Shown here piece after piece: positions 1 through 64,000 of a stretch of 64,000 bases of DNA. The first letter of the stretch is position 1. Each line of letters begins with the position of its first letter. The stretch lies in the IMG/VR virus record IMGVR_UViG_3300020421_002402, positions 46,194-110,193 of that record, one strand, 5' to 3'. A program made the translations under genes and the position numbers. The DNA comes from a virus. The notes below the pieces were generated by a model. It saw only the letters and a program-made list of their open reading frames with translations, had not been told where the DNA came from and did no database searches.

Positions 1-2
1 AA

Positions 3-608
3 CGTAGTTTAGACGAGTTCGAGTATCATGCTAACATGGCACGTTGGATGGGGTATGGTAAAGAGTTCATGGACATGAAACTCAATATACACATATCTGG
101 ACGTCAAGGAGCACAAGGTATTATAAATATACTACCTAAATTATCACCTGAGGCTCGTAACACTATTGCAATCGAAAATGATGAGATGTGTCACGGACTC
201 GATGAATCATTAAAATTGGAGAAACATTTGGCATTGGTGTTGGACATACATCACCATTGGATTAGAGATGAAGAATATATACAAGCAAATGATGACCGTG
301 TTAAAAGGGTCATTGATAGTTGGCGCGGTGTTAGGCCTACTTTACATTACAGTTACAGCAGAAATGAATGGCTGGATCAATCAAGCAGAATTGATGAAGG
401 AAACAGGCATGATTCCTTACATTCCATATCTGACCTTTTAGAGTCTGGTGCTAAGAAACAAAAACTTAGAGCACATTCAGATTTTTACCCTAATGAAAAA
501 GTTAATGAATGGGCATTGAGTTTCTTTGATAATTTTGACATTCAATGCGAAGCAAAGGCTAAGAATTTAGCCAGTGAAGAATTATACCTGCAATATATAA
601 ACACATAA
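3..608 (+). CDS. uvsE: UV damage endonuclease UvdE/UvsE, 5' end outside window
   Basis: The reading frame is open from the window edge, so the N-terminal part lies upstream; the first ATG at 36 is internal. The visible part is the C-terminal half of a TIM-barrel UV damage endonuclease: an IAIENDE segment (E and D metal ligands), then LALVLDIHHHW, the His-rich strand of the three-metal site, followed by a helical tail. Members nick DNA 5' to UV photoproducts, giving nucleotide-excision-independent repair. It is followed by two small hairpins with T-runs, so it probably ends a transcription unit. The family is common in sunlit bacteria and some large phages. The family call is firm; start and full length are unknown. 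Confidence 0.8.
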   Translation, partial: RSLDEFEYHANMARWMGYGKEFMDMKLNIHISGRQGAQGIINILPKLSPEARNTIAIENDEMCHGLDESLKLEKHLALVLDIHHHWIRDEEYIQANDDRVKRVIDSWRGVRPTLHYSYSRNEWLDQSSRIDEGNRHDSLHSISDLLESGAKKQKLRAHSDFYPNEKVNEWALSFFDNFDIQCEAKAKNLASEELYLQYINT

Positions 609-611
609 ATT

Positions 612-662
612 GACTCCGGAGTCTTTTTGTGTTGACTGTTTGGGGAACACCGAGTTCCTTTT
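612..662 (+). terminator. Two tandem weak terminator-like hairpins
   Basis: GACTCCGGAGTC (612-623) is followed by five Ts, and GGAAC-accga-GTTCC (644-658) by four Ts. Both stems are short, so termination strength is doubtful, but they sit directly after the uvsE stop. Confidence 0.4.
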
Positions 663-779
663 CTATCTATCACATCTTAATGAGCGGTGAAATACTTAAT
701 GTTGTCAACTGGTTCATTACCAAACAGTTGCTAATATTTAATCGTTTGCTAGAAAAGTATGTTGAAATAGTGTATTTTG

Positions 780-787
780 AGTAAATA
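780..787 (+). promoter_or_regulatory. Late-type promoter motif AGTAAATA
   Basis: A variant of the T4 late -10 octamer (TATAAATA), 23 nt before the ferredoxin start, leaving room for the AAGGAG ribosome site. Confidence 0.4.
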
Positions 788-810
788 TTGGTGTTAAAAG
801 GAGTTTTAAT

Positions 811-1164
811 TTGACTTATGTAGTAAAGGGTGAATGCGTAGATTGTAAACATACTACCTGTGTGAAAGTGTGTCCTGTTGACTGTTTCCATGAAGGTGAA
901 AATACAGTTGTTATAGACCCAGACGTCTGTATCGATTGTGCTATCTGTGAACCTGAATGCCCAGTAAATGCTATTGTGTCAGACAGAAAACTTGAAACAG
1001 AATCAGACCAAGAGTGGCTAAAGTTTAACACAGACATGAGTAAAGAATGGCCCGTAATAACCAAAGTAAAAGACCCCTTACCTACTTACGAAGAAGCGGC
1101 TAATTATACCGATGATGAAAATTGGAGTAAAGTGAGTAGAATACCAGCCAAGCAAATCGATTAA
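811..1164 (+). CDS. fdxA: 7Fe ferredoxin, FdxA type
   Basis: A 117-residue ferredoxin with two cluster-binding regions near the N-terminus: Cys9, 12, 17, 21 and 25 in the first and CIDCAICEPECP (about residues 41-52) in the second, the spacing of 3Fe-4S/4Fe-4S ferredoxins of the Azotobacter FdI type. The C-terminal extension with a KEWPVIT segment is also typical of that family. It is a small soluble electron carrier. The start is TTG, chosen because AAGGAG lies 8 nt upstream and no ATG fits. It stands alone between a terminator-like region and a strong promoter. In a phage that also carries a SUF operon it is a plausible client of, or electron donor to, the virus-borne Fe-S machinery (inference). 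Confidence 0.88.
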   Translation: MTYVVKGECVDCKHTTCVKVCPVDCFHEGENTVVIDPDVCIDCAICEPECPVNAIVSDRKLETESDQEWLKFNTDMSKEWPVITKVKDPLPTYEEAANYTDDENWSKVSRIPAKQID

Positions 1165-1202
1165 ATAAGTTCAAATACGCCAAAAAAACAGGCACAAAAT
1201 AC

Positions 1203-1231
1203 TTGACATATCACCTTAATGTTAGTATAAT
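1203..1231 (+). promoter_or_regulatory. Consensus sigma70-type promoter
   Basis: TTGACA (1203-1208), 17 nt, TATAAT (1226-1231): perfect consensus, upstream of the wall hydrolase gene, which also has a GGAGAGG ribosome site. Confidence 0.85.
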
Positions 1232-1262
1232 ATATGTATATTTTAAATAAGGAGAGGGGAGT

Positions 1263-1808
1263 ATGGAAACATTATACGCAGTATTAACATCCATGATGTT
1301 AAGTTATGCACCCTACAATGCTACAGACGTTCTTATTGATAGAGACGAAGCATTTTGTTTAGCACAAAATGTTTACCACGAAGCCAAAGGTGAAAACCTA
1401 GCAGGTAAATCAGCAGTTGCTCATGTAACTCTAAACAGAGTTGCACATGAAAAATATCCTAACACTATATGTGGTGTTACAAAACAAGCAAAGTATAGAA
1501 CCAATTGGAGAGGAAATGAAACACCTATCATAGGTATGTGTCAATTCAGTTGGTACTGTGATGGCAAATCTGACGACATACAAATTGTTTATAGAAAAAG
1601 TTATCCAGGAAAACCTATTGGTCCTAATATGGAAGCCTGGAAACAAAGTGTTCAAGTTTCTTTATTGGCAATGTATGGCACAACAATAGATCCAACAAGT
1701 GGTGCAACACATTATTATAATCATAATATCAGTCAGCCAACTTGGGGTCAGGTATATCCAGTTGTTGCAGTTCTAAGCAATCATACTTTCTTAGTTAGGA
1801 ACGATTAA
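1263..1808 (+). CDS. SleB/CwlJ-type cell wall hydrolase
   Basis: A 181-residue protein whose core (from about residue 33) matches the Hydrolase_2 (SleB) family: AQNVYHEAKGE with the candidate catalytic Glu, the ICGVTKQAKY segment, the hallmark CQFSWYCDG, and the GATHYYN motif near the C-terminus. Members cleave peptidoglycan glycan strands. The N-terminal 20 residues (start of MLSYAPYN) are mildly hydrophobic and might act as an uncleaved export or anchor signal. It likely serves as endolysin or as a virion-associated wall hydrolase; with the holin candidate at 52.2 kb and spanin candidates at 56 kb it could form the lysis set (inference). It is read from its own consensus promoter, as a single gene. 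Confidence 0.8.
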   Translation: METLYAVLTSMMLSYAPYNATDVLIDRDEAFCLAQNVYHEAKGENLAGKSAVAHVTLNRVAHEKYPNTICGVTKQAKYRTNWRGNETPIIGMCQFSWYCDGKSDDIQIVYRKSYPGKPIGPNMEAWKQSVQVSLLAMYGTTIDPTSGATHYYNHNISQPTWGQVYPVVAVLSNHTFLVRND

Positions 1809-1821
1809 AACAGTATATTAA

Positions 1822-1829
1822 GATAAATA
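1822..1829 (+). promoter_or_regulatory. Late-type promoter motif GATAAATA
   Basis: T4-late-like octamer 26 nt before the nuclease start; a CAGGAG ribosome site lies between. Confidence 0.55.
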
Positions 1830-1855
1830 CTCTTGTAGGAAACACAGGAGTAATT

Positions 1856-2314
1856 ATGTACGAGTATAGATGTAAAGTCATCAGAGTAATTGATGGCGAC
1901 ACGGTTGACGTGGACATAGATTTAGGTTTTGATATTATGCTCAGAGACGAAAGAGTTCGTATCATGGGTATAGACACACCAGAAAGTAGAACCAGAGATA
2001 AAGTTGAAAAGAAATTTGGTTTGGCAAGTAAAGTTAGATTAAAAGAACTTATTGGTGGAAAGTCAGGACCAATTCTCAAAACACAGATTAATAAAAAAGG
2101 CGAAGATATGCGAGGTAAGTTTGGACGTATATTAGGTGACTTTGTTACTGATGATGGCAGACTTGTTACTGACATATTAGTTGAAGAAGGACATGCAGTT
2201 GCATACTTCGGAGGCAGTAAAGAAGAAATACAAGACAAGCATATGGCTAATCGTAAAAAATTAATCAGAGAAGGTCTTGTTGATGTAACTTTGGAAGAAG
2301 CCGGAATTCAATAA
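1856..2314 (+). CDS. Thermonuclease (SNase) family nuclease
   Basis: A 152-residue staphylococcal-nuclease-fold protein: VIDGDTVDVDIDLGF near residues 10-25, the R-V-R-I-M-G-I-D-T-P-E-S block (about residues 38-49) carrying the active-site Arg/Asp/Glu, and ILVEEGHAVAYFGG toward the end (the GHA-Y segment). Length is that of the minimal family. No signal peptide, so it acts inside the cell. It could degrade host DNA or RNA for nucleotide recycling. An AGGAG site 8-12 nt upstream supports the ATG. Transcribed from a late-type motif. Confidence 0.85.
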   Translation: MYEYRCKVIRVIDGDTVDVDIDLGFDIMLRDERVRIMGIDTPESRTRDKVEKKFGLASKVRLKELIGGKSGPILKTQINKKGEDMRGKFGRILGDFVTDDGRLVTDILVEEGHAVAYFGGSKEEIQDKHMANRKKLIREGLVDVTLEEAGIQ

Positions 2315-2322
2315 AAAATAGG

Positions 2323-2350
2323 TTGACATTTCATAACTATTCTGTATAAT
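2323..2350 (+). promoter_or_regulatory. Sigma70-type promoter
   Basis: TTGACA (2323-2328), 16 nt, TATAAT (2345-2350), upstream of the gene at 2373. Confidence 0.8.
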
Positions 2351-2372
2351 ACAAATATTACAGGATAGAAGT

Positions 2373-2669
2373 ATGCTTATTGAAGTTATTAAAGAAAACG
2401 AAGTTGTTAGTTGCAGACTTACAACAGGCGAAGAATTAGTCGCACGACTAAAAAAAGACAGACGAGATAAAGACAATCTCGTGGAATTATCACAACCCCT
2501 CATAGTTGGTAGAAGTGCAGAAGGCTTTGGACTTATGCCATATATGATGACAGTCAATCCAGAATCCACAGTAACTATTAAGATGGAACATATTTTGAGT
2601 ATGGCTAAGACTAATGATGAAATAAGTAAAGGCTACACAAAACAAACAAGCAAAATAGAGACATTATAA
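2373..2669 (+). CDS. Conserved small protein, possible Sm-like fold
   Basis: 98 residues. The N-terminal half (VVSCRLTTGEELVARLKK, then LVELSQPLIV) has the alternating pattern of an Sm/Hfq-like five-stranded barrel, and the second half ends in VTIKMEHILSM. This resembles proteins often seen in T4-like marine phages, but I cannot assign a function. It overlaps the QueD start by one base (TAATG), so the two are translationally coupled. Confidence 0.6.
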   Translation: MLIEVIKENEVVSCRLTTGEELVARLKKDRRDKDNLVELSQPLIVGRSAEGFGLMPYMMTVNPESTVTIKMEHILSMAKTNDEISKGYTKQTSKIETL

Positions 2670-3139
2670 TGGTAAACAAAAGATTTTATTCAGGAAAAAC
2701 TTATTCACATGCAACTGGACATAGTTGTGCATTTAGACAATGGCGAGCAGACAGCCATTGTAATTTAATACATGGATATGCATTACAGTTTGAACTTAAA
2801 TTTGGTGGCGAACTAGATGATAGGAATTGGATTGTAGACTTTGGTGGACTAAAGCCACTGAAAGAATGGTTGAAGTATATGTTCGACCACACATATCTAG
2901 TTGCAGAAGATGATCCAGAATTAGAAACAGTCAAAATGTTACAAGAGAAAAATCTTATTGACATGAGACTTTTACCAGCAGTTGGTTGCGAACGTTTTGC
3001 AGAGCAAGTATTTGACTATGCACAAAACTTAGTTGATGAATTAACTGATGGTAGATGTTGGGTACAAGAAGTTACAGTTAGAGAACATGAACACAATTCT
3101 GCGACAGTAGAACGTAATGACCATCAAAAAGTTGTTTAA
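2669..3139 (+). CDS. queD: 6-carboxytetrahydropterin synthase-like (QueD/PTPS family)
   Basis: 156 residues of the tunnelling-fold PTPS family. QueD makes 6-carboxytetrahydropterin, the second step toward 7-deazaguanines (preQ0, queuosine, archaeosine-like DNA bases). Visible landmarks: a His-rich N-terminus (H14, H18), catalytic-type C31, CNLIHGYAL at residues 31-39, FDHTYL in the middle and VREHEHNSA at the end with the conserved Glu/His. The usual zinc motif HGH is HGY here (Y37), so one metal ligand differs. No QueC, QueE, FolE or tgt gene is visible in this window; if 7-deazaguanine DNA modification occurs, the partners lie elsewhere. Ended by a good hairpin terminator. Confidence 0.8.
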   Translation: MVNKRFYSGKTYSHATGHSCAFRQWRADSHCNLIHGYALQFELKFGGELDDRNWIVDFGGLKPLKEWLKYMFDHTYLVAEDDPELETVKMLQEKNLIDMRLLPAVGCERFAEQVFDYAQNLVDELTDGRCWVQEVTVREHEHNSATVERNDHQKVV

Positions 3140-3161
3140 AAAATAAATTAAAACATAATAG

Positions 3162-3184
3162 AACCCCCTGTTTTGGGGGTTTTG
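3162..3184 (+). terminator. Rho-independent terminator after queD
   Basis: AACCCCC-tgtttt-GGGGGTT followed by Ts; 7-bp GC-rich stem. Confidence 0.75.
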
Positions 3185-3239
3185 TACATTAACAGGATAG
3201 TTTATGTAATCAGTATTGTTTAATTGGTTACGAAAATAC

Positions 3240-3247
3240 GATAAATA
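3240..3247 (+). promoter_or_regulatory. Late-type motif with leaderless spacing
   Basis: GATAAATA, 5 nt, then ATG at 3253. If transcription starts 5-6 nt after the octamer, as at T4 late promoters, the mRNA begins at the start codon. Confidence 0.6.
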
Positions 3248-3252
3248 TTGGT

Positions 3253-4668
3253 ATGCTATTCGGTATATTCACATTAATAACAGCCTTAGCCATTGCCGGA
3301 GTTGCGGCATGGTTTTCCATTGAAGGACTAATGGCAATTTTCAGTGCCTCAGCACTTCCTATTGCAATAATGGCTGGAACACTTGAAGTTGGTAAGTTAC
3401 TTACTGCAAGTTGGCTGTATAGATATTGGCATGAAACTTCATTGCTATTAAAAACATACTTGTCCATAGCCGTGGTTGTTTTGATGTTAATCACAAGTAT
3501 GGGTATCTTTGGATATCTATCTAAAGCACACTTGGACCAAGCAGGTGAAACAGGTGATGCTTTTGCAACAGTAGAAAGAATAGATGGACAAATACAAAGA
3601 GAAGAAAACAAAATTGCACTACTCGAAGATAGAATATTAGGAGTAGGTGGTAGTATAGATGTTTCCGAAAGTATTAAACAACAAGAAGAAATAAGAGATG
3701 GTGCTTGGGCAAGAGTTCAAGGTGATATAGATTATGCAAATGGTCAAATAGATAGATTAAGAGACCAACTAGCAGTATTAGACAAAGCAGTAAATGACCT
3801 TAGAGAGAAAGGTGTTGAAGTTGTAACACTAGATGAAGGTGGTGCTTTTAGACAAGCAGAAACTGAAAAGATTGATTATGTAGCACAGGCAAATGAATTA
3901 TTTGCACAACAAAAAGAACAACGAGACGAAATTAGAGCAGATATACAAGTTCAACAAGACAACATTGACAAGTATAGAGCACAGGCACAGAAAACAATTG
4001 ATGATGCCAATGCTGAAATTAATAAATTAAGAAATCAAAACAGCAGTCAACAAGATGAAAACATCATAAAGATAGATGAATACAATACACAAATTGATAG
4101 TATATTTGATAATATTGTAATATTAAAAGATGAAAAGTTTGAAGCAGAAAGTATTGTACGAAACTTAGAAAAAGAAGTAGGTCCTATTAAGTATGTTGCA
4201 CAATTAATATATGGCGACGATACAGAAAGTTATTTGGATCAAGCAGTAAGACTGTTTATTTTAATGCTAGTGTTTGTATTCGATCCACTAGCAGTTGTAT
4301 TAATCATAGCCGCTAACCAAACATTATTACGTTATGGCATTAACTTGGAAAAAACAGGACCTGATTTAAGAGACCAATTAAAAGACGATAGTCCTCCAGA
4401 TTTACCAAGACAACCTAGTCCACCAAGTGCGGTTGATGATGCGGCAGATGTTATGTCAGGTTATAAACAACCTGCACCTATAATTGTAGAAAAAGAAGTT
4501 ATCAAAGAAGTACCAGTAGAAGTCATTAAGGAAGTAGAAAAAGAAGTTGTTGTTGAAAAAGAAGTTGAAGCAGAAATAGATTTGAGTACACCTCCTGCTA
4601 TTAAAGAATTGGAAAAACGACTAGCAAAGAAACTGAAAAAAGATGGCAAAAAAGAAGATAACAGTTAA
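3253..4668 (+). CDS. Membrane protein with long periplasmic or cytoplasmic coiled coil
   Basis: 471 residues. Three hydrophobic segments at about 1-24, 28-50 and 70-95, a long charged coiled coil (about 115-310) rich in Q/E/K/D, a fourth membrane segment around 335-360 (FILMLVFVFDPLAVVLII), and a tail ending in P/V/E/K repeats (VEVIKEVEKEVVVEKEVE). The same repeat opens the next gene, which overlaps by 26 nt, so the two products probably act together. Function is not known; the architecture suggests a membrane-anchored scaffold. No ribosome site is visible: a late-type octamer sits 5 nt before the ATG. Confidence 0.75.
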   Translation: MLFGIFTLITALAIAGVAAWFSIEGLMAIFSASALPIAIMAGTLEVGKLLTASWLYRYWHETSLLLKTYLSIAVVVLMLITSMGIFGYLSKAHLDQAGETGDAFATVERIDGQIQREENKIALLEDRILGVGGSIDVSESIKQQEEIRDGAWARVQGDIDYANGQIDRLRDQLAVLDKAVNDLREKGVEVVTLDEGGAFRQAETEKIDYVAQANELFAQQKEQRDEIRADIQVQQDNIDKYRAQAQKTIDDANAEINKLRNQNSSQQDENIIKIDEYNTQIDSIFDNIVILKDEKFEAESIVRNLEKEVGPIKYVAQLIYGDDTESYLDQAVRLFILMLVFVFDPLAVVLIIAANQTLLRYGINLEKTGPDLRDQLKDDSPPDLPRQPSPPSAVDDAADVMSGYKQPAPIIVEKEVIKEVPVEVIKEVEKEVVVEKEVEAEIDLSTPPAIKELEKRLAKKLKKDGKKEDNS

Positions 4669-5090
4669 AGAAGCATTAAATGTATTAAATACAAAGTATG
4701 CTAACACATTAGAAATGTTAGATGATGCTTTGGATCAAATAGAAGATTTAGAAAACGAACTGGCTAAAAAGCCTAAGGAAGTGCAAGTTGAGGTCGAAAA
4801 GGTTGTCACAGTTGAGAAGGAGATCCTTGTCCCAGAGGAGAAGTTGGTCACTATCGAAAAGGAGGTCCCAGGACCAGAACGAGTTGTCGAAGTGCCAGGA
4901 CCAGAACGAGTCGTCGAAGTCCCCGTCGAAGTAATTAAGGAAGTAGAAGTTATAAAAGAGGTAGAAGTGCCTGTTGAAGTTCCTGTTGAAAAGATAGTGG
5001 AAAAGATAGTTGAAAAAGAAATTAAAATAGAAGTACCTGTAGAAAAAGTTGTAGAAAAACTTATACAAGGTCCTGAAAGAGTTGTTGTAA
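4480..5090 (+). repeat. Coding V/E/K/P repeat spanning two genes
   Basis: Degenerate short repeats coding for units such as VPVEVIKEVEKEV, VEKIVEKIVEKE and GPERVVEVP run through the end of one gene and the first half of the next. Between about 4780 and 4930 the codons become unusually GC-rich (GTC, GAG, CCA) relative to the flanks. Confidence 0.7.
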
Positions 5091-5425
5091 GAACTGACAA
5101 TAGAGAAATAGACAGACTTACAGCCTTAGTAGCAGAGTTAGAAAATAGATTAGAACAGAGACCTATCAAAGAAAAAATTGTTGAAGGTCCTAGACGTGCA
5201 GTCAGAGTAGAACTACCAAACACCGGTGACCTCAGGACTGCGGCAACACTTATAGCAAATAGTGAAATGAATATAAATGATTTATCCACAGATGAAATAC
5301 TCAGTATGTTGCAAGAATTAAGTGAAGAAGATGTAAATAAACAGTTGGGAGGTTTTTGGGCAGTCCCATTACCAAACGATACAGATGACGACACAACAGA
5401 CACAAACTATGTTACGAGGAAATAA
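4643..5425 (+). CDS. Repeat-rich elongated protein paired with the upstream membrane protein
   Basis: 260 residues: an N-terminal coiled coil (1-45), a V/E/K/P repeat region (about 46-150) with two GPERVVEVP units and several VPVE/VIKEVE units, a second coiled coil (about 155-175), and a small C-terminal helical domain with LSTDEILSMLQELSEED. It overlaps both neighbours (26 nt with the membrane gene, 1 nt with clpX). The repeats match those at the tail of the upstream protein, suggesting side-by-side packing or common origin. I do not recognise the family. The codon composition near 4780-4930 differs from the rest, hinting at a locally amplified or acquired stretch. Confidence 0.7.
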   Translation: MAKKKITVKEALNVLNTKYANTLEMLDDALDQIEDLENELAKKPKEVQVEVEKVVTVEKEILVPEEKLVTIEKEVPGPERVVEVPGPERVVEVPVEVIKEVEVIKEVEVPVEVPVEKIVEKIVEKEIKIEVPVEKVVEKLIQGPERVVVRTDNREIDRLTALVAELENRLEQRPIKEKIVEGPRRAVRVELPNTGDLRTAATLIANSEMNINDLSTDEILSMLQELSEEDVNKQLGGFWAVPLPNDTDDDTTDTNYVTRK

Positions 5426-6693
5426 TGCCCGGTGATAAAGAACACGAACAAAATCTAAGTTGTAGTTTTTGTGGAAAAAAGCGAACTGAAGTAAAAAAGT
5501 TAATCGCTGGACCTAATTCATACATTTGTAATGAATGTATCAATATTAGTCACAAAATTATTAATGAAGAAGATTCATTAGAAGATTTAACCTTCGAAGA
5601 TATACCAACACCAGAAGAAATCAAAGCACACCTTGATGACTATGTTATTAGTCAAGAATATGCAAAAGAAATTTTGTCAGTCTGTGCATACAATCATTAC
5701 AAAACAATTTACAACGACAGTGATACTCATATAGAAAAAAGTAACATTGTTATATTAGGTAATACAGGAACAGGTAAAACACTTTTAGCAAAAACATTAG
5801 CAGAAAAATTAAGTGTACCTTTTGCAATAGCAGATGCAACAACATTAACTGAAGCAGGATATGTTGGCGAAGATGTTGAAAGCATGTTAGAGAGATTACT
5901 TAATATGTGTGATTGGAATTTAGAATTAGCACAAAAAGGTATAGTGTTTATAGATGAGATAGATAAAAAGGCTCGTAAGGGCGAGTCTAACACCGGCACA
6001 AAGGATATAAGTGGGCAAGGTGTACAACAAGCACTTTTAAGACTAATAGAAGGTACAGTAGTTAAAGTATCTTCAAATGGTTCAAAACGTATGGATCAAT
6101 ACGTTGAATTTGATACTACTAATGTACTTTTTATATGTAGTGGTGCATTTGTGGGATTAGAAAAACAAGTAAACACAAAAGCAAACAAAAAGAATATTGG
6201 ATTCAACAAACAATTAAAAACACCAGCAAAGAAAAATACATGGCAACACAAAGTAGAGCATGACGATTTAATCACGTATGGTCTTATCCCTGAACTGGTT
6301 GGTAGATTACCAAACATAGTTCCTTTAGAACCTTTAACACAATCTGATATGAAAACAATTTTGAAATCATCAAAAGCAAGTGTATTACCACAAGTTAAAA
6401 AACTTATGGAGTTCGATGATATACAACTAGAATTTAATGATGAGTATATAGATGACATTGCCAAAATGGCTAGTAAAACAAAAACTGGTGCTAGGGGATT
6501 GAAATCTATAGTAGAAAACAGTTTACATAATATAATGTTTAGGGCACCTAAACTAAAAGAAAATGGAGTTAAAACCGTACGTTTCAACAAATACCCTACA
6601 AAAGATGTTGACACTTACCCTGTTTTCATATATACTAACGGTAATGAAAAATCAGATAATGATTATAAAATAAAAATTAGAGGTAAAAGTTGA
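5425..6693 (+). CDS. clpX: ClpX, AAA+ unfoldase of ClpXP
   Basis: 422 residues with full ClpX architecture: zinc-binding domain (C13, C16, C35, C38), AAA+ module with Walker A GNTGTGKT (112-119), GYVGEDVES pore-1 region, Walker B VFIDEID (174-180), the ClpP-docking IGF loop (258-260), arginine-finger segment LVGRLPNIVPL, and sensor 2 GARGLKS. It unfolds tagged proteins and feeds them to ClpP in the cytoplasm. All key motifs are intact, including the IGF loop, so it should dock on host ClpP or on the phage ClpP at 40.6 kb. Overlaps the upstream gene (ATG within TAATG) and the downstream bS21 gene. Confidence 0.95.
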   Translation: MPGDKEHEQNLSCSFCGKKRTEVKKLIAGPNSYICNECINISHKIINEEDSLEDLTFEDIPTPEEIKAHLDDYVISQEYAKEILSVCAYNHYKTIYNDSDTHIEKSNIVILGNTGTGKTLLAKTLAEKLSVPFAIADATTLTEAGYVGEDVESMLERLLNMCDWNLELAQKGIVFIDEIDKKARKGESNTGTKDISGQGVQQALLRLIEGTVVKVSSNGSKRMDQYVEFDTTNVLFICSGAFVGLEKQVNTKANKKNIGFNKQLKTPAKKNTWQHKVEHDDLITYGLIPELVGRLPNIVPLEPLTQSDMKTILKSSKASVLPQVKKLMEFDDIQLEFNDEYIDDIAKMASKTKTGARGLKSIVENSLHNIMFRAPKLKENGVKTVRFNKYPTKDVDTYPVFIYTNGNEKSDNDYKIKIRGKS

Positions 6694-7118
6694 ACAACAA
6701 ATCACAAGGCAGACAACAAAGTCGAAAAATGACTCAGGGTTGGAATTCTCAAAAGAGAAAAGAGCAACCTAAAAAACCACAACACTATTTAGATAAATTT
6801 AGTGGGACCGTAGAAGTACGAAACAACGACGTAAATAAGGCATTGAGAGTTTTGAAAAAGAGATTGGAAAAAGCAGAATTTCAGAAAGAATTGGCGAAGC
6901 AACAATATTACGAAAAGCCTAGTGCAAAAAGAAATCGTAAAAAGAAGCAAGCCAAGAAGAGATGGGACAAGTATGTTAGAGAAGCCGAAGCAAGAGGTGA
7001 TTTTAAACAATACATGCCCACTGGTTCAAAATGGATGAAGTCCAAACGTAAAACAAGGCGAGTAAGAGAATACAACGAAAGGATAGCCGCCATGCAGAGA
7101 AGTCGTGGTAACTTCTAA
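6690..7118 (+). CDS. rpsU: Ribosomal protein bS21
   Basis: 142 residues. Residues about 45-95 match bS21: VEVRNNDVNKALRVLKKRLEK, then LAKQQYYEKPSAKRNRKKKQAKKR. bS21 binds the 30S platform beside the 3' end of 16S rRNA and influences start-site choice. This copy is about twice the usual length, with basic extensions on both sides. The TTG start overlaps the clpX stop (TTGA) and is preceded by AGAGG; no ATG gives the full domain. Encoding bS21 is known for some aquatic phages; the long extensions are less usual. Confidence 0.85.
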   Translation: MNNKSQGRQQSRKMTQGWNSQKRKEQPKKPQHYLDKFSGTVEVRNNDVNKALRVLKKRLEKAEFQKELAKQQYYEKPSAKRNRKKKQAKKRWDKYVREAEARGDFKQYMPTGSKWMKSKRKTRRVREYNERIAAMQRSRGNF

Positions 7119-7888
7119 TGAGAGTGGTAGTCGTCAGTGGTGGTTTTGATCCACTGCATTCTGGACATATAGACTACTTAGAAGGAGCAAAACAATTAGG
7201 TGATAAACTAGTTGTAGCACTTAACAGTGATGAATGGCTCACAAGAAAAAAAGGCAGGCCCTTTATGCCTTTCGAAGAGAGGGCAAGAATTCTAGAAACA
7301 ATGGACATGGTAGATAATGTTTGGGGTTTCGATGATAAAGACGGCTCAGCAGTTGTGGCTCTGGAAAATGCCAAGAAGGCATATGAACACGCAGAAATTA
7401 TCTTTTGCAACGGAGGTGATAGAACAAAAGATAACATTCCAGAAATGATTGTTGAAGGCGTTGAATTTGTGTTTGGTGTTGGAGGTTCCAACAAATCAAA
7501 CAGTAGCAGTTGGATACTAAAGGAATGGCAATATCCAACTACTAGAAGAGTTTGGGGCGAATTTAGTGATTTGTTCCAAGATGAAGTAGTTAAAGTAAAG
7601 GAGTTGATAATTGAACCAGGGAAAGGTATAAGTTATCAACGGCACTTTAAAAGAAGTGAAATTTGGTTTGTCAGTAAAGGAGAATGCGAAGTAAAGTATA
7701 GTGCTAGTAATCCAGACAACTTTACAAATATAATTCTTAAACAAGATGATAACTTTCATGTAAAAGCAAATGAATGGCATCAAATTGTTAATAGAACTGA
7801 TAAGCCATGTCACATAATTGAAATACAATATGGCGATGAGACCAGTGAAGATGACATAGAACGTCTTCAATATTACAACGGAGAATAA
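7118..7888 (+). CDS. Cytidylyltransferase-cupin fusion
   Basis: 256 residues in two domains. Residues 1-145: a nucleotidyltransferase of the HldE/TagD (cytidylyltransferase-like) superfamily, with GGFDPLHSGHIDYLEGAK (HxGH-type nucleotide motif) and the ALNSDEW segment. Residues 155-250: a cupin of the mannose-6-phosphate isomerase/GMP type, with H-F-K-R-S-E-I-W, the ANEWHQI turn and a C-terminal IEIQYGDE. Together they suggest activation of a sugar or sugar-phosphate for a nucleotide-sugar pathway. Overlaps both neighbours by one base; part of a sugar-nucleotide cluster (7.1-9.2 kb). The exact substrate cannot be read from the sequence. Confidence 0.8.
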   Translation: MRVVVVSGGFDPLHSGHIDYLEGAKQLGDKLVVALNSDEWLTRKKGRPFMPFEERARILETMDMVDNVWGFDDKDGSAVVALENAKKAYEHAEIIFCNGGDRTKDNIPEMIVEGVEFVFGVGGSNKSNSSSWILKEWQYPTTRRVWGEFSDLFQDEVVKVKELIIEPGKGISYQRHFKRSEIWFVSKGECEVKYSASNPDNFTNIILKQDDNFHVKANEWHQIVNRTDKPCHIIEIQYGDETSEDDIERLQYYNGE

Positions 7889-8328
7889 TGGAATTGAAAG
7901 AATTAAACCAGGGCAGAGCATGTGAGATACTTAATTCTATAGTAGAATATGAAATGGCTGGAGTTGTTAGATACGCACACAGTTCGTTAATGATTACAGG
8001 ACCTTATAGGATTCCTATTGTTACATTTTTACAAGAACAAGCAAACGAAAGTCTAGCACATGCCTTACAAGCCGGAGAACTAATTACGGGCTTAGACGGG
8101 CATCCTAGTCAAGTTATAGCACCAATTGAAGAATCACATGACCATAGTATTGTTCAAATACTTCAAGAAAGTTTAGAACATGAAACTCATGCAGTAAATT
8201 TATATAAAGAATTACTTTCTGAAGTAGAAGGTGCAAGTATATATTTAGAAGAATATGCTAGAGGGCAAATTGGACAAGAAGAACAACACGCATTAGAAAT
8301 CAAAAAGATGTTAAAGGACTTTGCATGA
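7888..8328 (+). CDS. Ferritin-like diiron protein
   Basis: 146 residues, four-helix ferritin-like fold: E-Y-E in helix 1 (IVEYEMAGVVRY), E..ESLAH in helix 2, E-H-E in helix 3 (ESLEHETHAV), and GQEEQHALEIK in helix 4 supply the paired Glu/His iron ligands. This resembles bacterioferritin or Dps-like proteins that store iron or detoxify it. With the virus-borne SUF operon and ferredoxin it suggests iron handling during infection (inference). It lies between two cytidylyltransferase genes, overlapping both, which may be only co-transcription. Confidence 0.8.
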   Translation: MELKELNQGRACEILNSIVEYEMAGVVRYAHSSLMITGPYRIPIVTFLQEQANESLAHALQAGELITGLDGHPSQVIAPIEESHDHSIVQILQESLEHETHAVNLYKELLSEVEGASIYLEEYARGQIGQEEQHALEIKKMLKDFA

Positions 8329-8771
8329 GACTCAGTTATAAAGATTGTGGCAAAATAGGATTTACATGTAGTACATTCGATTTGCTACATGCAGGACACA
8401 TCACAATGCTTGAAGAAGCAAAAAGACATTGTGATTTTTTGATAGTAGGATTGCAAACAGATCCTACAATAGACAGACCAGAAAATAAAAATCCGCCAGT
8501 ACAAAGTTTAATAGAAAGACAAATACAGTTGGCGGCTGTAAAATATGTAGATGAAATAGTATGTTATGCAACAGAACAAGATTTAGAGGATTTACTTTTA
8601 ACACTTCCTATAAATGTGAGAGTGTTAGGAGTTGAATACAAAGATAAACAATTCACTGGTAAGCAAATTTGCAAAGACAGGAATATTAAATTAGTATTCA
8701 ATGGCAGAGACCATAGTTTTAGCAGTACCAGTCTCAGACAGAGAGTTGCAGAGCATGAAAAATCTACTTAG
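8325..8771 (+). CDS. Glycerol-3-phosphate cytidylyltransferase-like enzyme
   Basis: 148 residues, stand-alone cytidylyltransferase fold: GFTCSTFDLLHAGHITMLEE (HxGH motif), GLQTDPTIDRP, and SSTSLRQRV near the C-terminus, the position of the conserved RTEGISTT-type loop. Likely forms CDP-linked alcohols or sugars. Distinct from, but related to, the N-terminal domain of the gene at 7118. Starts with ATGA overlapping the ferritin-like stop. Confidence 0.8.
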   Translation: MRLSYKDCGKIGFTCSTFDLLHAGHITMLEEAKRHCDFLIVGLQTDPTIDRPENKNPPVQSLIERQIQLAAVKYVDEIVCYATEQDLEDLLLTLPINVRVLGVEYKDKQFTGKQICKDRNIKLVFNGRDHSFSSTSLRQRVAEHEKST

Positions 8772-9180
8772 ATTATTAGAAAGGTTTGATAGAAAACGAA
8801 TTATATTGGACCGAATACACCAAGAACCATATCTAACTAGGTATTATCTATTCCTAAAAGATAGAAAATGGTTTCCTTTTAACTTTTTCCTACATAATTT
8901 TCATAAAGGTGATCCAGATGACCTACATGACCACCCTTGGAGTTATTTCACAATCATACTAAAAGGTGGATATTGGGAACATACACCCAAAGGAAAATTT
9001 TGGCGTAAAGCAGGAAGTATGAGATTTGCTGGTAGTAAGTCATTACACCGTATAGAATTAGAGCCTAATGTTGATGTTTGGACATTATTCTTTGTAGGAC
9101 CACGTGTTAGAGAATGGGGTTTTATCAAGAAAAACAAGTGGATACATAATGAGACGTATTTATTGTCAAAAAAAGGTTGA
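8755..9180 (+). CDS. Cupin-like protein, paralogue of the one at 35.0 kb
   Basis: 141 residues from the ATG at 8755, chosen over an ATG at 8701 because it gives a 17-nt overlap and leaves the upstream gene's end intact. Contains DDLHDHPWSYFTIILKGGYW, the metal-binding first cupin motif (H-x-H), and a later SLHRIEL. The gene at 35024 has the same layout (EHNHPWGYFTLILSGGYY). Such double-stranded beta-helix proteins may be epimerases, isomerases or non-enzymatic binders; the substrate is unknown. Ends the sugar-nucleotide cluster. Confidence 0.7.
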   Translation: MKNLLRLLERFDRKRIILDRIHQEPYLTRYYLFLKDRKWFPFNFFLHNFHKGDPDDLHDHPWSYFTIILKGGYWEHTPKGKFWRKAGSMRFAGSKSLHRIELEPNVDVWTLFFVGPRVREWGFIKKNKWIHNETYLLSKKG

Positions 9181-9204
9181 CATTGATACTAAAAGAAGTA
9201 TAAT
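9177..9204 (+). promoter_or_regulatory. Sigma70-type promoter for the HTH gene
   Basis: TTGACA (9177-9182), 16 nt, TATAAT (9199-9204); overlaps the stop codon of the upstream gene. Confidence 0.8.
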
Positions 9205-9213
9205 AGTGTATAA

Positions 9214-9233
9214 GTTAAGGAATTGTCCTTAAC
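9214..9233 (+). promoter_or_regulatory. Perfect inverted repeat at the transcript start
   Basis: GTTAAGGA-attg-TCCTTAAC, 8-bp arms, begins about 10 nt after the -10 box. Could be an operator for the HTH protein it precedes, or a 5' stabilising hairpin. Confidence 0.55.
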
Positions 9234-9261
9234 ACAATCGACAATGTATATAGGAGGTCAT

Positions 9262-9522
9262 ATGACTACTACATTCGTAAGCAAAGAGCAGAAAGTACTT
9301 TCAGCTCTACAAGAAGGCAGAACATTAAGTTCAGCTCAAATGAAAGCACATTTTGGTGCTGGTAACCCACAAGCAGTGATTCAATCACTTCGTTTCAAAG
9401 GTTATTCAATTTATCTTAACACAGTAACTGATACTAAAGGTAGAAGCAGAAACGTTTATCGTTTAGGTACTCCTTCAAGAGCAGTTATTGCCGCAGGATA
9501 CAAAGCACTTGCCACTTCTTAA
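9262..9522 (+). CDS. Small helix-turn-helix DNA-binding protein
   Basis: 86 residues from the ATG at 9262, which has a perfect AGGAGGT site; upstream in-frame starts lack one. The central region (LSSAQMKAHFG ... PQAVIQSLRFKGYSIYLN) is a winged-helix pattern, followed by a KGRSRNVYRLG wing. Similar proteins are widespread in T4-like marine phages and are presumed transcription factors. Strong promoter, strong ribosome site and a strong terminator suggest abundant expression as a single gene. It holds two of the only three AGCT sites I noticed in the window. Confidence 0.8.
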   Translation: MTTTFVSKEQKVLSALQEGRTLSSAQMKAHFGAGNPQAVIQSLRFKGYSIYLNTVTDTKGRSRNVYRLGTPSRAVIAAGYKALATS

Positions 9523-9551
9523 GTAGCAAATAACCGACCACGGTTAAGTAA

Positions 9552-9578
9552 AAGCACACCTTCGGGTGTGCTTTTTTT
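9552..9578 (+). terminator. Strong terminator with UUCG tetraloop
   Basis: AAGCACACC-TTCG-GGTGTGCTT followed by a T-run to 9578; 9-bp stem. Confidence 0.92.
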
Positions 9579-9635
9579 ATGATTGATTGAAAACACATAT
9601 GGAAGAAAGAACACAAACAAATAATCATTAATATT

Positions 9636-9746
9636 GTGTTCGGCGTTTATTGTTGTTTTGTTGGATTAGACGTTGAAATAATGCATTCAAGTAGACGTAG
9701 AAGCAACACAGGCAATCTAATAGAAGAGAGTGTTGTTGATGAGTAA
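9636..9746 (+). CDS. Possible membrane microprotein
   Basis: A short open frame with GTG at 9636 and stop TAA at 9744-9746; the open frame extends back to 9591 without a normal start codon. It codes for a hydrophobic stretch (FGVYCCFVGLDVEI) followed by a basic HSSRRRRS patch. Support: a terminator hairpin overlaps the stop codon exactly. No clear ribosome site. Weak call. Confidence 0.35.
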   Translation: MFGVYCCFVGLDVEIMHSSRRRSNTGNLIEESVVDE

Positions 9747-9755
9747 CACTTTTTT
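9729..9755 (+). terminator. Terminator hairpin
   Basis: AGTGTT-10 nt-AACACT followed by TTTTT; overlaps the end of the putative microprotein. Confidence 0.6.
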
Positions 9756-9907
9756 CTAATGGTATTCCTATTACCTAAACAAAATTCAAACACATTTATT
9801 AGATAAGTATAATTCTCCAATCGAAAAAGACACACTTTTTGATTCCATATAACTAGAATATTGTTAATAATCTGTGGATATCTTGTTGATATTTATTGGA
9901 TAAAAGG
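9756..9907. other. Non-coding spacer
   Basis: AT-rich stretch between a terminator and the porin promoter; I see no supported gene on either strand. Confidence 0.5.
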
Positions 9908-9936
9908 TTGACATATATTCCTACTTTGTGTATAAT
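9908..9936 (+). promoter_or_regulatory. Consensus promoter of the porin gene
   Basis: TTGACA (9908-9913), 17 nt, TATAAT (9931-9936). Confidence 0.85.
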
Positions 9937-9941
9937 AATAG

Positions 9942-9989
9942 ATTACTGTGACAAAACAGGCAGTTTTTCTGTCTGTGTTTATCAGTAAT
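9942..9989 (+). promoter_or_regulatory. Structured 5' leader of the porin mRNA
   Basis: Outer arms ATTACTG/CAGTAAT (9942-9948/9983-9989) enclose a second hairpin, ACAGGCAG-ttttt-CTGTCTGT. It begins about 5 nt after the expected transcription start and ends before the AAGGAGG ribosome site, so it might control stability or access. Confidence 0.5.
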
Positions 9990-10012
9990 ATAATAATAAG
10001 AAGGAGGATTAA

Positions 10013-10657
10013 ATGAAAAATTTAATCAGTATTGAGAATGGATATAAGGCTTTAGTAGTTTTACTATTGTCTATTATGGCATTCGGAGCCCAAGCGGCTT
10101 CAGTGAGTGGAAATGTTGGTTACGGAAGTGATTACATTTTCAGAGGTCAATCTCAAACACAAGGCGATAGTGCATTGTCAATGGGTCTACATGTAGACGC
10201 AGGAGCAGGCGTATATGCTGGAGTTTGGGCATCGGAAGTTTCATATGCTGGCAGTAATGCTGACAGAGAAACTGACATGTATGTAGGTTGGGCAGGAGCA
10301 ATCGGAAAAGACTTTGGTCTTAACGTGGCTTATATCGACTATGCATACAGTGGTGATGCTTCTTTAGACGGTTCAGAGATTTTTATCGAAGGATCATATA
10401 AAGATTTGACTATATCTCACAACATCGGAAACGATGACTTCAACGACTACACAGAAGTCTCATATAACATAATGAACGCAGTTGATGTGTCTTATGGTTC
10501 ATGGGATAATGTAGGCGACAACTGGTCAGTAAGTAGAAGTTTTGAATTACCTATGGGTATTGAAGGAACAGTTGCTTATGTAGACTTTGCCGCTGAAGAC
10601 GGCTCAGGACTTGCAGACGAAGATACTTTTGTATTTTCAGTTAGCAAATCATTCTAA
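10013..10657 (+). CDS. TorF-family outer membrane porin-like beta barrel
   Basis: 214 residues. An N-terminal signal peptide (hydrophobic ALVVLLLSIMAFG, cleavage likely after AQA near residue 29), then alternating beta-strand segments starting with GNVGYGSDYIFRGQSQTQGD, the hallmark of the Gcw_chp/TorF putative porin family, and a C-terminal Phe preceded by alternating residues (FVFSVSKSF), the outer-membrane assembly signal. Expected in the host outer membrane, which implies a Gram-negative host. Perfect promoter, structured leader, AAGGAGG ribosome site and terminator indicate strong, separate expression. Possible roles: nutrient uptake during infection or receptor masking (inference). Confidence 0.85.
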   Translation: MKNLISIENGYKALVVLLLSIMAFGAQAASVSGNVGYGSDYIFRGQSQTQGDSALSMGLHVDAGAGVYAGVWASEVSYAGSNADRETDMYVGWAGAIGKDFGLNVAYIDYAYSGDASLDGSEIFIEGSYKDLTISHNIGNDDFNDYTEVSYNIMNAVDVSYGSWDNVGDNWSVSRSFELPMGIEGTVAYVDFAAEDGSGLADEDTFVFSVSKSF

Positions 10658-10693
10658 GTAATTAGAAGTCCTTTACGTTATTAATAACTTTGG

Positions 10694-10737
10694 ATAGGGT
10701 TTTATTTTATATAGGACCCTATTCTTTTATAAAAGTT
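10694..10737 (+). terminator. Terminator after the porin gene
   Basis: ATAGGGT (10694-10700) pairs with ACCCTAT (10726-10732), then TTCTTTT. The loop is long (25 nt). It overlaps the end of the convergent DUF2061 gene. Confidence 0.55.
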
Positions 10738-10953
10738 CATAACAAATAAATTTAATTTTGGTTTTTCCCACATTCTTTCATGCCAATAGTATAGAACCAT
10801 TTTAGTTAATACTTCTATACTCGCAATACTGGCACCAATAGCCGCACTACCTGTTAATAAGAAACTGATTAAAAAAGTATCAGCAGATGCTAATACACGC
10901 CATGTACAGGCTTTTAATGTCGAGATAATTCTATGTCGCTTTCTCGTATTCAT
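10702..10953 (-). CDS. DUF2061 small membrane protein
   Basis: 83 residues with KACTWRVLASADTFLISFL, then an Ala/Gly-rich second membrane segment (SAAIGASIASIEVLTKMVLYY) and WHERMWEK, the full DUF2061 pattern. Two membrane helices. AAGGGAG lies before the ATG. Function of the family is unknown. Convergent with the porin gene. Confidence 0.8.
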   Translation of the reverse strand: MNTRKRHRIISTLKACTWRVLASADTFLISFLLTGSAAIGASIASIEVLTKMVLYYWHERMWEKPKLNLFVMNFYKRIGSYIK

Positions 10954-11015
10954 GTTACACTCCCTTCAAGTATTCACAGGGAGGGCGAATACAAGATGTT
11001 TTTCGATATATGGAT

Positions 11016-11252
11016 TTATAGTACTCTAGTGTTGTCTTTGGATTCTATAAACTGTTGTAGTATGTCCGCTTTTTCGTTTTTTATAACATCTATTATTGTG
11101 TTGGTTAGATTTATTTCCTTTCTAACCATTTGCATCTTGAACATGAGTTCCTGCATTACTTTTTGATAGTATAACAGTTCTTCTTCTTTCGCTTCTTTAT
11201 CCTTTATTAAATCGGATATTAGAATTATTCTAGCAAATTTGTCCTGTTGCAT
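11016..11252 (-). CDS. Small coiled-coil protein
   Basis: 78 residues, mostly helical and charged, with a heptad-like middle (EEELLYYQKVMQELMFKMQ). I do not recognise it. No strong ribosome site is visible before the ATG; a TATAAG box sits 7 nt upstream, so it might be leaderless. Same strand as the DUF2061 gene downstream. Confidence 0.5.
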   Translation of the reverse strand: MQQDKFARIILISDLIKDKEAKEEELLYYQKVMQELMFKMQMVRKEINLTNTIIDVIKNEKADILQQFIESKDNTRVL

Positions 11253-11329
11253 ACAATTACTTATACCTACTAAAAGGCCCAGTTATAATAGTGTTTTATA
11301 AAAAAATAAAAAAAAGATTGCAAAAAAGG

Positions 11330-11377
11330 TTGATTTTTGCCAAAAAAGTACTATATAATGTATATAGATTATAAATA
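11330..11377 (+). promoter_or_regulatory. Overlapping sigma70-type and late-type promoter elements
   Basis: TTGATT (11330-11335), 18 nt, TATAAT (11354-11359), then a TATAAATA octamer (11370-11377). Both would drive the long leader before the Hsp20 gene, perhaps in different phases of infection. Confidence 0.65.
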
Positions 11378-11738
11378 TCTTTGCATTTTAAGAAATAAAG
11401 GAAGTGCAAGGGCGATAGAATCGTAAGAGACTAAAGTCTACTGTACAACTGCTATAACTAAAAATGCCGTGTATAATCAACTAAGGAAAAATACACAAGG
11501 TTTAAGGATCGTAAGTGAAATAGACCGAATGGCATTAGTACTAAGAAGGCTATACATGATTGGGTCCACCAACAAAGGACCGGAGATGGTAACATCAAAG
11601 GAAACCAAGAAGATGGACAAGTGTCGTGAGGAGATACAGACACATACTAACAGAAACGACCTCACAATGCGACCTTTTAATTCGCCAAATGGGTTTTGAA
11701 AGGATGAGAAAGAATAACTTGCTATATAGGAGATTATT
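11378..11738 (+). other. About 360-nt transcribed leader or unrecognised small RNA/gene
   Basis: Lies between a strong promoter pair and the Hsp20 gene. A GTG-started frame of 76 codons (11469-11699) exists but has no ribosome site, and its codon choice (AGG, GAG, ACC) differs from neighbours. Short self-complementary stretches occur (GACTAAAGTC near 11430). Not a tRNA or a tmRNA that I can recognise. Confidence 0.4.
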
Positions 11739-12179
11739 ATGAATAAGCAAATCCGATTCACTACCGAATCACTTTCCCCACTATATAAAATGTCCGTAGG
11801 CTTTGACAGACTTGCAGAGCAGTTTTTTAACGATCCTACGTTCACTAATAACGCAACAGGGTATCCACCCTTTAACATCAGCAAAGGCAAAGATGACATT
11901 TATGAAATTACTTTAGCCGTTGCAGGTTTTAAGAAAGATGACATCGAAATTGAAATTGAAGATGGTACTTTGAAAATATCAGGTACATCTGCAGTATTAG
12001 ATTCAGATGAAATCGAATATCTTCACAAAGGTATTGCTGAAAGAAACTTTACTAGAACATTCAAACTAGCAGAGTTTGTAGAAGTAAAATCAGCAAAACT
12101 AGAAGATGGTATTTTAAGAGTTTCATTATACAGGAACGTACCTGAAGCAATGAAACCACAAAAGATTAAAATATCATAA
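11739..12179 (+). CDS. Hsp20 small heat shock protein
   Basis: 146 residues: N-terminal arm, alpha-crystallin domain (about 44-135) starting PPFNISKGKDDIYEITLAVAGFKKDDIEIE, the AERNFTRTFKLAEFVE segment, G-I-L motif (EDGILRVSL), and a C-terminal KIKIS (the I-x-I tail that docks between dimers). An ATP-independent holdase in the cytoplasm. Common in T4-like marine phages. GGAG lies before the ATG; preceded by an unusually long leader and ended by a terminator. Confidence 0.92.
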   Translation: MNKQIRFTTESLSPLYKMSVGFDRLAEQFFNDPTFTNNATGYPPFNISKGKDDIYEITLAVAGFKKDDIEIEIEDGTLKISGTSAVLDSDEIEYLHKGIAERNFTRTFKLAEFVEVKSAKLEDGILRVSLYRNVPEAMKPQKIKIS

Positions 12180-12197
12180 TCCTTGCGGTAAATATGT

Positions 12198-12226
12198 GGG
12201 TAGCAGTATTTTCTGCTACCCTTTAT
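12198..12226 (+). terminator. Terminator after the Hsp20 gene
   Basis: GGGTAGCAG-tatttt-CTGCTACCC followed by TTTATT; 9-bp stem. Confidence 0.85.
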
Positions 12227-12230
12227 TATT

Positions 12231-12434
12231 ATGGCAAAGAAAGACAAAAGAAAAACATTATTGTATTTGATTCCAGAAGGTGAGACTAGAGATAGTCACA
12301 CATATCATTATACATTTGTCAAAACAAAAAACTTGACAATTGATAATAAGAAGTTAAAATTAAAGAAGTATAATCCAGTCAAAAGAAAACACGAATGGTT
12401 TATAGAGGCTAAGTTACCACCACATAGTAAATAA
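12231..12434 (+). CDS. rpmG: Ribosomal protein bL33-like
   Basis: 67 residues. The order basic start (MAKKDKRK), aromatic strand (YHYTFVKTKN), then KLKLKKYNPVKRKHEWFIEAKL matches bL33, including the K-L-x-L-K-K-Y-x-P-x-x-R-K-H core. It lacks the zinc Cys pairs, as many bL33 copies do. bL33 is a 50S protein near the E site. No ribosome site is visible; the Hsp20 terminator ends only 5-10 nt before the ATG. One base separates it from clpS, so the two are coupled. Phage copies of bL33 are much rarer than bS21. Confidence 0.75.
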   Translation: MAKKDKRKTLLYLIPEGETRDSHTYHYTFVKTKNLTIDNKKLKLKKYNPVKRKHEWFIEAKLPPHSK

Positions 12435-12435
12435 T

Positions 12436-12738
12436 ATGACAGAACAAGTTGAACAAAAGACTAGAACTAATGTAGGATTAAAATACCCACCAAGGTATGA
12501 TGTTATTATTTTTAATGACGATTTTACTCCAGTAGAGTTTGTAATAAAACTACTAGTGGAAATATTTAATAAAAATTTAAAGTCTGCAAAAGACTTAACA
12601 TTAGAAGTTCATGAGTCGGGCTCAGCAGTTGCTGGAACATATTCACATGAAATTGCAGAACAAAAATGTGGAGAAGCAATCACTGTTTCCAGAGGACAAG
12701 GACATCCTTTGCAACTTAAAGTCAACAAGGTTGAGTAA
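12436..12738 (+). CDS. clpS: ClpS adaptor
   Basis: 100 residues: [20 protein letters not shown] (N-degron pocket region with NDD), the [17 protein letters not shown] block with its conserved His, and a GHPLQLKV end. ClpS delivers N-end-rule substrates to ClpA. The flexible N-terminal tail needed to modulate ClpA is present (about 17 residues). The phage also encodes a ClpA homologue at 58.4 kb. Overlaps sufB by one base. Confidence 0.92.
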
Positions 12739-14195
12739 TGAGCATTGATAATTTTAATGAGAAATATTACAAAGAAGGATTCGTAACAGATTTAGAAAAT
12801 GAAACCTTTCCCAAAGGTTTGAATGAAGACATTATAAAAAATATTAGTCTACTTAAAGATGAACCAGAGTGGTTACTTGAATACAGATTAAAAGCATTCA
12901 AAAGATGGGAGCAAATGAGTGAACCAGATTGGAGTGAACTGGATTATGAACCAGTTGACTATCAAGAATTAAGTTATTACTCTGCACCTAAAACAAGAAA
13001 CAAAGATGAAATACCACAAGAGATATTAGACACTTTTGAAAAGTTAGGTGTACCATTACATGAACGTGATGCACTTTTGGGTTTAGACACAGAAAAACCA
13101 AAACAAGAAAATCTCATTCCAACAGTAGCCGTTGATGCTGTCTTTGATAGTGTTAGTGTTGCTACAACATTTCAAAAAGAATTAAAGAAGCATGGCATTG
13201 TATTTTGCAGTATCAGTGAAGCAGTTAAAGACCATGAAGAACTAGTTAAAGAATATTTAGGTAGTGTCATACCTTACACAGACAATTACTTTGCTACACT
13301 GAACTCTGCTGTATTCACAGACGGTACTTTTGTGTACATTCCTAAAGGTGTAAAATGTCCTATGGAACTAAACACATACTTTAGAATAAATGCAAGAAAC
13401 ACAGGACAATTTGAACGTACACTTATTATTGCAGACGAAGGCAGTTATGTAAGTTACTTAGAAGGTTGTACTGCACCAGCATATGATGAGAATACATTAC
13501 ATGCCGCCTGTGTAGAATTAATTACTAAAGACAATGCAGAAATAAAATACTCCACAGTACAAAATTGGTATCCAGGTAATGAAGATGGAGTAGGTGGTGT
13601 TTATAACTTTGTAACAAAACGTGCTAAGTGTGAAGGTAAAAATAGTAAAGTTAGTTGGACCCAAGTAGAAACAGGTTCAGCAGTAACTTGGAAATATCCA
13701 AGTTGCATTTTAAAAGGTGAAGGTAGTATTGGAGAGTTCTTTAGTGTTGCAGTAACAAAAGGCAAACAACAAGCAGACACAGGAACAAAAATGATACACT
13801 TAGGTAAGAATACCAAAAGCACCATTATATCCAAAGGTATAAGTTTTGGAGACAGCACAAATACATATAGGGGTTCAGTAAAAGTTAATCCAGGAGCCAA
13901 GAATGCGTCTAACTATACAAAGTGTGATAGTTTAATGTTACAAGACAGCAGAGCATTAACTATTCCTTATGTAACTAGTCAAAATGATAGTGCTATGATA
14001 GAGCATGAAGCAAGTGCTGGAAAAATTAGTGAAGAACAAATGTATTATCTAGCAACAAGAGGATTTAGTGAAGATGATGCAATGAATTTGGTTGTAAATG
14101 GATTTTGTAAAGATGTATTCCAAAAACTACCATTAGAGTTTGCCGCAGAAGCCAATCAGTTGTTAGCAGTACAACTGGAAGGTGCAGTTGGATAA
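12738..14195 (+). CDS. sufB: SufB, Fe-S scaffold subunit
   Basis: 485 residues, full length for SufB. Landmarks: [16 protein letters not shown] near the N-terminus, ALLGLD, the [21 protein letters not shown] block, [42 protein letters not shown], and the C-terminal [20 protein letters not shown] followed by QMYYLATRG. These are the beta-helix core and interface features of genuine SufB, not a remnant. Forms the SufBC2D complex that assembles Fe-S clusters. Coupled to clpS upstream; a separate promoter sits between it and sufC. Confidence 0.96.
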
Positions 14196-14197
14196 TA

Positions 14198-14226
14198 TTG
14201 ACAATACACACATAAGGTAGTATAAT
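14198..14226 (+). promoter_or_regulatory. Internal promoter before sufC, leaderless spacing
   Basis: TTGACA (14198-14203), 17 nt, TATAAT (14221-14226), 6 nt, ATG at 14233. The expected transcription start is the A of the start codon; no ribosome site is present. Confidence 0.82.
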
Positions 14227-14232
14227 AACGGC

Positions 14233-14928
14233 ATGTTAAAATTAAAGAATTTTTCTGTAGAACATATACTTGAAGATATCACAACGACATTTGATTTAGG
14301 CAAGACTTATGTTGTAATGGGAAGTAATGGTGTAGGTAAAAGTACACTATTGCATGGCATTATGGGAAGACCTGACCTTAATGTATCTGGTGAAATAACT
14401 TTTTTGGGTAGTGACCTAACAGAGTTAGAGACAGATGAAAAAGCAAGGTTAGGAATGTTTGTTGGATTCCAAGCACCAACAAGTGTACCTGGTTTAAGTA
14501 ATTTTCAATTTATGAAACAAGCATTAAACATATCAGGTAAAGATATTGCAGAGACATTAAGAAATTTTAAAGACATAAGTGGTAAACTTAACTTGCCTGA
14601 TAATTGGGACAAAAGAAACCTTAACACAGATGCTAGTGGTGGTGAGAAAAAGAAAAATGAACTTATTCAAATGAGTATGCTTAACACCAAACTGGCAATG
14701 CTTGATGAACCAGACAGTGGATTAGACGTTGATGGTATCAAAGCATTAATAGAACAACTTAACGAATGGCGTAATAATGATAACACTTTAATTGTTGTTA
14801 CACACTATCAAAAATTAGTTGAAGGCTTGAACCCAGACAAAGTATTAGTCTTGAAAAAAGACGGAGTTCTATCAGGCGGTATTGAACTTGCAGATAAAAT
14901 ATTTAGTCAAGGGTTTGAAAGTGTATAA
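14233..14928 (+). CDS. sufC: SufC, Fe-S assembly ATPase
   Basis: 231 residues, ABC-type ATPase: Walker A GSNGVGKST (about 32-40), GFQAPTSVPGLSNFQF (the Q-loop region typical of SufC), signature ASGGEKKK, Walker B LAMLDEPDSGLDVD, and H-loop VVTHYQ. Powers the SufBC2D scaffold. No ribosome site: the start codon sits 6 nt after a TATAAT box, so its own transcript would be leaderless. Overlaps the sufD start. Confidence 0.95.
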   Translation: MLKLKNFSVEHILEDITTTFDLGKTYVVMGSNGVGKSTLLHGIMGRPDLNVSGEITFLGSDLTELETDEKARLGMFVGFQAPTSVPGLSNFQFMKQALNISGKDIAETLRNFKDISGKLNLPDNWDKRNLNTDASGGEKKKNELIQMSMLNTKLAMLDEPDSGLDVDGIKALIEQLNEWRNNDNTLIVVTHYQKLVEGLNPDKVLVLKKDGVLSGGIELADKIFSQGFESV

Positions 14929-16198
14929 AAATTTATTCTATAGAGAAACATTAGAACCAACAAAATCTTATGATAGTTTCTACACTATACAAGACTTGTA
15001 TGATTTTGTTACAGGCGAAAATACAAAAACCAAAGACTATCATCATTTAAAACACAAACTAAATAATTTTTACACAGGTTATAACAACAATGTAGATTAT
15101 ATTACAGGCACCGGTTTACCCAATCCAAAGTCTGAACAGTTTAACTTTGCAAACTTGCATAAATTTTATAACAAAGAAATACTGTGGTCAAGTTCTCCAG
15201 CAGAAAAACAATACCTAGCAGACTTAGAACCTTTTGAAACAGTAGCATTCAAAAAGAATACATTATTGTTTAATGATGGTATGGTTTTTCCTAGCAACGA
15301 TTTAGGAATAAAGAAACCTTTTCAATTACAAATTTTAGACCAAATAAAAGTAAACAGAAACAAACAAGATGAATATGTAAAGTTAATTAGAAACACAGAA
15401 AACTTTTCTAACTTTACATACGCATTCTCGCCTTTTTTGAATACAATAATTATACCTTCTGGTGCTAATGGATCATTTATGAAAAATCCAATTAGTATTA
15501 ATTATGTGAACAAAAATTCTAAAGGCATATTAGAATGCAATACAAATATTATAGATGTACAACACAAAACAAAAGTTCATTTAAAAGAGAATGTAAAATT
15601 ACAATCTGGACAAATGAATAACATAATTTATGTTGTGAGAGAAAACAGTGAACTAGTCATAGATAGAGTTACAAATGATTTTGGTGGCTTCGGTATATTT
15701 GATAGCAAATTTATTTGCCACCCCAACAGTAAAATTACTATTAATTTTAAAAATACAGGATCCGACTATTATCAAGAAAACTTTTATTTTGATATGACTA
15801 CAAATGTAGACTTAACACTAAATGGCAGGAATAACATTTACAAAGGACATGAATATCATCAATACGTTCATGTAGACAGTAGAAGTTCAGACAACAAAAG
15901 TACTATAGATATAAAAAATGTTGGAAATGAAAAAGTCAATACAAGTTTTATAGGAAGGTTTGATGTTAGTCCTAATAGTGTGGGTTTTGATGGTCACATG
16001 AAAAATGAAAATTTAATGTTGACTCCAAATACAAAAATGCACTCCAGACCCATACTAGATATACATACCAAAGAAATTGAGTGTACTCATGGTTGTACCA
16101 TAAGTAATATAGATAAAAGCAAATTATATTATTTGCAGAGCCGAGGCCTTCCAAAAGACATAGCCGAGGACGTATTAGTAAGTAGTTTTTTATGTTAA
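14921..16198 (+). CDS. sufD: SufD, Fe-S scaffold subunit
   Basis: About 425 residues from GTG at 14921, which overlaps the sufC stop (GTGTATAA) and has CAAGGG upstream; TTG at 14915 or 14882 is also possible. The C-terminal half has the SufB/D beta-helix and the family's end: HSRPILDIHTKEIECTHGCT then SKLYYLQSRGLPKDIAED. The N-terminal half is divergent and Lys/Asn-rich. Partner of SufB in the SufBC2D complex. Confidence 0.88.
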   Translation: MYKNLFYRETLEPTKSYDSFYTIQDLYDFVTGENTKTKDYHHLKHKLNNFYTGYNNNVDYITGTGLPNPKSEQFNFANLHKFYNKEILWSSSPAEKQYLADLEPFETVAFKKNTLLFNDGMVFPSNDLGIKKPFQLQILDQIKVNRNKQDEYVKLIRNTENFSNFTYAFSPFLNTIIIPSGANGSFMKNPISINYVNKNSKGILECNTNIIDVQHKTKVHLKENVKLQSGQMNNIIYVVRENSELVIDRVTNDFGGFGIFDSKFICHPNSKITINFKNTGSDYYQENFYFDMTTNVDLTLNGRNNIYKGHEYHQYVHVDSRSSDNKSTIDIKNVGNEKVNTSFIGRFDVSPNSVGFDGHMKNENLMLTPNTKMHSRPILDIHTKEIECTHGCTISNIDKSKLYYLQSRGLPKDIAEDVLVSSFLC

Positions 16199-17406
16199 AA
16201 GTTTATAAAAAAGCAAAAGATATCAAACAGATTAGGAATTGTTTTCCTAGTTTAGCATATAGCGAATTGACATACTTGGACAATGCCGCAAGTAGTCAAA
16301 CTGTTGATAGTTCAATCAAAGCGGTAAGTGATTATCACTACAATTACAGAGCAAATGTTCATAGGGGAGACTTTAAGACTAGTACTATTGCAAGTGACAA
16401 GTATGACGAAGCAAGAGTAGAAGTTGCAAAACTTATTAATGCTGAACCACATGAGATTGCTTTTACAAATGGTACAACTGCAAGTTTAAACATAATTGCA
16501 GATTGGACTCCATTAGAGCCAGCAGTAATTATGACTGAGGTAGAGCATCACAGTAACATTTTACCTTGGATGCAACAAGGTAGAACAAAAGCAAACGGTC
16601 AATTAGTTATAGTACCAGGCAATGATGAAGGTAATGTAGATGTTAATGCTTGGTATGAAACAATAAAAGATAATCCAGGAAGTGTTTGCAGTTTCTTAAC
16701 ACAAAGTAATTTTACAGGACAAGAACTTCCTTGGCAACAAATGATAATGATTGCAAAGGAACATGACTGTGAAGTTGTAATAGATGCATGCCAAAGCATA
16801 GGACATAAACCGATAGATGTTAAAAAGAATGATATAGATTGGATGGCATTTAGTGGTCACAAGATGTATGCAAGTACAGGTACAGGAGTATTGTATCACA
16901 AAGGTGGATTTGATGATGTTCAAACATGGTTAGGTGGAGGAACAATTACACAATGTGATTTTGATACATTCACTATGAAAAGAGGACCTGAAAGAATGGA
17001 AGCCGGTACACCAAATGTTGCAGGTGTTCACAGTTTAGGTGCGGCGGCAAAATGGATACAAGATATCACATACAATGAAATACATGAATGTGAAACAGAA
17101 TTTTTTAATATGTTAAAAGACAAAGGTCTATTTGACATAGAACAAATGGAACTTATTGGACCTACTAAACCAAATAGTGTTTATAGTTTCAAAGTAAAAG
17201 GTACAAGTCCAAGTGACTTGGCAGGATTTTTAGACATGCAAAATGTTTGTGTGAGGACGGGCCATATGTGTGCCTATCCGGCAAGTTATAGATATACAAA
17301 TAGTGATGGGATTTTACGAGTTAGTTCAGCACCATATAATGATGAACATGATTGCGTAAAATTAGTTGAGGGATTATGGCAGGCGATAGAAAAGATGAAA
17401 CTGTAG
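16192..17406 (+). CDS. sufS: SufS cysteine desulfurase
   Basis: 404 residues, fold-type I PLP enzyme of group II. PLP lysine K224 in SGHKMYA, catalytic cysteine C360 in RTGHMCAYP, LDNAASSQ near the start, FTNGTTASLN and EHHSNILPW for cofactor binding. Mobilises sulfur from cysteine as a persulfide, normally handed to SufE, which this phage also encodes (40.26 kb). All catalytic residues are intact. Overlaps sufD by 7 nt. Confidence 0.96.
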   Translation: MLKVYKKAKDIKQIRNCFPSLAYSELTYLDNAASSQTVDSSIKAVSDYHYNYRANVHRGDFKTSTIASDKYDEARVEVAKLINAEPHEIAFTNGTTASLNIIADWTPLEPAVIMTEVEHHSNILPWMQQGRTKANGQLVIVPGNDEGNVDVNAWYETIKDNPGSVCSFLTQSNFTGQELPWQQMIMIAKEHDCEVVIDACQSIGHKPIDVKKNDIDWMAFSGHKMYASTGTGVLYHKGGFDDVQTWLGGGTITQCDFDTFTMKRGPERMEAGTPNVAGVHSLGAAAKWIQDITYNEIHECETEFFNMLKDKGLFDIEQMELIGPTKPNSVYSFKVKGTSPSDLAGFLDMQNVCVRTGHMCAYPASYRYTNSDGILRVSSAPYNDEHDCVKLVEGLWQAIEKMKL

Positions 17407-17732
17407 GACCACCTGATAATTTACAGGACCAATTAGTAGAACAAATCATAGCAAACTTGCGTAGAGTTTACGATCCTGAATTAAACTTAAATGTTTACGA
17501 TTTAGGTTTGATTTATGAAGTTGCAGTGAATAAAGAATATGACGCACAAGTTATCATGACACTTACTACACCTAATTGTCCAGCCGCAGAAATAATTCCA
17601 ATGGAAATAGAGTTTGCCACTAGAGCAGTTGAGTGCATTAATAAAGTGAACATTGTTTTAACCTTTGATCCACCCTGGGACCCCCATGTGATGGTAAGTG
17701 ATGAAGGTAAGTACCAATTGGGACTACTATGA
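17376..17732 (+). CDS. sufT: SufT / MIP18 (DUF59) family Fe-S maturation protein
   Basis: 118 residues: RRVYDPELNLNVYDLGLIYEV and MTLTTPNCPAAEIIP (with the conserved Cys), then a FDPPWDPHVM end. DUF59 proteins help cluster delivery to targets. The start chosen overlaps sufS by 31 nt; a later start would remove the polar N-terminus only. Fifth gene of the suf operon; no A-type carrier (SufA) is visible in the window. Confidence 0.9.
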   Translation: MAGDRKDETVGPPDNLQDQLVEQIIANLRRVYDPELNLNVYDLGLIYEVAVNKEYDAQVIMTLTTPNCPAAEIIPMEIEFATRAVECINKVNIVLTFDPPWDPHVMVSDEGKYQLGLL

Positions 17733-18112
17733 GCATTAAGAAAGAATTTAATATACAAGAAACAACTACACCTAGTCCTGATACTGTAATCAAAACAGAT
17801 AAGGGTGATGAGTTTAGTATAGGTGAAATCCAACATTCAAAAAGGATAACTAAGAGTGCTACACCAAAAGGTGACCTAAGTTGGTATGTAAAATGGATAA
17901 GCAGTATGTTTGTTCTATCGGCTGTGATGATGCGTTCTCAAGATGGCGATATGTTCCAAACAGCAGACAGAGTTCTTAGTTTGATAGGTTGTTTGGGTTG
18001 GACATGGGTTGGACTTTTGTGGAAGGATAGAGCCCTAATTATCCTGAATGCAATCATCGTATTTGCCCTTGGATCAGCACTTTTAGGGCAATTTTTCAGA
18101 TATTTTACATAA
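17729..18112 (+). CDS. Small membrane protein at the end of the suf operon
   Basis: 127 residues: a polar N-terminal 50 residues, then two or three membrane helices (WISSMFVLSAVMM, VLSLIGCLGWTWVGLLW, ILNAIIVFALGSALL). I recognise it only as a type common in marine myoviruses. ATGA overlap with sufT. Confidence 0.7.
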   Translation: MSIKKEFNIQETTTPSPDTVIKTDKGDEFSIGEIQHSKRITKSATPKGDLSWYVKWISSMFVLSAVMMRSQDGDMFQTADRVLSLIGCLGWTWVGLLWKDRALIILNAIIVFALGSALLGQFFRYFT

Positions 18113-18138
18113 ATTTACCAAAAAAACTGGTAAAAAGG

Positions 18139-18166
18139 TTGACTTTACTCCAAAAAGACGTATAAT
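18139..18166 (+). promoter_or_regulatory. Sigma70-type promoter
   Basis: TTGACT (18139-18144), 16 nt, TATAAT (18161-18166), followed by a leader with AAGGAG before the gene at 18199. Confidence 0.8.
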
Positions 18167-18198
18167 AGTATATGTAGGTTAAGGAAAAGGAGTAATTA

Positions 18199-18720
18199 AT
18201 GTATAAAGTATTTCAAATTAAAATCAACAGCGAAGTCCATAACTTTGTGAATAGCAATGACAGAGGACACACTGGTGCTGAAGAAAAGTATCCAATTTAC
18301 GAAACATATATGAGATTGACTCATAGTTTCCGTGATGCTATTAAATTCAAAGATACTGACTTTCAACATTTTACCCATGTTGCTTCTGTAAAGAAGGACG
18401 CAGGTCTTGTTGATAGTTCCGGTGATAGTTGGCAGGTACGTGATTTGGAAGATGTGTTTGCTGTTTTAAACGGTAGATACTATGACGAGGATACTGAAAA
18501 AGATCCTGTGTTCGATGTTCATGTAAGCGATTACAAAATGAAAACTGTTACTCGCAAAGACGGTGAAGTAGTAACTTTCCGTGACATGCACTCTTTGAGT
18601 GTTGGTGATATTGTTCAAGACGTTGACAACGGTACATTCCATATTGTTGCTAGTTTTGGATTTGAAGATGTTACTGACCAAATAAAAAATTATGTTGAAC
18701 AATCACTAGAGGTGGCTTAA
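18199..18720 (+). CDS. Conserved protein of unknown function
   Basis: 173 residues, acidic. A recognisable C-terminal stretch (FRDMHSLSVGDIVQDVDNGTFHIV) resembles the MRSLSVGD-type motif seen in many phage early proteins; function unknown. Good AAGGAG site 8 nt upstream of the ATG. Starts a run of small genes and ends with a TAATG overlap. Confidence 0.7.
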   Translation: MYKVFQIKINSEVHNFVNSNDRGHTGAEEKYPIYETYMRLTHSFRDAIKFKDTDFQHFTHVASVKKDAGLVDSSGDSWQVRDLEDVFAVLNGRYYDEDTEKDPVFDVHVSDYKMKTVTRKDGEVVTFRDMHSLSVGDIVQDVDNGTFHIVASFGFEDVTDQIKNYVEQSLEVA

Positions 18721-18959
18721 TGAAAGTAGATTTAAAAATGGCACAGTCCTTCAACAAGGCTGTAACAAATCCTGAAAATATTCAGGCTAATGGGCATGTC
18801 AACTGGAACTTTGTAGATGCAGACGTTTACATGGATGTTGGTCCTCGTGACACAGATGGCAATCCTGCAAACAACCAAAAGCATTATGCGATGTTTGATG
18901 TTCTAGCAGATGCATTTGAAAAAGCAAATGGTAAACAAGTTCAATCAAGCATTCGATAA
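18720..18959 (+). CDS. Small protein of unknown function
   Basis: 79 residues, mixed fold, no motif recognised. GAGGTGG precedes the ATG; coupled to the upstream gene and followed by a strong terminator. Confidence 0.65.
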   Translation: MKVDLKMAQSFNKAVTNPENIQANGHVNWNFVDADVYMDVGPRDTDGNPANNQKHYAMFDVLADAFEKANGKQVQSSIR

Positions 18960-18973
18960 AAACAAACCAACTC

Positions 18974-19002
18974 AATGCCCGGCACATGTCGGGCATTTTT
19001 TT
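18974..19002 (+). terminator. Strong terminator
   Basis: AATGCCCG-8 nt-CGGGCATT followed by a run of Ts. Confidence 0.9.
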
Positions 19003-19003
19003 C

Positions 19004-19032
19004 TTGACATTTGCCACTTAATCCGGTAAAAT
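19004..19032 (+). promoter_or_regulatory. Sigma70-type promoter, near-leaderless spacing
   Basis: TTGACA (19004-19009), 17 nt, TAAAAT (19027-19032), then 7 nt to ATG at 19040. No ribosome site. Confidence 0.72.
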
Positions 19033-19039
19033 ACTAATT

Positions 19040-19483
19040 ATGACAATGCATTTAGCACAAGGTCTAACGACCATAAGAAATAAAAAGTACAAGCCTAAAA
19101 TGACTAAGGCTAACATTGCCAAGTGGGAAGAAGGTTTGAGAAAGAAAAACAAAGAACACAAAAGGCTAGGTTTGCCCAAGTGGACTTTTGAACAGTATGT
19201 TGATTACTGTCACGGTATATCGCCTAAAATAGATCCTAGGCGAAAAGAAGCATTCAAATCTGCTGTTCCTAATCATTTTCAAAATGAACGGTATAAGGAA
19301 ATGCAAGAACATGCCAAGAAGTATCCTAGTATGCCTTTGACAAGTAGAGGCGGTACTGCTGAAGATATTGAGTGGCAAAAAGAAAAAGCAGAAATATGTA
19401 AGAATTACACTATTGCTCCTGCTTACAACAAAGGTGCTTATCAAGTAATTGGTAAGAACAACATTAAAGATATAGGAAAATGA
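19040..19483 (+). CDS. Basic protein of unknown function
   Basis: 147 residues, rich in K/N/Y, with WTFEQYVDYCHG and YKEMQEHAKKYPS. Likely nucleic-acid- or protein-binding; no family recognised. First gene of a long run of overlapping small genes (19.0-21.0 kb). Confidence 0.65.
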   Translation: MTMHLAQGLTTIRNKKYKPKMTKANIAKWEEGLRKKNKEHKRLGLPKWTFEQYVDYCHGISPKIDPRRKEAFKSAVPNHFQNERYKEMQEHAKKYPSMPLTSRGGTAEDIEWQKEKAEICKNYTIAPAYNKGAYQVIGKNNIKDIGK

Positions 19484-19680
19484 CTTTTACAGTAAAAGAA
19501 GCCCAAGCAGTAATAGGTAGACTTAAAGGAGACACTATAAGTTGCTGTCTTTGTGCTGAGCCTGTAAAAGAAATTGATAGTCATAATGCTTGGCCCGTTG
19601 TAGATGGTAGGTGTTGTGAAACTTGTAATTATGTTGTAGTTGTTCCTGCGAGATTAAAAGCAGTTGATGGACAGGACTGA
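19480..19680 (+). CDS. Small zinc-ribbon-like protein
   Basis: 66 residues with C-C-L-C and C-C-E-T-C pairs about 30 residues apart, the spacing of a treble-clef or zinc-ribbon knuckle. ATGA overlap with the upstream gene. Confidence 0.65.
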   Translation: MTFTVKEAQAVIGRLKGDTISCCLCAEPVKEIDSHNAWPVVDGRCCETCNYVVVVPARLKAVDGQD

Positions 19681-19772
19681 TGCGTAACCCAATACCAGAT
19701 ATCATAATAACACTCTTTATACTAACTTTAGTATATGTTGCAGTACATCAATGGACAGGAGTAATGGTATGA
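19680..19772 (+). CDS. 30-residue membrane microprotein
   Basis: Single membrane helix (IIITLFILTLVYVAV) and a short tail. Start and stop both overlap neighbours in ATGA junctions (19680 and 19769), the main support for it being real. Confidence 0.55.
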   Translation: MRNPIPDIIITLFILTLVYVAVHQWTGVMV

Positions 19773-20071
19773 CATCAAATTGTATATCACATCAAGAAGT
19801 AGCAAAGGTATTACATGCAGATGGCAGTTCCTATAAAATGGGAACACTAGTATATGGTACCTATGAAGAAATAGAAGAATGGTGTGAAAAGAATAACATG
19901 TGGGTAGACAAGTATATGGATCATGTTAATCCTAGCACATTATACAATACTGCTGAATGGGTAGGGACTGGATTATCAGATCCCTTTGCAGTCAGTGTTC
20001 CATTTGATTATAGAAAGAGTAGAGCAATGGGCACATTCAATACTAGAGGTGTAAATTTAGACAAATGGTAG
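19769..20071 (+). CDS. Protein of unknown function
   Basis: 100 residues from the ATG in the ATGA junction at 19769 (an upstream in-frame ATG at 19751 would overlap more). Acidic, with EEIEEWCEKNNMWVDKYM; no family recognised. Confidence 0.6.
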   Translation: MTSNCISHQEVAKVLHADGSSYKMGTLVYGTYEEIEEWCEKNNMWVDKYMDHVNPSTLYNTAEWVGTGLSDPFAVSVPFDYRKSRAMGTFNTRGVNLDKW

Positions 20072-20226
20072 AAAGAATAAAACATTGGGCAGATGTATGT
20101 AAAATACATTGGAAAGAAATCATATCTCTTGCTATTGCTTTACATTGGCTTATGGATTTAATAATTATTATACCATTGTCATTAGCAATAGGATATTTTA
20201 CAGGAGTACATTTTGGCGGACACTAA
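20065..20226 (+). CDS. Small membrane protein
   Basis: 53 residues, amphipathic N-terminus and one or two membrane helices (IISLAIALHWLMDLIIIIP). Overlaps both neighbours. Confidence 0.6.
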   Translation: MVERIKHWADVCKIHWKEIISLAIALHWLMDLIIIIPLSLAIGYFTGVHFGGH

Positions 20227-20386
20227 ACACATAGGATATCCTTTACCGTCTGAAATGTTTCATGGAACGGTGAGAGAAGATTTTGTTAAGCACGAAGCAA
20301 TAAGTGAATTACTAGATATTGATTTAAAGTGTCCTTATTGTGAAAAAACTTTATTAACAGCAAATGAGAGAAACAAAAAAAGGTAG
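20213..20386 (+). CDS. Small protein with one CxxC knuckle, TTG start
   Basis: 57 residues from TTG at 20213, with AGGAG 7 nt upstream; no ATG gives a longer frame. Contains KCPYCEKTLL near the C-terminus. Function unknown. Confidence 0.6.
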   Translation: MADTKHIGYPLPSEMFHGTVREDFVKHEAISELLDIDLKCPYCEKTLLTANERNKKR

Positions 20387-20392
20387 AAAACA

Positions 20393-20551
20393 ATGAAAGA
20401 ATATGAAAAAATTAAAAAACAGCAGTCTGAACAATTAGGTTCTATAGATGATGTACATCCTATGAAACAGGTTGCTATAATGTCAGTTATACAAATGCTA
20501 ATGTTAGCAGGTGTAGGTATTGCGATGTATATGATTGCAATATCATTTTAG
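20393..20551 (+). CDS. Small membrane protein
   Basis: 52 residues: a basic/polar N-terminus (KKQQSEQLG) and a C-terminal membrane helix (VIQMLMLAGVGIAMYMIAI). Directly followed by a GGAGAGAG ribosome site for the next gene. Confidence 0.6.
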   Translation: MKEYEKIKKQQSEQLGSIDDVHPMKQVAIMSVIQMLMLAGVGIAMYMIAISF

Positions 20552-20559
20552 GAGAGAGA

Positions 20560-20763
20560 ATGGCAGAAGACAAAGATAAATCAAACAAAGGTCAATGGCA
20601 TGGTGGCAAAGGTTCTGTGCAAAAACCTAATGACCAAGATAAATTTGCAGATGGCTGGGACGCCATATGGGGTAAGAATAAAGACACAGAATTAACAAGG
20701 AGAGAACAAGTATTGTTAGATCCATTAGAAGCAAGTAAGCGAAGCGACAAAAGGAAAAAATGA
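20560..20763 (+). CDS. Small hydrophilic protein
   Basis: 67 residues, very polar, with GGKGSVQKPNDQDKFADGWDAI. Similar short proteins are common in marine myoviruses; function unknown. GGAGAGAG upstream. Confidence 0.65.
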   Translation: MAEDKDKSNKGQWHGGKGSVQKPNDQDKFADGWDAIWGKNKDTELTRREQVLLDPLEASKRSDKRKK

Positions 20764-21029
20764 CTTTACCAGATGTAATAGGACTAATAGGAGTTGCATT
20801 ACTAATTGTCACTTATGCACTACTGCAATTAGATAGAATTGATCCTAAAGGATTTTGGTACAGTTTTAATAACTTATTGGTAGCAATACTTGTTACTGTA
20901 AGTTTAGTTTATACTCCAAACCTTGCTAGTATAGTAATTGAAGTATTTTGGTTCCTTATTAGTTTGTATGGAGTTGTTATGTTTTTTAAGAGAAAAGACT
21001 TGACAAATAATAAAAATAGTATAACATAA
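20760..21029 (+). CDS. CBU_0592-like membrane protein
   Basis: 89 residues with three membrane helices: DVIGLIGVALLIVTYALLQ, then WYSFNNLLVAILVTVSLVYTPN, then VIEVFWFLISLYGVVMFF. This order matches the CBU_0592 family; function unknown. ATGA overlap upstream. Confidence 0.7.
   Translation: MTLPDVIGLIGVALLIVTYALLQLDRIDPKGFWYSFNNLLVAILVTVSLVYTPNLASIVIEVFWFLISLYGVVMFFKRKDLTNNKNSIT
21000..21027 (+). promoter_or_regulatory. Probable promoter with imperfect -10
   Basis: TTGACA (21000-21005) with TATAAC/TAACAT about 14-16 nt downstream; then a GAGGAGG ribosome site before the gene at 21065. Confidence 0.5.
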
Positions 21030-21064
21030 GTTAATAACATAAAGACCGAGGAGGGTCGTTCACT

Positions 21065-22228
21065 ATGGAAATGAAAACTTATGCTGATAAGATAAATCAG
21101 CAATTCACAGAAGAAGCAAGTAATCTTGTTTCATTACAACAACGTCTAAATGATGCACTAGAACTAAATCCAGTATTTGCAAAAATGCTAGATGGTGCAG
21201 TAGACGAATTCAAACGTAGAAACAAACAATGGAAGTCATTTAATGATATGACATTGTGTAATGCCATACCGGCAAAACTTAGTGATGTGGTAATTGATAC
21301 TACATTACAACGTCCTTTAAACATTAGGCACATTATAAAGATACTTGGCTACTTTAGTCAAAGTATGGTTATGCCTATTCAAGTGTACAAAGAAGTGCCA
21401 CCAGGAGCGGAATGGATTGCATGGGATGGACAACATACTGCTATTACATTATATATAATTGCAACAAAAGTTTTTGGCGAACGTCCTGCTAATGTAGAAA
21501 TTCCAGTTGTGGAATATCCAGTAGACAACAAGTTAGAAATTAGACGTAACTTTATTTTATTAAATGGAGATGCTAAAGAACCACTAGACTTTATTGATAC
21601 ATTTAAACAAATGGTATTTGGAGTTAGAGTAGATGGCGCAACTGATGAAGATTGGAAAGACTCAGAACAAAAACAACAATACTTAGAACAATCTGGTATT
21701 TTTGCTACAAACAGTAAGTTTGGTGATGAAGATGAGAATGGTGCATTTACATTGTTAGCAGATACGTTAATGAGTAAAAGCCTTAAAACTAGAAAACATC
21801 CAGACATTACTAAAATGTTTACTAGTTATTGGAGTTACTTAAACAATGACAGACCAGTACAAGCCAAGGAGGCTAGGCAGTTATACGAATACTTTGATGC
21901 ATGTTACTCACAAGGTATTACAGTAGATGATGATTACTGTAGAAAACTTGCAGACTTTACTAAAGAATACTTTGAAGCAGACTTTAGTGAGAATGGAATG
22001 TTTTGGGATAAGGTAAAAATTAGTTATTCAAATTGGTATCGAGGTGCTAACAAGCATAGTGAAGATAAAAATGAGGATGGCGAAATTATTGTTAGAGGGT
22101 TTACTACAGAATGGCGTTGTGGCGGACCTTTCCTTATTGCACAAATTAAGAAAAGTACAGACTTAAAAACTCCAACATACTCTCCTAATAATGGGTATAG
22201 TGTATTGGATTTTGAATTATGGCAATAA
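21065..22228 (+). CDS. ParB/sulfiredoxin-like domain protein (DGQHT)
   Basis: 387 residues. The centre holds RPLNIRHIIKILGYFSQS, then IAWDGQHTAITLY, a DGQH motif of the ParB/Srx N-terminal and DGQHR (DndB-like) superfamily, followed by FILLNGD. A C-terminal helical half (about 200-387) has no motif I recognise. Domains of this group act as nucleases, CTPases or regulators in DNA transactions. Overlaps an HNH gene by 10 nt, so both may work on the same DNA. Good ribosome site (GGAGG). Confidence 0.7.
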   Translation: MEMKTYADKINQQFTEEASNLVSLQQRLNDALELNPVFAKMLDGAVDEFKRRNKQWKSFNDMTLCNAIPAKLSDVVIDTTLQRPLNIRHIIKILGYFSQSMVMPIQVYKEVPPGAEWIAWDGQHTAITLYIIATKVFGERPANVEIPVVEYPVDNKLEIRRNFILLNGDAKEPLDFIDTFKQMVFGVRVDGATDEDWKDSEQKQQYLEQSGIFATNSKFGDEDENGAFTLLADTLMSKSLKTRKHPDITKMFTSYWSYLNNDRPVQAKEARQLYEYFDACYSQGITVDDDYCRKLADFTKEYFEADFSENGMFWDKVKISYSNWYRGANKHSEDKNEDGEIIVRGFTTEWRCGGPFLIAQIKKSTDLKTPTYSPNNGYSVLDFELWQ

Positions 22229-22662
22229 GAGATCCAAAAAAAGATAGGTTAAAGTCTAATTCAGTCTTAAAAGAACAATTAGACAAACCTTGTATGCTAG
22301 AGGACTGTGATAATACTATCAGTATATATGACGGTCCTGGTAGCAACGTCTTGTGTAGAGAGCATCAATTAGAATGTGTTGAATATGGAGGCATGGGTAA
22401 ACCAGAAAGACCTTGGACATTTTATAGAACTATGGAATGTGCAAAGTGTGGATATAACCCAACTGAAGATACACAGTTTGATGAGATAGAAGATGAGTAC
22501 CATAGACTTCGTGTAATGCGAGCCATTATGCATGGTGACCATATACACCTAAAGAGCCAAGGTGGTGCTAATACGAAGGATAATATACAGACATTGTGTG
22601 TTAAATGCCATATGATAAAAACATACAAGGAGAAGGATTACTTAGGTGCCAAACAAAGATAG
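22219..22662 (+). CDS. HNH endonuclease
   Basis: 147 residues. C-terminal HNH: HGDHIHLKSQGGANTKDNIQTLC with the DH, N and following C-x-x-C-H; zinc Cys pairs at MECAKCG and LCVKCH. An N-terminal zinc knuckle (CMLEDCDN ... CREH) precedes it. Nicks or cuts DNA; could be a homing-type or packaging-related nuclease. Its fixed pairing with the ParB-like gene argues against a mobile element (inference). Confidence 0.85.
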   Translation: MAIRDPKKDRLKSNSVLKEQLDKPCMLEDCDNTISIYDGPGSNVLCREHQLECVEYGGMGKPERPWTFYRTMECAKCGYNPTEDTQFDEIEDEYHRLRVMRAIMHGDHIHLKSQGGANTKDNIQTLCVKCHMIKTYKEKDYLGAKQR

Positions 22663-23038
22663 GCTAGAAATGGAGAACTTCTTGGAAGGTTCTGTAAACG
22701 AAGAACTAAAAGATTTGCAAGGAGCATTGTTGGTATTGAGTGCTCCTTGTAATGATGATGCTGACTATGAGCATATGACAGAAGCGGCTGTACACAATGC
22801 AATAAAACCTTTTACTAAATGGTTTGACAATAATGAAATAGAGTATGAGATACGCATGAGTTATGGCAAGCCACATGCTAGTTATGGTATGGATAATGTT
22901 CAGTTTAGTGTGAATGTGTGGATAAGACCTTTGGGTAAAAAGTTCACTGAAGAAGAAAGAATGATATTTGAATTGAAGTTTGCAAATAAGTTTCCTATTA
23001 AAAGTTTACAAAAATATATGGAAGACCTATTCAAATAA
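22646..23038 (+). CDS. Protein of unknown function
   Basis: 130 residues from GTG at 22646, with AAGGAG upstream; ATG at 22670 is an alternative (122 residues). Mixed alpha/beta, with VQFSVNVWIRPLGKKF. No family recognised. Confidence 0.6.
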   Translation: MPNKDRLEMENFLEGSVNEELKDLQGALLVLSAPCNDDADYEHMTEAAVHNAIKPFTKWFDNNEIEYEIRMSYGKPHASYGMDNVQFSVNVWIRPLGKKFTEEERMIFELKFANKFPIKSLQKYMEDLFK

Positions 23039-23039
23039 G

Positions 23040-23047
23040 TATAAATA
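23040..23047 (+). promoter_or_regulatory. Late-type promoter TATAAATA
   Basis: Exact T4 late octamer, 37 nt before the peroxiredoxin ATG. Confidence 0.65.
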
Positions 23048-23084
23048 CACTTATCATTAAAACTAGTTTTAAAGGAGAAGTTTT

Positions 23085-23687
23085 ATGGCAGTAGAAATGA
23101 CAGTTCCAATGGTAAAATGGAATAAACGTGCTATCCCTGAAGGCGAAACAGATTACGCATGGGTTGAAGAGGATAGTAAAGAAATTTTTGAAGGAAAACG
23201 TGTTGTAGTATTTGCACTACCTGGTGCTTTTACACCTACATGTAGTAGTACACATTTACCTGGATACGAAGCAAAATATGATGACATTATTGCTGAAGAC
23301 GTAGATGCAGTATATTGCCTTAGTGTAAATGATTCTTTTGTAATGAATTCGTGGTTTGCAGACCAAGGTATTGTAAAAGTACAACCAATTGCAGATGGTA
23401 ATGGTGAATTTACACGTCATATGGGTATGCTTGTAGAAAAATCAGCAGTATGTTTTGGATTGAGAAGCCAAAGATATTCAATGGTTGTTGATAACGGCTT
23501 TATAGAAAATATCTTCTGTGAAGACGGAAAGGAAGATAACTTTGCAGGTGACCCTTTTGATATTAGTGATGCAGACACAATGCTTGAATATTTGCAAAAT
23601 GTCAAAGAACTAAGACGTGAAGAAATTGCTAGGTTCCAAGAAGAACAAGAAAGAGCAGAAGCAGAAGAGATTGAAGAAGATGTCTAA
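23085..23687 (+). CDS. Peroxiredoxin, Prx5-like
   Basis: 200 residues. PGAFTPTCSSTHLPGY (peroxidatic C53) is diagnostic of Prx5/AhpE-type peroxiredoxins; YCLSVNDSFVMNSW follows, with the conserved catalytic-site Arg in LRSQRYSMVVD. Reduces H2O2 and organic peroxides. A charged E/R-rich C-terminal tail (about 175-200) is extra. In a phage with an Fe-S pathway it may protect clusters from oxidation (inference). Strong AAGGAG site. Confidence 0.9.
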   Translation: MAVEMTVPMVKWNKRAIPEGETDYAWVEEDSKEIFEGKRVVVFALPGAFTPTCSSTHLPGYEAKYDDIIAEDVDAVYCLSVNDSFVMNSWFADQGIVKVQPIADGNGEFTRHMGMLVEKSAVCFGLRSQRYSMVVDNGFIENIFCEDGKEDNFAGDPFDISDADTMLEYLQNVKELRREEIARFQEEQERAEAEEIEEDV

Positions 23688-24519
23688 TATTATTTTACCA
23701 ACTGCGTCAGAAGTAGATGCTGTAGACGAATCAGCATTTATTTGGGACGATTTGTTAGATGGTATTTTAACACTCGAACAAGGTAAAGCAATTAAATGTA
23801 TCACAGACCAACTTGATGCTGATGATGTTTTGTCTATTAGAGAAGCCTATGCAGGTACAGGAAAAACTGCTAACTTCATTAGAGAAAATTCAACACATGG
23901 TGATAGTTTCAAAATTACAACAGTTGACCAATTTATAGACACATATCTATACACTGGAGACTATTTTGAAAACTGTGAAAATGCATCTAATGTTTATAAA
24001 TTAGATGTAAGTGTTACAAGAGAGATTGTATTTGATGAAGATGGTACACCAACTGAAGTTAAAGTATATGATCCTTATTCAGAGAGTGAACCAAAGTTAA
24101 TTAGAACAATTGACTTAGCAGTACAACCTTCGTTTTTAACCAAACAAAAACTATCTGAAGTAGATCCTTTAATAGCACCTAAGTCTGCTATTGTGAATGC
24201 AGACGGTGATACGTTAGGAACTACTGGAGACTTTGAGCCTAAAGTCGTAATTTATATGACTTGGCCCATTACATTAGGTAGTGAAGAACATGAAAAGGAT
24301 GCCTTAGACAGAGAATTTGCCGCAGTATTAAAAGCATTACCCGTAGGAGGAGTATTGTTTGTTACGCACTTTCAACTACCTAAAACTAATGGTTGTTTTT
24401 GGAATGCATACGAAGGTGTAAAACATGCAGGCTATACATTCGAAGAAAGTTGGGTTATAAATACAGAGCCAGATGGCAGTGGTCCTTGGACATGTGGTAT
24501 TGTAAAACGGCTCAGTTAA
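23680..24519 (+). CDS. Methyltransferase-like (Rossmann) protein, paralogue A
   Basis: 279 residues from ATG at 23680 (8-nt overlap with the peroxiredoxin gene). YAGTGKTANFIRENSTHG (about 57-74) occupies the SAM-binding loop position, and a later LPVGGVLFVTH resembles the strand-turn after the catalytic motif. The gene at 24568 and, more distantly, the one at 50200 share both blocks, so this phage carries a three-member family. The P-loop-like GTGKT is not followed by an ATPase pattern. Fold call is tentative; function unknown. Confidence 0.5.
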   Translation: MSNIILPTASEVDAVDESAFIWDDLLDGILTLEQGKAIKCITDQLDADDVLSIREAYAGTGKTANFIRENSTHGDSFKITTVDQFIDTYLYTGDYFENCENASNVYKLDVSVTREIVFDEDGTPTEVKVYDPYSESEPKLIRTIDLAVQPSFLTKQKLSEVDPLIAPKSAIVNADGDTLGTTGDFEPKVVIYMTWPITLGSEEHEKDALDREFAAVLKALPVGGVLFVTHFQLPKTNGCFWNAYEGVKHAGYTFEESWVINTEPDGSGPWTCGIVKRLS

Positions 24520-24528
24520 TGCTTTTTA

Positions 24529-24536
24529 GATAAATA
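24529..24536 (+). promoter_or_regulatory. Late-type promoter GATAAATA
   Basis: 32 nt before the start of the gene at 24568; a TTGGAG site lies between. Confidence 0.55.
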
Positions 24537-24567
24537 GTTTAGTAAAATTATTAAATTGGAGTAAAGA

Positions 24568-25530
24568 ATGCCTAATATTACATTGCCTACTGAAGCAGAA
24601 AGAGCCGCAGTAGATACCTCATCATTTACTTGGTCAAATTCAGAACCAGGTTCATTAACTAAACCTCACGGTGCATTACTAAAACTTATTGGTGACCAAC
24701 TAGAGTCCGGTGAATATGTACAAGTTATTTCAATGAGTAGAGGAACAGGCAAAACTCCAAAATTTATTGCTCAAAATACTACAAATGGTGCAGACCTTAA
24801 AATTGTATTGAGAGACGATTTTGGTGAAAATAAAGGCGCCAACGCATTAGAACAAAATAAAGTAGGCTCGTTTTCAACTTTTGTAGACTCTACTTCTAGA
24901 GCAAATGTTAAAGTTTTATTAGGTTCTGTTGACAATGTTTATCTACAAGACTTAGATGGCGTTATTGTTAATAATAACTTCGTAGTTACATATACAAATA
25001 CTGAAACAGGTGCTGAGATTGTTACTCTTGATAAGTCAGGTGCATGTACACCATTCAACGATATGACCACTGAAGAACTCAATACAGAACTTGGATATCC
25101 TCTAGCAGACTTCCATACTAAAGAAGTATTGTTAAATAAAGATGATGCCAAATTAGACGGTGGCGGTGATAGACCTTCTTCATATGATGTTATATGTGTT
25201 TGTCCTCCACCTCATTTAACACAAACATTAATGAGGGAAGCCAATCACAGATTCGATTTAATTGATTCAGATGATGACGCAACTGAACAAGCAAGACTTG
25301 AAGCATGGATAAAACGTGACTTTACAATAGGATTTTTGAAAGTTTGGAATAAACTTCCTGTTGGTGGTGTTGCTATCTATGATAAAATACACCTTCCTGT
25401 AATCAATCAAGCAATTTTAGACGGACAAGCACATTTAGATGCCGCAACATATGACTCATGTCTTTACAATAACACAGAGTCAGATTACACTGGTGCATAT
25501 CAGTCGTTTGCTATCAAGAAATTGTCTTAA
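24568..25530 (+). CDS. Methyltransferase-like (Rossmann) protein, paralogue B
   Basis: 320 residues; opens with NITLPTEAERAAVD, like NIILPTASEVDAVD of paralogue A. SRGTGKTPKFIAQNTTNG (about 57-74) and NKLPVGGVAIYDKIHLP are shared blocks; SYDVICVCPPP before the latter could be the catalytic-motif strand. Possibly a structural or SAM-binding protein. Separate late-type promoter from its paralogue. Confidence 0.5.
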   Translation: MPNITLPTEAERAAVDTSSFTWSNSEPGSLTKPHGALLKLIGDQLESGEYVQVISMSRGTGKTPKFIAQNTTNGADLKIVLRDDFGENKGANALEQNKVGSFSTFVDSTSRANVKVLLGSVDNVYLQDLDGVIVNNNFVVTYTNTETGAEIVTLDKSGACTPFNDMTTEELNTELGYPLADFHTKEVLLNKDDAKLDGGGDRPSSYDVICVCPPPHLTQTLMREANHRFDLIDSDDDATEQARLEAWIKRDFTIGFLKVWNKLPVGGVAIYDKIHLPVINQAILDGQAHLDAATYDSCLYNNTESDYTGAYQSFAIKKLS

Positions 25531-25544
25531 TAAACAAAATCATT

Positions 25545-25552
25545 CATAAATA
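25545..25552 (+). promoter_or_regulatory. Late-type motif with leaderless spacing before fabF
   Basis: CATAAATA, 5 nt, ATG at 25558; no ribosome site. Confidence 0.6.
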
Positions 25553-25557
25553 TCTGT

Positions 25558-26772
25558 ATGAAACTCGCTATCACTGGAGTGGGTATTGTCTCGCCTTTAG
25601 GCAATAGTCTCTCTGAAAACATACAAAATTTAAAGGCTTTACAAGTTCCTATTCAGGATTATAGACCACAAGGTCATTTTAGTGATTGGATTTTAAATGT
25701 TGAAAAAGCATTTCACACTAATTATGAAGATGTGGATTTAGAAGGTTTAATTGAACCTAAAAATAAACGTTGGTTAGATCCTACTGTTGTTACAAGCATG
25801 ATTGCTGTAAATGAAGCAGTAGAAATGAGCGGCTTAGATTTTCCTGATGATACACCAGTTTTTGTAGGCACCATAAGAGGTGGTGCACCAAACTTAGCAA
25901 GGTATGGACAAATACTGCATCAAAATAAACGTAAAGTACACCCCCAAATTTTATTAAGTAGTTCACATGAATACGTCAGTAATCATGTTAGCAGTCATTA
26001 CAAATGGCATGGTGCTAGTATGGGTACAAGTGGTACATGTATTAGTGGAGTACAAGCATTAGACCTTGCCAAAAAGTATATGATGACAGAAGGTTATACT
26101 TGTGCTGTTGTAGGTGCAACAGACTTTATGACTAGTTCAATGAGTACTATATACTTTCAACTATTAGGTGCAATTAGTCCAACAGGTAGAAGTGTACCTT
26201 GGGACGAAAGTAGAGATGGTTTTGTAATGGGCGAAGGTACAGTTTATCTGGTAGTTGAGCCTTTAGAACTTGCTAGGGAGAGAGGAGCAAATATCAGATG
26301 GGTAGTAGATGGTATCGGGATAGCGAACGATGGTGCCCATGCTACCCAACCTGATTTGGAAGGCACTGGTGCCAGGATTGCTATTGATAAAGCATTATCA
26401 CAAGCAGGCACCAGTGCTGTAGATTATACTGTATTGAATGCTCATGCTACTAGTACACCATTTGGTGACCCTGTAGAGTATAACGTGTTGAAAGATTACT
26501 TTCCAGAGGGAAGTCACTTGTATGGAAACAAAAGTCAAGTGGGCCATTTAATGGGTGCTAGTGGATTAGCAGAAGTAGTGTTAGGTGCAGAAGCAATGAA
26601 GCAAGGATTTGTTCCTGCAAATGCAAATTTAGTGAAACCATTTACAGAAGATGGTTATTTTAATTTATTGTCTCAAATAGAAGAAAAAGAATACACAAGG
26701 CTGTTTAAAACTAGTTTTGGATTTGGTGGTAGAAGTGCCGCAGTGAGTGTAGTAGATGAAAGAGAAGTTTAA
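25558..26772 (+). CDS. fabF: Beta-ketoacyl-ACP synthase II-like (FabF family)
   Basis: 404 residues, thiolase fold with the full catalytic set: C161 in GTCISG, H296 in NAHATSTPFGD, K325 and H330 in NKSQVGHLMGASG, plus the SFGFGGRSAA end. Condenses malonyl-ACP with acyl-ACP. The phage also encodes an acyl carrier protein (57.4 kb). No ketoreductase, dehydratase or malonyl transferase of clear FabG/FabZ/FabD type is visible, so it probably redirects the host pathway. The sequence around the active Cys (TCISG, not ACATG) is divergent, which may mean altered substrate. No ribosome site; leaderless spacing. Confidence 0.9.
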   Translation: MKLAITGVGIVSPLGNSLSENIQNLKALQVPIQDYRPQGHFSDWILNVEKAFHTNYEDVDLEGLIEPKNKRWLDPTVVTSMIAVNEAVEMSGLDFPDDTPVFVGTIRGGAPNLARYGQILHQNKRKVHPQILLSSSHEYVSNHVSSHYKWHGASMGTSGTCISGVQALDLAKKYMMTEGYTCAVVGATDFMTSSMSTIYFQLLGAISPTGRSVPWDESRDGFVMGEGTVYLVVEPLELARERGANIRWVVDGIGIANDGAHATQPDLEGTGARIAIDKALSQAGTSAVDYTVLNAHATSTPFGDPVEYNVLKDYFPEGSHLYGNKSQVGHLMGASGLAEVVLGAEAMKQGFVPANANLVKPFTEDGYFNLLSQIEEKEYTRLFKTSFGFGGRSAAVSVVDEREV

Positions 26773-27259
26773 ACATGCATTTATGGATTGTGCAGAAAGA
26801 TTTGCACAATTAAGTAGTGCCAAACGTGCCCAAGTAGGAGCATGTATTGTTAAAGACAATAGAATAATTAGTATTGGTTACAATGGCATGCCAAGTGGAT
26901 GGACAAATGATTGTGAAAACACAGACACCTGGAATGATATTCCTCACATGAGGCAAGAGTGGGAAAGTCAAGGAGCAAAGTTTCATGATTCGCCACACGG
27001 TGCTACTTGGAGTAGATTAAAAACAAAGCCAGAAGTATTACATGCAGAAACTAATGCTATTGCAAAGGTGGCACAAAGTAATGAAAACTGTAAAGATGCT
27101 ACATTGTTTTGTACACATGAACCATGCATGGATTGTGCAAAGTTAATTTACCAGTCAGGTATTACAACAGTTATATTCAAACATACTTACCAAGCAGACA
27201 AAGGTTCGGGTAGAGAGTTTTTAGAAAAAAGTGGTTGCATTGTGGAACACATACAATGA
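26756..27259 (+). CDS. dCMP deaminase
   Basis: 167 residues, T4 Cd-like: H-A-E in EVLHAETNA, PCMDC zinc pair, YNGMPSGWTNDCE near the start. Converts dCMP to dUMP for dTMP synthesis. Overlaps fabF by 17 nt. Confidence 0.92.
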   Translation: MKEKFKHAFMDCAERFAQLSSAKRAQVGACIVKDNRIISIGYNGMPSGWTNDCENTDTWNDIPHMRQEWESQGAKFHDSPHGATWSRLKTKPEVLHAETNAIAKVAQSNENCKDATLFCTHEPCMDCAKLIYQSGITTVIFKHTYQADKGSGREFLEKSGCIVEHIQ

Positions 27260-27831
27260 AGATAGCAATCACAGGACATCTAAATGGTATAGGAAAAAGT
27301 TGCTATGAATTGCTTTCACATAAAGGACATAATGTAATTGGATTTGATGTAGAAGACAGTTCAGGTGATATTGCAAAAGACAGAGACGACATTATCTTAA
27401 AAGCAAACAACTGTGAAGTATTCATAAACAATGCATTTACAATGTCAGGTGCTCAAATTGATATGTTCAATGAGATATATGAGAAGTGGAAAGATGAACC
27501 AAAGCAAATAATAAATATTTGTAGTGCTTCAAAGTTTTACCCAAACATTTTTAGTGCAGGAATAGATTATAATTATATTGCTAAGAAAAAAGTTCTTTGG
27601 AAAAACATTGTAAAGACACATTCAGACAAAATAATGCCTGATGTTAAAGTGAGAGTACATACTGTAAGTCCTGGACTTGTAGATACAAATATAACTAAAC
27701 CTCTTAAAGACGATACATATAAAATGAGTCCGGATAGTGTTGCATTATATGTAGCATGGGTATTAGAGCAACCTGATGACATAGAAGTATTAGATGTTGC
27801 TGTGAGAAGAAAACCACATGAAGATAGATAA
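27256..27831 (+). CDS. Short-chain dehydrogenase/reductase-like, copy 1
   Basis: 191 residues from the ATGA junction at 27256. TGHLNGIGKSCYELL (NAD(P)-binding TGxxxGIG), FINNAF (N-A motif), and YIAKKK (Y-x-x-x-K). Short for the family (usually about 250). A longer copy with matching opening lies at 34167. Substrate unknown; sugar, lipid or cofactor reduction are all possible. Confidence 0.8.
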   Translation: MKIAITGHLNGIGKSCYELLSHKGHNVIGFDVEDSSGDIAKDRDDIILKANNCEVFINNAFTMSGAQIDMFNEIYEKWKDEPKQIINICSASKFYPNIFSAGIDYNYIAKKKVLWKNIVKTHSDKIMPDVKVRVHTVSPGLVDTNITKPLKDDTYKMSPDSVALYVAWVLEQPDDIEVLDVAVRRKPHEDR

Positions 27832-28753
27832 AATAAAAGATGTAGCAGTAAGAATAAATTGCGATTTAGCAAAACTCACGGAACAAGATTATCAAGACAT
27901 AAACGAATTATATTTAAAAAACTTAATCATAGTTTTTGAAAACCAACCTTTTGAAACAATACCATTTGCAAAACTTATACATAAAATGGGTACATTTGCT
28001 AATTGGGAACAAATGCTATGGCATCAAGATGGTACAAGCAGACCTAAATCAGAATACTTAGATCCTTTCACATTTGAAGGTAGTGACAACGAATATCCTT
28101 TACAGCGAGTAACAGGTGAAAAAACTGAGAAAGGAATGGCTACAGGCATATTTGGTAATGGCGAATTAGATTGGCATAGCAATATGAATGGAGATATGGA
28201 TAGAGCAAGAGGTGTTGCACTACAAGGTGCTTGGCACAGTGAAAACACTCATACTGCATTTATGAATACCGTAAGTGCATATAGAGATTTACCTGATGAT
28301 GTTAAACAAAGATGTGAAGGTGTAGTTGGAGACTTTGAGTATGCACCTGAGAACTGGGCAAAAGGCGTTCCTACACCACAACTAATGGCAATGAAAGGGT
28401 TTGGTATAGTTAATCACAAGTACCAAATGAACCTTTTACACGAGTCCTTTGACGGCGGAAAGGGCCTATATTTACACTTTCATAATAATTGTAAGTTTCC
28501 TACAGACCCAGAACTTAAGAATATACTAATAGAACATTGTTTACAAGACAAATATGTTTATGAACACAAATGGAATCCAGGTGATATTGTTGTAAGTGAC
28601 CAAGTTCTTACATTACATAAAAGAGTAGAATGGGAACCTGAAATTATTGCAAAACGTGTATTACACAGGATTACATTCCATTATGATAGAATCATAGATA
28701 ATTACTTTGACGAATATACTAAAATAAAGGAGTCAAATACGTTAGAATACTAG
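27818..28753 (+). CDS. TauD/TfdA-family Fe(II)/2-oxoglutarate dioxygenase-like
   Basis: 311 residues. The fold order fits TauD: N-terminal VFENQPF, then ELDWHSNMNG (H120 at the first iron ligand), distal DQVLTLHKR His, and KRVLHRITFHYDR with the 2OG-binding Arg. The usual H-x-D is H-S-N here (N122), so the Asp ligand appears replaced, which may alter or abolish the classical reaction. Alternatively the true Asp is elsewhere and the alignment is off. Overlaps the SDR gene by 14 nt. Confidence 0.7.
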   Translation: MKIDKIKDVAVRINCDLAKLTEQDYQDINELYLKNLIIVFENQPFETIPFAKLIHKMGTFANWEQMLWHQDGTSRPKSEYLDPFTFEGSDNEYPLQRVTGEKTEKGMATGIFGNGELDWHSNMNGDMDRARGVALQGAWHSENTHTAFMNTVSAYRDLPDDVKQRCEGVVGDFEYAPENWAKGVPTPQLMAMKGFGIVNHKYQMNLLHESFDGGKGLYLHFHNNCKFPTDPELKNILIEHCLQDKYVYEHKWNPGDIVVSDQVLTLHKRVEWEPEIIAKRVLHRITFHYDRIIDNYFDEYTKIKESNTLEY

Positions 28754-28782
28754 TTGACATTAGTATCAAAATACCGTATAAT
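28754..28782 (+). promoter_or_regulatory. Consensus promoter, leaderless spacing
   Basis: TTGACA (28754-28759), 17 nt, TATAAT (28777-28782), 6 nt, ATG at 28789. Confidence 0.85.
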
Positions 28783-28788
28783 GTATAA

Positions 28789-29028
28789 ATGAGCAAAAAG
28801 TCTAAGACACAAATGACTAAAGCAGAACTAATTGACCTTGCATACACATTAGAAAACAAGGTTAAAGAGTTAGAAGAACAAATAGAAACAATGCAAAACG
28901 ATAGGATTGCATTGGATACTATTATTGCTGACCAAGACACTAGTATGATTATTAGTGGAATGAATGCACGAATCAAAATGCTTGAGGACAAAATCTTAGA
29001 CGTAGAAAGTAGGAAAAATTATGAATAA
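28789..29028 (+). CDS. Small coiled-coil protein
   Basis: 79 residues, nearly all one helix with heptads (LENKVKELEEQIETMQ). No ribosome site; starts 6 nt after a -10 box. Function unknown. ATGAATAA overlap with the next gene. Confidence 0.7.
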   Translation: MSKKSKTQMTKAELIDLAYTLENKVKELEEQIETMQNDRIALDTIIADQDTSMIISGMNARIKMLEDKILDVESRKNYE

Positions 29029-29401
29029 AGTATTTGTATATGGTTCACTTAAAAGTGGCGGAGAAATAAGAGGACTAAACCAATTTGGAGAAGGTGCTAG
29101 TATTGTTGGTAAAGCAAAAACACAATATCCGGATTATGAAATGTCTGACTTAGGAGCATTTCCAGGAGTTTTTTTGAATGGTAAATTTCACATACAAGGT
29201 GAAGTATGGGAAGTCAGCGATGAAGTATTAGAACAACTGGATGCCATTGAAGGGTATCCTGAGTTTTATAATAGACAAATTGTACACACCACCGAAGGCA
29301 AAGCATTTATGTATTTTTTACCTGAAACAGGATATGAACAATACAAAGGTGTTAGAGGCGACAACGTAACTGAAGATGGAGATACATTGGTATGGCGTTA
29401 G
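29021..29401 (+). CDS. Gamma-glutamylcyclotransferase-like protein
   Basis: 126 residues. FVYGSLKSGG at the start (substrate loop), FPGVFLNGKF, then GEVWEVSDEVLEQLDAIEGYPEFYNR with the candidate catalytic Glu. GGCT/AIG2-like fold. May act on gamma-glutamyl peptides or amines. Confidence 0.8.
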   Translation: MNKVFVYGSLKSGGEIRGLNQFGEGASIVGKAKTQYPDYEMSDLGAFPGVFLNGKFHIQGEVWEVSDEVLEQLDAIEGYPEFYNRQIVHTTEGKAFMYFLPETGYEQYKGVRGDNVTEDGDTLVWR

Positions 29402-29700
29402 ACACATTGACACTTATAGATAAAATTGGACAATGGCATCATGATAGAAATCTTATAGAAGGTTCAGATGATAAATCACAATTTGCTAAACTTATTCAAG
29501 AAGCAGGTGAGTTATCTGATAACATTTGTAAAGGCAAAGACGTATCAGATGACATTGGTGATATGATTGTAGTATTGATTAATATAGCAGAGAGAAACAA
29601 TCTCACTATACAAGAATGTTTACAACAAGCATGGGACGACATCAAAGACCGTAAAGGCAAAATGGTCGATGGTGTCTTTGTGAAAGAAGGAGATAGTTAA
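29392..29700 (+). CDS. MazG-like nucleotide pyrophosphohydrolase
   Basis: 102 residues: IQEAGELSDNI and VSDDIGDMIVVLINIA give the E-x-x-E ... E/D-x-x-D metal motif. Hydrolyses NTPs/dNTPs or alarmones; common in marine phages. Overlaps both neighbours. Confidence 0.88.
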   Translation: MALDTLTLIDKIGQWHHDRNLIEGSDDKSQFAKLIQEAGELSDNICKGKDVSDDIGDMIVVLINIAERNNLTIQECLQQAWDDIKDRKGKMVDGVFVKEGDS

Positions 29701-29837
29701 TGACAACTTTTTTACTTATAGTGTTAGGAATCATCATAGGATGGTTTATACCTAGACCCTATCAAATTGGTGACCTTGAAGACAAATGGATAGGTCCACT
29801 GAAAGAAAAAGTTCCTTATCACTTACGTTGGTGGTAA
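29700..29837 (+). CDS. Small membrane protein
   Basis: 45 residues: N-terminal helix (FLLIVLGIIIGWFI) then a polar tail ending HLRWW. TAATG junction with the MazG gene supports the start. Confidence 0.6.
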   Translation: MTTFLLIVLGIIIGWFIPRPYQIGDLEDKWIGPLKEKVPYHLRWW

Positions 29838-29838
29838 G

Positions 29839-31095
29839 ATGATTGTCCGTGTAATTATACAAAACCAGTATAAAGAAGAACTGCATAACAATGAATGGTT
29901 TGCAGACATGGGAGATTGGAGAAATGCTGAAGGGTATGCATCTACAAAGTTATTTGGATTTTGGAGAAAAAAATACGAATACGGCACTATCTTAATGTCT
30001 GAGTTACTAGATAATAGCATTAATAATGATGACAACTTATATGAAATAAGTGATGTTGAATGGTATTTACTGAAAGACGACATCAAAGAGCAGTTTGTCG
30101 ACAACAGAAACATTGTAATTTCAAATAGTGCTGAAGCATTTTTATACGGTTTATCAAAATCAGACAAATATGATTTAAATGATTACACAATTCCATTAAA
30201 CCCAAACTACTTTGATAAGTCTGAACTTGCTAAAAAATTTATTGTGGTTTGGGATAATATAAACAAAACTGTTCCTAGTTTGTATCCACATATTCATTTT
30301 ATAAACACTGATTTCTTTTTATTAGAAGCAATATCACATCTAGATGCAGTTACAAGTAGATGGACTAAAACTGAAAACGGAAAGGTACTTGAAACTAGTC
30401 TTACAAAAATAAATCCTGTAGAGGAGTATGCACCTTGGATTAAAAAATTACCTAATTTTGCATACGGCTATGACAAGTTTATAGAACTTAATCTATCTAA
30501 TTTATTAGCAAAGCAACATAACTTTGTATGTTTATTTGGTTTTGAAAAGCCACATAGACGAGATTTGTTTGATAAAATGATTGAAAACAATTTAGTAGAA
30601 CGTAATGTAGTAGGATCCTATGATAAAAGATATCCAAATACACTATACGAACCAACAGAGTCAATGGTACGAGATGGAATAAGAGGACTCAATGACAGAA
30701 TGATTGCACCACAATGGATTCAAAATTGTAAAGTTTGGATTTCAAATGAAACATGGTGGGAAGGTACTGGAGCACATTTAGGACACATCACAGAAAAAAC
30801 ATATAAGCCTATACAATACGGAATGCCATTTTTAGTTAATGGTGCTCATGGTACTTTAGAGTATTTAGAAGATTTAGGTTTTAAAAGTTATAGAGATATT
30901 TTTGGTGACTACATTGTAAAAGATGATTTAGAAAAAACAAATGATAATATCATAAACATTATAGAAAACTTACATCCATATATAAAAGATAATGTGGATT
31001 ACATTACAAAATGTGCAGTACATAATTGGCATAGATTAGAACAAATGACTATAGAACAACGACTACAGCAGGTTGAAAATAAGATATGGAATTAA
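29839..31095 (+). CDS. Glycosyltransferase-like protein
   Basis: 418 residues. The C-terminal third, HITEKTYKPIQYGMPFLVNGAHGTLEYLEDLGF followed by IFGDYIVK, has the E-K ... P-F-x-x-x-G pattern of GT-B transferases (fucosyltransferase-like group found in phages). The N-terminal half is less conserved. Probably glycosylates phage DNA, protein or a host surface molecule; the target is unknown. Sits in a run with UDP-sugar dehydrogenase and SDR genes. Confidence 0.65.
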   Translation: MIVRVIIQNQYKEELHNNEWFADMGDWRNAEGYASTKLFGFWRKKYEYGTILMSELLDNSINNDDNLYEISDVEWYLLKDDIKEQFVDNRNIVISNSAEAFLYGLSKSDKYDLNDYTIPLNPNYFDKSELAKKFIVVWDNINKTVPSLYPHIHFINTDFFLLEAISHLDAVTSRWTKTENGKVLETSLTKINPVEEYAPWIKKLPNFAYGYDKFIELNLSNLLAKQHNFVCLFGFEKPHRRDLFDKMIENNLVERNVVGSYDKRYPNTLYEPTESMVRDGIRGLNDRMIAPQWIQNCKVWISNETWWEGTGAHLGHITEKTYKPIQYGMPFLVNGAHGTLEYLEDLGFKSYRDIFGDYIVKDDLEKTNDNIINIIENLHPYIKDNVDYITKCAVHNWHRLEQMTIEQRLQQVENKIWN

Positions 31096-31445
31096 TGTTG
31101 ATAACATATTTAATGATAAAACATGTAATTGCAGATTACTTTATGCAATACAGTTGGATGATAAAGGACAAAGGTACATATGGTGCCTGGGGAGGATTAG
31201 CACATAGTGGTTGGCATGGTATATTAACTGGCGCCGTTATTGTTTGGTTTGGACACCCTTTATTGTTTGCAATATTACTAGGTCTATTAGATAGTGCGAT
31301 ACATTATCACGTAGACTATGTAAAGAGTAACTTCTGGAAGTCAAAGAAGTTAGGTCCTAGTGACCAAGTGTATTGGATAGCACATGGTGTTGACCAATTC
31401 TTACATTTTATGACATACGTTTTATTGGTGATTTTATGCAGATAG
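31086..31445 (+). CDS. DUF3307 membrane protein
   Basis: 119 residues: MIKHVIADYFMQ (conserved H, D), GLAHSGWHGI, LLDSAIHYHVDYVK, then DQVYWIAHGVDQFLH, the His-rich pattern of DUF3307, with several membrane helices. Function of the family unknown. Overlaps both neighbours by 10 nt. Confidence 0.78.
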   Translation: MELMLITYLMIKHVIADYFMQYSWMIKDKGTYGAWGGLAHSGWHGILTGAVIVWFGHPLLFAILLGLLDSAIHYHVDYVKSNFWKSKKLGPSDQVYWIAHGVDQFLHFMTYVLLVILCR

Positions 31446-32494
31446 AAAGAGATATTAAATTAGATTATTCAGATGTATTGTTACGACCTAAAAGAAGCAG
31501 ATTAGGAAGTAGAAAAAATGTTGAACTAAAAAGACAATATAAGTTCTTAAACAGTGGCAGAACATATGAAGGCATTCCAATTATAGCGGCTAACATGCAA
31601 GGTGTTGGCACATTTGGAATGGCAGAAGAACTTATTAAAGTACCAATGTTTACATGTTTAGATAAAAACTATCAACCTGCAGACATTTGGGATTGGCTCA
31701 GCAATCATGTACATAAGCCTGACTTATGTAGAAACATAGCAGTAACAACAGGTATTACAGATGTAGACATTGAACGTATTGATGCTACACTAAAACTATG
31801 CAGAAGTATAGACTATGTTTGTTTAGATGTTGCTAATGGTTATAGTGAACGTTTCTTAGACTATGTAGCACGTTTTAGAGAGAAGTATCCTAATATAGTT
31901 ATTATTGCAGGTAATGTTGTAACTGCTGACATAACAGAAGAACTATTACTAAAAGGAGCAGATATTGTTAAAGTTGGCATTGGGCCTGGTAGTGTTTGTA
32001 CTACTAGGATTAAGACTGGCGTTGGATATCCACAACTATCGGCTGTCATGGAATGTGCCGATGCCGCTCACGGTCTTGGTGGACACATCATTGCTGACGG
32101 CGGTTGTACTAGTCCTGGAGATGTAGCAAAGGCATTTGGTGCCGGTGCAGATTTTGTAATGCTAGGAGGAATGTTAGCAGGTACAAAAGAAGGTATTGGC
32201 TACGATGTTAGGGACGGTGGTAAAGTAGAATTTTTTGGTAGCAGTACCACAGTAGCACAGGAGGAACTAGGCGGTGTACAAGAACATAGAACAAGTGAAG
32301 GCAGAGTTGTTGAGATACCTTTTAAAGGTTCCGTTAATGATGTGGTCACAGACATTTTGGGAGGCTTGCGTAGTGCTTGTACTTATGTTGGTGCTGATAA
32401 GTTAAAGAACTTATCTAAATGCACAACGTTCGTACAGGTTAATGGAGGCAAAACTTATAATCCTATATACGAAGGATTTCAAGTTTCCGAATAG
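31436..32494 (+). CDS. guaC: GMP reductase (IMPDH/GMPR family)
   Basis: 352 residues, no CBS insert, so GMP reductase rather than [18 protein letters not shown] at the start, catalytic loop [11 protein letters not shown] (C188), DGGCTSPGD phosphate-binding strand, [10 protein letters not shown], and [13 protein letters not shown]. Converts GMP to IMP with NADPH, shifting purine pools. The N-terminal region AANMQGVG is intact. Unusual cargo for a T4-like phage. Confidence 0.92.
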
Positions 32495-32499
32495 GTGTT

Positions 32500-32769
32500 A
32501 TGAGCGATAATGCACATAATGAAAGAATATATTACAATAGAGAAGGCATGATTATACCAGATAGCGAAAAAGCATGTCACATTATATGGGAACTAGAATT
32601 TGAAATGAAGAACCCACGTAATGATGGCTGGACAGGTTCAGATATGAAAAAACGATTATGGGACATTAAACATAAAGTTGATAAGGCTTTAGTAGATGCG
32701 CCAACATATACAGGCGAAGAACCATATGAAGATATATACTTAATGAACAGATTAAAAGGCAAAAATTAA
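32500..32769 (+). CDS. Small protein of unknown function
   Basis: 89 residues, helical and charged, with WTGSDMKKRLWDIKHKVDKAL. ATG follows a GTTATG with weak upstream signal; TAATG overlap downstream. Confidence 0.6.
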   Translation: MSDNAHNERIYYNREGMIIPDSEKACHIIWELEFEMKNPRNDGWTGSDMKKRLWDIKHKVDKALVDAPTYTGEEPYEDIYLMNRLKGKN

Positions 32770-33563
32770 TGAAATTAGGCATCATAGGAAAAGGCTTTGT
32801 AGGCTCAGCAGTTGCTAATGGCTTTGACCGTGATGTTGAACAGTTTGTGGTGGACCCACAATTCTCAGACAACACACTAGAACAACTTGTCAAATTTGGG
32901 CCACCACTCCTTTTTATTTGTGTACCTACACCTATAGCAGATGACGGTAGTTGCGACACAACTATTGCAAAAAACGTACTTACTGAGCTTCATAGACTTC
33001 AATACAAGGGTGTTTGTGTTATAAAGAGTACTATTATACCAGACTATTTGCATGAGTTTAAAAGAGATTTTGACCTTAAAATAGTCTATAATCCAGAGTT
33101 TTTAACAGAATCAAATGCAAACGATGACTTTAAAAACCCTCCATTTCAAGTGTTTGGCGGTAAGTGGAAAGACTGTGAAGTAGTTGAAAAAGCATATTTA
33201 AGACATAGTTCTGTTAAGATAGTACCTACGTTTAAAGTAGATTTAACTACCGCAAGTTTATTGAAATACACTATAAACAGTTGGTTAGCAACTAAAGTAA
33301 CATTCTTTAATGAATTAAAGTCTTTACATGATTTAGGTAGTAGTATGGTAAGTTGGGAACAATTCACAGACATGTTAAGCAGAGATGAACGTATAGGTAA
33401 AACACACATGCAAGTACCCGGACCAGATGGTAAAGAAGGTTTTGGTGGACATTGTTTCCCTAAAGACACAGAAGCATTATTAAATTATGCTGGTAAAAAG
33501 AACATTAAAATGAGTGTATTGCGTAAAGCAGTACATACCAATAAAAAAATTAGAGATAATTAA
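32769..33563 (+). CDS. UDP-glucose/GDP-mannose dehydrogenase-family enzyme, compact
   Basis: 264 residues. KLGIIGKGFVGSAVANGF (NAD-binding), FICVPTPIADDGSCD, VIKSTIIP, YNPEFLTESNA, and catalytic C229 in GFGGHCFPKDT. All the motifs are there but the usual C-terminal domain (about 130 residues) is absent, so the enzyme is a short variant. Oxidises a nucleotide sugar to the uronate. Last gene of the run; spacer follows. Confidence 0.85.
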   Translation: MKLGIIGKGFVGSAVANGFDRDVEQFVVDPQFSDNTLEQLVKFGPPLLFICVPTPIADDGSCDTTIAKNVLTELHRLQYKGVCVIKSTIIPDYLHEFKRDFDLKIVYNPEFLTESNANDDFKNPPFQVFGGKWKDCEVVEKAYLRHSSVKIVPTFKVDLTTASLLKYTINSWLATKVTFFNELKSLHDLGSSMVSWEQFTDMLSRDERIGKTHMQVPGPDGKEGFGGHCFPKDTEALLNYAGKKNIKMSVLRKAVHTNKKIRDN

Positions 33564-33637
33564 CAAATAATTTCACACTAATTAAGTAATTTCGGAGAAA
33601 TTATTTAATCTATATCTTTAAATTTTCCTTAATTTTT

Positions 33638-33645
33638 ACTAAATA
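33638..33645 (+). promoter_or_regulatory. Late-type motif ACTAAATA
   Basis: About 77 nt before the gene at 33723; a variant octamer. Confidence 0.4.
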
Positions 33646-33722
33646 CTAGTAACAAAGTAATTTAGAGTTAATAAAAAATGTAGTATTAACCTGATTACAC
33701 TTAGAAATTAAGGAGTCATAAA

Positions 33723-34091
33723 ATGGCACAAACTCAAAATACAGGAGCCGCAGTTGCTCCAGGTCACGTAGGTGGTAAAGTAATCGCTGGAATCCAAATA
33801 GATTTCGGTGCTGACGTTTCAGCAAAATTGGCTGTTGATGGAGCCGTAGACGCAACATTAAAAGCAATCATGAACGAAGGCTTAACAGCATTCGCAATTG
33901 GTACAGTTGATGCAACAGGTGGAACAGGACAAGGACTTAAAGTTCTTTTCGAAGGTGAACACGGAACAGATACATATGATGGATCTAACAGTGAATCACT
34001 AGCGGCTCACTTGGAAGACGTTGTACAAGCATTAGGCACAGTTGACGGAGTCAACCTAGCAAGTGCGGCAATTACAGCATTTGACCTATAA
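33723..34091 (+). CDS. Ala/Gly-rich protein in a stand-alone expression unit
   Basis: 122 residues, low in charge, rich in A/G/T/V; no Cys or Trp, and ends in phenylalanine-asp-leu. Perfect AAGGAG site, a late-type motif upstream and a 12-bp terminator downstream mark a monocistronic, probably highly expressed gene. Composition suits a virion protein (decoration, tube or internal), but no family is recognised. Confidence 0.7.
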   Translation: MAQTQNTGAAVAPGHVGGKVIAGIQIDFGADVSAKLAVDGAVDATLKAIMNEGLTAFAIGTVDATGGTGQGLKVLFEGEHGTDTYDGSNSESLAAHLEDVVQALGTVDGVNLASAAITAFDL

Positions 34092-34111
34092 GCCTTAAAA
34101 CTTATAAACTT

Positions 34112-34142
34112 AAGAAAGGTACCAAACGGTACCTTTCTTTTT
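34112..34142 (+). terminator. Very strong terminator
   Basis: AAGAAAGGTACC-aaac-GGTACCTTTCTT, a perfect 12-bp stem, followed by Ts. Confidence 0.92.
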
Positions 34143-34152
34143 GAGTGAATTA

Positions 34153-34160
34153 AGTAAATA
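34153..34160 (+). promoter_or_regulatory. Late-type motif near start codon
   Basis: AGTAAATA, 6 nt, ATG at 34167; one base longer than the other leaderless late arrangements. Confidence 0.45.
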
Positions 34161-34166
34161 GTAATT

Positions 34167-35012
34167 ATGAAATATGTTATTACAGGACATACAAGAGGCA
34201 TAGGCAAAAAATGTGCAGACTTATTTACTGCTGATGGACATGAAGTAATTGGTTTCAGTCGTGAAAATGGTTACGATATCAGAGATCCTGAACAAAGAAA
34301 ACAAATATTGGAACAATCGGTAGATGCAGACGTTTTTATAAACAATGCCGCTGGATATTTTTTAGCAAAAAGAAGTGAAGTTCCAGAAAAACAAAGAGAA
34401 GATTACAATGCTGTTTGGGACGATGAAGGATATTTCCCACAAACTAGAATGTTTATGGAAATATGGAAACAGTTTTATAATCAAAAGAAAACAATAGTAA
34501 ATGTTAATAGTGCTATAAAATATAGTTCAGTAAATGCTTCAGCAAAAATCATAGTCACAGAACCACGTGAGATTCCTTTTCTTGTAACAGATGAAACTGT
34601 TTGGTCAGATATGCCTGCCATTGAAGCAAATCAAATTTATTTTAAAAGCAAAGAGCAACTCTTTGCCGTAGCATCAAATCTTGTAGGATTTGGCAACGCC
34701 GGTGGTGCTAAGAAGATAAGCAAAACTCAATTCGTTATAGATGCAAACGACAAAGAACACGAAATGGCAAACCTTATGTGTAGGTGTATAAATATTAATC
34801 CAGGTTGGGTAGATACTGAAATGTTTCCTCATTTTGCAAATGGCAGGAAACTACAACCAGAAGATATTGCAGAATTGATTAAATGGTCAATCAATATGCC
34901 TAAGAATATAGAAGTATTTGATTTAAGTGTGCGTAAAAAATTAAGCAATAAAGAGATAGGTTTAAGTTCAAAGGGTAAAGATTTTACCAGTATTCCGCCA
35001 ATTAAGGCTTAG
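34167..35012 (+). CDS. Short-chain dehydrogenase/reductase-like, copy 2
   Basis: 281 residues. TGHTRGIGKKCADLF and HEVIGFS match the opening of the SDR at 27256, so the two are paralogues. FINNAAGYF, VNVNSAIKYS, YFKSKEQLF (Y-x-x-x-K) and NINPGWVDTEMF complete the fold. It has a long middle insertion (about 130-200) and a basic tail. Substrate unknown. Confidence 0.82.
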   Translation: MKYVITGHTRGIGKKCADLFTADGHEVIGFSRENGYDIRDPEQRKQILEQSVDADVFINNAAGYFLAKRSEVPEKQREDYNAVWDDEGYFPQTRMFMEIWKQFYNQKKTIVNVNSAIKYSSVNASAKIIVTEPREIPFLVTDETVWSDMPAIEANQIYFKSKEQLFAVASNLVGFGNAGGAKKISKTQFVIDANDKEHEMANLMCRCININPGWVDTEMFPHFANGRKLQPEDIAELIKWSINMPKNIEVFDLSVRKKLSNKEIGLSSKGKDFTSIPPIKA

Positions 35013-35023
35013 GATTTTTAGAT

Positions 35024-35542
35024 ATGTGGAAGAAGTTATTTTGGTACCTAGCAAAACGAAGAGGAACTGAAACATTAACAAATATATACACTGGGCAAGA
35101 GTATATGCACAGAGTATTTTTAGGTAGACAAATTTTTCAACAAGGAATTGCTGGAAAGTATGGTGCTGGTAGAGTTTGTTTTAACTTAATACTTGGTAGT
35201 GATTTACCTGTAGAACATAATCACCCCTGGGGATATTTTACACTCATACTGTCGGGAGGATACTATGAGGTAAGAGGAGAGGAGAGAAAGTGGAGAGGTC
35301 CAGGCTGGTTTGCTTGGCGTTCACACAATGACTTCCATAGAGTTGAAATACCAGATGGTGGATATGCTATGACACTTTTTATTAAAGGACCTCATGGCAA
35401 AATGGGTTCTTTCTTTTTAGATGAAGGGAAACCTGTAAAAGATTTAAAGTTTTGGTTAAGAAGGAAAATTAGCCGAGACACAATTGGAGCGATGATAAAA
35501 ATTAAGTCGCCCGAGGAGATACAACGTGAACATGAAGGATAA
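35024..35542 (+). CDS. Cupin-like protein, paralogue of the one at 8.8 kb
   Basis: 172 residues with VEHNHPWGYFTLILSGGYY and DFHRVEIPDGG; same layout as the cupin at 8755. A basic, W-rich N-terminus (MWKKLFWYLAKRR) may be membrane-adjacent. Overlaps nadE by 17 nt. Function unknown. Confidence 0.7.
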   Translation: MWKKLFWYLAKRRGTETLTNIYTGQEYMHRVFLGRQIFQQGIAGKYGAGRVCFNLILGSDLPVEHNHPWGYFTLILSGGYYEVRGEERKWRGPGWFAWRSHNDFHRVEIPDGGYAMTLFIKGPHGKMGSFFLDEGKPVKDLKFWLRRKISRDTIGAMIKIKSPEEIQREHEG

Positions 35543-36485
35543 AATATTAGACATAACTCCAGGGATGGAAGAAGAAGTTGATAGTTGGTTTTTAGAAAAA
35601 CTTGAAACACAAATCAACAATGGTCTTTATCCAAATGAAGGTGAATTAGCCGCAATAAAACAAAGCATAGTAGATGACCTATCTGCATACTCTAATAAAC
35701 ATCGAATAGAAGATGTTGTTGTAGGAATGAGTGGGGGTGTTGATAGTGCCTTAACTGCCGCATTGTTTAAAGAAGCAGGCTGGACAGTACATGGTGTAGT
35801 AATGCCTATACATCAAAATCAAGAAGAAACTGATAGAGGATTAGAAAACGTAGAAGCACTTGGATTAGAATTACATAATTATGATTTAAGTGAACAGTTT
35901 GACAGTATGCAACAGTTTATATTCAGTAAAGACGAATTAGAATCAAATACATATCGTGTACAACAAAGACAAGGTAACATTAGAGCAAGACTTAGAATGA
36001 TTACTTTGTATAATCTTGCACATAAAGAAATGGGTATGGTAGGTAGTACTGACAACTTTAGTGAACTAGCCGCAGGGTTTTGGACACTACATGGTGATGT
36101 AGGTGATGTTGCACCTATTCAATCTTTAAACAAAAGTTGGGAAGTTCCTATGTTAGCAAAGATGTTAGGTGTACCACAAGCAACAGTAGAAGCAGTTCCA
36201 ACTGACGGTTTAGGCATATCAAAAAGTGATGCAGACCAACTAGGAATGAGTTACTTAGAGTTTGATATTGCTCTTTTTGAACTGTTATCTTTACCAAGAT
36301 TAGATAAAAATACTATAGAAATATACATAAATAGTATTACGGATTTAAAAGTCAATAAAAAATTAACACTTGTTGCTAATAGAGTTGCAAGTACGACTTT
36401 TAAAAGATTTAACCCTTACAACTTAAATCACCCAATATTTGGAAACAGATTTAAGTTGTTAGAAACATTAGACAGGAGTTTATAA
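35526..36485 (+). CDS. nadE: NAD synthetase (NadE)
   Basis: 319 residues. PP-loop SGGVDSALTAALF (about 69-81), GNIRARLRMITLYNLA, and STDNFSELAAGFWTLHGDVGD (the GTDN ... G-D block), full set for ammonia-dependent NAD synthetase. Makes NAD from deamido-NAD and ammonia. GTG at 35526 is preferred (AGGAG 9 nt upstream) over ATG at 35532. A longer C-terminus than the usual enzyme (about 275). NAD supply would support the several dehydrogenases encoded here. Confidence 0.9.
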   Translation: MNMKDKILDITPGMEEEVDSWFLEKLETQINNGLYPNEGELAAIKQSIVDDLSAYSNKHRIEDVVVGMSGGVDSALTAALFKEAGWTVHGVVMPIHQNQEETDRGLENVEALGLELHNYDLSEQFDSMQQFIFSKDELESNTYRVQQRQGNIRARLRMITLYNLAHKEMGMVGSTDNFSELAAGFWTLHGDVGDVAPIQSLNKSWEVPMLAKMLGVPQATVEAVPTDGLGISKSDADQLGMSYLEFDIALFELLSLPRLDKNTIEIYINSITDLKVNKKLTLVANRVASTTFKRFNPYNLNHPIFGNRFKLLETLDRSL

Positions 36486-36486
36486 A

Positions 36487-36732
36487 ATGGGATTTTTCGA
36501 ATGGATAATCAGTTTTTTTAAGTCTGAAGAGCCTAAAGCAGTTGAACCTGTAAAGGCAAAAGCGAAAGCACCAGCGGCTCAACCTGCATCTGAGAAAGTG
36601 ACTAAGGCAAGTTTGTCAAAACTTACTAAAGCACAAATCGAAGAGAAGGGAAGAGAGTTTGGCGTTGAAGTTGATAGACGTAAAAAGAAAGACGACATAG
36701 TGGCTGAAGTACTAAAAGCATCAAAGAAATAA
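36487..36732 (+). CDS. Small protein with a SAP/HeH-like C-terminal motif
   Basis: 81 residues: an amphipathic N-terminus (MGFFEWIISFFKSEE), an A/K/P linker, then KLTKAQIEEKGREFGVEVDRRKKKDDIVAEVLKA, a helix-extension-helix fold of the SAP/Rho-N type that binds nucleic acid. Membrane-tethered DNA binding is possible (inference). Confidence 0.65.
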   Translation: MGFFEWIISFFKSEEPKAVEPVKAKAKAPAAQPASEKVTKASLSKLTKAQIEEKGREFGVEVDRRKKKDDIVAEVLKASKK

Positions 36733-36781
36733 TCATTTCGATTCAAAAGTACCACAAAACTTAACACTTGTTTTAACTTCT

Positions 36782-36789
36782 GATAAATA
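36782..36789 (+). promoter_or_regulatory. Late-type promoter GATAAATA
   Basis: Begins a 180-nt leader ahead of the gene at 36970. Confidence 0.55.
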
Positions 36790-36969
36790 AGGTTGGAAGT
36801 TAAAGCAATCCGACTTCCACAACAGAGGGTTGGCAACTGTCGGTGAGTTTTGTAGTATAAAATTCACAATACGAAGTTGATAAAAGTTGAGGAACTTTTA
36901 CCCCTGAGCATTGTCCGTAAGGAAATGTGAACTGGAGTGCTATTAAATATAGACTACAGGAGTTCTAAG
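36790..36969 (+). other. Long, structured leader or small RNA
   Basis: Contains GGAAGT-12 nt-ACTTCC (36794-36817) and AAAAGTT-gagg-AACTTTT (about 36882-36899), then an ACAGGAG ribosome site for the next gene. No tRNA features fit and I do not recognise a riboswitch class. Confidence 0.45.
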
Positions 36970-37149
36970 ATGAGCAGTTTAACACATACTGCGAAGTCAA
37001 TAATTCATGTTGCTAAAGACAGTTGGACTACTTTTAAAGAAAGGTACTGTCCCAGTGGGCAACTATGCAATGACATAGCCACATTGGGAAGTCTCGCCTT
37101 TATGGTGTGGTTCATGTATGTAGCAATGGAACCAATTCTTCGCTTTTAA
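36970..37149 (+). CDS. Small membrane protein
   Basis: 59 residues from the ATG at 36970 (AGGAG upstream; the earlier in-frame start at 36937 has none). One helix near the C-terminus (LGSLAFMVWFMYVAM). CPSGQLC could form a disulfide or metal pair. Followed by a terminator. Confidence 0.65.
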   Translation: MSSLTHTAKSIIHVAKDSWTTFKERYCPSGQLCNDIATLGSLAFMVWFMYVAMEPILRF

Positions 37150-37194
37150 CAATTTAAAAATTTAAGAATTTTATATTCTCCCAAACAATTTTAT

Positions 37195-37223
37195 GAAGCA
37201 CTCTCCGGAGTGCTTCTTTTTTT
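37195..37223 (+). terminator. Strong terminator
   Basis: GAAGCACTC-tccg-GAGTGCTTC then seven Ts; 9-bp stem. Confidence 0.93.
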
Positions 37224-37227
37224 ATGG

Positions 37228-37256
37228 TTGACAACTATACTGTATTTGTGTATAAT
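37228..37256 (+). promoter_or_regulatory. Consensus promoter, leaderless spacing
   Basis: TTGACA (37228-37233), 17 nt, TATAAT (37251-37256), 6 nt, ATG at 37263. Confidence 0.85.
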
Positions 37257-37262
37257 ATACCT

Positions 37263-37454
37263 ATGAAACATCTAATTAAGTGGATGAAAATATCTGCATT
37301 TATTAATTTTTACCTATGTGTAATTATGACTTTAGTATTGATTGCATTAATGGTAGATATTGGATTAGACAGTTATTGGCATGGTAATGATTTTAAAACA
37401 AAACTACTTAATGAAGTAGAACAAATTGAATGCACGACAACAGGAAATTGCTAG
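37263..37454 (+). CDS. Small membrane protein
   Basis: 63 residues from the ATG at 37263, which sits 6 nt after the -10 box; an earlier in-frame ATG at 37224 lies inside the terminator/promoter and would be untranscribed. One helix (FINFYLCVIMTLVLIALMV). Confidence 0.7.
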   Translation: MKHLIKWMKISAFINFYLCVIMTLVLIALMVDIGLDSYWHGNDFKTKLLNEVEQIECTTTGNC

Positions 37455-37792
37455 TCAATAAAACAATCAATGAGTATGTACGTTCTGTACAAATTCAATT
37501 AGCAACAGTAATTGGTTTACATTGTTTAATTATTGGATACTTTTTTCCAATGTTTTTAGTAACAATTACTTTTGTTCCAGCAACCTTTTATATACTTTGG
37601 TGTTACATAGCATTAATTTATGAAGTAGAAGGCACTAATAGAGATAACTTAATCGCTTTAATAAATGCTTCGGAACATGAACCTACACGAAAACTTCTAT
37701 TGCAAGAGTTATGGTATGCTGACCTACATAGTTTGGGTGGCGTTACAGAAGATACAATAGACATGGCGACCTATGCCAATACACGAATATAG
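37430..37792 (+). CDS. Membrane protein of unknown function
   Basis: 120 residues, two helices (IQLATVIGLHCLIIGYFF, then MFLVTITFVPATFYILWCYIALI) and a cytoplasmic-type helical tail. Overlaps the upstream gene by 25 nt. Confidence 0.65.
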   Translation: MHDNRKLLVNKTINEYVRSVQIQLATVIGLHCLIIGYFFPMFLVTITFVPATFYILWCYIALIYEVEGTNRDNLIALINASEHEPTRKLLLQELWYADLHSLGGVTEDTIDMATYANTRI

Positions 37793-37810
37793 AATATAAA
37801 CAGTTATAAA

Positions 37811-37818
37811 GATAAATA
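37811..37818 (+). promoter_or_regulatory. Late-type promoter GATAAATA
   Basis: 46 nt before the lipoprotein start; a CAGGAG site lies between. Confidence 0.55.
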
Positions 37819-37864
37819 TTAGTGTTATATAGCAGATGGCTTATAACTTAAATCAGGAGAAGAT

Positions 37865-38146
37865 ATGAATAAACTTTATTCACTTCTTGCAATCCTTGGT
37901 TTAGTTTTCTTACCTTCATGTGCCTCAGTTGGAGCAGTTATAGAAGGTGGTAAAGATTTCACAACAGGTGTAATTGATGGATCTGTTAATGCGGTTGGAG
38001 GTATTACCCAAGCCGCTTTACAAGATGTATCTAGCATTACGGCAACGGCGGCAGAGGCGGCTGGTGGTGTAGTTGAAACTGTTCGTAGTGAAATTGATGA
38101 ACAAACCGATGAATTACAAGATACCACTCCGGAAAAAAAGGACTAA
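37865..38146 (+). CDS. Small lipoprotein
   Basis: 93 residues: lipoprotein signal with lipobox LPSC (Cys19), then an A/V/G-rich helical mature part and an acidic tail. No family recognised. Possible roles are superinfection immunity or an outer-membrane partner of a lysis protein. Confidence 0.75.
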   Translation: MNKLYSLLAILGLVFLPSCASVGAVIEGGKDFTTGVIDGSVNAVGGITQAALQDVSSITATAAEAAGGVVETVRSEIDEQTDELQDTTPEKKD

Positions 38147-38263
38147 GCCATTCACAACAGAATGGCATAGATGGTGATATAAAACTTTTGATTAAAGAAT
38201 TAAAAAGATATTGTAAAGCCAATCCTAAGGAGTGCTAATTATTAACATAATTACATAACTACA

Positions 38264-38294
38264 AAAAAGGGGGTCTAGTAAGGCCCCTTTTTTT
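38264..38294 (+). terminator. Strong terminator
   Basis: AAAAAGGGG (38264-38272) pairs with CCCCTTTTT (38284-38292), continuing into a T-run. Confidence 0.85.
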
Positions 38295-38305
38295 ATGGAC
38301 ATCTA

Positions 38306-38323
38306 GATAAATACTGCTATAAT
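38306..38323 (+). promoter_or_regulatory. Overlapping late-type and sigma70-type elements
   Basis: GATAAATA (38306-38313) overlaps a TGGACA-N16-TATAAT arrangement (38296-38323) upstream of the lipase gene. Confidence 0.5.
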
Positions 38324-38355
38324 AGATTGTCTATTATGATTATGTAGGAGTAATT

Positions 38356-39147
38356 ATGGGATGGTTAGCAGACTGTTCTGAGTCCGAACGTGCGGCAGTT
38401 TTAGCCAAGTTGGCGGGCAGAGCATATCTCAGTGAGCAAGAGTTAAAAGACGCTCAAAATCAAATAAAAATGAAACGTAAGAAAGCAGTTCTTGTTAAGT
38501 CTGGCGATGCTGAAGCATGGGTATTCTTTACAAGAGATGATGGTATTATTATTTCATGCAGAGGCACTGAACCTACTAAGTTTAGTGATATACTAGCAGA
38601 CCTTAAAACATATCCAGTAAGACATCCACGTAATGGTAGAGTACACAGAGGGTTTTATGATTACACTATGTTAGTGTTTCCTGAAATCTTAAAAACAGTA
38701 CAAGCAAACAGAAAGAAAGATGAAAACGTTTTTGTCGTTGGTCACAGTTTAGGTGGAGCAATGGCAGTTTTAGTAGCAGAGGCATTAACACACGAAGGTA
38801 TTCCAGTGAAGGAACTTAGAACCTACGGGCAACCAAGAGTTGGAAATAGACAGTTCCGTCAGCACCTAGAAGGTTGCGATATCGGTGCATACGTTCGTTA
38901 TGTTAATAACAATGACATAGTTCCTAAAGTACCACCTAGTTGGTTAATGTTTGTACATGGTGGTAAACTGATGTATATAAACCATTTTGGAAATATAAGG
39001 ATATTAAGTTTTTGGCAAAGGTTCAAAGACCAATGGAGAGGTTTTATATCTGCATTTAAAAGTTTCCAATTCTTTGATTTCGTATCGGATCATGGCATGC
39101 CTAAGTACATAAAGTACACTAGCAAGTTAGAACAAAACGATAAATAG
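38356..39147 (+). CDS. Class 3 lipase (alpha/beta hydrolase)
   Basis: 263 residues. Nucleophile elbow VVGHSLGGA (S131), IISCRGTEP, VHRGFYDY, TYGQPRVGN, NNNDIVPKVPP (candidate Asp) and YINHFGN (candidate His), the Lipase_3 order. No signal peptide. Could hydrolyse membrane lipids at lysis, or supply fatty acids to the FabF/ACP pair. Expressed from its own late-type promoter; unusual cargo for a phage. Confidence 0.88.
   Translation: MGWLADCSESERAAVLAKLAGRAYLSEQELKDAQNQIKMKRKKAVLVKSGDAEAWVFFTRDDGIIISCRGTEPTKFSDILADLKTYPVRHPRNGRVHRGFYDYTMLVFPEILKTVQANRKKDENVFVVGHSLGGAMAVLVAEALTHEGIPVKELRTYGQPRVGNRQFRQHLEGCDIGAYVRYVNNNDIVPKVPPSWLMFVHGGKLMYINHFGNIRILSFWQRFKDQWRGFISAFKSFQFFDFVSDHGMPKYIKYTSKLEQNDK
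39139..39146 (+). promoter_or_regulatory. Late-type promoter GATAAATA
   Basis: Overlaps the lipase stop; 22 nt before the next ATG with AGGAG between. Confidence 0.55.
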
Positions 39148-39168
39148 TATTTAACATAGGAGAACATT

Positions 39169-39333
39169 ATGTTAGATTATATAAAATCAAGAATTAAAGA
39201 AAGAACTAGTTGGGATGGTGGTGTTATCATTGCTGGCTCACTAGCAATTATATTGTTTGGTGGCATTGTTAAGATTGCGGCATGGGCCGGTTTAGCATAT
39301 GGCATCTGGACAATAGTTAAGAAAGAGGATTAA
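39169..39333 (+). CDS. Small membrane protein
   Basis: 54 residues with one Gly/Ala/Ile-rich membrane region (VIIAGSLAIILFGGIVKIAAWAG) and charged ends (IKERT ... VKKED). AGGAG lies before the ATG. A type common in T4-like marine phages. Confidence 0.7.
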   Translation: MLDYIKSRIKERTSWDGGVIIAGSLAIILFGGIVKIAAWAGLAYGIWTIVKKED

Positions 39334-39336
39334 TAA

Positions 39337-39771
39337 ATGTCAACTTTTGCACAAGAAAAAATGATGAGGGCTCATCTACTTTTAATACAAGAAGATGGTG
39401 ACTACGCAGATTACTTTTCTCAAGGAGAAAGTGGTATGTGGGCATTAACTAATGAAGCAGATAAAGATGCCGCACAGGCATTATTAGATGCCAAAGTTGC
39501 AAGTTTAGGTTCAAACACTATTTTAAAAGGACTAGGTCCTGAAAACAATGGTGGAGAAGGCCCAAGTGACTTTGATGATTATCAAGCAATACATTATGAT
39601 GATAGTGTAAGTGGTGCTGATTACAGAACATGGTTTTACAAAGAAGTAGACGGTTCTGCAAAATACTACAAAGCAGATAATGGTAATAGTGATTCAATAG
39701 TAGAAATAACTGAATCAAGTGAAATATCGACACTAATTACAGATAGTGGATTTGACCCAAGTCAACCATAA
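39337..39771 (+). CDS. Acidic protein of unknown function, probable virion part
   Basis: 144 residues, strongly acidic, with no family motif. Follows the membrane microprotein by 3 nt and precedes the glycine-rich gene by 5 nt. The position among late-type units suggests a structural role (inference). Confidence 0.6.
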   Translation: MSTFAQEKMMRAHLLLIQEDGDYADYFSQGESGMWALTNEADKDAAQALLDAKVASLGSNTILKGLGPENNGGEGPSDFDDYQAIHYDDSVSGADYRTWFYKEVDGSAKYYKADNGNSDSIVEITESSEISTLITDSGFDPSQP

Positions 39772-39776
39772 ACACA

Positions 39777-40211
39777 ATGAAGTTAGCAGAACTTTTAGAA
39801 GCAGTAAAGCGAACTCGACTTAACGCAAACGCCGGTGGCGGCGGAGGCGGCGGTGGTGCTGGCGGCGGTGGAGCCGGCGGTGGCGGTGCTGGAGCAGGTG
39901 GCTCAGGTGGAGCAGGCGCAGGAAGTTCTGGAGGAGGCAGTGGTGCTACTGGTTCCGCAGGTAACGGTTCAAGCACATCAGGTTCTAGTGGAGACAGCGG
40001 CGGTTCTGCAGACTCTGGTGCTAGTGATAGCAGTAGTGATTCGTCCGCTGATTCCACACCATCACAAAGTGGAACAGGTGTAGGGTTAGGATATTTTGTA
40101 CCATTCGGTAGCAGACCTTACAAAAAGAAAAAGAAAAAGAAGAAAAAGAAAACATCAAACACTGGTGCTCCTAAGGCGCCAAAAGGTGATCCATATAAAG
40201 ACCATCGATAG
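39777..40211 (+). CDS. Gly/Ser-rich protein with poly-Lys run
   Basis: 144 residues: MKLAELLEAVKRTRLN, then a G/A/S low-complexity region (about 19-100, GGGGG runs), an acidic D/S region, and a ten-lysine run near residue 117, ending APKGDPYKDHR. GC-rich compared with its neighbours because of Gly codons. May be a flexible linker or a DNA-binding virion protein. The antisense Pro-rich frame is a shadow. Confidence 0.65.
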   Translation: MKLAELLEAVKRTRLNANAGGGGGGGGAGGGGAGGGGAGAGGSGGAGAGSSGGGSGATGSAGNGSSTSGSSGDSGGSADSGASDSSSDSSADSTPSQSGTGVGLGYFVPFGSRPYKKKKKKKKKKTSNTGAPKAPKGDPYKDHR

Positions 40212-40223
40212 TAAATAATTACA

Positions 40224-40252
40224 TTGACATTTGCTTAAAAAGGCAATATAAT
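40224..40252 (+). promoter_or_regulatory. Consensus promoter of sufE, near-leaderless
   Basis: TTGACA (40224-40229), 17 nt, TATAAT (40247-40252). The first ATG (40254) lies too near the -10 box; the next (40260) is 8 nt after it. Confidence 0.8.
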
Positions 40253-40259
40253 TATGACA

Positions 40260-40607
40260 ATGGAAATAGATTACTTAAACGAATTATCCCCAGAAGATTT
40301 TTACGAGACTGTTATGGACTTAGCAGACCGTGAACACGTTAGGGAAATACAAGAGGACGAACATAAAGTGTACGGTTGTACAAGTAATGTTTGGGTTGTA
40401 TTAGAAGATGATAATTTAATATTTGATAGCAGTAGTGCATTTGTAAAAGGATTGCTTACTGTTATTTGTTCACAGTTAAACACCATAGAAGATATCAGAA
40501 ATGTGACCTTAGAACAGTATCCATTTTTAAATACTAATATAATATCTTATCAACGATTAAAAGGTGTTACAAGTTTCCTAAACCGAGTAAAGCAATTAGC
40601 AAATTAA
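40260..40607 (+). CDS. sufE: SufE sulfur acceptor
   Basis: 115 residues from ATG 40260 (an ATG at 40254 lies upstream of the expected transcription start). LSPEDFYETVMDLA opens the fold; KVYGCTSNVWVV carries C40, the sulfur-accepting cysteine; FVKGLLTVI and SFLNRVKQLA close it. SufE takes the persulfide from SufS and stimulates it. Encoded 23 kb away from sufS and on its own promoter. Together with the operon at 12.7-17.7 kb it gives the phage both halves of the sulfur relay. Confidence 0.88.
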   Translation: MEIDYLNELSPEDFYETVMDLADREHVREIQEDEHKVYGCTSNVWVVLEDDNLIFDSSSAFVKGLLTVICSQLNTIEDIRNVTLEQYPFLNTNIISYQRLKGVTSFLNRVKQLAN

Positions 40608-40615
40608 AATAAATA
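40608..40615 (+). promoter_or_regulatory. Late-type motif AATAAATA before clpP
   Basis: Begins one base after the sufE stop; a GAGGA site follows before the ATG at 40635. Confidence 0.5.
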
Positions 40616-40634
40616 TACTATATAAGAGGATAAT

Positions 40635-41255
40635 ATGAATTTTGTACCATATGTAATAGAAAAGACGTCAGCAGGAGAACGTAGTTATGATATCTACAGT
40701 AGACTGCTCAAAGAAAGAATTGTATTCTTAAATGGAGAAGTAACGGACCCAGTATCAAATAGTATCTGTGCCCAATTACTTTTCTTAGAAGCAGAGGATC
40801 CAAATGCTGATATCAGTTTTTACATTAACTCACCAGGAGGTGCAGTCACTAGTGGAATGGCTATGTATGATACCATGCAGTACATACAACCAGACATTTC
40901 TACTATCGTAATGGGACAGGCGGCATCAATGGGAAGTCTACTTGCTCAAGCAGGTACCAAAGGTAAAAGATTCTTATTGCCTAAAAGCAGGACTATGATA
41001 CATCAACCGTTAGGTGGTGCAAATGGTCAGGCTAGTGATGTGATAATTCGAGCCAGAGAGTTGGAAAGAATTAAAACAGAATTGACAGAAATATACGTCA
41101 AGCACAACAGTAAAGGCAAAACTTTTGAAGAGTTTGAACTTGCTATGGATAGAGATAACTTTATGACTAGCGAAGAAGCACTGGAGTTCGGTCTTGCTGA
41201 CGAAATCATTGAGAAGAGGAGTGACGAAGGTGCAAGTAAAGAAGGTACAACTTAA
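40635..41255 (+). CDS. clpP: ClpP serine protease
   Basis: 206 residues: catalytic S98 in GQAASMGS, H123 in MIHQPLGG, Asp in the [11 protein letters not shown] block; [27 protein letters not shown] at the head, and [17 protein letters not shown]. All triad residues intact, so it should be active. Partner unfoldases ClpX (5.4 kb) and ClpA (58.4 kb) are in the same genome. Confidence 0.96.
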
Positions 41256-41484
41256 AAAGGATTTTAAGGAAGTTCAACAAGATGCGACTGAACTAAACGG
41301 CGACGGCAATAGAGACCGTGGACGTTATGGTGAGGATTTATCCAATTCCAAAAAGAAAGTTGACGAACATGGTTACGATGAAGATGGAGTATTACATGAC
41401 AATTGTGGTACTGATGATTGTTGTAACAGTTGCGAAACATCTGATGAGGATTTAGGATTTGACCCAAACGATACTGGGTGCTAA
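41230..41484 (+). CDS. Acidic Cys-rich small protein
   Basis: 84 residues from GTG at 41230 (AGAGGAG 11 nt upstream; GTG 41221 is an alternative). A basic start, a polar middle, then [10 protein letters not shown] and a terminal C, which could bind metal. Overlaps clpP by 26 nt. Function unknown; a metal or Fe-S client is possible (speculative). Confidence 0.6.
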
Positions 41485-42351
41485 ATGTCTGAACTAAACT
41501 TTGTAAAGTATAACATTAACGGTAAAACAGATATAACTGAAGACCTTGTTATACGTCTTAGAAATCTAGGTTTCAATATTATAAGTGAGTCTAAAGATTA
41601 TAAGTCTACTATGTGGGCATGTAATCAATGTATATTGCTTGTAGATAGAAATGATAATATGCCAACTGGTATAAACGGTTTTGGATTTAATTCATCAAAC
41701 GCACCAGATGGTAGTATGCATTGTAATACTACAGGCATGAACAAGTTCACTAATAAAAATGGACATGAAATATTTACATATCCTATAGAAAAATTCAAAG
41801 ACAATTATGATGAACACTTTACAACAGTAGACCCTGCAGGTGTTGATGTGCCTATAGAATATTTTGCAGGTGTTGTTTATAATACAACAAACCCACAATA
41901 TATAAACGAGTTCAATGATTCACTTAACTTTAGAACAGTTAAGAAAACAGATGATTATACAACGTCCGTATGTCCGCAGAATAGATTTTCTGTAATGTGG
42001 AATACAAATGCTGATGCAAATAAAATTGATACATTAATAATAAAAACAGATGACATTGTAGATGTTGTTTCAAAATATGTAGCAAAAGGATATGAAACTG
42101 CAGATATAACAGATGACCGTTTAATAGAAATAGAAAAGAAATACAAATCAAATGAACATGAATTACCACCAAGACATTTAGTAAATGGTTGGGAACTTAA
42201 TATTGGCGGCAAGCCTAAGAGTTATGTACTAGAAAAATCATTCCCACAACTGCTACCAAATGTAAATGTTATAGTAAGTCAACGTCACAATCACAATGGG
42301 TTGAATGAAGAATCGATTAAATACTACAACGACGATACAGTAACAGTATGA
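41485..42351 (+). CDS. VOC-fold-like protein (glyoxalase/dioxygenase type)
   Basis: 288 residues. The opening NFVKYNINGKTDITEDLVIRLRNLGF and the later IDTLIIKTDDIVDVVSKYVAKGYE look like beta-alpha-beta units of the VOC fold; the pattern is weak. No clear metal-ligand set. Start has no ribosome site but is one base after the upstream stop. Confidence 0.45.
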   Translation: MSELNFVKYNINGKTDITEDLVIRLRNLGFNIISESKDYKSTMWACNQCILLVDRNDNMPTGINGFGFNSSNAPDGSMHCNTTGMNKFTNKNGHEIFTYPIEKFKDNYDEHFTTVDPAGVDVPIEYFAGVVYNTTNPQYINEFNDSLNFRTVKKTDDYTTSVCPQNRFSVMWNTNADANKIDTLIIKTDDIVDVVSKYVAKGYETADITDDRLIEIEKKYKSNEHELPPRHLVNGWELNIGGKPKSYVLEKSFPQLLPNVNVIVSQRHNHNGLNEESIKYYNDDTVTV

Positions 42352-42668
42352 TAAAGAAAATTAAAGACATATTTCCAGAAGATGAATGTTTAAAAGCATT
42401 TGGGAAAAAAGAACCTACAGTAAAAGAAAGAAGTGTTTTCTTTGGTAATCTCTGGGAAGAATGGAAAGACACCGAAATCAAATTAAAACCTATGGTACCA
42501 GATGCACCTTATAGGTATCAAGGTGTTCCAAAAATAGAACCAGTAGAAGAAATTAAAAAGTTCTTATATAAGAATGGACAAAGAGAGTTTTGGGATTATC
42601 AAGTACACGGATTAACATTGAGAATGAAGGATAAGGACCTTGCAATAATAGTTAGGCTAAAAGCATGA
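42348..42668 (+). CDS. Protein of unknown function
   Basis: 106 residues, mixed alpha/beta, with DYQVHGLTLRMKDKDLAIIVRL at the end. ATGA overlaps at both ends show it is read with its neighbours. Confidence 0.6.
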   Translation: MIKKIKDIFPEDECLKAFGKKEPTVKERSVFFGNLWEEWKDTEIKLKPMVPDAPYRYQGVPKIEPVEEIKKFLYKNGQREFWDYQVHGLTLRMKDKDLAIIVRLKA

Positions 42669-43000
42669 GTAATCCGTTTATAGACTTTGATAGTATGACA
42701 GCAGAGCAACTGTTAGAAAAGAATAAAGAATACACAATGCAAATGCAAAAGATAAATGGTAATAGTCCTTTGTATCAACAAGTATTAGATTTACAAACAC
42801 AATGTCAAATGGCATACAATGAAAAAATGTTTATGTCATTGCAAAAAGAAAAACTTAAAGAACCAGAAAAAATAATCGAGATTGGTGAAATAAAATCAGA
42901 TGAGTATTCACCTGACTATGATGATGTTGGTGATAAGTTAGCAAAAACAGTTGCGAACCTTTACAGGAGAAAAGATGGAAATGATGGGACCGGTAGTTAA
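42665..43000 (+). CDS. Small helical protein
   Basis: 111 residues, N-terminal coiled coil (TAEQLLEKNKEYTMQMQKI) and an acidic middle. No family recognised. Overlaps both neighbours. Confidence 0.6.
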   Translation: MSNPFIDFDSMTAEQLLEKNKEYTMQMQKINGNSPLYQQVLDLQTQCQMAYNEKMFMSLQKEKLKEPEKIIEIGEIKSDEYSPDYDDVGDKLAKTVANLYRRKDGNDGTGS

Positions 43001-43751
43001 ATTAACATGCCATAAAGAAGTTAGTGTTGTTACAATCTTTGGTAGCAAAAAAGAAATAGTTGCAGTACAACCTAATAGGTTTAAGATGAGTTGGGGAATG
43101 TTTGCATCTTTACACCCAGACTCAGATGCTGATAAGTTAGCAATAGACCAAAACATATCATATCAAAAGATACATCATTTTTTAAGTTACTATGTAGACA
43201 ATGCATTATGGTATGCTCCAGAAAGTATGGAGTGTATGGATAATCATTTTAGTGCAACAGACAATGCATTAATTATTACACCTAGTACAAACATATCAAT
43301 ACTATCAAATTGTTTGTTTGCAAAATTTAATAGCATAAGCAAACCAGATATACATGTATGTGATTTAAATATATTTGATTATGCTACAAACATGTCATAT
43401 GATTATAGTGATGAGGAGTATATTATACCTTCAGTATTACCACAACAAAAAGAATTCATGGGAGAACTAAGTGTGTACGAACAACCTTGGTGGGAACGTG
43501 ATGATGTTAGCACATATGATAATAAAGCACTGAACACAGAAGAACTTACAAATATTAGAAAGAAGTTATTAGAAAGCGAAGACATATTAGAAAGAGACTT
43601 TAGAGAAATAGAAGATGCAGTTACAATGCATTTAACTGATGCAGACATATCAAGTATGACTGAAGAAGAAATGCAAAAAACAGCAGAACTTATAAAGTTA
43701 GATGATATTAGAAAGAAAAAGAAAAAAGCATGGAAACCAAAGTTAGTATAA
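42975..43751 (+). CDS. Protein of unknown function, basic tail
   Basis: 258 residues from ATG at 42975 (CAGGAG upstream; an earlier in-frame start lies inside the preceding gene). PVVKLTCHKEVSVVTIFG and a helical C-terminal third ending in RKKKKKAWKPKL. No family recognised. Confidence 0.6.
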   Translation: MEMMGPVVKLTCHKEVSVVTIFGSKKEIVAVQPNRFKMSWGMFASLHPDSDADKLAIDQNISYQKIHHFLSYYVDNALWYAPESMECMDNHFSATDNALIITPSTNISILSNCLFAKFNSISKPDIHVCDLNIFDYATNMSYDYSDEEYIIPSVLPQQKEFMGELSVYEQPWWERDDVSTYDNKALNTEELTNIRKKLLESEDILERDFREIEDAVTMHLTDADISSMTEEEMQKTAELIKLDDIRKKKKKAWKPKLV

Positions 43752-43756
43752 AACGG

Positions 43757-43785
43757 TTGACAAATACATATAAATCCCTTATAAT
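43757..43785 (+). promoter_or_regulatory. Consensus promoter, leaderless spacing
   Basis: TTGACA (43757-43762), 17 nt, TATAAT (43780-43785), 6 nt, ATG at 43792. Confidence 0.85.
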
Positions 43786-43791
43786 GCAAAG

Positions 43792-44277
43792 ATGTTAGAT
43801 AAACTTAATAGATATCAAAGTGATGAAAACACAGGCTTAGAAATGCTCTACAAGGGTAAGAGCCTACATTCTACTGAGTTTACTACAACAGAAGACATAG
43901 ACAAGTTTAATAACTTTTGTAATGAATTTGATATAAATGTGCTAAAAAAATTAGGTGATAGTGACTTCGACCGTATAAATACATATAACATTCCAGAACA
44001 CTATCAAACAATAGATGTAAAGGAATATGTTAGAAAGTTAGTAACGCAAGGTGAAAACCTAGCAAGAGTAGAAATGGAACTAACGGAATTCGAAGCCAGG
44101 AATTTGTTTCCTGTACTTAGGATACTAATATATATTATAGAGACCATGCGTAAGCATGAACTTGTTTGGGGTGTTGGAAGAGGTAGTAGTGTAGCCAGTT
44201 ATGTATTATACTTACTTGGTGTACACAAAGTAAATAGTCTAAAGTATAATTTAGACATAAAAGAATTCTTAAAGTAG
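43792..44277 (+). CDS. DnaE-like fragment protein
   Basis: 161 residues. The C-terminal block WGVGRGSSVASYVLYLLGVHKVNSLKYNL closely matches the GPGRGSAAGSLVAYLLGI ... DPLKYNL segment of bacterial DNA polymerase III alpha, which binds DNA/incoming nucleotide. The rest of the polymerase (PHP, catalytic aspartates, beta-binding) is absent, so this is a stand-alone module, not a working polymerase. No ribosome site; leaderless spacing. Function unknown. Confidence 0.7.
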   Translation: MLDKLNRYQSDENTGLEMLYKGKSLHSTEFTTTEDIDKFNNFCNEFDINVLKKLGDSDFDRINTYNIPEHYQTIDVKEYVRKLVTQGENLARVEMELTEFEARNLFPVLRILIYIIETMRKHELVWGVGRGSSVASYVLYLLGVHKVNSLKYNLDIKEFLK

Positions 44278-44285
44278 AGGATAAG

Positions 44286-44735
44286 ATGGTACAAAGAAGA
44301 ACAAACAAAGGCGTTGTAATTGATATGGAAGCCTTACTTGCTCAAAATCAAGATGCACCAGCAATGGGTAACATGAGAGTAAATGCCAAAGGCGATGTTA
44401 TCGGTAAGAATGGAGAAATAATCCAAACTGCTGAAGACAGAGCAAGAGCATACTATACAGAAAACCCTAAGTCAAGTACTGCTAAATCTACTCTTAAAGG
44501 CGCACAGCCTGACCAACCGGCACAAACAGAATCGGACATGGAGCCTGAAGTTAAGACTGCAGAAGCAGAAAAGACTGAAGCAAATCAAAGTGTAATTGAC
44601 CAAGTAGATCCAGCAAGTGTTCCAGAGAAAAGAGAACCTGTAGGATATAAAGAAGTTGAACAGCCTAACGGCGACATTGAAATGGTTCCAATATATGATG
44701 ATGAGGACGATTGGGAAGACGATGCCAACTCTTAA
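44286..44735 (+). CDS. Conserved acidic protein, probable virion or scaffold part
   Basis: 149 residues: RVNAKGDVIGKNGEIIQTAEDRARAYY in the first half, then a P/Q/E-rich unstructured tail ending DDEDDWEDD. Marine myoviruses often carry such proteins near structural genes; function unknown. Ribosome site GAGGA upstream. Confidence 0.65.
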   Translation: MVQRRTNKGVVIDMEALLAQNQDAPAMGNMRVNAKGDVIGKNGEIIQTAEDRARAYYTENPKSSTAKSTLKGAQPDQPAQTESDMEPEVKTAEAEKTEANQSVIDQVDPASVPEKREPVGYKEVEQPNGDIEMVPIYDDEDDWEDDANS

Positions 44736-45081
44736 AGCATACAAAGACAACATACTTTGCATAGAAGGTGATTTTGGAGACAAGACCACTGAAGCAGGTA
44801 TCATTATTAAATCAACAATTGGTAAAGACGAAGGAATAACTCCACGTTGGTTCAAAGCATTTGAAGTTGGACCAGACATTGATTGGGTAAAACCAGGTCA
44901 GTGGCTATATGTATCATATGGTAGATGGACTGAAGGCTTTACTGTTAGAGATGATAGACTAGAAGAAGGTGCAAAACTTTGGAAAGTAGACCCAGAAGGT
45001 TGTCTGCTTATTTCAGATGAAGTACCAGAAGGACAAGTTAATGTTGGCGGTCTAACATCTATTAAACCAGACGCAGTATGA
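44722..45081 (+). CDS. GroES/gp31-like co-chaperonin
   Basis: 119 residues from ATG at 44722 (14-nt overlap). AYKDNILCIEGDFGDKTTEAGIII is the GroES opening, with the mobile-loop region after it; WFKAFEVGPDI-DWVKPGQWLYV and LLISDE at the end complete the beta-barrel pattern. T4 gp31 replaces host GroES to fold the capsid protein; this could do the same. Moderate confidence because similarity is in pattern, not identity. Confidence 0.65.
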   Translation: MPTLKAYKDNILCIEGDFGDKTTEAGIIIKSTIGKDEGITPRWFKAFEVGPDIDWVKPGQWLYVSYGRWTEGFTVRDDRLEEGAKLWKVDPEGCLLISDEVPEGQVNVGGLTSIKPDAV

Positions 45082-45248
45082 AATTTCCAAGCACAGAAAA
45101 TAGAACAGGATTATCCACAATAGGACTTGCAGGCTGTATTGTATTAGCAGGCGTAGTATTCAATGCAATTAATCCATGGTGGATTATTGCTGGTATCTTT
45201 TTAATTCTTATGGGAACTGGATTAGAAAGCGGTAAGTCTAACGATTAG
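45078..45248 (+). CDS. Small membrane protein
   Basis: 56 residues with two membrane helices (STIGLAGCIVLAGVVFNAI and WWIIAGIFLILMGTGL). ATGA overlap upstream; convergent 4-nt overlap with the minus-strand structural gene. Confidence 0.65.
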   Translation: MKFPSTENRTGLSTIGLAGCIVLAGVVFNAINPWWIIAGIFLILMGTGLESGKSND

Positions 45249-46312
45249 GCGTAACTAATTGTAATAACAGCAGTACCTGTCGTACTACTATCAGCATTAA
45301 AATAAGCCAATATATCAGTATCAGCGGCATTAGTATATGTGAAGTTAGGTTGTACTTCGTATATTGCAATATCTTTTAAATCTATATAATCGTTTGACAA
45401 CAACCTATCATTATCACCTGCATCACCAACTGTAAGTGTTGGAGCACTACCATCAAATGCAGTAGTAACATCAACAGTAACAGATTGTACTTTTTTGTTT
45501 TGACTTATATTACCAATTACAACACTAGCACCAGTTGTATGTACAATAGTTGTTGTAAGTGTACCAGCATCAGTAACGGCACTATCGGCTGTACCAATTA
45601 ATGTAAGATGACTTGTTTGACTTGGGTCTGCTTGATTGGAAACATATAATCTATATTCACCATCACCACCATCGTCAACTTTAACAAAGTCACCTGCTTC
45701 AACAGTAGTTGCGGCAAATAAGGCAGTTAGGTTTGCAAAAGTGTGATACACCATATTACTACCAGTTGATGTAACACCTGTATTACCAACATAAACTGCA
45801 CCAGCAACAAATATAACATTACTTGTGCCTGTGCCTATTGCACTTGGTAAGTTACTTCCTATGAAGTTTAGTATGCCTGATTGATAATCAAAGTACCATT
45901 CGTCATTACTACCTGAACCTGTTTCAAACAGTTGTGTACCATTTGTTTGTGGATTGTTTGTACCACTAGCCGCGGCATATACTTTTAATTGATATGTTGA
46001 ACCAAATGTTGGTGGTATCCAATTAGTTGTACTTGTTTTCCAAGTTCTATTATCACTTGCTGATCCATCTTCAGTTGTTTCTAAAGCACCACTTACACTA
46101 TCAAGATACACATTAGCAATACTGCTATTAGCACTTGGTATGGTTGCTGGAATACTTGCTGACTGATTCCAAATGTCTGAGTCTTTAATAATAAAGTTAC
46201 TTGCATTTGGTTCGTTAGGTGCTTTTTTATTTGCATTGGTATCTGTCTTAGTTTTACCAAAACCAATCTTCTTCCAAAGTAAATCAATTTTTTGACTATC
46301 TGATATTGCCAT
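45245..46312 (-). CDS. Virion structural protein (fibre-associated type)
   Basis: 355 residues. SQKIDLLWKKIGFGKTKTDTNANKKAPNE at the start is a signature I associate with structural proteins of T4-like marine phages; the rest is a T/S/N/G-rich beta protein. TAATG overlap with the upstream 875-residue gene on the same strand, so both are read together. Likely tail-fibre or baseplate-associated. Confidence 0.75.
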   Translation of the reverse strand: MAISDSQKIDLLWKKIGFGKTKTDTNANKKAPNEPNASNFIIKDSDIWNQSASIPATIPSANSSIANVYLDSVSGALETTEDGSASDNRTWKTSTTNWIPPTFGSTYQLKVYAAASGTNNPQTNGTQLFETGSGSNDEWYFDYQSGILNFIGSNLPSAIGTGTSNVIFVAGAVYVGNTGVTSTGSNMVYHTFANLTALFAATTVEAGDFVKVDDGGDGEYRLYVSNQADPSQTSHLTLIGTADSAVTDAGTLTTTIVHTTGASVVIGNISQNKKVQSVTVDVTTAFDGSAPTLTVGDAGDNDRLLSNDYIDLKDIAIYEVQPNFTYTNAADTDILAYFNADSSTTGTAVITISYA

Positions 46313-48939
46313 TATTCAATACTCAATGCTGTTAAGGAGTCACCGTCCTCTAGTTTTATTCTTACAAGTATATTATTACCTGTACTGTTTGATGCATTCT
46401 GGTCACCTAATGTAAGTGTAAATGTATCATTACTATAACTTGTTCCGTCAATAATTCTATCACCTGAAGTAAATGCAACACCATTTGAACCATTACCACC
46501 GTTGCCTGTGTCAGCACCTGGAGTACCTGATCCACCATATGTTATTCCTGCATCTACCCAACCATTTAGTGTACTTGCACTATCTATGCTTGTGCCTGGA
46601 GCGGCTATAAAGAAGCCACTTACTGTACCTGAAAGTCTTATAGTAAAGTTACTCATTGTACTTCTTCTAAATGCAAAAGTAAAATATTGTGCTCCACTTC
46701 TACCTGTATTCAAATCTGGTCCTGCTGGCAAGTATGCACTACTGCTTAAATCTGTATCAAAATGTTTAATACTACCCCAACGTGTAATTGCTTCTGGAGT
46801 ACCTGCTACTGTTTGTGAACCTGTCCATACATTTGCTGTATAGTTGTTCACACTACTATCAAATGCTGGAGTATCTGCAACTCCACTAAATCCTGTAATT
46901 CTTTTACCATCGTCATCATGTGTAGCACCTAAACTATCACTTACTGCTATTGCTTCTTCGTCAATGCCTGTGCTACCATTAAATGCTTGTATATATTTGC
47001 CTGTAAGTTCTGCATAAGATCCATTGCCATTTACACTAAACGTTCTTGCTTTTAATTGTTCTATACCTATACCGCCACCATTTACATTTACTGTTAAGTC
47101 ACCTAATGTATATGCGGCTCCACTGTTTGGACCTGTATTTGCTTTAGGTGTACTACCACTTAAAAATGTAGTAGTGCCATCTATGTTTGCGTAAGTATAA
47201 GTTTGTGTGCCAATTGCACTACCACTTGTACTTTCTTGATTTGTTCCATTTGTTACAGTGAATGGTGAACTAGTATCTGCATAACATTGTCCAATCCAAT
47301 CATGTACTGTAACACCACCTAATGTAAGTGTTGCATCATTTGTGTAATAAGGAACACCTGAAATGTATTTTAATGTACCAGCACTTGCTTGAACTAATGT
47401 TGCACCTGTCATACTAGTTGTTGGACTTGATGTAACATCATCTTTAGTAAAACTTAAAATATTTGTATTACCACTTGTACTATGAGACAGTTTATAACTG
47501 TGAGTACCAACACCTAAACTTGTAGTTGTTGAACTTATTCTTGCTTTGAAACCTTGATGTAATCCTGGAGAATAAATTGAACTACTAAATGATGTACTAC
47601 TACCTGCAGTACTTAAAAATTGATAATCACTTTCGTCTGTTACTACTAAGTTGCCTGATGTACCACTGTCATCAGCATTACTGAATGTTATTGAGCCTGC
47701 ATCTGCTCCATCTACTATTGCTTTTAATGTTCCAGCATCACCATTAAAAGCAAATGATGTTAAAGTATTTGTTTGCGTATCTGCACCTGCACTACTATTT
47801 GTTATCCTTGTAACACTTGAGCCTGCAGTCTGTGAATCTTCTGCACTATTGTCTGTAAAACCATGTGCAAGTTTTGGACTACTGCCTGAACTACTTTCAC
47901 CAAACGTAATTGTTTTACTGCTTAATCCACTTGGTGCGGCAATACTTGGATCATAAACTTTTAACGAATCTGTTGTTGTACTGCCAACCTCTGCCGGATC
48001 TGCTGTACTGTGAGCAGTCTGTTGTAATGTAATTGTTCTTACTGAACTACCACTGTCTGCGGTATATGTATGACTTGCTCTTGCTTGTCCAACGTCACCT
48101 GTACCACCGGAACTTACTGAAGTATTAGCACTACCATCGCCCCAATTAATTTCATATGTACAAGTTGCTGAACCTGAATTTGTTGTTGTATTTTTTAAAT
48201 AAATTGTTTCACCAGCATCTATTTCTCTACTGTTACCTGTTAATGCACTACCGCCTGAACTTGCTGTATATAGTTCAAAGTCTGCTACAGGAGTTGCTGT
48301 ATATAAAGTAATAAAGTTTGTTTTTGTAATACTTGCAGTTGAACCTTCTCCAGAACCACTGTTATTAAATGCTGTAATTACTACATCATATGGTGAATTT
48401 GTATTATCAGTATATGTATGACTTGGGGTACTATCAGTTGTTGCTGTATCAGTATCTCCATCTCCCCAATCAATAGTGTATCTATCTGCATTACCAACTA
48501 CTGTTGTTGTTAATGTAACACTTAATGGGTTACCACCTGAACTTGCACTAGTTGAAGCATCAACACTTTTAACGTAAGTATTGTTTCTAATATTCTCTGT
48601 GACTTCATTTAATCTATCTATTGCTTCTGAAACAGTTGTTGAACTTGTTAAACTTGTTACACTACCTGGACTACTAAAACTGCCATCACCACCAGAACCT
48701 AGTGTTATATTATAAGCATTTGTGGAAACATTGGCTACACTGGCGTCTAATTGTGCTTTATTAACAGCATCTGAATCTATAATAGCATTAGCAACTCTTA
48801 AGTTACTTAAAGTTGTACCATCAGCCGCAGTCACCTGTAATGCTGATGTTGTTGCGTTTGCTACTACTCTTGGTCCACGTTTACCAAATTGAATGTCGGT
48901 TGATACACCCTTTTGACCATATCTATATTCGTTTGCCAC
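46312..48939 (-). CDS. Large PKD-domain structural/adhesion protein
   Basis: 875 residues from GTG at 48939 (AGGAG just upstream). T/S/G-rich beta protein. At least two PKD-like domains are visible: IDWGDGDT ... HTYTDN and INWGDGSA ... HTYTADSG. N-terminus (NEYRYGQKGVSTDIQFGKRGPRV) resembles attachment regions of phage structural proteins. Probably a tail fibre or decoration adhesin. Lies on the opposite strand to nearly all neighbours. Confidence 0.8.
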   Translation of the reverse strand: MANEYRYGQKGVSTDIQFGKRGPRVVANATTSALQVTAADGTTLSNLRVANAIIDSDAVNKAQLDASVANVSTNAYNITLGSGGDGSFSSPGSVTSLTSSTTVSEAIDRLNEVTENIRNNTYVKSVDASTSASSGGNPLSVTLTTTVVGNADRYTIDWGDGDTDTATTDSTPSHTYTDNTNSPYDVVITAFNNSGSGEGSTASITKTNFITLYTATPVADFELYTASSGGSALTGNSREIDAGETIYLKNTTTNSGSATCTYEINWGDGSANTSVSSGGTGDVGQARASHTYTADSGSSVRTITLQQTAHSTADPAEVGSTTTDSLKVYDPSIAAPSGLSSKTITFGESSSGSSPKLAHGFTDNSAEDSQTAGSSVTRITNSSAGADTQTNTLTSFAFNGDAGTLKAIVDGADAGSITFSNADDSGTSGNLVVTDESDYQFLSTAGSSTSFSSSIYSPGLHQGFKARISSTTTSLGVGTHSYKLSHSTSGNTNILSFTKDDVTSSPTTSMTGATLVQASAGTLKYISGVPYYTNDATLTLGGVTVHDWIGQCYADTSSPFTVTNGTNQESTSGSAIGTQTYTYANIDGTTTFLSGSTPKANTGPNSGAAYTLGDLTVNVNGGGIGIEQLKARTFSVNGNGSYAELTGKYIQAFNGSTGIDEEAIAVSDSLGATHDDDGKRITGFSGVADTPAFDSSVNNYTANVWTGSQTVAGTPEAITRWGSIKHFDTDLSSSAYLPAGPDLNTGRSGAQYFTFAFRRSTMSNFTIRLSGTVSGFFIAAPGTSIDSASTLNGWVDAGITYGGSGTPGADTGNGGNGSNGVAFTSGDRIIDGTSYSNDTFTLTLGDQNASNSTGNNILVRIKLEDGDSLTALSIE

Positions 48940-48967
48940 TAAATGCTCCTACGGATCTTATACAAAC

Positions 48968-48975
48968 TATTTATC
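48968..48975 (-). promoter_or_regulatory. Late-type promoter, minus strand
   Basis: TATTTATC on the plus strand = GATAAATA on the minus, 28 nt before the GTG of the PKD-domain gene. Confidence 0.6.
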
Positions 48976-48985
48976 AAAATACCAC

Positions 48986-49014
48986 TTGACATTGGTTCTA
49001 TGATGTACTATAAT
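48986..49014 (+). promoter_or_regulatory. Consensus promoter with leader
   Basis: TTGACA (48986-48991), 17 nt, TATAAT (49009-49014). Followed by a leader with GGAG before ATG at 49042, i.e. not leaderless. Divergent to the minus-strand late motif. Confidence 0.82.
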
Positions 49015-49041
49015 AAAAGCAGTTATAGATGGAGATAATAA

Positions 49042-49272
49042 ATGAGCAAAGAATTTACAACACAGGCAACATTTTCAAAGGGTGCAAGGGTCGTATCAGA
49101 CTATAAACATGATATGATTTTTGAACAACCAAGGGAAGGTTTAGTTCAACAAGAGTTTGTATCATACGAACATTGTGAAGCAGGTATGAAACGTACTACT
49201 GTCACAAGGAAGTTTACCAGTAATGGTGGATATGACGATGTTGAAGCGATAACTATTTTGCCTAAAGGATAA
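49042..49272 (+). CDS. Small protein of unknown function
   Basis: 76 residues, beta-rich, with TTVTRKFTSNGGYDD. Directly before the clamp-loader gene (4 nt). May belong to the replication unit. Confidence 0.6.
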   Translation: MSKEFTTQATFSKGARVVSDYKHDMIFEQPREGLVQQEFVSYEHCEAGMKRTTVTRKFTSNGGYDDVEAITILPKG

Positions 49273-49276
49273 TAAT

Positions 49277-50200
49277 ATGAAAGATTTGTGGGTAGAAAAA
49301 TATCGTCCTAGTAGCATAGACACTTATGTTTTTAGAGATGATAATCAGCACAGGCAAGTTGCAGGTTGGTTAGGAGACGGAGCACTACCACATTTGCTGT
49401 TTAGCGGAGCACCAGGTACTGGTAAAACAACACTTGCAAAAGTGTTATTGAAAGAACTTGATGTAGACAGCATGGATATACTAGAAATAAACGCAAGTAA
49501 TGAAAATAGTGTCGAAACGATTCGAAGTAAAATTACTAACTTCAGTGGCACTATGCCGTTTGGTGACATGAAGTATGTGTTACTCGATGAGGCTGATTAT
49601 ATTACCCCTAATGGGCAGGCGGCTCTACGTGGTGTTATGGAAATGTATCACACGTCCTGTCGCTTCATACTAACTTGCAACTACCCACAAAGAATTATTC
49701 CTGCATTACATAGTAGGTGCCAAGGATTTCATATTGAAAAACTAGACATAAATGAGTTTACGGCTCGTATTGCAACAATTTGTATTGAAGAAGGTGTTGA
49801 AGTAGATTTAGAAACACTAGACACTTATGTACAAGCAACATATCCTGACTTGCGTAAAGCAATTAATCTTACACAACAGAACGTAGTAGATAATGTATTG
49901 CAAAAGCCACAAGATGGCGATAGCAATACAAGTGATTGGATGTTAAATGCAATAGAGTTGTTCAAAGCAGGTAAGTATAAAGAAGCAAGAACAATGATTG
50001 TCAGTCAAGCAAGACCTGAAGAGTATGAAGAAGTTTACAAGTTTATGTATCGTAACTTAGAACTATGGGGCGACACAGAACTAAAACAGGATCAAGCAAT
50101 CGTTATAATCAGAAATGGTATTGCAAAAAGTATTGCAGTAGCAGATCCTGAGATTAACTTGGCGGCAACTTTAGTAGAACTAGAGATGAACTCTGTATAA
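49277..50200 (+). CDS. 44: Sliding clamp loader ATPase subunit (T4 gp44 type)
   Basis: 307 residues. LWVEKYRPSSIDTYV opening, Walker A GAPGTGKTTLAK, ASNENSVETIRSKI, VLLDEADYITPNGQAALRG (Walker B and sensor region), TCNYPQRIIPALHSRC (arginine finger). Loads the sliding clamp for DNA polymerase. No gp62 homologue is recognisable next to it. Overlaps the next gene by one base. Confidence 0.93.
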   Translation: MKDLWVEKYRPSSIDTYVFRDDNQHRQVAGWLGDGALPHLLFSGAPGTGKTTLAKVLLKELDVDSMDILEINASNENSVETIRSKITNFSGTMPFGDMKYVLLDEADYITPNGQAALRGVMEMYHTSCRFILTCNYPQRIIPALHSRCQGFHIEKLDINEFTARIATICIEEGVEVDLETLDTYVQATYPDLRKAINLTQQNVVDNVLQKPQDGDSNTSDWMLNAIELFKAGKYKEARTMIVSQARPEEYEEVYKFMYRNLELWGDTELKQDQAIVIIRNGIAKSIAVADPEINLAATLVELEMNSV

Positions 50201-50823
50201 TGGACTTAATACCAGAACACCAATTAGATAACAGTCTAGCATTAGACAACAATATTAAAGGACATTGTAATCCTGACATAGCAAAAGTCTTACTAAATCA
50301 TGCTAGACAATCTAAAACACAAATAGTTCTAAACGAGTTTACAAAAACTACTGGTAAAACTCCTACACTAATTAGAGAAGTATCTGAGAATCCAATACAC
50401 ATGCATGATTTGTTTGACCAACATCCAAGAGCGGCAAAAATGTTTGAACAAACACAGAAAGAGTTATCAGGTGTAAAGGACATTACATATAATAGAACAA
50501 GTCCATTAGATGTAGACTTAGAAGCAATAAAAGAAAATAAACCTTACGATTTAATTTATGTTTGCTTGCCTTACATTATGGAACAAGCACCAAACACAAT
50601 AGAAACAATTATATCTAAAACATTAGAACTTTGGGAAATGGCGGCTAGTGATGGCACAATTATTATGGGACCAGACTATGATAAGGATAACATCAAGCGA
50701 CAAGTTGATATGTTTTGTAGGCAACGTGGATATAAGTTAGAAAAATATTTAGATACTAATTACGATAACGACTTAGAGCCTGACCATTATATGTTTGCTT
50801 TTCAAGTTAAGAAGAATTCTTAG
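50200..50823 (+). CDS. Methyltransferase-like protein, divergent paralogue C
   Basis: 207 residues. KTTGKTPTLIREVSEN aligns with the GTGKTPKFIAQN block of the genes at 23680 and 24568; PYDLIYVCLPYIM and the following helix match their second half. It sits where T4 phages place clamp-loader gene 62, but I see no gp62 features. Function unknown. Convergent with the radical SAM gene, overlapping by 17 nt. Confidence 0.5.
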   Translation: MDLIPEHQLDNSLALDNNIKGHCNPDIAKVLLNHARQSKTQIVLNEFTKTTGKTPTLIREVSENPIHMHDLFDQHPRAAKMFEQTQKELSGVKDITYNRTSPLDVDLEAIKENKPYDLIYVCLPYIMEQAPNTIETIISKTLELWEMAASDGTIIMGPDYDKDNIKRQVDMFCRQRGYKLEKYLDTNYDNDLEPDHYMFAFQVKKNS

Positions 50824-50833
50824 CATTCTTAAC
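50806..50833. terminator. Symmetric hairpin in convergent overlap
   Basis: GTTAAGAA (50806-50813) and TTCTTAAC (50826-50833) could pair in RNA from either strand; no T-run, so termination is uncertain. Confidence 0.4.
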
Positions 50834-52147
50834 TTCTTGGTCTCCAGTAGGCATACCTAGTATTTTTAATTCTTGAAATAATACATCATCAACACTAATA
50901 TTCTTTTCAATATGTTCTGCTAAATCAGGATATATACTTTTCCAATCTAAGTTTCTTCTCACATCTAATTCATCTAAATGTGTTTTAAGTCTAATCATTT
51001 CATATGAATCACATGTAGCCTTGCTGATTTGATTTCTTATTCCTTCTAAGTAAGGTATGTTGTGATGTTGTGTAAAAGGAGATTGCTTTAATCTGCCTAT
51101 AAGTTTATCTATGCCATCTAAACAATATGTTCCATATCTACTTGGATTAAACCATTTAGGATCTTGTATAGTATTCCAACTTAAATTTATTCTAGGGTCG
51201 TTAAAACTTAATATAAAGTCATACAGTTGCCACATGCTTTGTACTGTTATAGGACATATTGTACTTTGTACCTGCATACCAATCCATTTTTGACTTGCTA
51301 AGAATGTAAAGTTATCAACAAACTGTTCCCATATAATTCCATGTCTGGCATACTCGGCTTCTTTTCCATAGTTGTCTATACTTACATTAACTTGGAATGC
51401 TTTTAGTTTGCCATCGTCAATGAGTTTTTGTATGCGTTCTACTTGACTTACAAGTCTTATTGTATTGTGTTTAAGATTACTGAATATTACCCATTCTAAG
51501 TTAGGACAAGGATTTTTATCAAACCAATCTAAAAACATTTCAAACTCTGGTTGGAATAAAGGTTCACCACCTAACACATGTAAAGTGTATAGTTCTTGTC
51601 CATGTAAGTCCATCCAATCCCAAAACATGTCTCTCATCTTTTCGTATTCAGGATTGTCGGGCCACTCATATATTTCTAATCCATTTTTAGTAAACTCACC
51701 ATACTTTTGATTTTCATGTTGAATTACACTACTAAATTTTGCACTACAATATGTACAACTCATATTACATAAGTTACTAAAGTACACTTCAAGCAGTCTT
51801 GGAGTTACATGTGTTTCTTCTGGATTGGTTTCATTCTCTGGTGGAACCATTTCTAAGTCATTGATATAACCTATACGTTCACTTACACCACCTGCTTCTT
51901 CAACAACCTTACAATATTCACAACCATTACCGGGCCATTGTCCTTGCAACATCTTTTCTCTATCACTTACTTTGCCAGGCAAGTTGTGAAAGTCCATAAA
52001 GTTTTCCACTGTAACTTCCCAATGCTTACATCTATGACAACTTGATGTTGTACCAAAGTTTAAGAACAAAGTACTCCATGTCCATTTGAATTGACATGCA
52101 GGATCTGTTTTGAGTTGCCATTTAGGTCTGTGAATGCTTGTGGTCAT
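50807..52147 (-). CDS. Radical SAM protein, stand-alone, phage type
   Basis: 446 residues from ATG at 52147. SNLCNMSCTYCSAKF holds the C-x-x-x-C-x-x-C motif for the 4Fe-4S/SAM cluster; CKHWEV, GCEYCKVVEE and later cysteines suggest an extra cluster (twitch/SPASM-like). GEP/LHVLGGEPLF is the G-G-E segment. Such proteins are common but uncharacterised in marine myoviruses. An Fe-S client of the phage SUF system is plausible (inference). Late-type octamer TATAAATA 9 nt before the ATG. Confidence 0.85.
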   Translation of the reverse strand: MTTSIHRPKWQLKTDPACQFKWTWSTLFLNFGTTSSCHRCKHWEVTVENFMDFHNLPGKVSDREKMLQGQWPGNGCEYCKVVEEAGGVSERIGYINDLEMVPPENETNPEETHVTPRLLEVYFSNLCNMSCTYCSAKFSSVIQHENQKYGEFTKNGLEIYEWPDNPEYEKMRDMFWDWMDLHGQELYTLHVLGGEPLFQPEFEMFLDWFDKNPCPNLEWVIFSNLKHNTIRLVSQVERIQKLIDDGKLKAFQVNVSIDNYGKEAEYARHGIIWEQFVDNFTFLASQKWIGMQVQSTICPITVQSMWQLYDFILSFNDPRINLSWNTIQDPKWFNPSRYGTYCLDGIDKLIGRLKQSPFTQHHNIPYLEGIRNQISKATCDSYEMIRLKTHLDELDVRRNLDWKSIYPDLAEHIEKNISVDDVLFQELKILGMPTGDQEVKNAKNSS

Positions 52148-52155
52148 TAGAATAG

Positions 52156-52163
52156 TATTTATA
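52156..52163 (-). promoter_or_regulatory. Late-type promoter TATAAATA, minus strand
   Basis: Plus-strand TATTTATA; 8 nt separates it from the radical SAM ATG (52147), so the leader would be at most 2-3 nt. Confidence 0.6.
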
Positions 52164-52175
52164 GACTTTGCAGTC

Positions 52176-52203
52176 AAAAAAGAAGCCGGACTGAGCCGGC
52201 TTC
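52176..52203 (-). terminator. Strong terminator, minus strand
   Basis: GAAGCCGG-6 nt-CCGGCTTC with six Ts on the minus strand; ends the holin-candidate transcript. Confidence 0.88.
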
Positions 52204-52223
52204 TCCACTTTAAGAATAAAAAT

Positions 52224-52469
52224 TTACTTCTTAGGTAAAGGTCTATTAAAAATGTGATATAGCACAAAAGCACCTACCAGACCAAGCAATCCTTCTGCTG
52301 ACAGTCCTTTTAAGATACCCATAACATTGTCTACAACACTTATATCGGGCCAGAAAGGTATTCCCACGCCGTTAAATAAGACTTCTAGTACAATGCCTAG
52401 TGCTAATATAGATATTCCTGTTTGTGTTAAACTATAGGCCCAATCACCTATCTTTTTAATTATATCCAT
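52224..52469 (-). CDS. Holin candidate / small membrane protein
   Basis: 81 residues from ATG at 52469 (GGGAGA upstream; the longer frame to 52493 has none). Two membrane helices (GISILALGIVLEVLFNG and AEGLLGLVGAFVLYHIF), a Gly/Pro loop and a basic tail NRPLPKK: class II-type holin layout. Own ribosome site and terminator. Holin is an inference; no family recognised. Confidence 0.5.
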   Translation of the reverse strand: MDIIKKIGDWAYSLTQTGISILALGIVLEVLFNGVGIPFWPDISVVDNVMGILKGLSAEGLLGLVGAFVLYHIFNRPLPKK

Positions 52470-52584
52470 ATAATATTCTCCCTTGCGATTCATTCCTGAA
52501 TCAATAATATTTAACCAGTTTTAGCAAAGGTAAAACACTATTAGAAGTTAAATACTAGCATAACCTCCGACTGGAAATAGATAA

Positions 52585-53640
52585 ATGTCAAGATTTTATG
52601 AACAAAACATAGAAGTAATACTAGAGCCTGACGGTTTATCTAAACACATCAAAGACATTAGACATCAATATGGAATACATAGTGCATTTGTGGTAAGCAC
52701 ACCTGCGGCAAGGGAACGTGGCATAGAAGACATGTTAAAGAAAGCAGGCTATGATCCAGTTATCATGTGGGGTGAAGAATACGGTGACTTAATGGAACCA
52801 ACACAAGAACAAATATTAGAAGCATACAAAGAGTTTGCTCACAGTGATTGTGATATGATATTTGCTATTGGTGGAGGAAGTATTGTTGATTTAGGTAAGG
52901 GTGTTGTATTTCAATCTCTTGCTGACACCAGACCATTTTTTATTGCAGTACCTACAACATACAGTGGTGCAGAAATTACTAAAGGTTTAATGATAGTAAA
53001 AGGACCAGGCGACAAAAAGCCTGTGTATGATGAAGCATGTAGACCTAATGTACTTATATTAGACAGCACACTTACAGATACATTGGATCCTAGAACAGGA
53101 ATGATTATAGCCATTGATGCATTAACACATTGTTTAGAAGGAGCGGCTAGTACAATAGACCATCCTATTGCCGAGGGTGCAGGCATTCTAGGAATAAACA
53201 TGGCATTAAAACATTTACCCACAACAGAACTTACACCTCAGTTTAGAGAGGACTTTGCTAAGATTGGATTCTTAGGAAGTAAGGCAATGGATTGTGCATT
53301 AGGACATTTACACAATATAAGTTTTAGCATTGGGAAACAAACAGGATTAAAGCATGGAGAGATTAATACATTATTTGCTCCAGCAGTAATACAAGCAAGT
53401 GTTAGGAAAAGTAACGAAGCATATAATTTTGTAGACAGAGATAAACTAATTGAAGTATTTAATTTTTATATAAACGAATGGGATTTATATAATAGATACT
53501 TGCCTAAACACCAAGACAAGTTTATGGAAACAGCAATTAGTAATGCATCTTATAACAGTCATCCTGTGGAGTTAGATGCTGATGATTTCAAATGGATATT
53601 TGAAGTTACATTGGAAAGGGGAAGGAATGCAATTGGCTGA
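52585..53640 (+). CDS. Iron-containing alcohol dehydrogenase-family enzyme
   Basis: 351 residues, group III Fe-ADH: FAIGGGSIVDLGKG (NAD), PTTYSGAEIT, DALTHCLEG, GHLHNISF and LKHGEINTL with the metal-binding D and H residues. Uses NAD(P)H to reduce an aldehyde or ketone. Substrate unknown; could be part of nucleotide-sugar or phosphonate metabolism. No clear ribosome site. Confidence 0.85.
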   Translation: MSRFYEQNIEVILEPDGLSKHIKDIRHQYGIHSAFVVSTPAARERGIEDMLKKAGYDPVIMWGEEYGDLMEPTQEQILEAYKEFAHSDCDMIFAIGGGSIVDLGKGVVFQSLADTRPFFIAVPTTYSGAEITKGLMIVKGPGDKKPVYDEACRPNVLILDSTLTDTLDPRTGMIIAIDALTHCLEGAASTIDHPIAEGAGILGINMALKHLPTTELTPQFREDFAKIGFLGSKAMDCALGHLHNISFSIGKQTGLKHGEINTLFAPAVIQASVRKSNEAYNFVDRDKLIEVFNFYINEWDLYNRYLPKHQDKFMETAISNASYNSHPVELDADDFKWIFEVTLERGRNAIG

Positions 53641-53848
53641 ATTAGTAGATGACATATTAAATGAGCCAGAGTTTAAAGAAAATGGTTTTGTTTTTAAACA
53701 TCTAGAACAAGGCAGACCTGATCCTTTAAGAGCAGTTCAAAGTGCTGTGGACCGAATGAGGGAACTTCACGACATAGAAGACTATCAATTCGGCCCATTA
53801 TGTGAAGAAGTGTTAAGACAATTATCTATTATGATTGATAAATCTTAA
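53627..53848 (+). CDS. Small helical protein
   Basis: 73 residues from ATG at 53627 (GGGGAAGG upstream; 14-nt overlap with the dehydrogenase gene). Helical, with ILNEPEFKENGF and VDRMRELHD. Convergent 20-nt overlap with phoH. Confidence 0.6.
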   Translation: MQLAELVDDILNEPEFKENGFVFKHLEQGRPDPLRAVQSAVDRMRELHDIEDYQFGPLCEEVLRQLSIMIDKS

Positions 53849-54572
53849 GTACTTCACTAACAGCCGGATGTCTTTCAACATGACTTTTATCAAATTCTAC
53901 ATGTCCAATCATACTTGATTGTGTAGTATTCAATTTATCTAAAAAGTTTTTAAGTCCGTTTGCTTCAAACCCTCTATCATGTTGAGCAAGGTCACCATTA
54001 ACTATAAGTTGACTATGGTCTCCTATTCTAGTTAGTAACATTTTCATTTGCTCTGGTGTAGCATTCTGCATTTCATCTGCTAACACAACAGCATTTTTAA
54101 ATGTTCTACCTCTCATATAAGCCAAAGGTGCTATTTCGAACTTGTTGTTCTCTATTAGATATTCAATTTCTTTAGGGTGATAAAACTCTTCCATAATATC
54201 AAATATGGGTCTAGTCCATGGTGCCATCTTTTCTTGTAATGTACCTGGTAAGAAACCATGTTGCTCGTCAACACTGACTGCTGGTCTCGTTATTACAATT
54301 TTATCTACTTGTTTTTCTTTGAATTGTTTTAGTGCATGAAGTGTACTAATCATTGTTTTACCTGTGCCTGCTGGCCCTGTTGTAAAAACAATATGTTTTG
54401 ATTGGTCTGTCAATAGACCTAGAAGTTCGTCCTGTTTAAAGTTCCTAGGGACGATTTGAACTTTCTTTTCACGTGTTATAGTTTCAACGTGACCACCTTG
54501 TAATATCTTCAAATAGTTATTCTCCTTAAATCTTGTTTTGAATTCTCGTTCTTTACGTTTCTTTCTAGACAT
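53829..54572 (-). CDS. phoH: PhoH-like ATPase
   Basis: 247 residues: Walker A GPAGTGKT, ITRPAVSVDEQHGFLPGTLQEKM, ADEMQNATPEQMKMLLTRIG (Walker B DE), NGDLAQHD. Widespread in marine phages; ATPase of uncertain role. Monocistronic on the minus strand, with AGGAG before the ATG and a TATAAT on the minus strand near 54632-54637. Confidence 0.94.
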   Translation of the reverse strand: MSRKKRKEREFKTRFKENNYLKILQGGHVETITREKKVQIVPRNFKQDELLGLLTDQSKHIVFTTGPAGTGKTMISTLHALKQFKEKQVDKIVITRPAVSVDEQHGFLPGTLQEKMAPWTRPIFDIMEEFYHPKEIEYLIENNKFEIAPLAYMRGRTFKNAVVLADEMQNATPEQMKMLLTRIGDHSQLIVNGDLAQHDRGFEANGLKNFLDKLNTTQSSMIGHVEFDKSHVERHPAVSEVLKIYQS

Positions 54573-54631
54573 GTTATGCTCCTGTCTTTTCCATAATGAA
54601 TCCCTGAGCAGTATTGCTCACCTAAAATAGT

Positions 54632-54637
54632 ATTATA
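54632..54637 (-). promoter_or_regulatory. Possible -10 of phoH
   Basis: Plus-strand ATTATA = TATAAT on the minus strand, 60 nt before the start; the -35 position is weak. Confidence 0.4.
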
Positions 54638-54735
54638 GGGGGGAAGGATTGATAAGTTTTGTATGTGTGATATTTTCATATTACAAATATTATTTAGTTT
54701 TGGTTTTTAATTATTAACACATCTTATTTAAAAGT

Positions 54736-54743
54736 GATAAATA
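54736..54743 (+). promoter_or_regulatory. Late-type promoter GATAAATA
   Basis: 21 nt before ATG at 54765, with GAAGGA between. Confidence 0.6.
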
Positions 54744-54764
54744 ACAATAACGAAGGATATTAAT

Positions 54765-55322
54765 ATGCAAACATTAAAGATAATAAACGACAACGTAAAG
54801 AAGATATCAGGGACTAATACACTTCTAGACATGTTGTTAGAGTTCGAAGGAGTCATAGACAGTTTTGATACCTATGCTTATAAGAACTGGAACAAAGGAG
54901 AAGTTGTTGGTGGACCTAAATTAGGTAGATATTTTATCGAAGTTGCTCTAATGTATGACTATGAAGATATGCCTGATCCTTATGCAATTAGACGTCTTAG
55001 AGAAAATGACTGTAAAGTTAAAATGTATAAAGATGATTTAGTTAAATCAAAAAGGATTGAAGGCTTAGAAGATACAGAAATCAAAGTAAGAGGAACACTT
55101 CCAAGACGTGTTGCTAAAACAGAAAGATTACCTGTATGGATAGTAGAAATCAAAATGCCAAGAAGATTTGTAGATGAGTTTAGCACAGAGCAAGTTGAAG
55201 CGGCAGAAGATGCCTATGTTGACATGGAAGATATCCAAAGTGCTAAAGACCAATCATTGGATCAAGCACCTATGTCTGATCCATTAGCACCACCAGTAGA
55301 TCCAGGAGCACCTATAGTATGA
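54765..55322 (+). CDS. Conserved protein of structural-type gene cluster
   Basis: 185 residues: N-terminal helices, LGRYFIEVALMYDYEDMPDP, RGTLPRRVAKTERLPVWIVEIKMP, and a Pro-rich tail (PMSDPLAPPVDPGAP). I recognise the type from marine T4-like phages but not its role. Late-type promoter; ATGA overlap downstream. Confidence 0.65.
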   Translation: MQTLKIINDNVKKISGTNTLLDMLLEFEGVIDSFDTYAYKNWNKGEVVGGPKLGRYFIEVALMYDYEDMPDPYAIRRLRENDCKVKMYKDDLVKSKRIEGLEDTEIKVRGTLPRRVAKTERLPVWIVEIKMPRRFVDEFSTEQVEAAEDAYVDMEDIQSAKDQSLDQAPMSDPLAPPVDPGAPIV

Positions 55323-56077
55323 TAAATGAAAATATAAAACATGGTGACTTAGACGAGGTAGTGCATTCACTAGTAAGCATTGATGAGTTTGAACCAAAGA
55401 CAGGTAAGAAAGAAAATATATCTGTTATAGGTTTTTATGTTACAGAAGAAAAAGTAGGCAAAGACCTAGAAAACTTCTTACAAAAAAGCCACTTTGAATT
55501 TAGAGATGTTGAGGTAACACCTAACCCTAATGAAGATAATATGTATATGGTGTTTGTTGAAGTTGATAGAAAAGAAGGTATGCTTGATGAACTTAAAGAA
55601 TACATCTTAGATGTAGAGAATGTATCAGGTAGAATGAAATGGAAAGTAAAACCTCTTTTGTCAGACGACACATATGATATTACAGATCCACAATTAAAAG
55701 AATTTGTTATAACAGATCCTGACAAGTACCAAACTAAAGAAGAATTTGAGAACAGCAAGAAGAAGAAAAAAGAAGAAAGCATTGTAAACTTCTTAAAAGA
55801 TAGTGCAACAATTCAAGATGCAGTTCTAGAAAATAACATTCTGTCCTTAAAAGACTATAAGTATAACGTACAATTAGAATTTGTACAATTTGGAGAAGGA
55901 AAGGTAACACTAGAAGAAGCAGGCATATCTGAAGCGGCAATAGATTACGATTGGGATAAGTCATTAGTGAAAACTTTAGAGAGCATGAGAGGTAGTTTAA
56001 ACGTAATACCAATCAACAAACATATAGTATTTCACAACCCTGCTACTGACCAAGTGTTAATAGCAAAACCATGTTAA
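55319..56077 (+). CDS. Conserved protein of structural-type gene cluster
   Basis: 252 residues: ferredoxin-like N-terminal domain (VIGFYVTEEKVGKDLENFL ... YMVFVEVDRKEGML), a KKKKKEES linker, and a C-terminal domain ending VFHNPATDQVLIAKPC. Typical of marine myoviruses; role unknown. Confidence 0.65.
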   Translation: MINENIKHGDLDEVVHSLVSIDEFEPKTGKKENISVIGFYVTEEKVGKDLENFLQKSHFEFRDVEVTPNPNEDNMYMVFVEVDRKEGMLDELKEYILDVENVSGRMKWKVKPLLSDDTYDITDPQLKEFVITDPDKYQTKEEFENSKKKKKEESIVNFLKDSATIQDAVLENNILSLKDYKYNVQLEFVQFGEGKVTLEEAGISEAAIDYDWDKSLVKTLESMRGSLNVIPINKHIVFHNPATDQVLIAKPC

Positions 56078-56508
56078 GTTTTATTCGTTCATTACCATTT
56101 GTTGGAATAGCATTACTTTTTGCCTACGGTGCTCATAGTTTTATTGTAGGTGGTTTAACAAAACAAGTTGAAGAACAACAAATACAAATTAATTTATTGA
56201 ATACACATAATGTTGCATTACAAGGTGCGGCAGAGATTAATGAGAAAACTATTGCAAGTCTAGAAGAAAGTAACAGTAGACAGATAGCACAAATAGGTGA
56301 CCTTACTGTTAAGGCTAATGAATGGGAAAGACAAGCCAAAGAAGCACAACAAATTTTTAAAGACCATAACTTCACAAAACTATCCAGATTAAGACCTGGT
56401 ATGATTGAAGATAGGGCAAACAATAAAACTGCAGAAGTATTTAGAGCAGTAGAACAAGATAGCAAGGAAGTTGCTAATTTAGATGAAGTAGAGAGAAAAG
56501 ATGATTAA
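56071..56508 (+). CDS. Inner-membrane spanin candidate (Rz-like)
   Basis: 145 residues: N-terminal membrane helix (FVGIALLFAYGAHSFIVGG), then a long helix with coiled-coil pattern, ending in FTKLSRLRPGMIEDRANNKTAEVF, like the KPGLIE-type segment of many phage Rz-like proteins. N-in/C-out orientation fits an i-spanin. A lipoprotein gene lies just downstream, as expected for o-spanin. Confidence 0.6.
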   Translation: MLSFIRSLPFVGIALLFAYGAHSFIVGGLTKQVEEQQIQINLLNTHNVALQGAAEINEKTIASLEESNSRQIAQIGDLTVKANEWERQAKEAQQIFKDHNFTKLSRLRPGMIEDRANNKTAEVFRAVEQDSKEVANLDEVERKDD

Positions 56509-56641
56509 AGATTTTTTAAACTGGCACAGAGATTATGTTGAAGACTTCCAAGACAAATACAACATATCTGATTACACATACTTATGGATTGCGTTCACAA
56601 AAGGAGTGGTCCTGACACTATTATTGACATGGATATTTTAA
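56501..56641 (+). CDS. Small membrane protein
   Basis: 46 residues with a C-terminal helix (FTKGVVLTLLLTWIF). Overlaps the spanin candidate (8 nt) and the following lipoprotein (13 nt), so it is nested within the lysis-type cluster. Confidence 0.6.
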   Translation: MIKDFLNWHRDYVEDFQDKYNISDYTYLWIAFTKGVVLTLLLTWIF

Positions 56642-57351
56642 ACAGAAGAACATTACAGACATTTTCAATTTTAGCACTGGCATTTATCATGACATCATGT
56701 GCTACAACTGGATACCAACCTTTACCTCCTGTTAAAGTAATTACTGAAACTGTTGAAGTAGAAATATACTCACCACCTTTACCACCAGAAATACAATTAA
56801 ATGATGTTGAATGGAAGGTTATAACTAACACTCCATGCAAACCTGCAACAGGTAAAAAGACATTATCACAAGGCAAATGGTATTACACAACAGAAAGATT
56901 TGAATACGAAGAATACTTTGATGAGGAAAAGCAAGAAACGAGACGTAAAGTAAAACGTGATGCAGATAACAATCGTATTGAATTACCACAATTAGAAGAT
57001 GGCAATGGTGTAATACAAGTATGTGGTAACTTACAACAAAAAATAGCAGAAGTAGAATTAATGTTAGATGGAGAGTTTGTTATATTTGCAATAACTCCAG
57101 TAGGATATGAACAAATGTCTGCTAACTTACAAGAGATAAAACGTTACATAGGTCAACAAAAAGATATAATTTACTATTATAGAGAGGCAACTGCACCCAA
57201 AGGTAAAGAAGGTTGGCTTAAAGAGAATGAAGAAAGACAAGAACAGCAAGTAGAAAAAGCAGAAGCAGACAACGAACCTGTTGTTGAAACTAAAGATGAA
57301 TCAGGCTTTAGTTTAAAATCACTTATACCTAGTATAGGTGATAAGGATTAA
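56629..57351 (+). CDS. Lipoprotein, outer-membrane spanin candidate
   Basis: 240 residues from ATG at 56629. Signal helix and lipobox MTSC, mature part starting with a Pro-rich stretch (PLPPVKVITETVEVEIYSPPLPPEI), as in o-spanins, then ITPVGYEQMSANLQEIKRYIGQQKDIIYYYRE. Longer than classical Rz1 proteins. Acidic tail. Candidate partner of the protein at 56071. Confidence 0.6.
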   Translation: MDILNRRTLQTFSILALAFIMTSCATTGYQPLPPVKVITETVEVEIYSPPLPPEIQLNDVEWKVITNTPCKPATGKKTLSQGKWYYTTERFEYEEYFDEEKQETRRKVKRDADNNRIELPQLEDGNGVIQVCGNLQQKIAEVELMLDGEFVIFAITPVGYEQMSANLQEIKRYIGQQKDIIYYYREATAPKGKEGWLKENEERQEQQVEKAEADNEPVVETKDESGFSLKSLIPSIGDKD

Positions 57352-57356
57352 GTATT

Positions 57357-57587
57357 ATGAGCATACAAGAAAAAGTAATTAACTTAATATCTGAAGAACT
57401 TAGAATACCAAAAGAAAAAATTATACCTACAGCAAATGTATTTGACGATTTAAACTTTGATAGTTTAGATAGTGTTCAAGTGGTATTAGAATTAGAACAA
57501 AAGTTCGACATTGAAACTACAGATGACGAAATAGACGGCATCAAAACAGTTCAAGATATCATAGATTTAGTAGAGAACTTAGCATAA
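57357..57587 (+). CDS. acpP: Acyl carrier protein
   Basis: 76 residues, standard ACP length: four-helix acidic protein with NFDSLDSVQ (S36 for phosphopantetheine), IPTANVFDDL, and IKTVQDIIDLV. Carries acyl chains on the 4'-phosphopantetheine arm, added by host AcpS. With the phage FabF it forms a substrate/enzyme pair. Weak ribosome site. Confidence 0.93.
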   Translation: MSIQEKVINLISEELRIPKEKIIPTANVFDDLNFDSLDSVQVVLELEQKFDIETTDDEIDGIKTVQDIIDLVENLA

Positions 57588-57595
57588 CATTGTCC

Positions 57596-57623
57596 TTGAC
57601 TTTCCTTATTATTAGTGTATAAT
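57596..57623 (+). promoter_or_regulatory. Sigma70-type promoter, leaderless spacing, dnaJ
   Basis: TTGACT (57596-57601), 16 nt, TATAAT (57618-57623), 6 nt, ATG at 57630. Confidence 0.85.
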
Positions 57624-57629
57624 TAAGTC

Positions 57630-58436
57630 ATGGATCATTATCAAACATTAGGTGTATCACCACAAGCAGACGAAAAGGAAATTAAGAAAGCCTATCGTAG
57701 ACTTGCGGGTAAACATCATCCAGATAAAGGCGGAGATGAAAATGAATTTAAGAAAATACAAAAAGCATACGAAACTCTTAGCAATCCTGAAAAACGCCAG
57801 CAATACGATAATCCAAACCCATTCGAAGGCGGCGACCCATTTAGTCAAGGTGGCTTCAACTTTAGGGGAGACTTTGGAGATGTATTCCAAGACATATTTG
57901 GGAGAGGATTCCAACAAAGACAGCCAACGAGGAACCCAGACGGAGTAGTTGATTTACATTTAGAACTGCATGAAGTATATCATGGCACAGAAAAAATGAT
58001 AAACACAGGCTACGGCACATTTAAAATAACAATACCTGCAGGAACTAGACATGGCACTAAATTTAATATGCATGGTAAAGGACCTGTGGAACATCAAGGA
58101 CTGCCACCTGGAGACCTTATAGTTAGATGCTTTGTACACAGTCCACCTGAATGGGATAGACGTAATGACGATTTATATATCAGAGTACAAGTAGATTACT
58201 TAGAAGCAATAGCAGGTACTGAAGTTAGAATCACTCAGTTAGATAATAGACAGTTAGATATAAAGATTCCTAAATTAACAAACCCAGGATCACAACTCAA
58301 ATTGCAAGGTAAAGGTATGCCTAATCCACAGAATGGTAGGGTAGGAAATCTCATAGTAGTAGTGGAAGTTGTTAGTCCAAACTTAACAGATGAACAGATT
58401 TCAAGAATACAAGATATTAAAAACAACAAAGAGTAA
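57630..58436 (+). CDS. dnaJ: DnaJ/CbpA-type co-chaperone
   Basis: 268 residues: J domain with HHPDKGGD (HPD at about 34-36), G/F region (GGDPFSQGGFNFRGDFGD), then C-terminal domains I and II (VDLHLELHEVYHG ... RCFVHSPPEWDRRNDDL). No zinc finger, so CbpA-like. Stimulates DnaK. Leaderless spacing; next gene (clpA) is also chaperone machinery. Confidence 0.93.
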   Translation: MDHYQTLGVSPQADEKEIKKAYRRLAGKHHPDKGGDENEFKKIQKAYETLSNPEKRQQYDNPNPFEGGDPFSQGGFNFRGDFGDVFQDIFGRGFQQRQPTRNPDGVVDLHLELHEVYHGTEKMINTGYGTFKITIPAGTRHGTKFNMHGKGPVEHQGLPPGDLIVRCFVHSPPEWDRRNDDLYIRVQVDYLEAIAGTEVRITQLDNRQLDIKIPKLTNPGSQLKLQGKGMPNPQNGRVGNLIVVVEVVSPNLTDEQISRIQDIKNNKE

Positions 58437-58439
58437 ATA
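58432..58439 (+). promoter_or_regulatory. Late-type motif before clpA, leaderless spacing
   Basis: AGTAAATA, 5 nt, ATG at 58445; overlaps the dnaJ stop codon. Confidence 0.5.
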
Positions 58440-58444
58440 TTAGT

Positions 58445-60643
58445 ATGAGTAATGTAGATAATGTAATAGAATGTGCAATTGAATATGCTGAGGACAGACA
58501 GCATGAATATGTCACTGTTGAACACTTAATGTTATGCCTATTAGAGAATGAAGAAATCATAGAAATAGTAGATAATATTACAGGCGACAGGGAAGTTGCT
58601 ATTAATGATTTGCGAAACTATTTAGACGACAAGGATTATAATGGACTTGTGGGAGAAACTCCTTGGGATGGTAAGCCTAAGAAAACTACAAGTGTAGAAC
58701 GAGTAATGCAACGAGCATTTGCACAAGTTATCTTTAGTGCTAGAGACCAAATAAATCCAGTTGATATATTTGTGAGTATTTTATCTGAGGATAAATCACA
58801 TGCACAATACTACTGTGAACTAAATGGTATAAACAGATTAGCAGTTGTTGAGTATATTACTAAGCATGTTTCTACAGTACAAAGTTTAAAAGAAGCAGAA
58901 GAGTTTTTAATAAATCTAAATGAAAGAGCGGCACAAAGCGAAATAGATCCTTTAATAGGAAGACAAGATGAGGTTGACGATGTTGTTCACATACTTGCTA
59001 GACGTAAAAAGAATAATCCATTACTAATAGGTGAACCTGGTGTAGGTAAAACTGCAATAGCAGAAGGACTTGCATTAAAGATTGTAGAAGGGCAAGTACC
59101 TAATGCATTAAAAGAAAAGATTGTGTACAGTTTAGACGTAGGTGGATTACTTGCAGGAACTAGATACAGAGGAGACTTTGAAGAACGTATTAAAGTAGTG
59201 CTAGACAGTTTAGAAAAGAATAAAAATGTAATACTGTTCATAGATGAAATACATATGATTATGGGTGCCGGTAGTGCTGGCGGCAGTAGTGTAGACATAG
59301 CAAACTTAATGAAACCAATATTGGGTAGAGGTAAGTTATTAACTATGGGTGCAACAACTAGCGATGAATATAGCACACATTTTGAAAAGGATAGAGCATT
59401 AATGCGTAGGTTCCAAAGAGTAGAAGTAGAGCCTACTGATGTTGAAACAACAACAGAAATTGTAAAAGGATTACAACCTTACTTCGAAGAATTTCATCAA
59501 GTCAGTTACGAGGTTGACTTGTTAGAAAAAAGTGTTGACTTAGCACATAGATATATCAAGAACAAATACTTTCCAGACAAAGCAGTTGACGTGATGGATG
59601 CCGCAGGTGCTAAAACAAAACTAAGAGGAGAGCAAACTGTTCTAATGGATGATGTACTTTCTGTTATTAGTAAGATGAGCAACATAGGAAAAGATGTAAT
59701 TGATATTGATAGCACCGAAGGTTATAAAAGTTTAGATAAAAGAATTAAAACAAAAGTGTTTGGACAAGATGATGCAGTGGATCAAATTGTAGAAGCAATA
59801 CTTGTTAGCAAGTCTGGTTTAAGAGAGCCTAACAAGCCTATTGGTTCTTTCCTACTATTAGGTCCTACTGGTACAGGTAAAACTGAAACAGCCAAACAGT
59901 TAGCAGAACAATTAGAAAGTAAACTGATACGTTTTGATATGAGTGAGTATCAAGAAAGACATAGTGTCAGTAAACTAATTGGAGCACCTCCTGGTTACGT
60001 TGGACATGCCGAAGGTAAAATGGGTCAAGGTCAACTACTTACAAGTGTTGAAGACAATCCTAATTGCGTACTTCTATTAGATGAGGTTGAAAAAGCCGCA
60101 CCAGAAGTACTACAGGTATTATTACAAGTGATGGACGATGGACGATTAACAGGTGCTACAGGTAAAACAACTGATTTTACCAATGTAGTTTTACTCATGA
60201 CAAGTAACCTAGGAGCCTCTGATGCTGAGAAACTTAAGATTGGTTTTGGTAAAAACATCAAAGAGAATGTAGATGTTAAAGCAGTACAAAGTTTCTTTAC
60301 TCCAGAGTTTAGAAATAGAATAGATGCAGTTATTAAATTTAACAAGTTAAGCACAGAAGTAATACAAAAAATTGTTAAACGACTTGAAGATGAGATTAAC
60401 GAGCAACTTAAAGATAAAAACATTGTAATTAAATTAGACAGCGATACTGTAAATTATTTTGTAGAGAATGGCTATGAACCTTCAATGGGTGCTAGACCGT
60501 TAAAAAGATTGTTTGAAGGAGACCTTAAGAAACCTTTGAGTAAGAAAATATTGTTTGAAGACTTAAAAAACGTAACAGTAAATGTAAAAATAATAGATGG
60601 AACGATTAACATTGAAAGCACTGAACAAAAAGAACAAGTATAA
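58445..60643 (+). CDS. clpA: ClpA-type double-AAA+ unfoldase
   Basis: 732 residues, ClpA size; no M-domain, so not ClpB. N-domain (1-145, HEYVTVEHLMLCLL), first AAA+ with GEPGVGKTA and VILFIDEIHMI, second with GPTGTGKTETAK and LLLDEVEKA, sensor 2 GARPLKR, and an IGFG loop near LKIGFGKN that can dock on ClpP. Partners encoded nearby: ClpS (12.4 kb), ClpP (40.6 kb). Confidence 0.95.
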   Translation: MSNVDNVIECAIEYAEDRQHEYVTVEHLMLCLLENEEIIEIVDNITGDREVAINDLRNYLDDKDYNGLVGETPWDGKPKKTTSVERVMQRAFAQVIFSARDQINPVDIFVSILSEDKSHAQYYCELNGINRLAVVEYITKHVSTVQSLKEAEEFLINLNERAAQSEIDPLIGRQDEVDDVVHILARRKKNNPLLIGEPGVGKTAIAEGLALKIVEGQVPNALKEKIVYSLDVGGLLAGTRYRGDFEERIKVVLDSLEKNKNVILFIDEIHMIMGAGSAGGSSVDIANLMKPILGRGKLLTMGATTSDEYSTHFEKDRALMRRFQRVEVEPTDVETTTEIVKGLQPYFEEFHQVSYEVDLLEKSVDLAHRYIKNKYFPDKAVDVMDAAGAKTKLRGEQTVLMDDVLSVISKMSNIGKDVIDIDSTEGYKSLDKRIKTKVFGQDDAVDQIVEAILVSKSGLREPNKPIGSFLLLGPTGTGKTETAKQLAEQLESKLIRFDMSEYQERHSVSKLIGAPPGYVGHAEGKMGQGQLLTSVEDNPNCVLLLDEVEKAAPEVLQVLLQVMDDGRLTGATGKTTDFTNVVLLMTSNLGASDAEKLKIGFGKNIKENVDVKAVQSFFTPEFRNRIDAVIKFNKLSTEVIQKIVKRLEDEINEQLKDKNIVIKLDSDTVNYFVENGYEPSMGARPLKRLFEGDLKKPLSKKILFEDLKNVTVNVKIIDGTINIESTEQKEQV

Positions 60644-61298
60644 AGGAATAAAACTATCTGGTAGTCCTAAAGTTTTTTATGGCAAGTATCCTTATAGAAT
60701 AAAAATATTAGGTAATAACATCATTACCTACTTCGAAGAAGATTCACAAAATAGTTCTTACAATGATACTTTCTCCAAAATGTTAGACTTTGTTTGGGAG
60801 TATCCTAAAACAGTTAAACTGTTAAATGGTTGGTCTCGATATGCTTATTTTCATAGTAAAGATACATTTGATAAATTTATAGACAACTTCAGTGATTCAA
60901 TTGAAGAAGTTACAGGCCCTTTAAACAAAACACATGCTTCACACTTAGCAACAGTTAATGCAGAAAACTATTGGGATTTCAAACAACATGTTATTAGAAA
61001 AGACAATTACTTTGGTAAATGGGATACCAAACTAATTTTAAGATACCCAGTAAGCACATACCATGGCACGTTTTATGGAAAACTTCATAACTCAAGTGGT
61101 TACAAACAAACAATGAATCACTTTAGAAAGGTAGGTGAGACTGTTAGAGATTGTAGCGGTGATGGAGATGTACGTCAACATCAACGTACAATTTATGTCA
61201 ATAGTACTGATATGGAAGACATAAGCATGTTCTTAAAACTAAAATATGCAGATTGTGTCCAATGTATTGTCAGTGTATTGGTCGTTGAAAATCTCTAA
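60597..61298 (+). CDS. Protein of unknown function
   Basis: 233 residues from ATG at 60597 (47-nt overlap with clpA); TTG at 60612 is an alternative. Basic, with KVFYGKYPYRIKILGNNIITYFEED and a later FYGKLHNSSGY. No family recognised. Confidence 0.6.
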   Translation: MERLTLKALNKKNKYKGIKLSGSPKVFYGKYPYRIKILGNNIITYFEEDSQNSSYNDTFSKMLDFVWEYPKTVKLLNGWSRYAYFHSKDTFDKFIDNFSDSIEEVTGPLNKTHASHLATVNAENYWDFKQHVIRKDNYFGKWDTKLILRYPVSTYHGTFYGKLHNSSGYKQTMNHFRKVGETVRDCSGDGDVRQHQRTIYVNSTDMEDISMFLKLKYADCVQCIVSVLVVENL

Positions 61299-61302
61299 AA
61301 GC

Positions 61303-61310
61303 GATAAATA
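61303..61310 (+). promoter_or_regulatory. Late-type motif, leaderless spacing
   Basis: GATAAATA, 5 nt, ATG at 61316; no ribosome site. Confidence 0.6.
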
Positions 61311-61315
61311 CAAGT

Positions 61316-61729
61316 ATGAGCATCAATCGAAAATCAATTTTAATGCAGAGTTCAACAGGCTCTACTATGTCTTTGACTACAAATAATGTAGAAGGAGATA
61401 GTTATTATGGATACTCAGATGGTATTCACACCATAGCAGTATCATACAATTCATTTAAAGGTAGAGTAAGTGTACAAGGAACTTTAGCATTAACACCCAC
61501 AGACGCAGACTTCTTTGATATACAAATACCAGGTGGATTAACTGCCGCAGGCGGTGGATATAAACAGTTTCCAACCACAGGGACTTCAGGATTTACTGGA
61601 GTAGAAGCATATACTATCACAGGCAACTTTACATACTTAAGAATTAAGATAGATAGAAGTCATTTAGGCGATGGTACTACATACGATTCTGCGTATGGTT
61701 CTATAAACTACATTAGATTATCAGCATAA
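61316..61729 (+). CDS. Small beta-rich virion protein
   Basis: 137 residues, T/G/Y-rich beta protein with GDSYYGYSDGIHTIAVS and FPTTGTSGFTGVEAYT. Directly before the fibre gene and on a late-type motif; probable fibre or capsid accessory protein. Confidence 0.65.
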   Translation: MSINRKSILMQSSTGSTMSLTTNNVEGDSYYGYSDGIHTIAVSYNSFKGRVSVQGTLALTPTDADFFDIQIPGGLTAAGGGYKQFPTTGTSGFTGVEAYTITGNFTYLRIKIDRSHLGDGTTYDSAYGSINYIRLSA

Positions 61730-61794
61730 ATTAAAGATTTATTACATCTGCATCAAAGTCACGAGTTCTAAAGACTGTCAACTTTGCTAAAAAC

Positions 61795-61802
61795 GATAAA
61801 TA
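61795..61802 (+). promoter_or_regulatory. Late-type promoter for the fibre gene
   Basis: GATAAATA, 25 nt before ATG at 61828. Confidence 0.6.
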
Positions 61803-61827
61803 CTGTTTATAACATAGGATTTATCGA

Positions 61828-64000
61828 ATGGCAATTAGTTCAAATGAAACAATATCTTTTAACCTAGATGGCGTTACTGACAATCAAATATTAGTATATG
61901 ATGCTTCAACAGGTTCGTTTAAGAATGAAACGGCGGCTGTAAGTGCCAATGCCAGTGTAACTGGACTAGGAAGAAACGTAGGCTCACAAGGTGTTGGTCT
62001 TTACAAACAAAATGATAGTCAATACTTAGAATTTTATAAGTTACAGTCAGGTGCTAACACCACATTGACTTTGACTGACAATGTACTTTTTATTGATGCA
62101 GTTGTTGGTGCAGGTTCTACTACTATTGGAAGTGCTAATGCTAATACAGTTTTAGTTGCAGATGCAACTGGTAATGTATTAAATGGATCAGACAGTTTAA
62201 CATTTGATGGAACTACATTTAGTTTCTTAGGCTCAGGCAACAATGTCACAGTAGCAAATGGTTTAGTTACTGCTAACAATCTAGTAACAACAAACTTAAC
62301 ATTTGGTGGCATAGCAATGCCAACAGCAGACGGTACTGCTAATCAAATACTAATTACAAATGGTTCTAACGTATTAAGTTTTGCCAATCAACAAGATATA
62401 TCCGTAAAAACAGATAATACAGCCTTTAATGCTCACGTGGCACAGGCAATGGTTACCACGGCTCACAATGCTCCAGCATTGGATAATACATATGACTTAG
62501 GTAACAGTTCAAACAAATTCAGTGAAGTGTTCAGTACATACTTTAGAGGTACGGCTGACTTGGCAGTAAATGCCACTAACTTAGGATCACAACCTGCGGC
62601 TAACTATAGACTAGCGGCAGACAGTTATACATCAGCACAAGTTGATGCCTTAATAGCCAATGTAGATACTGCTAATACAAGTGGATTACTATCCAATATT
62701 ACAGTTACAAATGGCACAACATCTTTTGTAGATACAAAAGTAGATTTAAGAGGTGATGGTAATATTACTATTACTCCAGATACTGCAAACAAAAGAGTTA
62801 CTATTGGATTAGATGCAACTGACATAGCCACTAGAGCATTCAGACAAATAGCAGTATCAGGACAAAACAATGTGGTTGCAGACAGTTCTTCAGACACATT
62901 AACATTTGTTGCTGGTACTAACATGTCAATTACAACAAGTGATGCAGGCGATAGCATTACATTTACAAGCACCGGTGGTGGCGGCGGTGGCGGCAATAGT
63001 AATATTGCTCTTACAGATTTCAGTGTTTCAAGTCAAACACCAAGTGGTAACGGAAGTTTATCATATAATAATGCAGGTGTATTTACATTTACTCCTGCTA
63101 ACATTCAAGCAACAACTCAAAGTTTAAGTTGGAATGCAGGATCAAGCGAACTAAGTATTTCAAGTGGTAATACAGTTGATTTAAGTGTATTGGCGGCTCA
63201 GGACATATCCATTAGTGGTAATGTTATTAGCCTTACAGGACAATCAGGTAATGTAGATTTAACAAGCACACTGGCAGGCGTGGCAGGCAATTATGGCGAC
63301 AGTAATGTTGCTACATATTTGACAACAAATAATTATGCACAAGATAGTGATATCACTAGTGCTAATACAAACATGCAGACGTATGTTAATACTGCAAATA
63401 CAAACATGCAAACATACGTTGATACAGCAAATACGAATATGCAGACCTATGTTAATACTGCAAATACAAATGTTGTAGCATACGTTGACAATCAAGTTAC
63501 TTTATTAAAAGGCGGAGCCAATGTTAATTTAGACAGTTTGGCAGAAGTTGCCAATGCCTTAAACAACAGTAATACACAATTATCTACAGTAGCATTTACT
63601 GGTAATCATACAGATGTACAGAACAGACCTACTATAGCATTAAGTGGTAGTGACCTAACATACGATGGAACTACACTTGACCTTAGTGGCTTAGGTGCTA
63701 CAGGTCCACAAGGACCACAGGGTAATGCTGGTACAAACGGAACAGACGGAACAAGTATATCAAGTGGTGCAATAAGTGGTAGTACACTAACACTCACAAT
63801 GAGTGACAGTAGTACAATCAATGTAACAGGTAATGTTGTAGGACCACAAGGTGCAACTGGAGCCGCTGGTAGTAATGGTACAGACGGAACAGATGGTGTT
63901 GGTATAACAAGTGTAAGTTTAGTTGGTGGTGCTAATTTAGTACTTAACTATTCAAACAGTTCAACACAAGATGTAGGAAACATTAAAGGACCTACAGGTT
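61828..64000 (+). CDS. Large tail-fibre protein, 3' end outside window
   Basis: An open frame of at least 724 residues from ATG at 61828 to the window edge. S/T/N/G-rich fibre sequence with a LDNTYDLGNSSNKFSEVFS segment found in phage fibres, a poly-Gly run (about residue 385), an 11-residue tandem repeat (NTNMQTYVNTA-like, four copies), and collagen-like G-x-y stretches (GATGPQGPQGNAG and VGPQGATGAAG) that form triple-helical shafts. Trimeric tail-fibre or side-fibre subunit binding the host surface. Confidence 0.88.
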   Translation, partial: MAISSNETISFNLDGVTDNQILVYDASTGSFKNETAAVSANASVTGLGRNVGSQGVGLYKQNDSQYLEFYKLQSGANTTLTLTDNVLFIDAVVGAGSTTIGSANANTVLVADATGNVLNGSDSLTFDGTTFSFLGSGNNVTVANGLVTANNLVTTNLTFGGIAMPTADGTANQILITNGSNVLSFANQQDISVKTDNTAFNAHVAQAMVTTAHNAPALDNTYDLGNSSNKFSEVFSTYFRGTADLAVNATNLGSQPAANYRLAADSYTSAQVDALIANVDTANTSGLLSNITVTNGTTSFVDTKVDLRGDGNITITPDTANKRVTIGLDATDIATRAFRQIAVSGQNNVVADSSSDTLTFVAGTNMSITTSDAGDSITFTSTGGGGGGGNSNIALTDFSVSSQTPSGNGSLSYNNAGVFTFTPANIQATTQSLSWNAGSSELSISSGNTVDLSVLAAQDISISGNVISLTGQSGNVDLTSTLAGVAGNYGDSNVATYLTTNNYAQDSDITSANTNMQTYVNTANTNMQTYVDTANTNMQTYVNTANTNVVAYVDNQVTLLKGGANVNLDSLAEVANALNNSNTQLSTVAFTGNHTDVQNRPTIALSGSDLTYDGTTLDLSGLGATGPQGPQGNAGTNGTDGTSISSGAISGSTLTLTMSDSSTINVTGNVVGPQGATGAAGSNGTDGTDGVGITSVSLVGGANLVLNYSNSSTQDVGNIKGPTG
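63364..63489 (+). repeat. 33-nt tandem coding repeat in the fibre gene
   Basis: Three full units and one partial unit coding for NTNMQTYVNTA-like peptides, with nucleotide variation between copies. A coding repeat, not CRISPR. Confidence 0.85.

Follow-up and report, generated by a model that had tools for sequence, protein, structure and literature searches.

How is a phage gene expressed when its promoter ends six nucleotides before its start codon? The question is raised by a 64,000-nt stretch of viral DNA (hereafter, the window), the right-hand 64 kb (positions 46,194 to 110,193) of the 110,193-base IMG/VR virus record IMGVR_UViG_3300020421_002402. The rest of the record was analyzed too; its 146 genes were called with a simple codon model, and pooled promoter statistics were drawn from this record and nine relatives (10 records). 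Shine-Dalgarno (SD) sites were scored at -16..-5; a wider range, -20..-3, reads the promoter spacer as a false SD.

Promoters that abut start codons

A sequence-only reading of the window had listed seven TTGACA-N16/17-TATAAT promoters directly before genes without an SD, and all seven are found at the positions that it gave. The ATG follows the -10 box after six nucleotides (N6) at 14233, 28789, 37263, 43792, and 57630 and after seven (N7) at 19040 and 40260; the boxes are as described, except that the dnaJ -35 element is TTGACT (spacer 16 nt) and the -10 element before 19040 is TAAAAT. Also in line with that reading, no SD lies inside the predicted transcripts of these genes, and about half of the remaining called genes carry one. 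The sites, with two leadered promoters for contrast, are as follows.

14198..14235, +, sufC promoter, TTGACA-N17-TATAAT-N6-ATG (TTGACA 14198, TATAAT 14221, ATG 14233)
14233..14928, +, sufC (ABC ATPase), predicted leaderless; Pfam PF00005; tblastn alignment with homologues from residue 1
14882..17406, +, sufB/D-like gene and sufS, downstream of sufC; PF01458, PF00266
19004..19042, +, TTGACA-N17-TAAAAT-N7-ATG, promoter of an unknown 147-aa gene (ATG 19040)
28754..28791, +, TTGACA-N17-TATAAT-N6-ATG, promoter of an unknown 79-aa gene (ATG 28789)
37228..37265, +, TTGACA-N17-TATAAT-N6-ATG, promoter of an unknown 63-aa ORF (ATG 37263)
40224..40262, +, sufE promoter, TTGACA-N17-TATAAT-N7-ATG (PF02657; ATG 40260)
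43757..43794, +, TTGACA-N17-TATAAT-N6-ATG, promoter of a DNA Pol III alpha-like gene (PF07733, phrog_11127)
57596..57632, +, dnaJ promoter, TTGACT-N16-TATAAT-N6-ATG (PF00226, PF01556; ATG 57630)
18139..18201, +, contrast, leadered: TTGACT-N16-TATAAT-N32-ATG with SD AAGGAG
1203..1265, +, contrast, leadered: TTGACA-N17-TATAAT-N31-ATG with SD, before an endolysin-like gene

The record has one more N6 site shortly before the window begins (record position 45737, gene 45749). The genes sufC, sufB/D-like, and sufS share a strand and have overlapping ends, and probably form one operon. A second in-frame sufE ATG is present at 40254, only N1 after the -10 box; relatives favor the start equivalent to 40260.

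Two modes of placement

TTGACA and TATAAT boxes with the 16-18 nt spacing of σ70-type promoters occur well above chance: perfect TTGACA-N15-19-TATAAT matches number 14 on the forward strand and 0 on the reverse, against 0.05 expected from order-3 Markov simulations, and the backwards-pattern control gives 0. Their position relative to start codons is also skewed. Among boxes matching at 11 or more of 12 positions, ATG occurs at N5-7 ten times (0.25 expected); at N6 after σ70 boxes it is seen 6 times against 0.45 per other position (p 8e-6), and 38 times against 4.8 in the nine relatives, which are not fully independent (p 1e-21). Simulations, the reverse strand, and conservation across divergent phages thus bear out the proposal that such regular spacing is unlikely to be chance.

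Across the 10 records, σ70 box-to-start distances fall into two classes, with 40 genes at N5-7 (34 of them at exactly N6), two at N8, none at N9-18, and 77 at N20-40. An SD is present in 1 of 40 close genes (2%) versus 59 of 77 distant ones (77%), but a low count is partly inevitable in close genes, where the promoter takes up the space that an SD would need; the gap at intermediate distances is therefore the stronger argument. The leadered promoters are informative in another way: nucleotides 6-8 after their -10 box read pyrimidine-A-T, with A preferred at the seventh, exactly where close-class genes have the A of their ATG. At both N6 and N5, ATG outnumbers every other triplet (36 and 47 cases), and neither GTG nor TTG ranks in the top 12. 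Promoter placement, the partly forced lack of an SD, and AUG rather than GUG/UUG starts are all as in leaderless genes. A-rich codons after AUG mark the σ70 class (0.53 vs 0.42, with orthologues that are not independent) and are not seen in the late class described below.

T4-type late promoters placed alike

The architecture of the sequence-only reading holds for the σ70 class, but a second class, with T4-type late boxes, had been missed. The string ATAAATA (often GATAAATA) is followed by ATG at exactly N5 in 10 of its 38 forward occurrences, and TATAAATA-like boxes are found near the start codons of late-type genes. Pooled over the 10 records, 60 late-class genes lie at N5-6 (45 at exactly N5), 3% of them with an SD, and 108 lie at N17-40, 80% with an SD. 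Three sites in the window are:

3240..3255, +, late-type GATAAATA-N5-ATG of a 471-aa gene (3253-4668); N5 kept in G010, G011, and G012
25546..25560, +, late-type ATAAATA-N5-ATG of a 404-aa gene (25558-26772); N5 kept in L066 and L067
61303..61318, +, late-type GATAAATA-N5-ATG of a virion structural protein gene (61316-61729); phrog_14467

At the last of these, GATAAATA-N5 is kept in six loci (L010, L011, L012, G010, G012, and L024, the last at 34% aa identity).

Where would transcription from such a box begin? In T4 the late box is placed exactly at -13 to -6. It is a TATA box of 8 bp, has no -35 element, and precedes the start by roughly one turn of the helix (PMC2988020), so N5 should put +1 at the AUG. 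A gp55-like late σ is encoded by relatives G004, G008, G009, and G012 and by phages Atu_ph07 and Phosso, and by 0 of 14 control genomes; none is detectable in the 110-kb record, which is itself a fragment. A clamp-loader homologue is present at 49277-50200.

Cultured phages share the late arrangement in part. HTVC008M has nine ATAAATA-N5-ATG sites, all nine at annotated CDS starts, and at most two at any other distance; its start annotation was made apart from our codon-model gene caller and is thus independent of our own start calls. The genes concerned include those for the tail tube cap, baseplate wedge, tape measure, and DNA end protector, and the nine starts are at HTVC008M record positions 6280, 7562, 19456, 31132, 49760, 75559, and 142360 and, on the minus strand, 16007 and 18916. 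Mosig has eight late N5 pattern matches against about one per other distance, and methylophage Melnitz four against about one. The σ70-type N5-7 class is absent from HTVC008M. The late N5 class is at or near background in T4, RaK2, Syn9, S-PM2, P-SSM4, and phiM12; in T4 no late box lies closer than N12 to a called start, and N5 is at background (2 vs 1.7). The nearest cultured relatives by DnaJ, Atu_ph07 (34.5% identity) and Phosso (29.9%), have neither σ70 N5-7 sites nor a late N4-6 excess beyond controls. Another candidate, LR756500, was discarded: its 56 ATAAATA-N4-6-ATG matches are nearly equaled by the backwards-pattern control (43).

Conservation among relatives

When upstream regions of relatives were anchored by tblastn of each protein, spacers and flanks proved to diverge in orthologues while the N5-7 distance between box and ATG stays. 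For sufC, N6 is found in all relatives above 60% identity (62-100% aa); L069 and L071 have lost the architecture, their sufC being promoterless and immediately adjacent to the gene before it. N5-6 persists at dnaJ in many relatives, even where aa identity is only about 33%, and sufE keeps N5-7 in five. N6 is retained before gene 28789 in G002, G010, G011, and L070 (57-72% aa identity) and before the Pol III-like gene in L051 and G010 and, with weaker -10 boxes, in G002, G011, and G012. Other sites are narrower in distribution: the architecture of ORF 37263 is kept in L051, the only relative found; gene 19040 has N6-7 in L060, L062, and L069 and lacks it in other relatives; and that of gene 45749 is confined to this record and absent in its relatives. 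The conserved N-termini of SufC and DnaJ align from residue 1, which fixes their start codons independently, and those of SufC, DnaJ, SufE, and the Pol III-like protein align from residues 1-3 across relatives.

The dnaJ upstream region varies in other ways. In L018 and L026-L034 an operator-like palindrome, AAGGTATAGTATAATTTACTATACCTTT, spans the -10 box, and the leader is short (about 14 nt) and SD-less. An apparent exchange of the σ70 box for (A/G)TAAGTA-N5-ATG in L015, L024, and L047 was set aside, as the sites are too few.

A probable mixed strategy of leaderless and SD-led genes

What do these placements mean for gene expression? The most probable reading, to which we assign a probability of about 0.88 on sequence evidence, is that, in a group of large T4-related phages, most of them marine, both host σ70-type and phage late promoters give rise to leaderless mRNAs, while other genes are SD-led. 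At the former promoters, the host's RNA polymerase and housekeeping σ would recognize TTGACA-N16/17-TATAAT and initiate at the seventh nucleotide after the -10 box, where the start codon has its A; polymerase with a phage gp55-like late σ would act later in infection, recognizing (G)ATAAATA and initiating some 6 nt downstream of the box, once more at the A of AUG. An mRNA beginning with 5'-AUG would be recognized by a ribosome with initiator tRNA and translated without an SD, and other genes would have an SD in a leader no shorter than about 14 nt or lie downstream in operons. Box positions and spacing, the two modes, their conservation, the lack of an SD, and the late σ genes of relatives are observed, and from them we infer the start sites, temporal classes, and ribosomal mechanism; use of TTGACA/TATAAT and leaderless translation by the host are assumed. 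As the sequence-only reading held, the spacing predicts that transcription starts at the A of AUG and that no SD is used. The accompanying claim of phage "reliance on leaderless mRNA" was overstated: about 20 of the 146 genes are predicted to be leaderless (8 σ70, 12 late), and leaderless use in this phage is a mixed strategy.

Could the start codons merely lie close to promoters for other reasons? With a GC content of 35%, the genome has many strings that resemble TATAAT or ATAAATA, and A+T-rich boxes might crowd before ATG by chance or composition; the probability of this is practically nil, the controls having refuted it already, with the reverse strand, simulations, and backwards patterns at or near zero, intermediate box-ATG distances empty, spacing kept in orthologues, and no such pattern in T4, which has equal GC content. 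Neither is it at all likely that the true starts lie downstream with their own SD, the promoter-proximal ATG being only part of a leader: long SD leaders are common in the same phages and the small ORF 37263 is thinly supported, but the promoter-proximal ATG sits at a fixed distance and the four sets of N-termini align from residues 1-3.

Two alternatives closer to the favored reading are improbable rather than negligible. The abutting boxes may be real promoters while the proteins come mainly from longer read-through transcripts, the leaderless form being minor. Sinorhizobium genes with both leaderless and leadered starts (PMC3616915) offer a precedent, and sufC in L069 and L071, promoterless and directly after the upstream gene, speaks for it as well; we nevertheless think it unlikely, given that close-class genes have no SD and that a strong terminator-like hairpin (18974-18997), across which little read-through is expected, stands directly before the predicted leaderless promoter of at least one of them, at 19004. 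Transcription might instead start 1-5 nt upstream of AUG, yielding a very short SD-less leader. Bacterial start-site choice wobbles by 1-2 nt, and a minority of genes sit at N7-8 (σ70) or N6 (late), both of which speak for such leaders; we rate them as quite unlikely given that an exact N6 accounts for 34 of 40 σ70 genes and an exact N5 for 45 of 60 late ones, and that leadered promoters prefer A at the seventh nucleotide.

If leaderless and SD-led genes are indeed expressed side by side, is their division regulatory? T4-superfamily phages of marine oligotrophic bacteria may run a deliberate dual translation program, in which precise promoter placement gives a constant group of early and late genes leaderless mRNAs. 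The expression of these genes would then depend not on SD strength but on the condition of the ribosome pool, meaning its levels of 70S, initiator tRNA, initiation factor, and bS21/bS1, and the phage's bS21 may help to adjust it. This proposal is speculative, and we doubt it more than we believe it.

Relation to known systems

Leaderless phage genes and -10-adjacent ORFs are already known (PMC9031893; PMC12340547). In the "-10 region adjacent to ORF" of Deinococcus-Thermus, a -10 hexamer at a strictly set distance of a few bp before the ORF drives a leaderless mRNA (PMC12340547); as in the phage, such promoters coexist with SD-led genes, but they belong to cellular genes, often lack a -35, and form one class, whereas the phage has full -35/-10 promoters plus a second, phage-specific late promoter placed alike. 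Alphaproteobacteria offer another parallel: in Sinorhizobium meliloti, 171 leaderless mRNAs have been mapped, all starting with AUG (PMC3616915). The start at the A of AUG (predicted in the phage), the exclusive use of AUG, and the mixture with leadered genes are shared; the S. meliloti examples are host genes with mapped 5' ends, and those of the phage are predictions from sequence. Recognition of a 5'-terminal AUG and the preference for AUG are established for lambda cI and bacterial leaderless mRNAs (PMC9031893; PMC3616915). Like the transcripts predicted here, cI mRNA is a phage mRNA that starts at AUG and is translated without an SD (PMC9031893), but cI is an isolated repressor gene, whereas here the arrangement recurs over many early-type and late-type genes in many phages.

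The T4 late system (gp55/gp33/gp45) also uses a late TATA box with no -35, and relatives of the window phage have a gp55-family σ; T4, however, places the box at least 12 nt before called starts, with room for a leader, while here a large subset lies at N5, with none. HTVC008M and Mosig are T4-like SAR11 phages of about 141-147 kb that share ATAAATA-N5-ATG. Atu_ph07 and Phosso, jumbo phages of Agrobacterium and Sinorhizobium, share dnaJ followed by clp, a gp55-like σ, and bS21. Systematic leaderless placement at both promoter classes in T4-related phages appears to be unreported in the open-access literature, to which the search was confined. Methods developed for cyanophages failed to predict the late promoters of pelagimyophages (PMC7029224), perhaps because these are fused to start codons.

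Leaderless translation would then be a measurable and recurrent part of the expression program of marine T4-related phages, which are widespread. A cultured test system with named genes is available in HTVC008M and its host, Candidatus Pelagibacter ubique HTCC1062. Gene callers that demand an SD or a leader may misplace such starts.

Other phage genes

A bS21-like domain (6807-6962, E 6e-16) is encoded within 6690-7118 and is common to most relatives, Atu_ph07, Phosso, and HTVC008M. The phage protein could affect the balance between SD-led and leaderless initiation; a strict link was rejected, since Atu_ph07 and Phosso have bS21 without the architecture. Peptide deformylase genes are present in L008 (14107-14658; record 34107-34658) and, between dnaJ and clp, in Phosso. 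Scans of the 64-kb window for tRNAs and Rfam families gave no match.

The window encodes a near-complete SUF iron-sulfur assembly set, comprising SufC, SufB/D-like, and SufS (14233-17406) and SufE (40254-40607), which is kept in relatives. Identity between SufS and any bacterial counterpart found is only about 36%. Used as a host marker, SufS gave no matches when bacterial genomes were first scanned; scanned by alignment, it was about 33-38% identical to sequences from many phyla, which is no host signal, so host assignment by this route was rejected. The Pol III-like gene (43792-44277) encodes a 161-aa stand-alone fragment related to the NTPase region of DNA polymerase III alpha; relatives keep both the gene and its predicted leaderless promoter.
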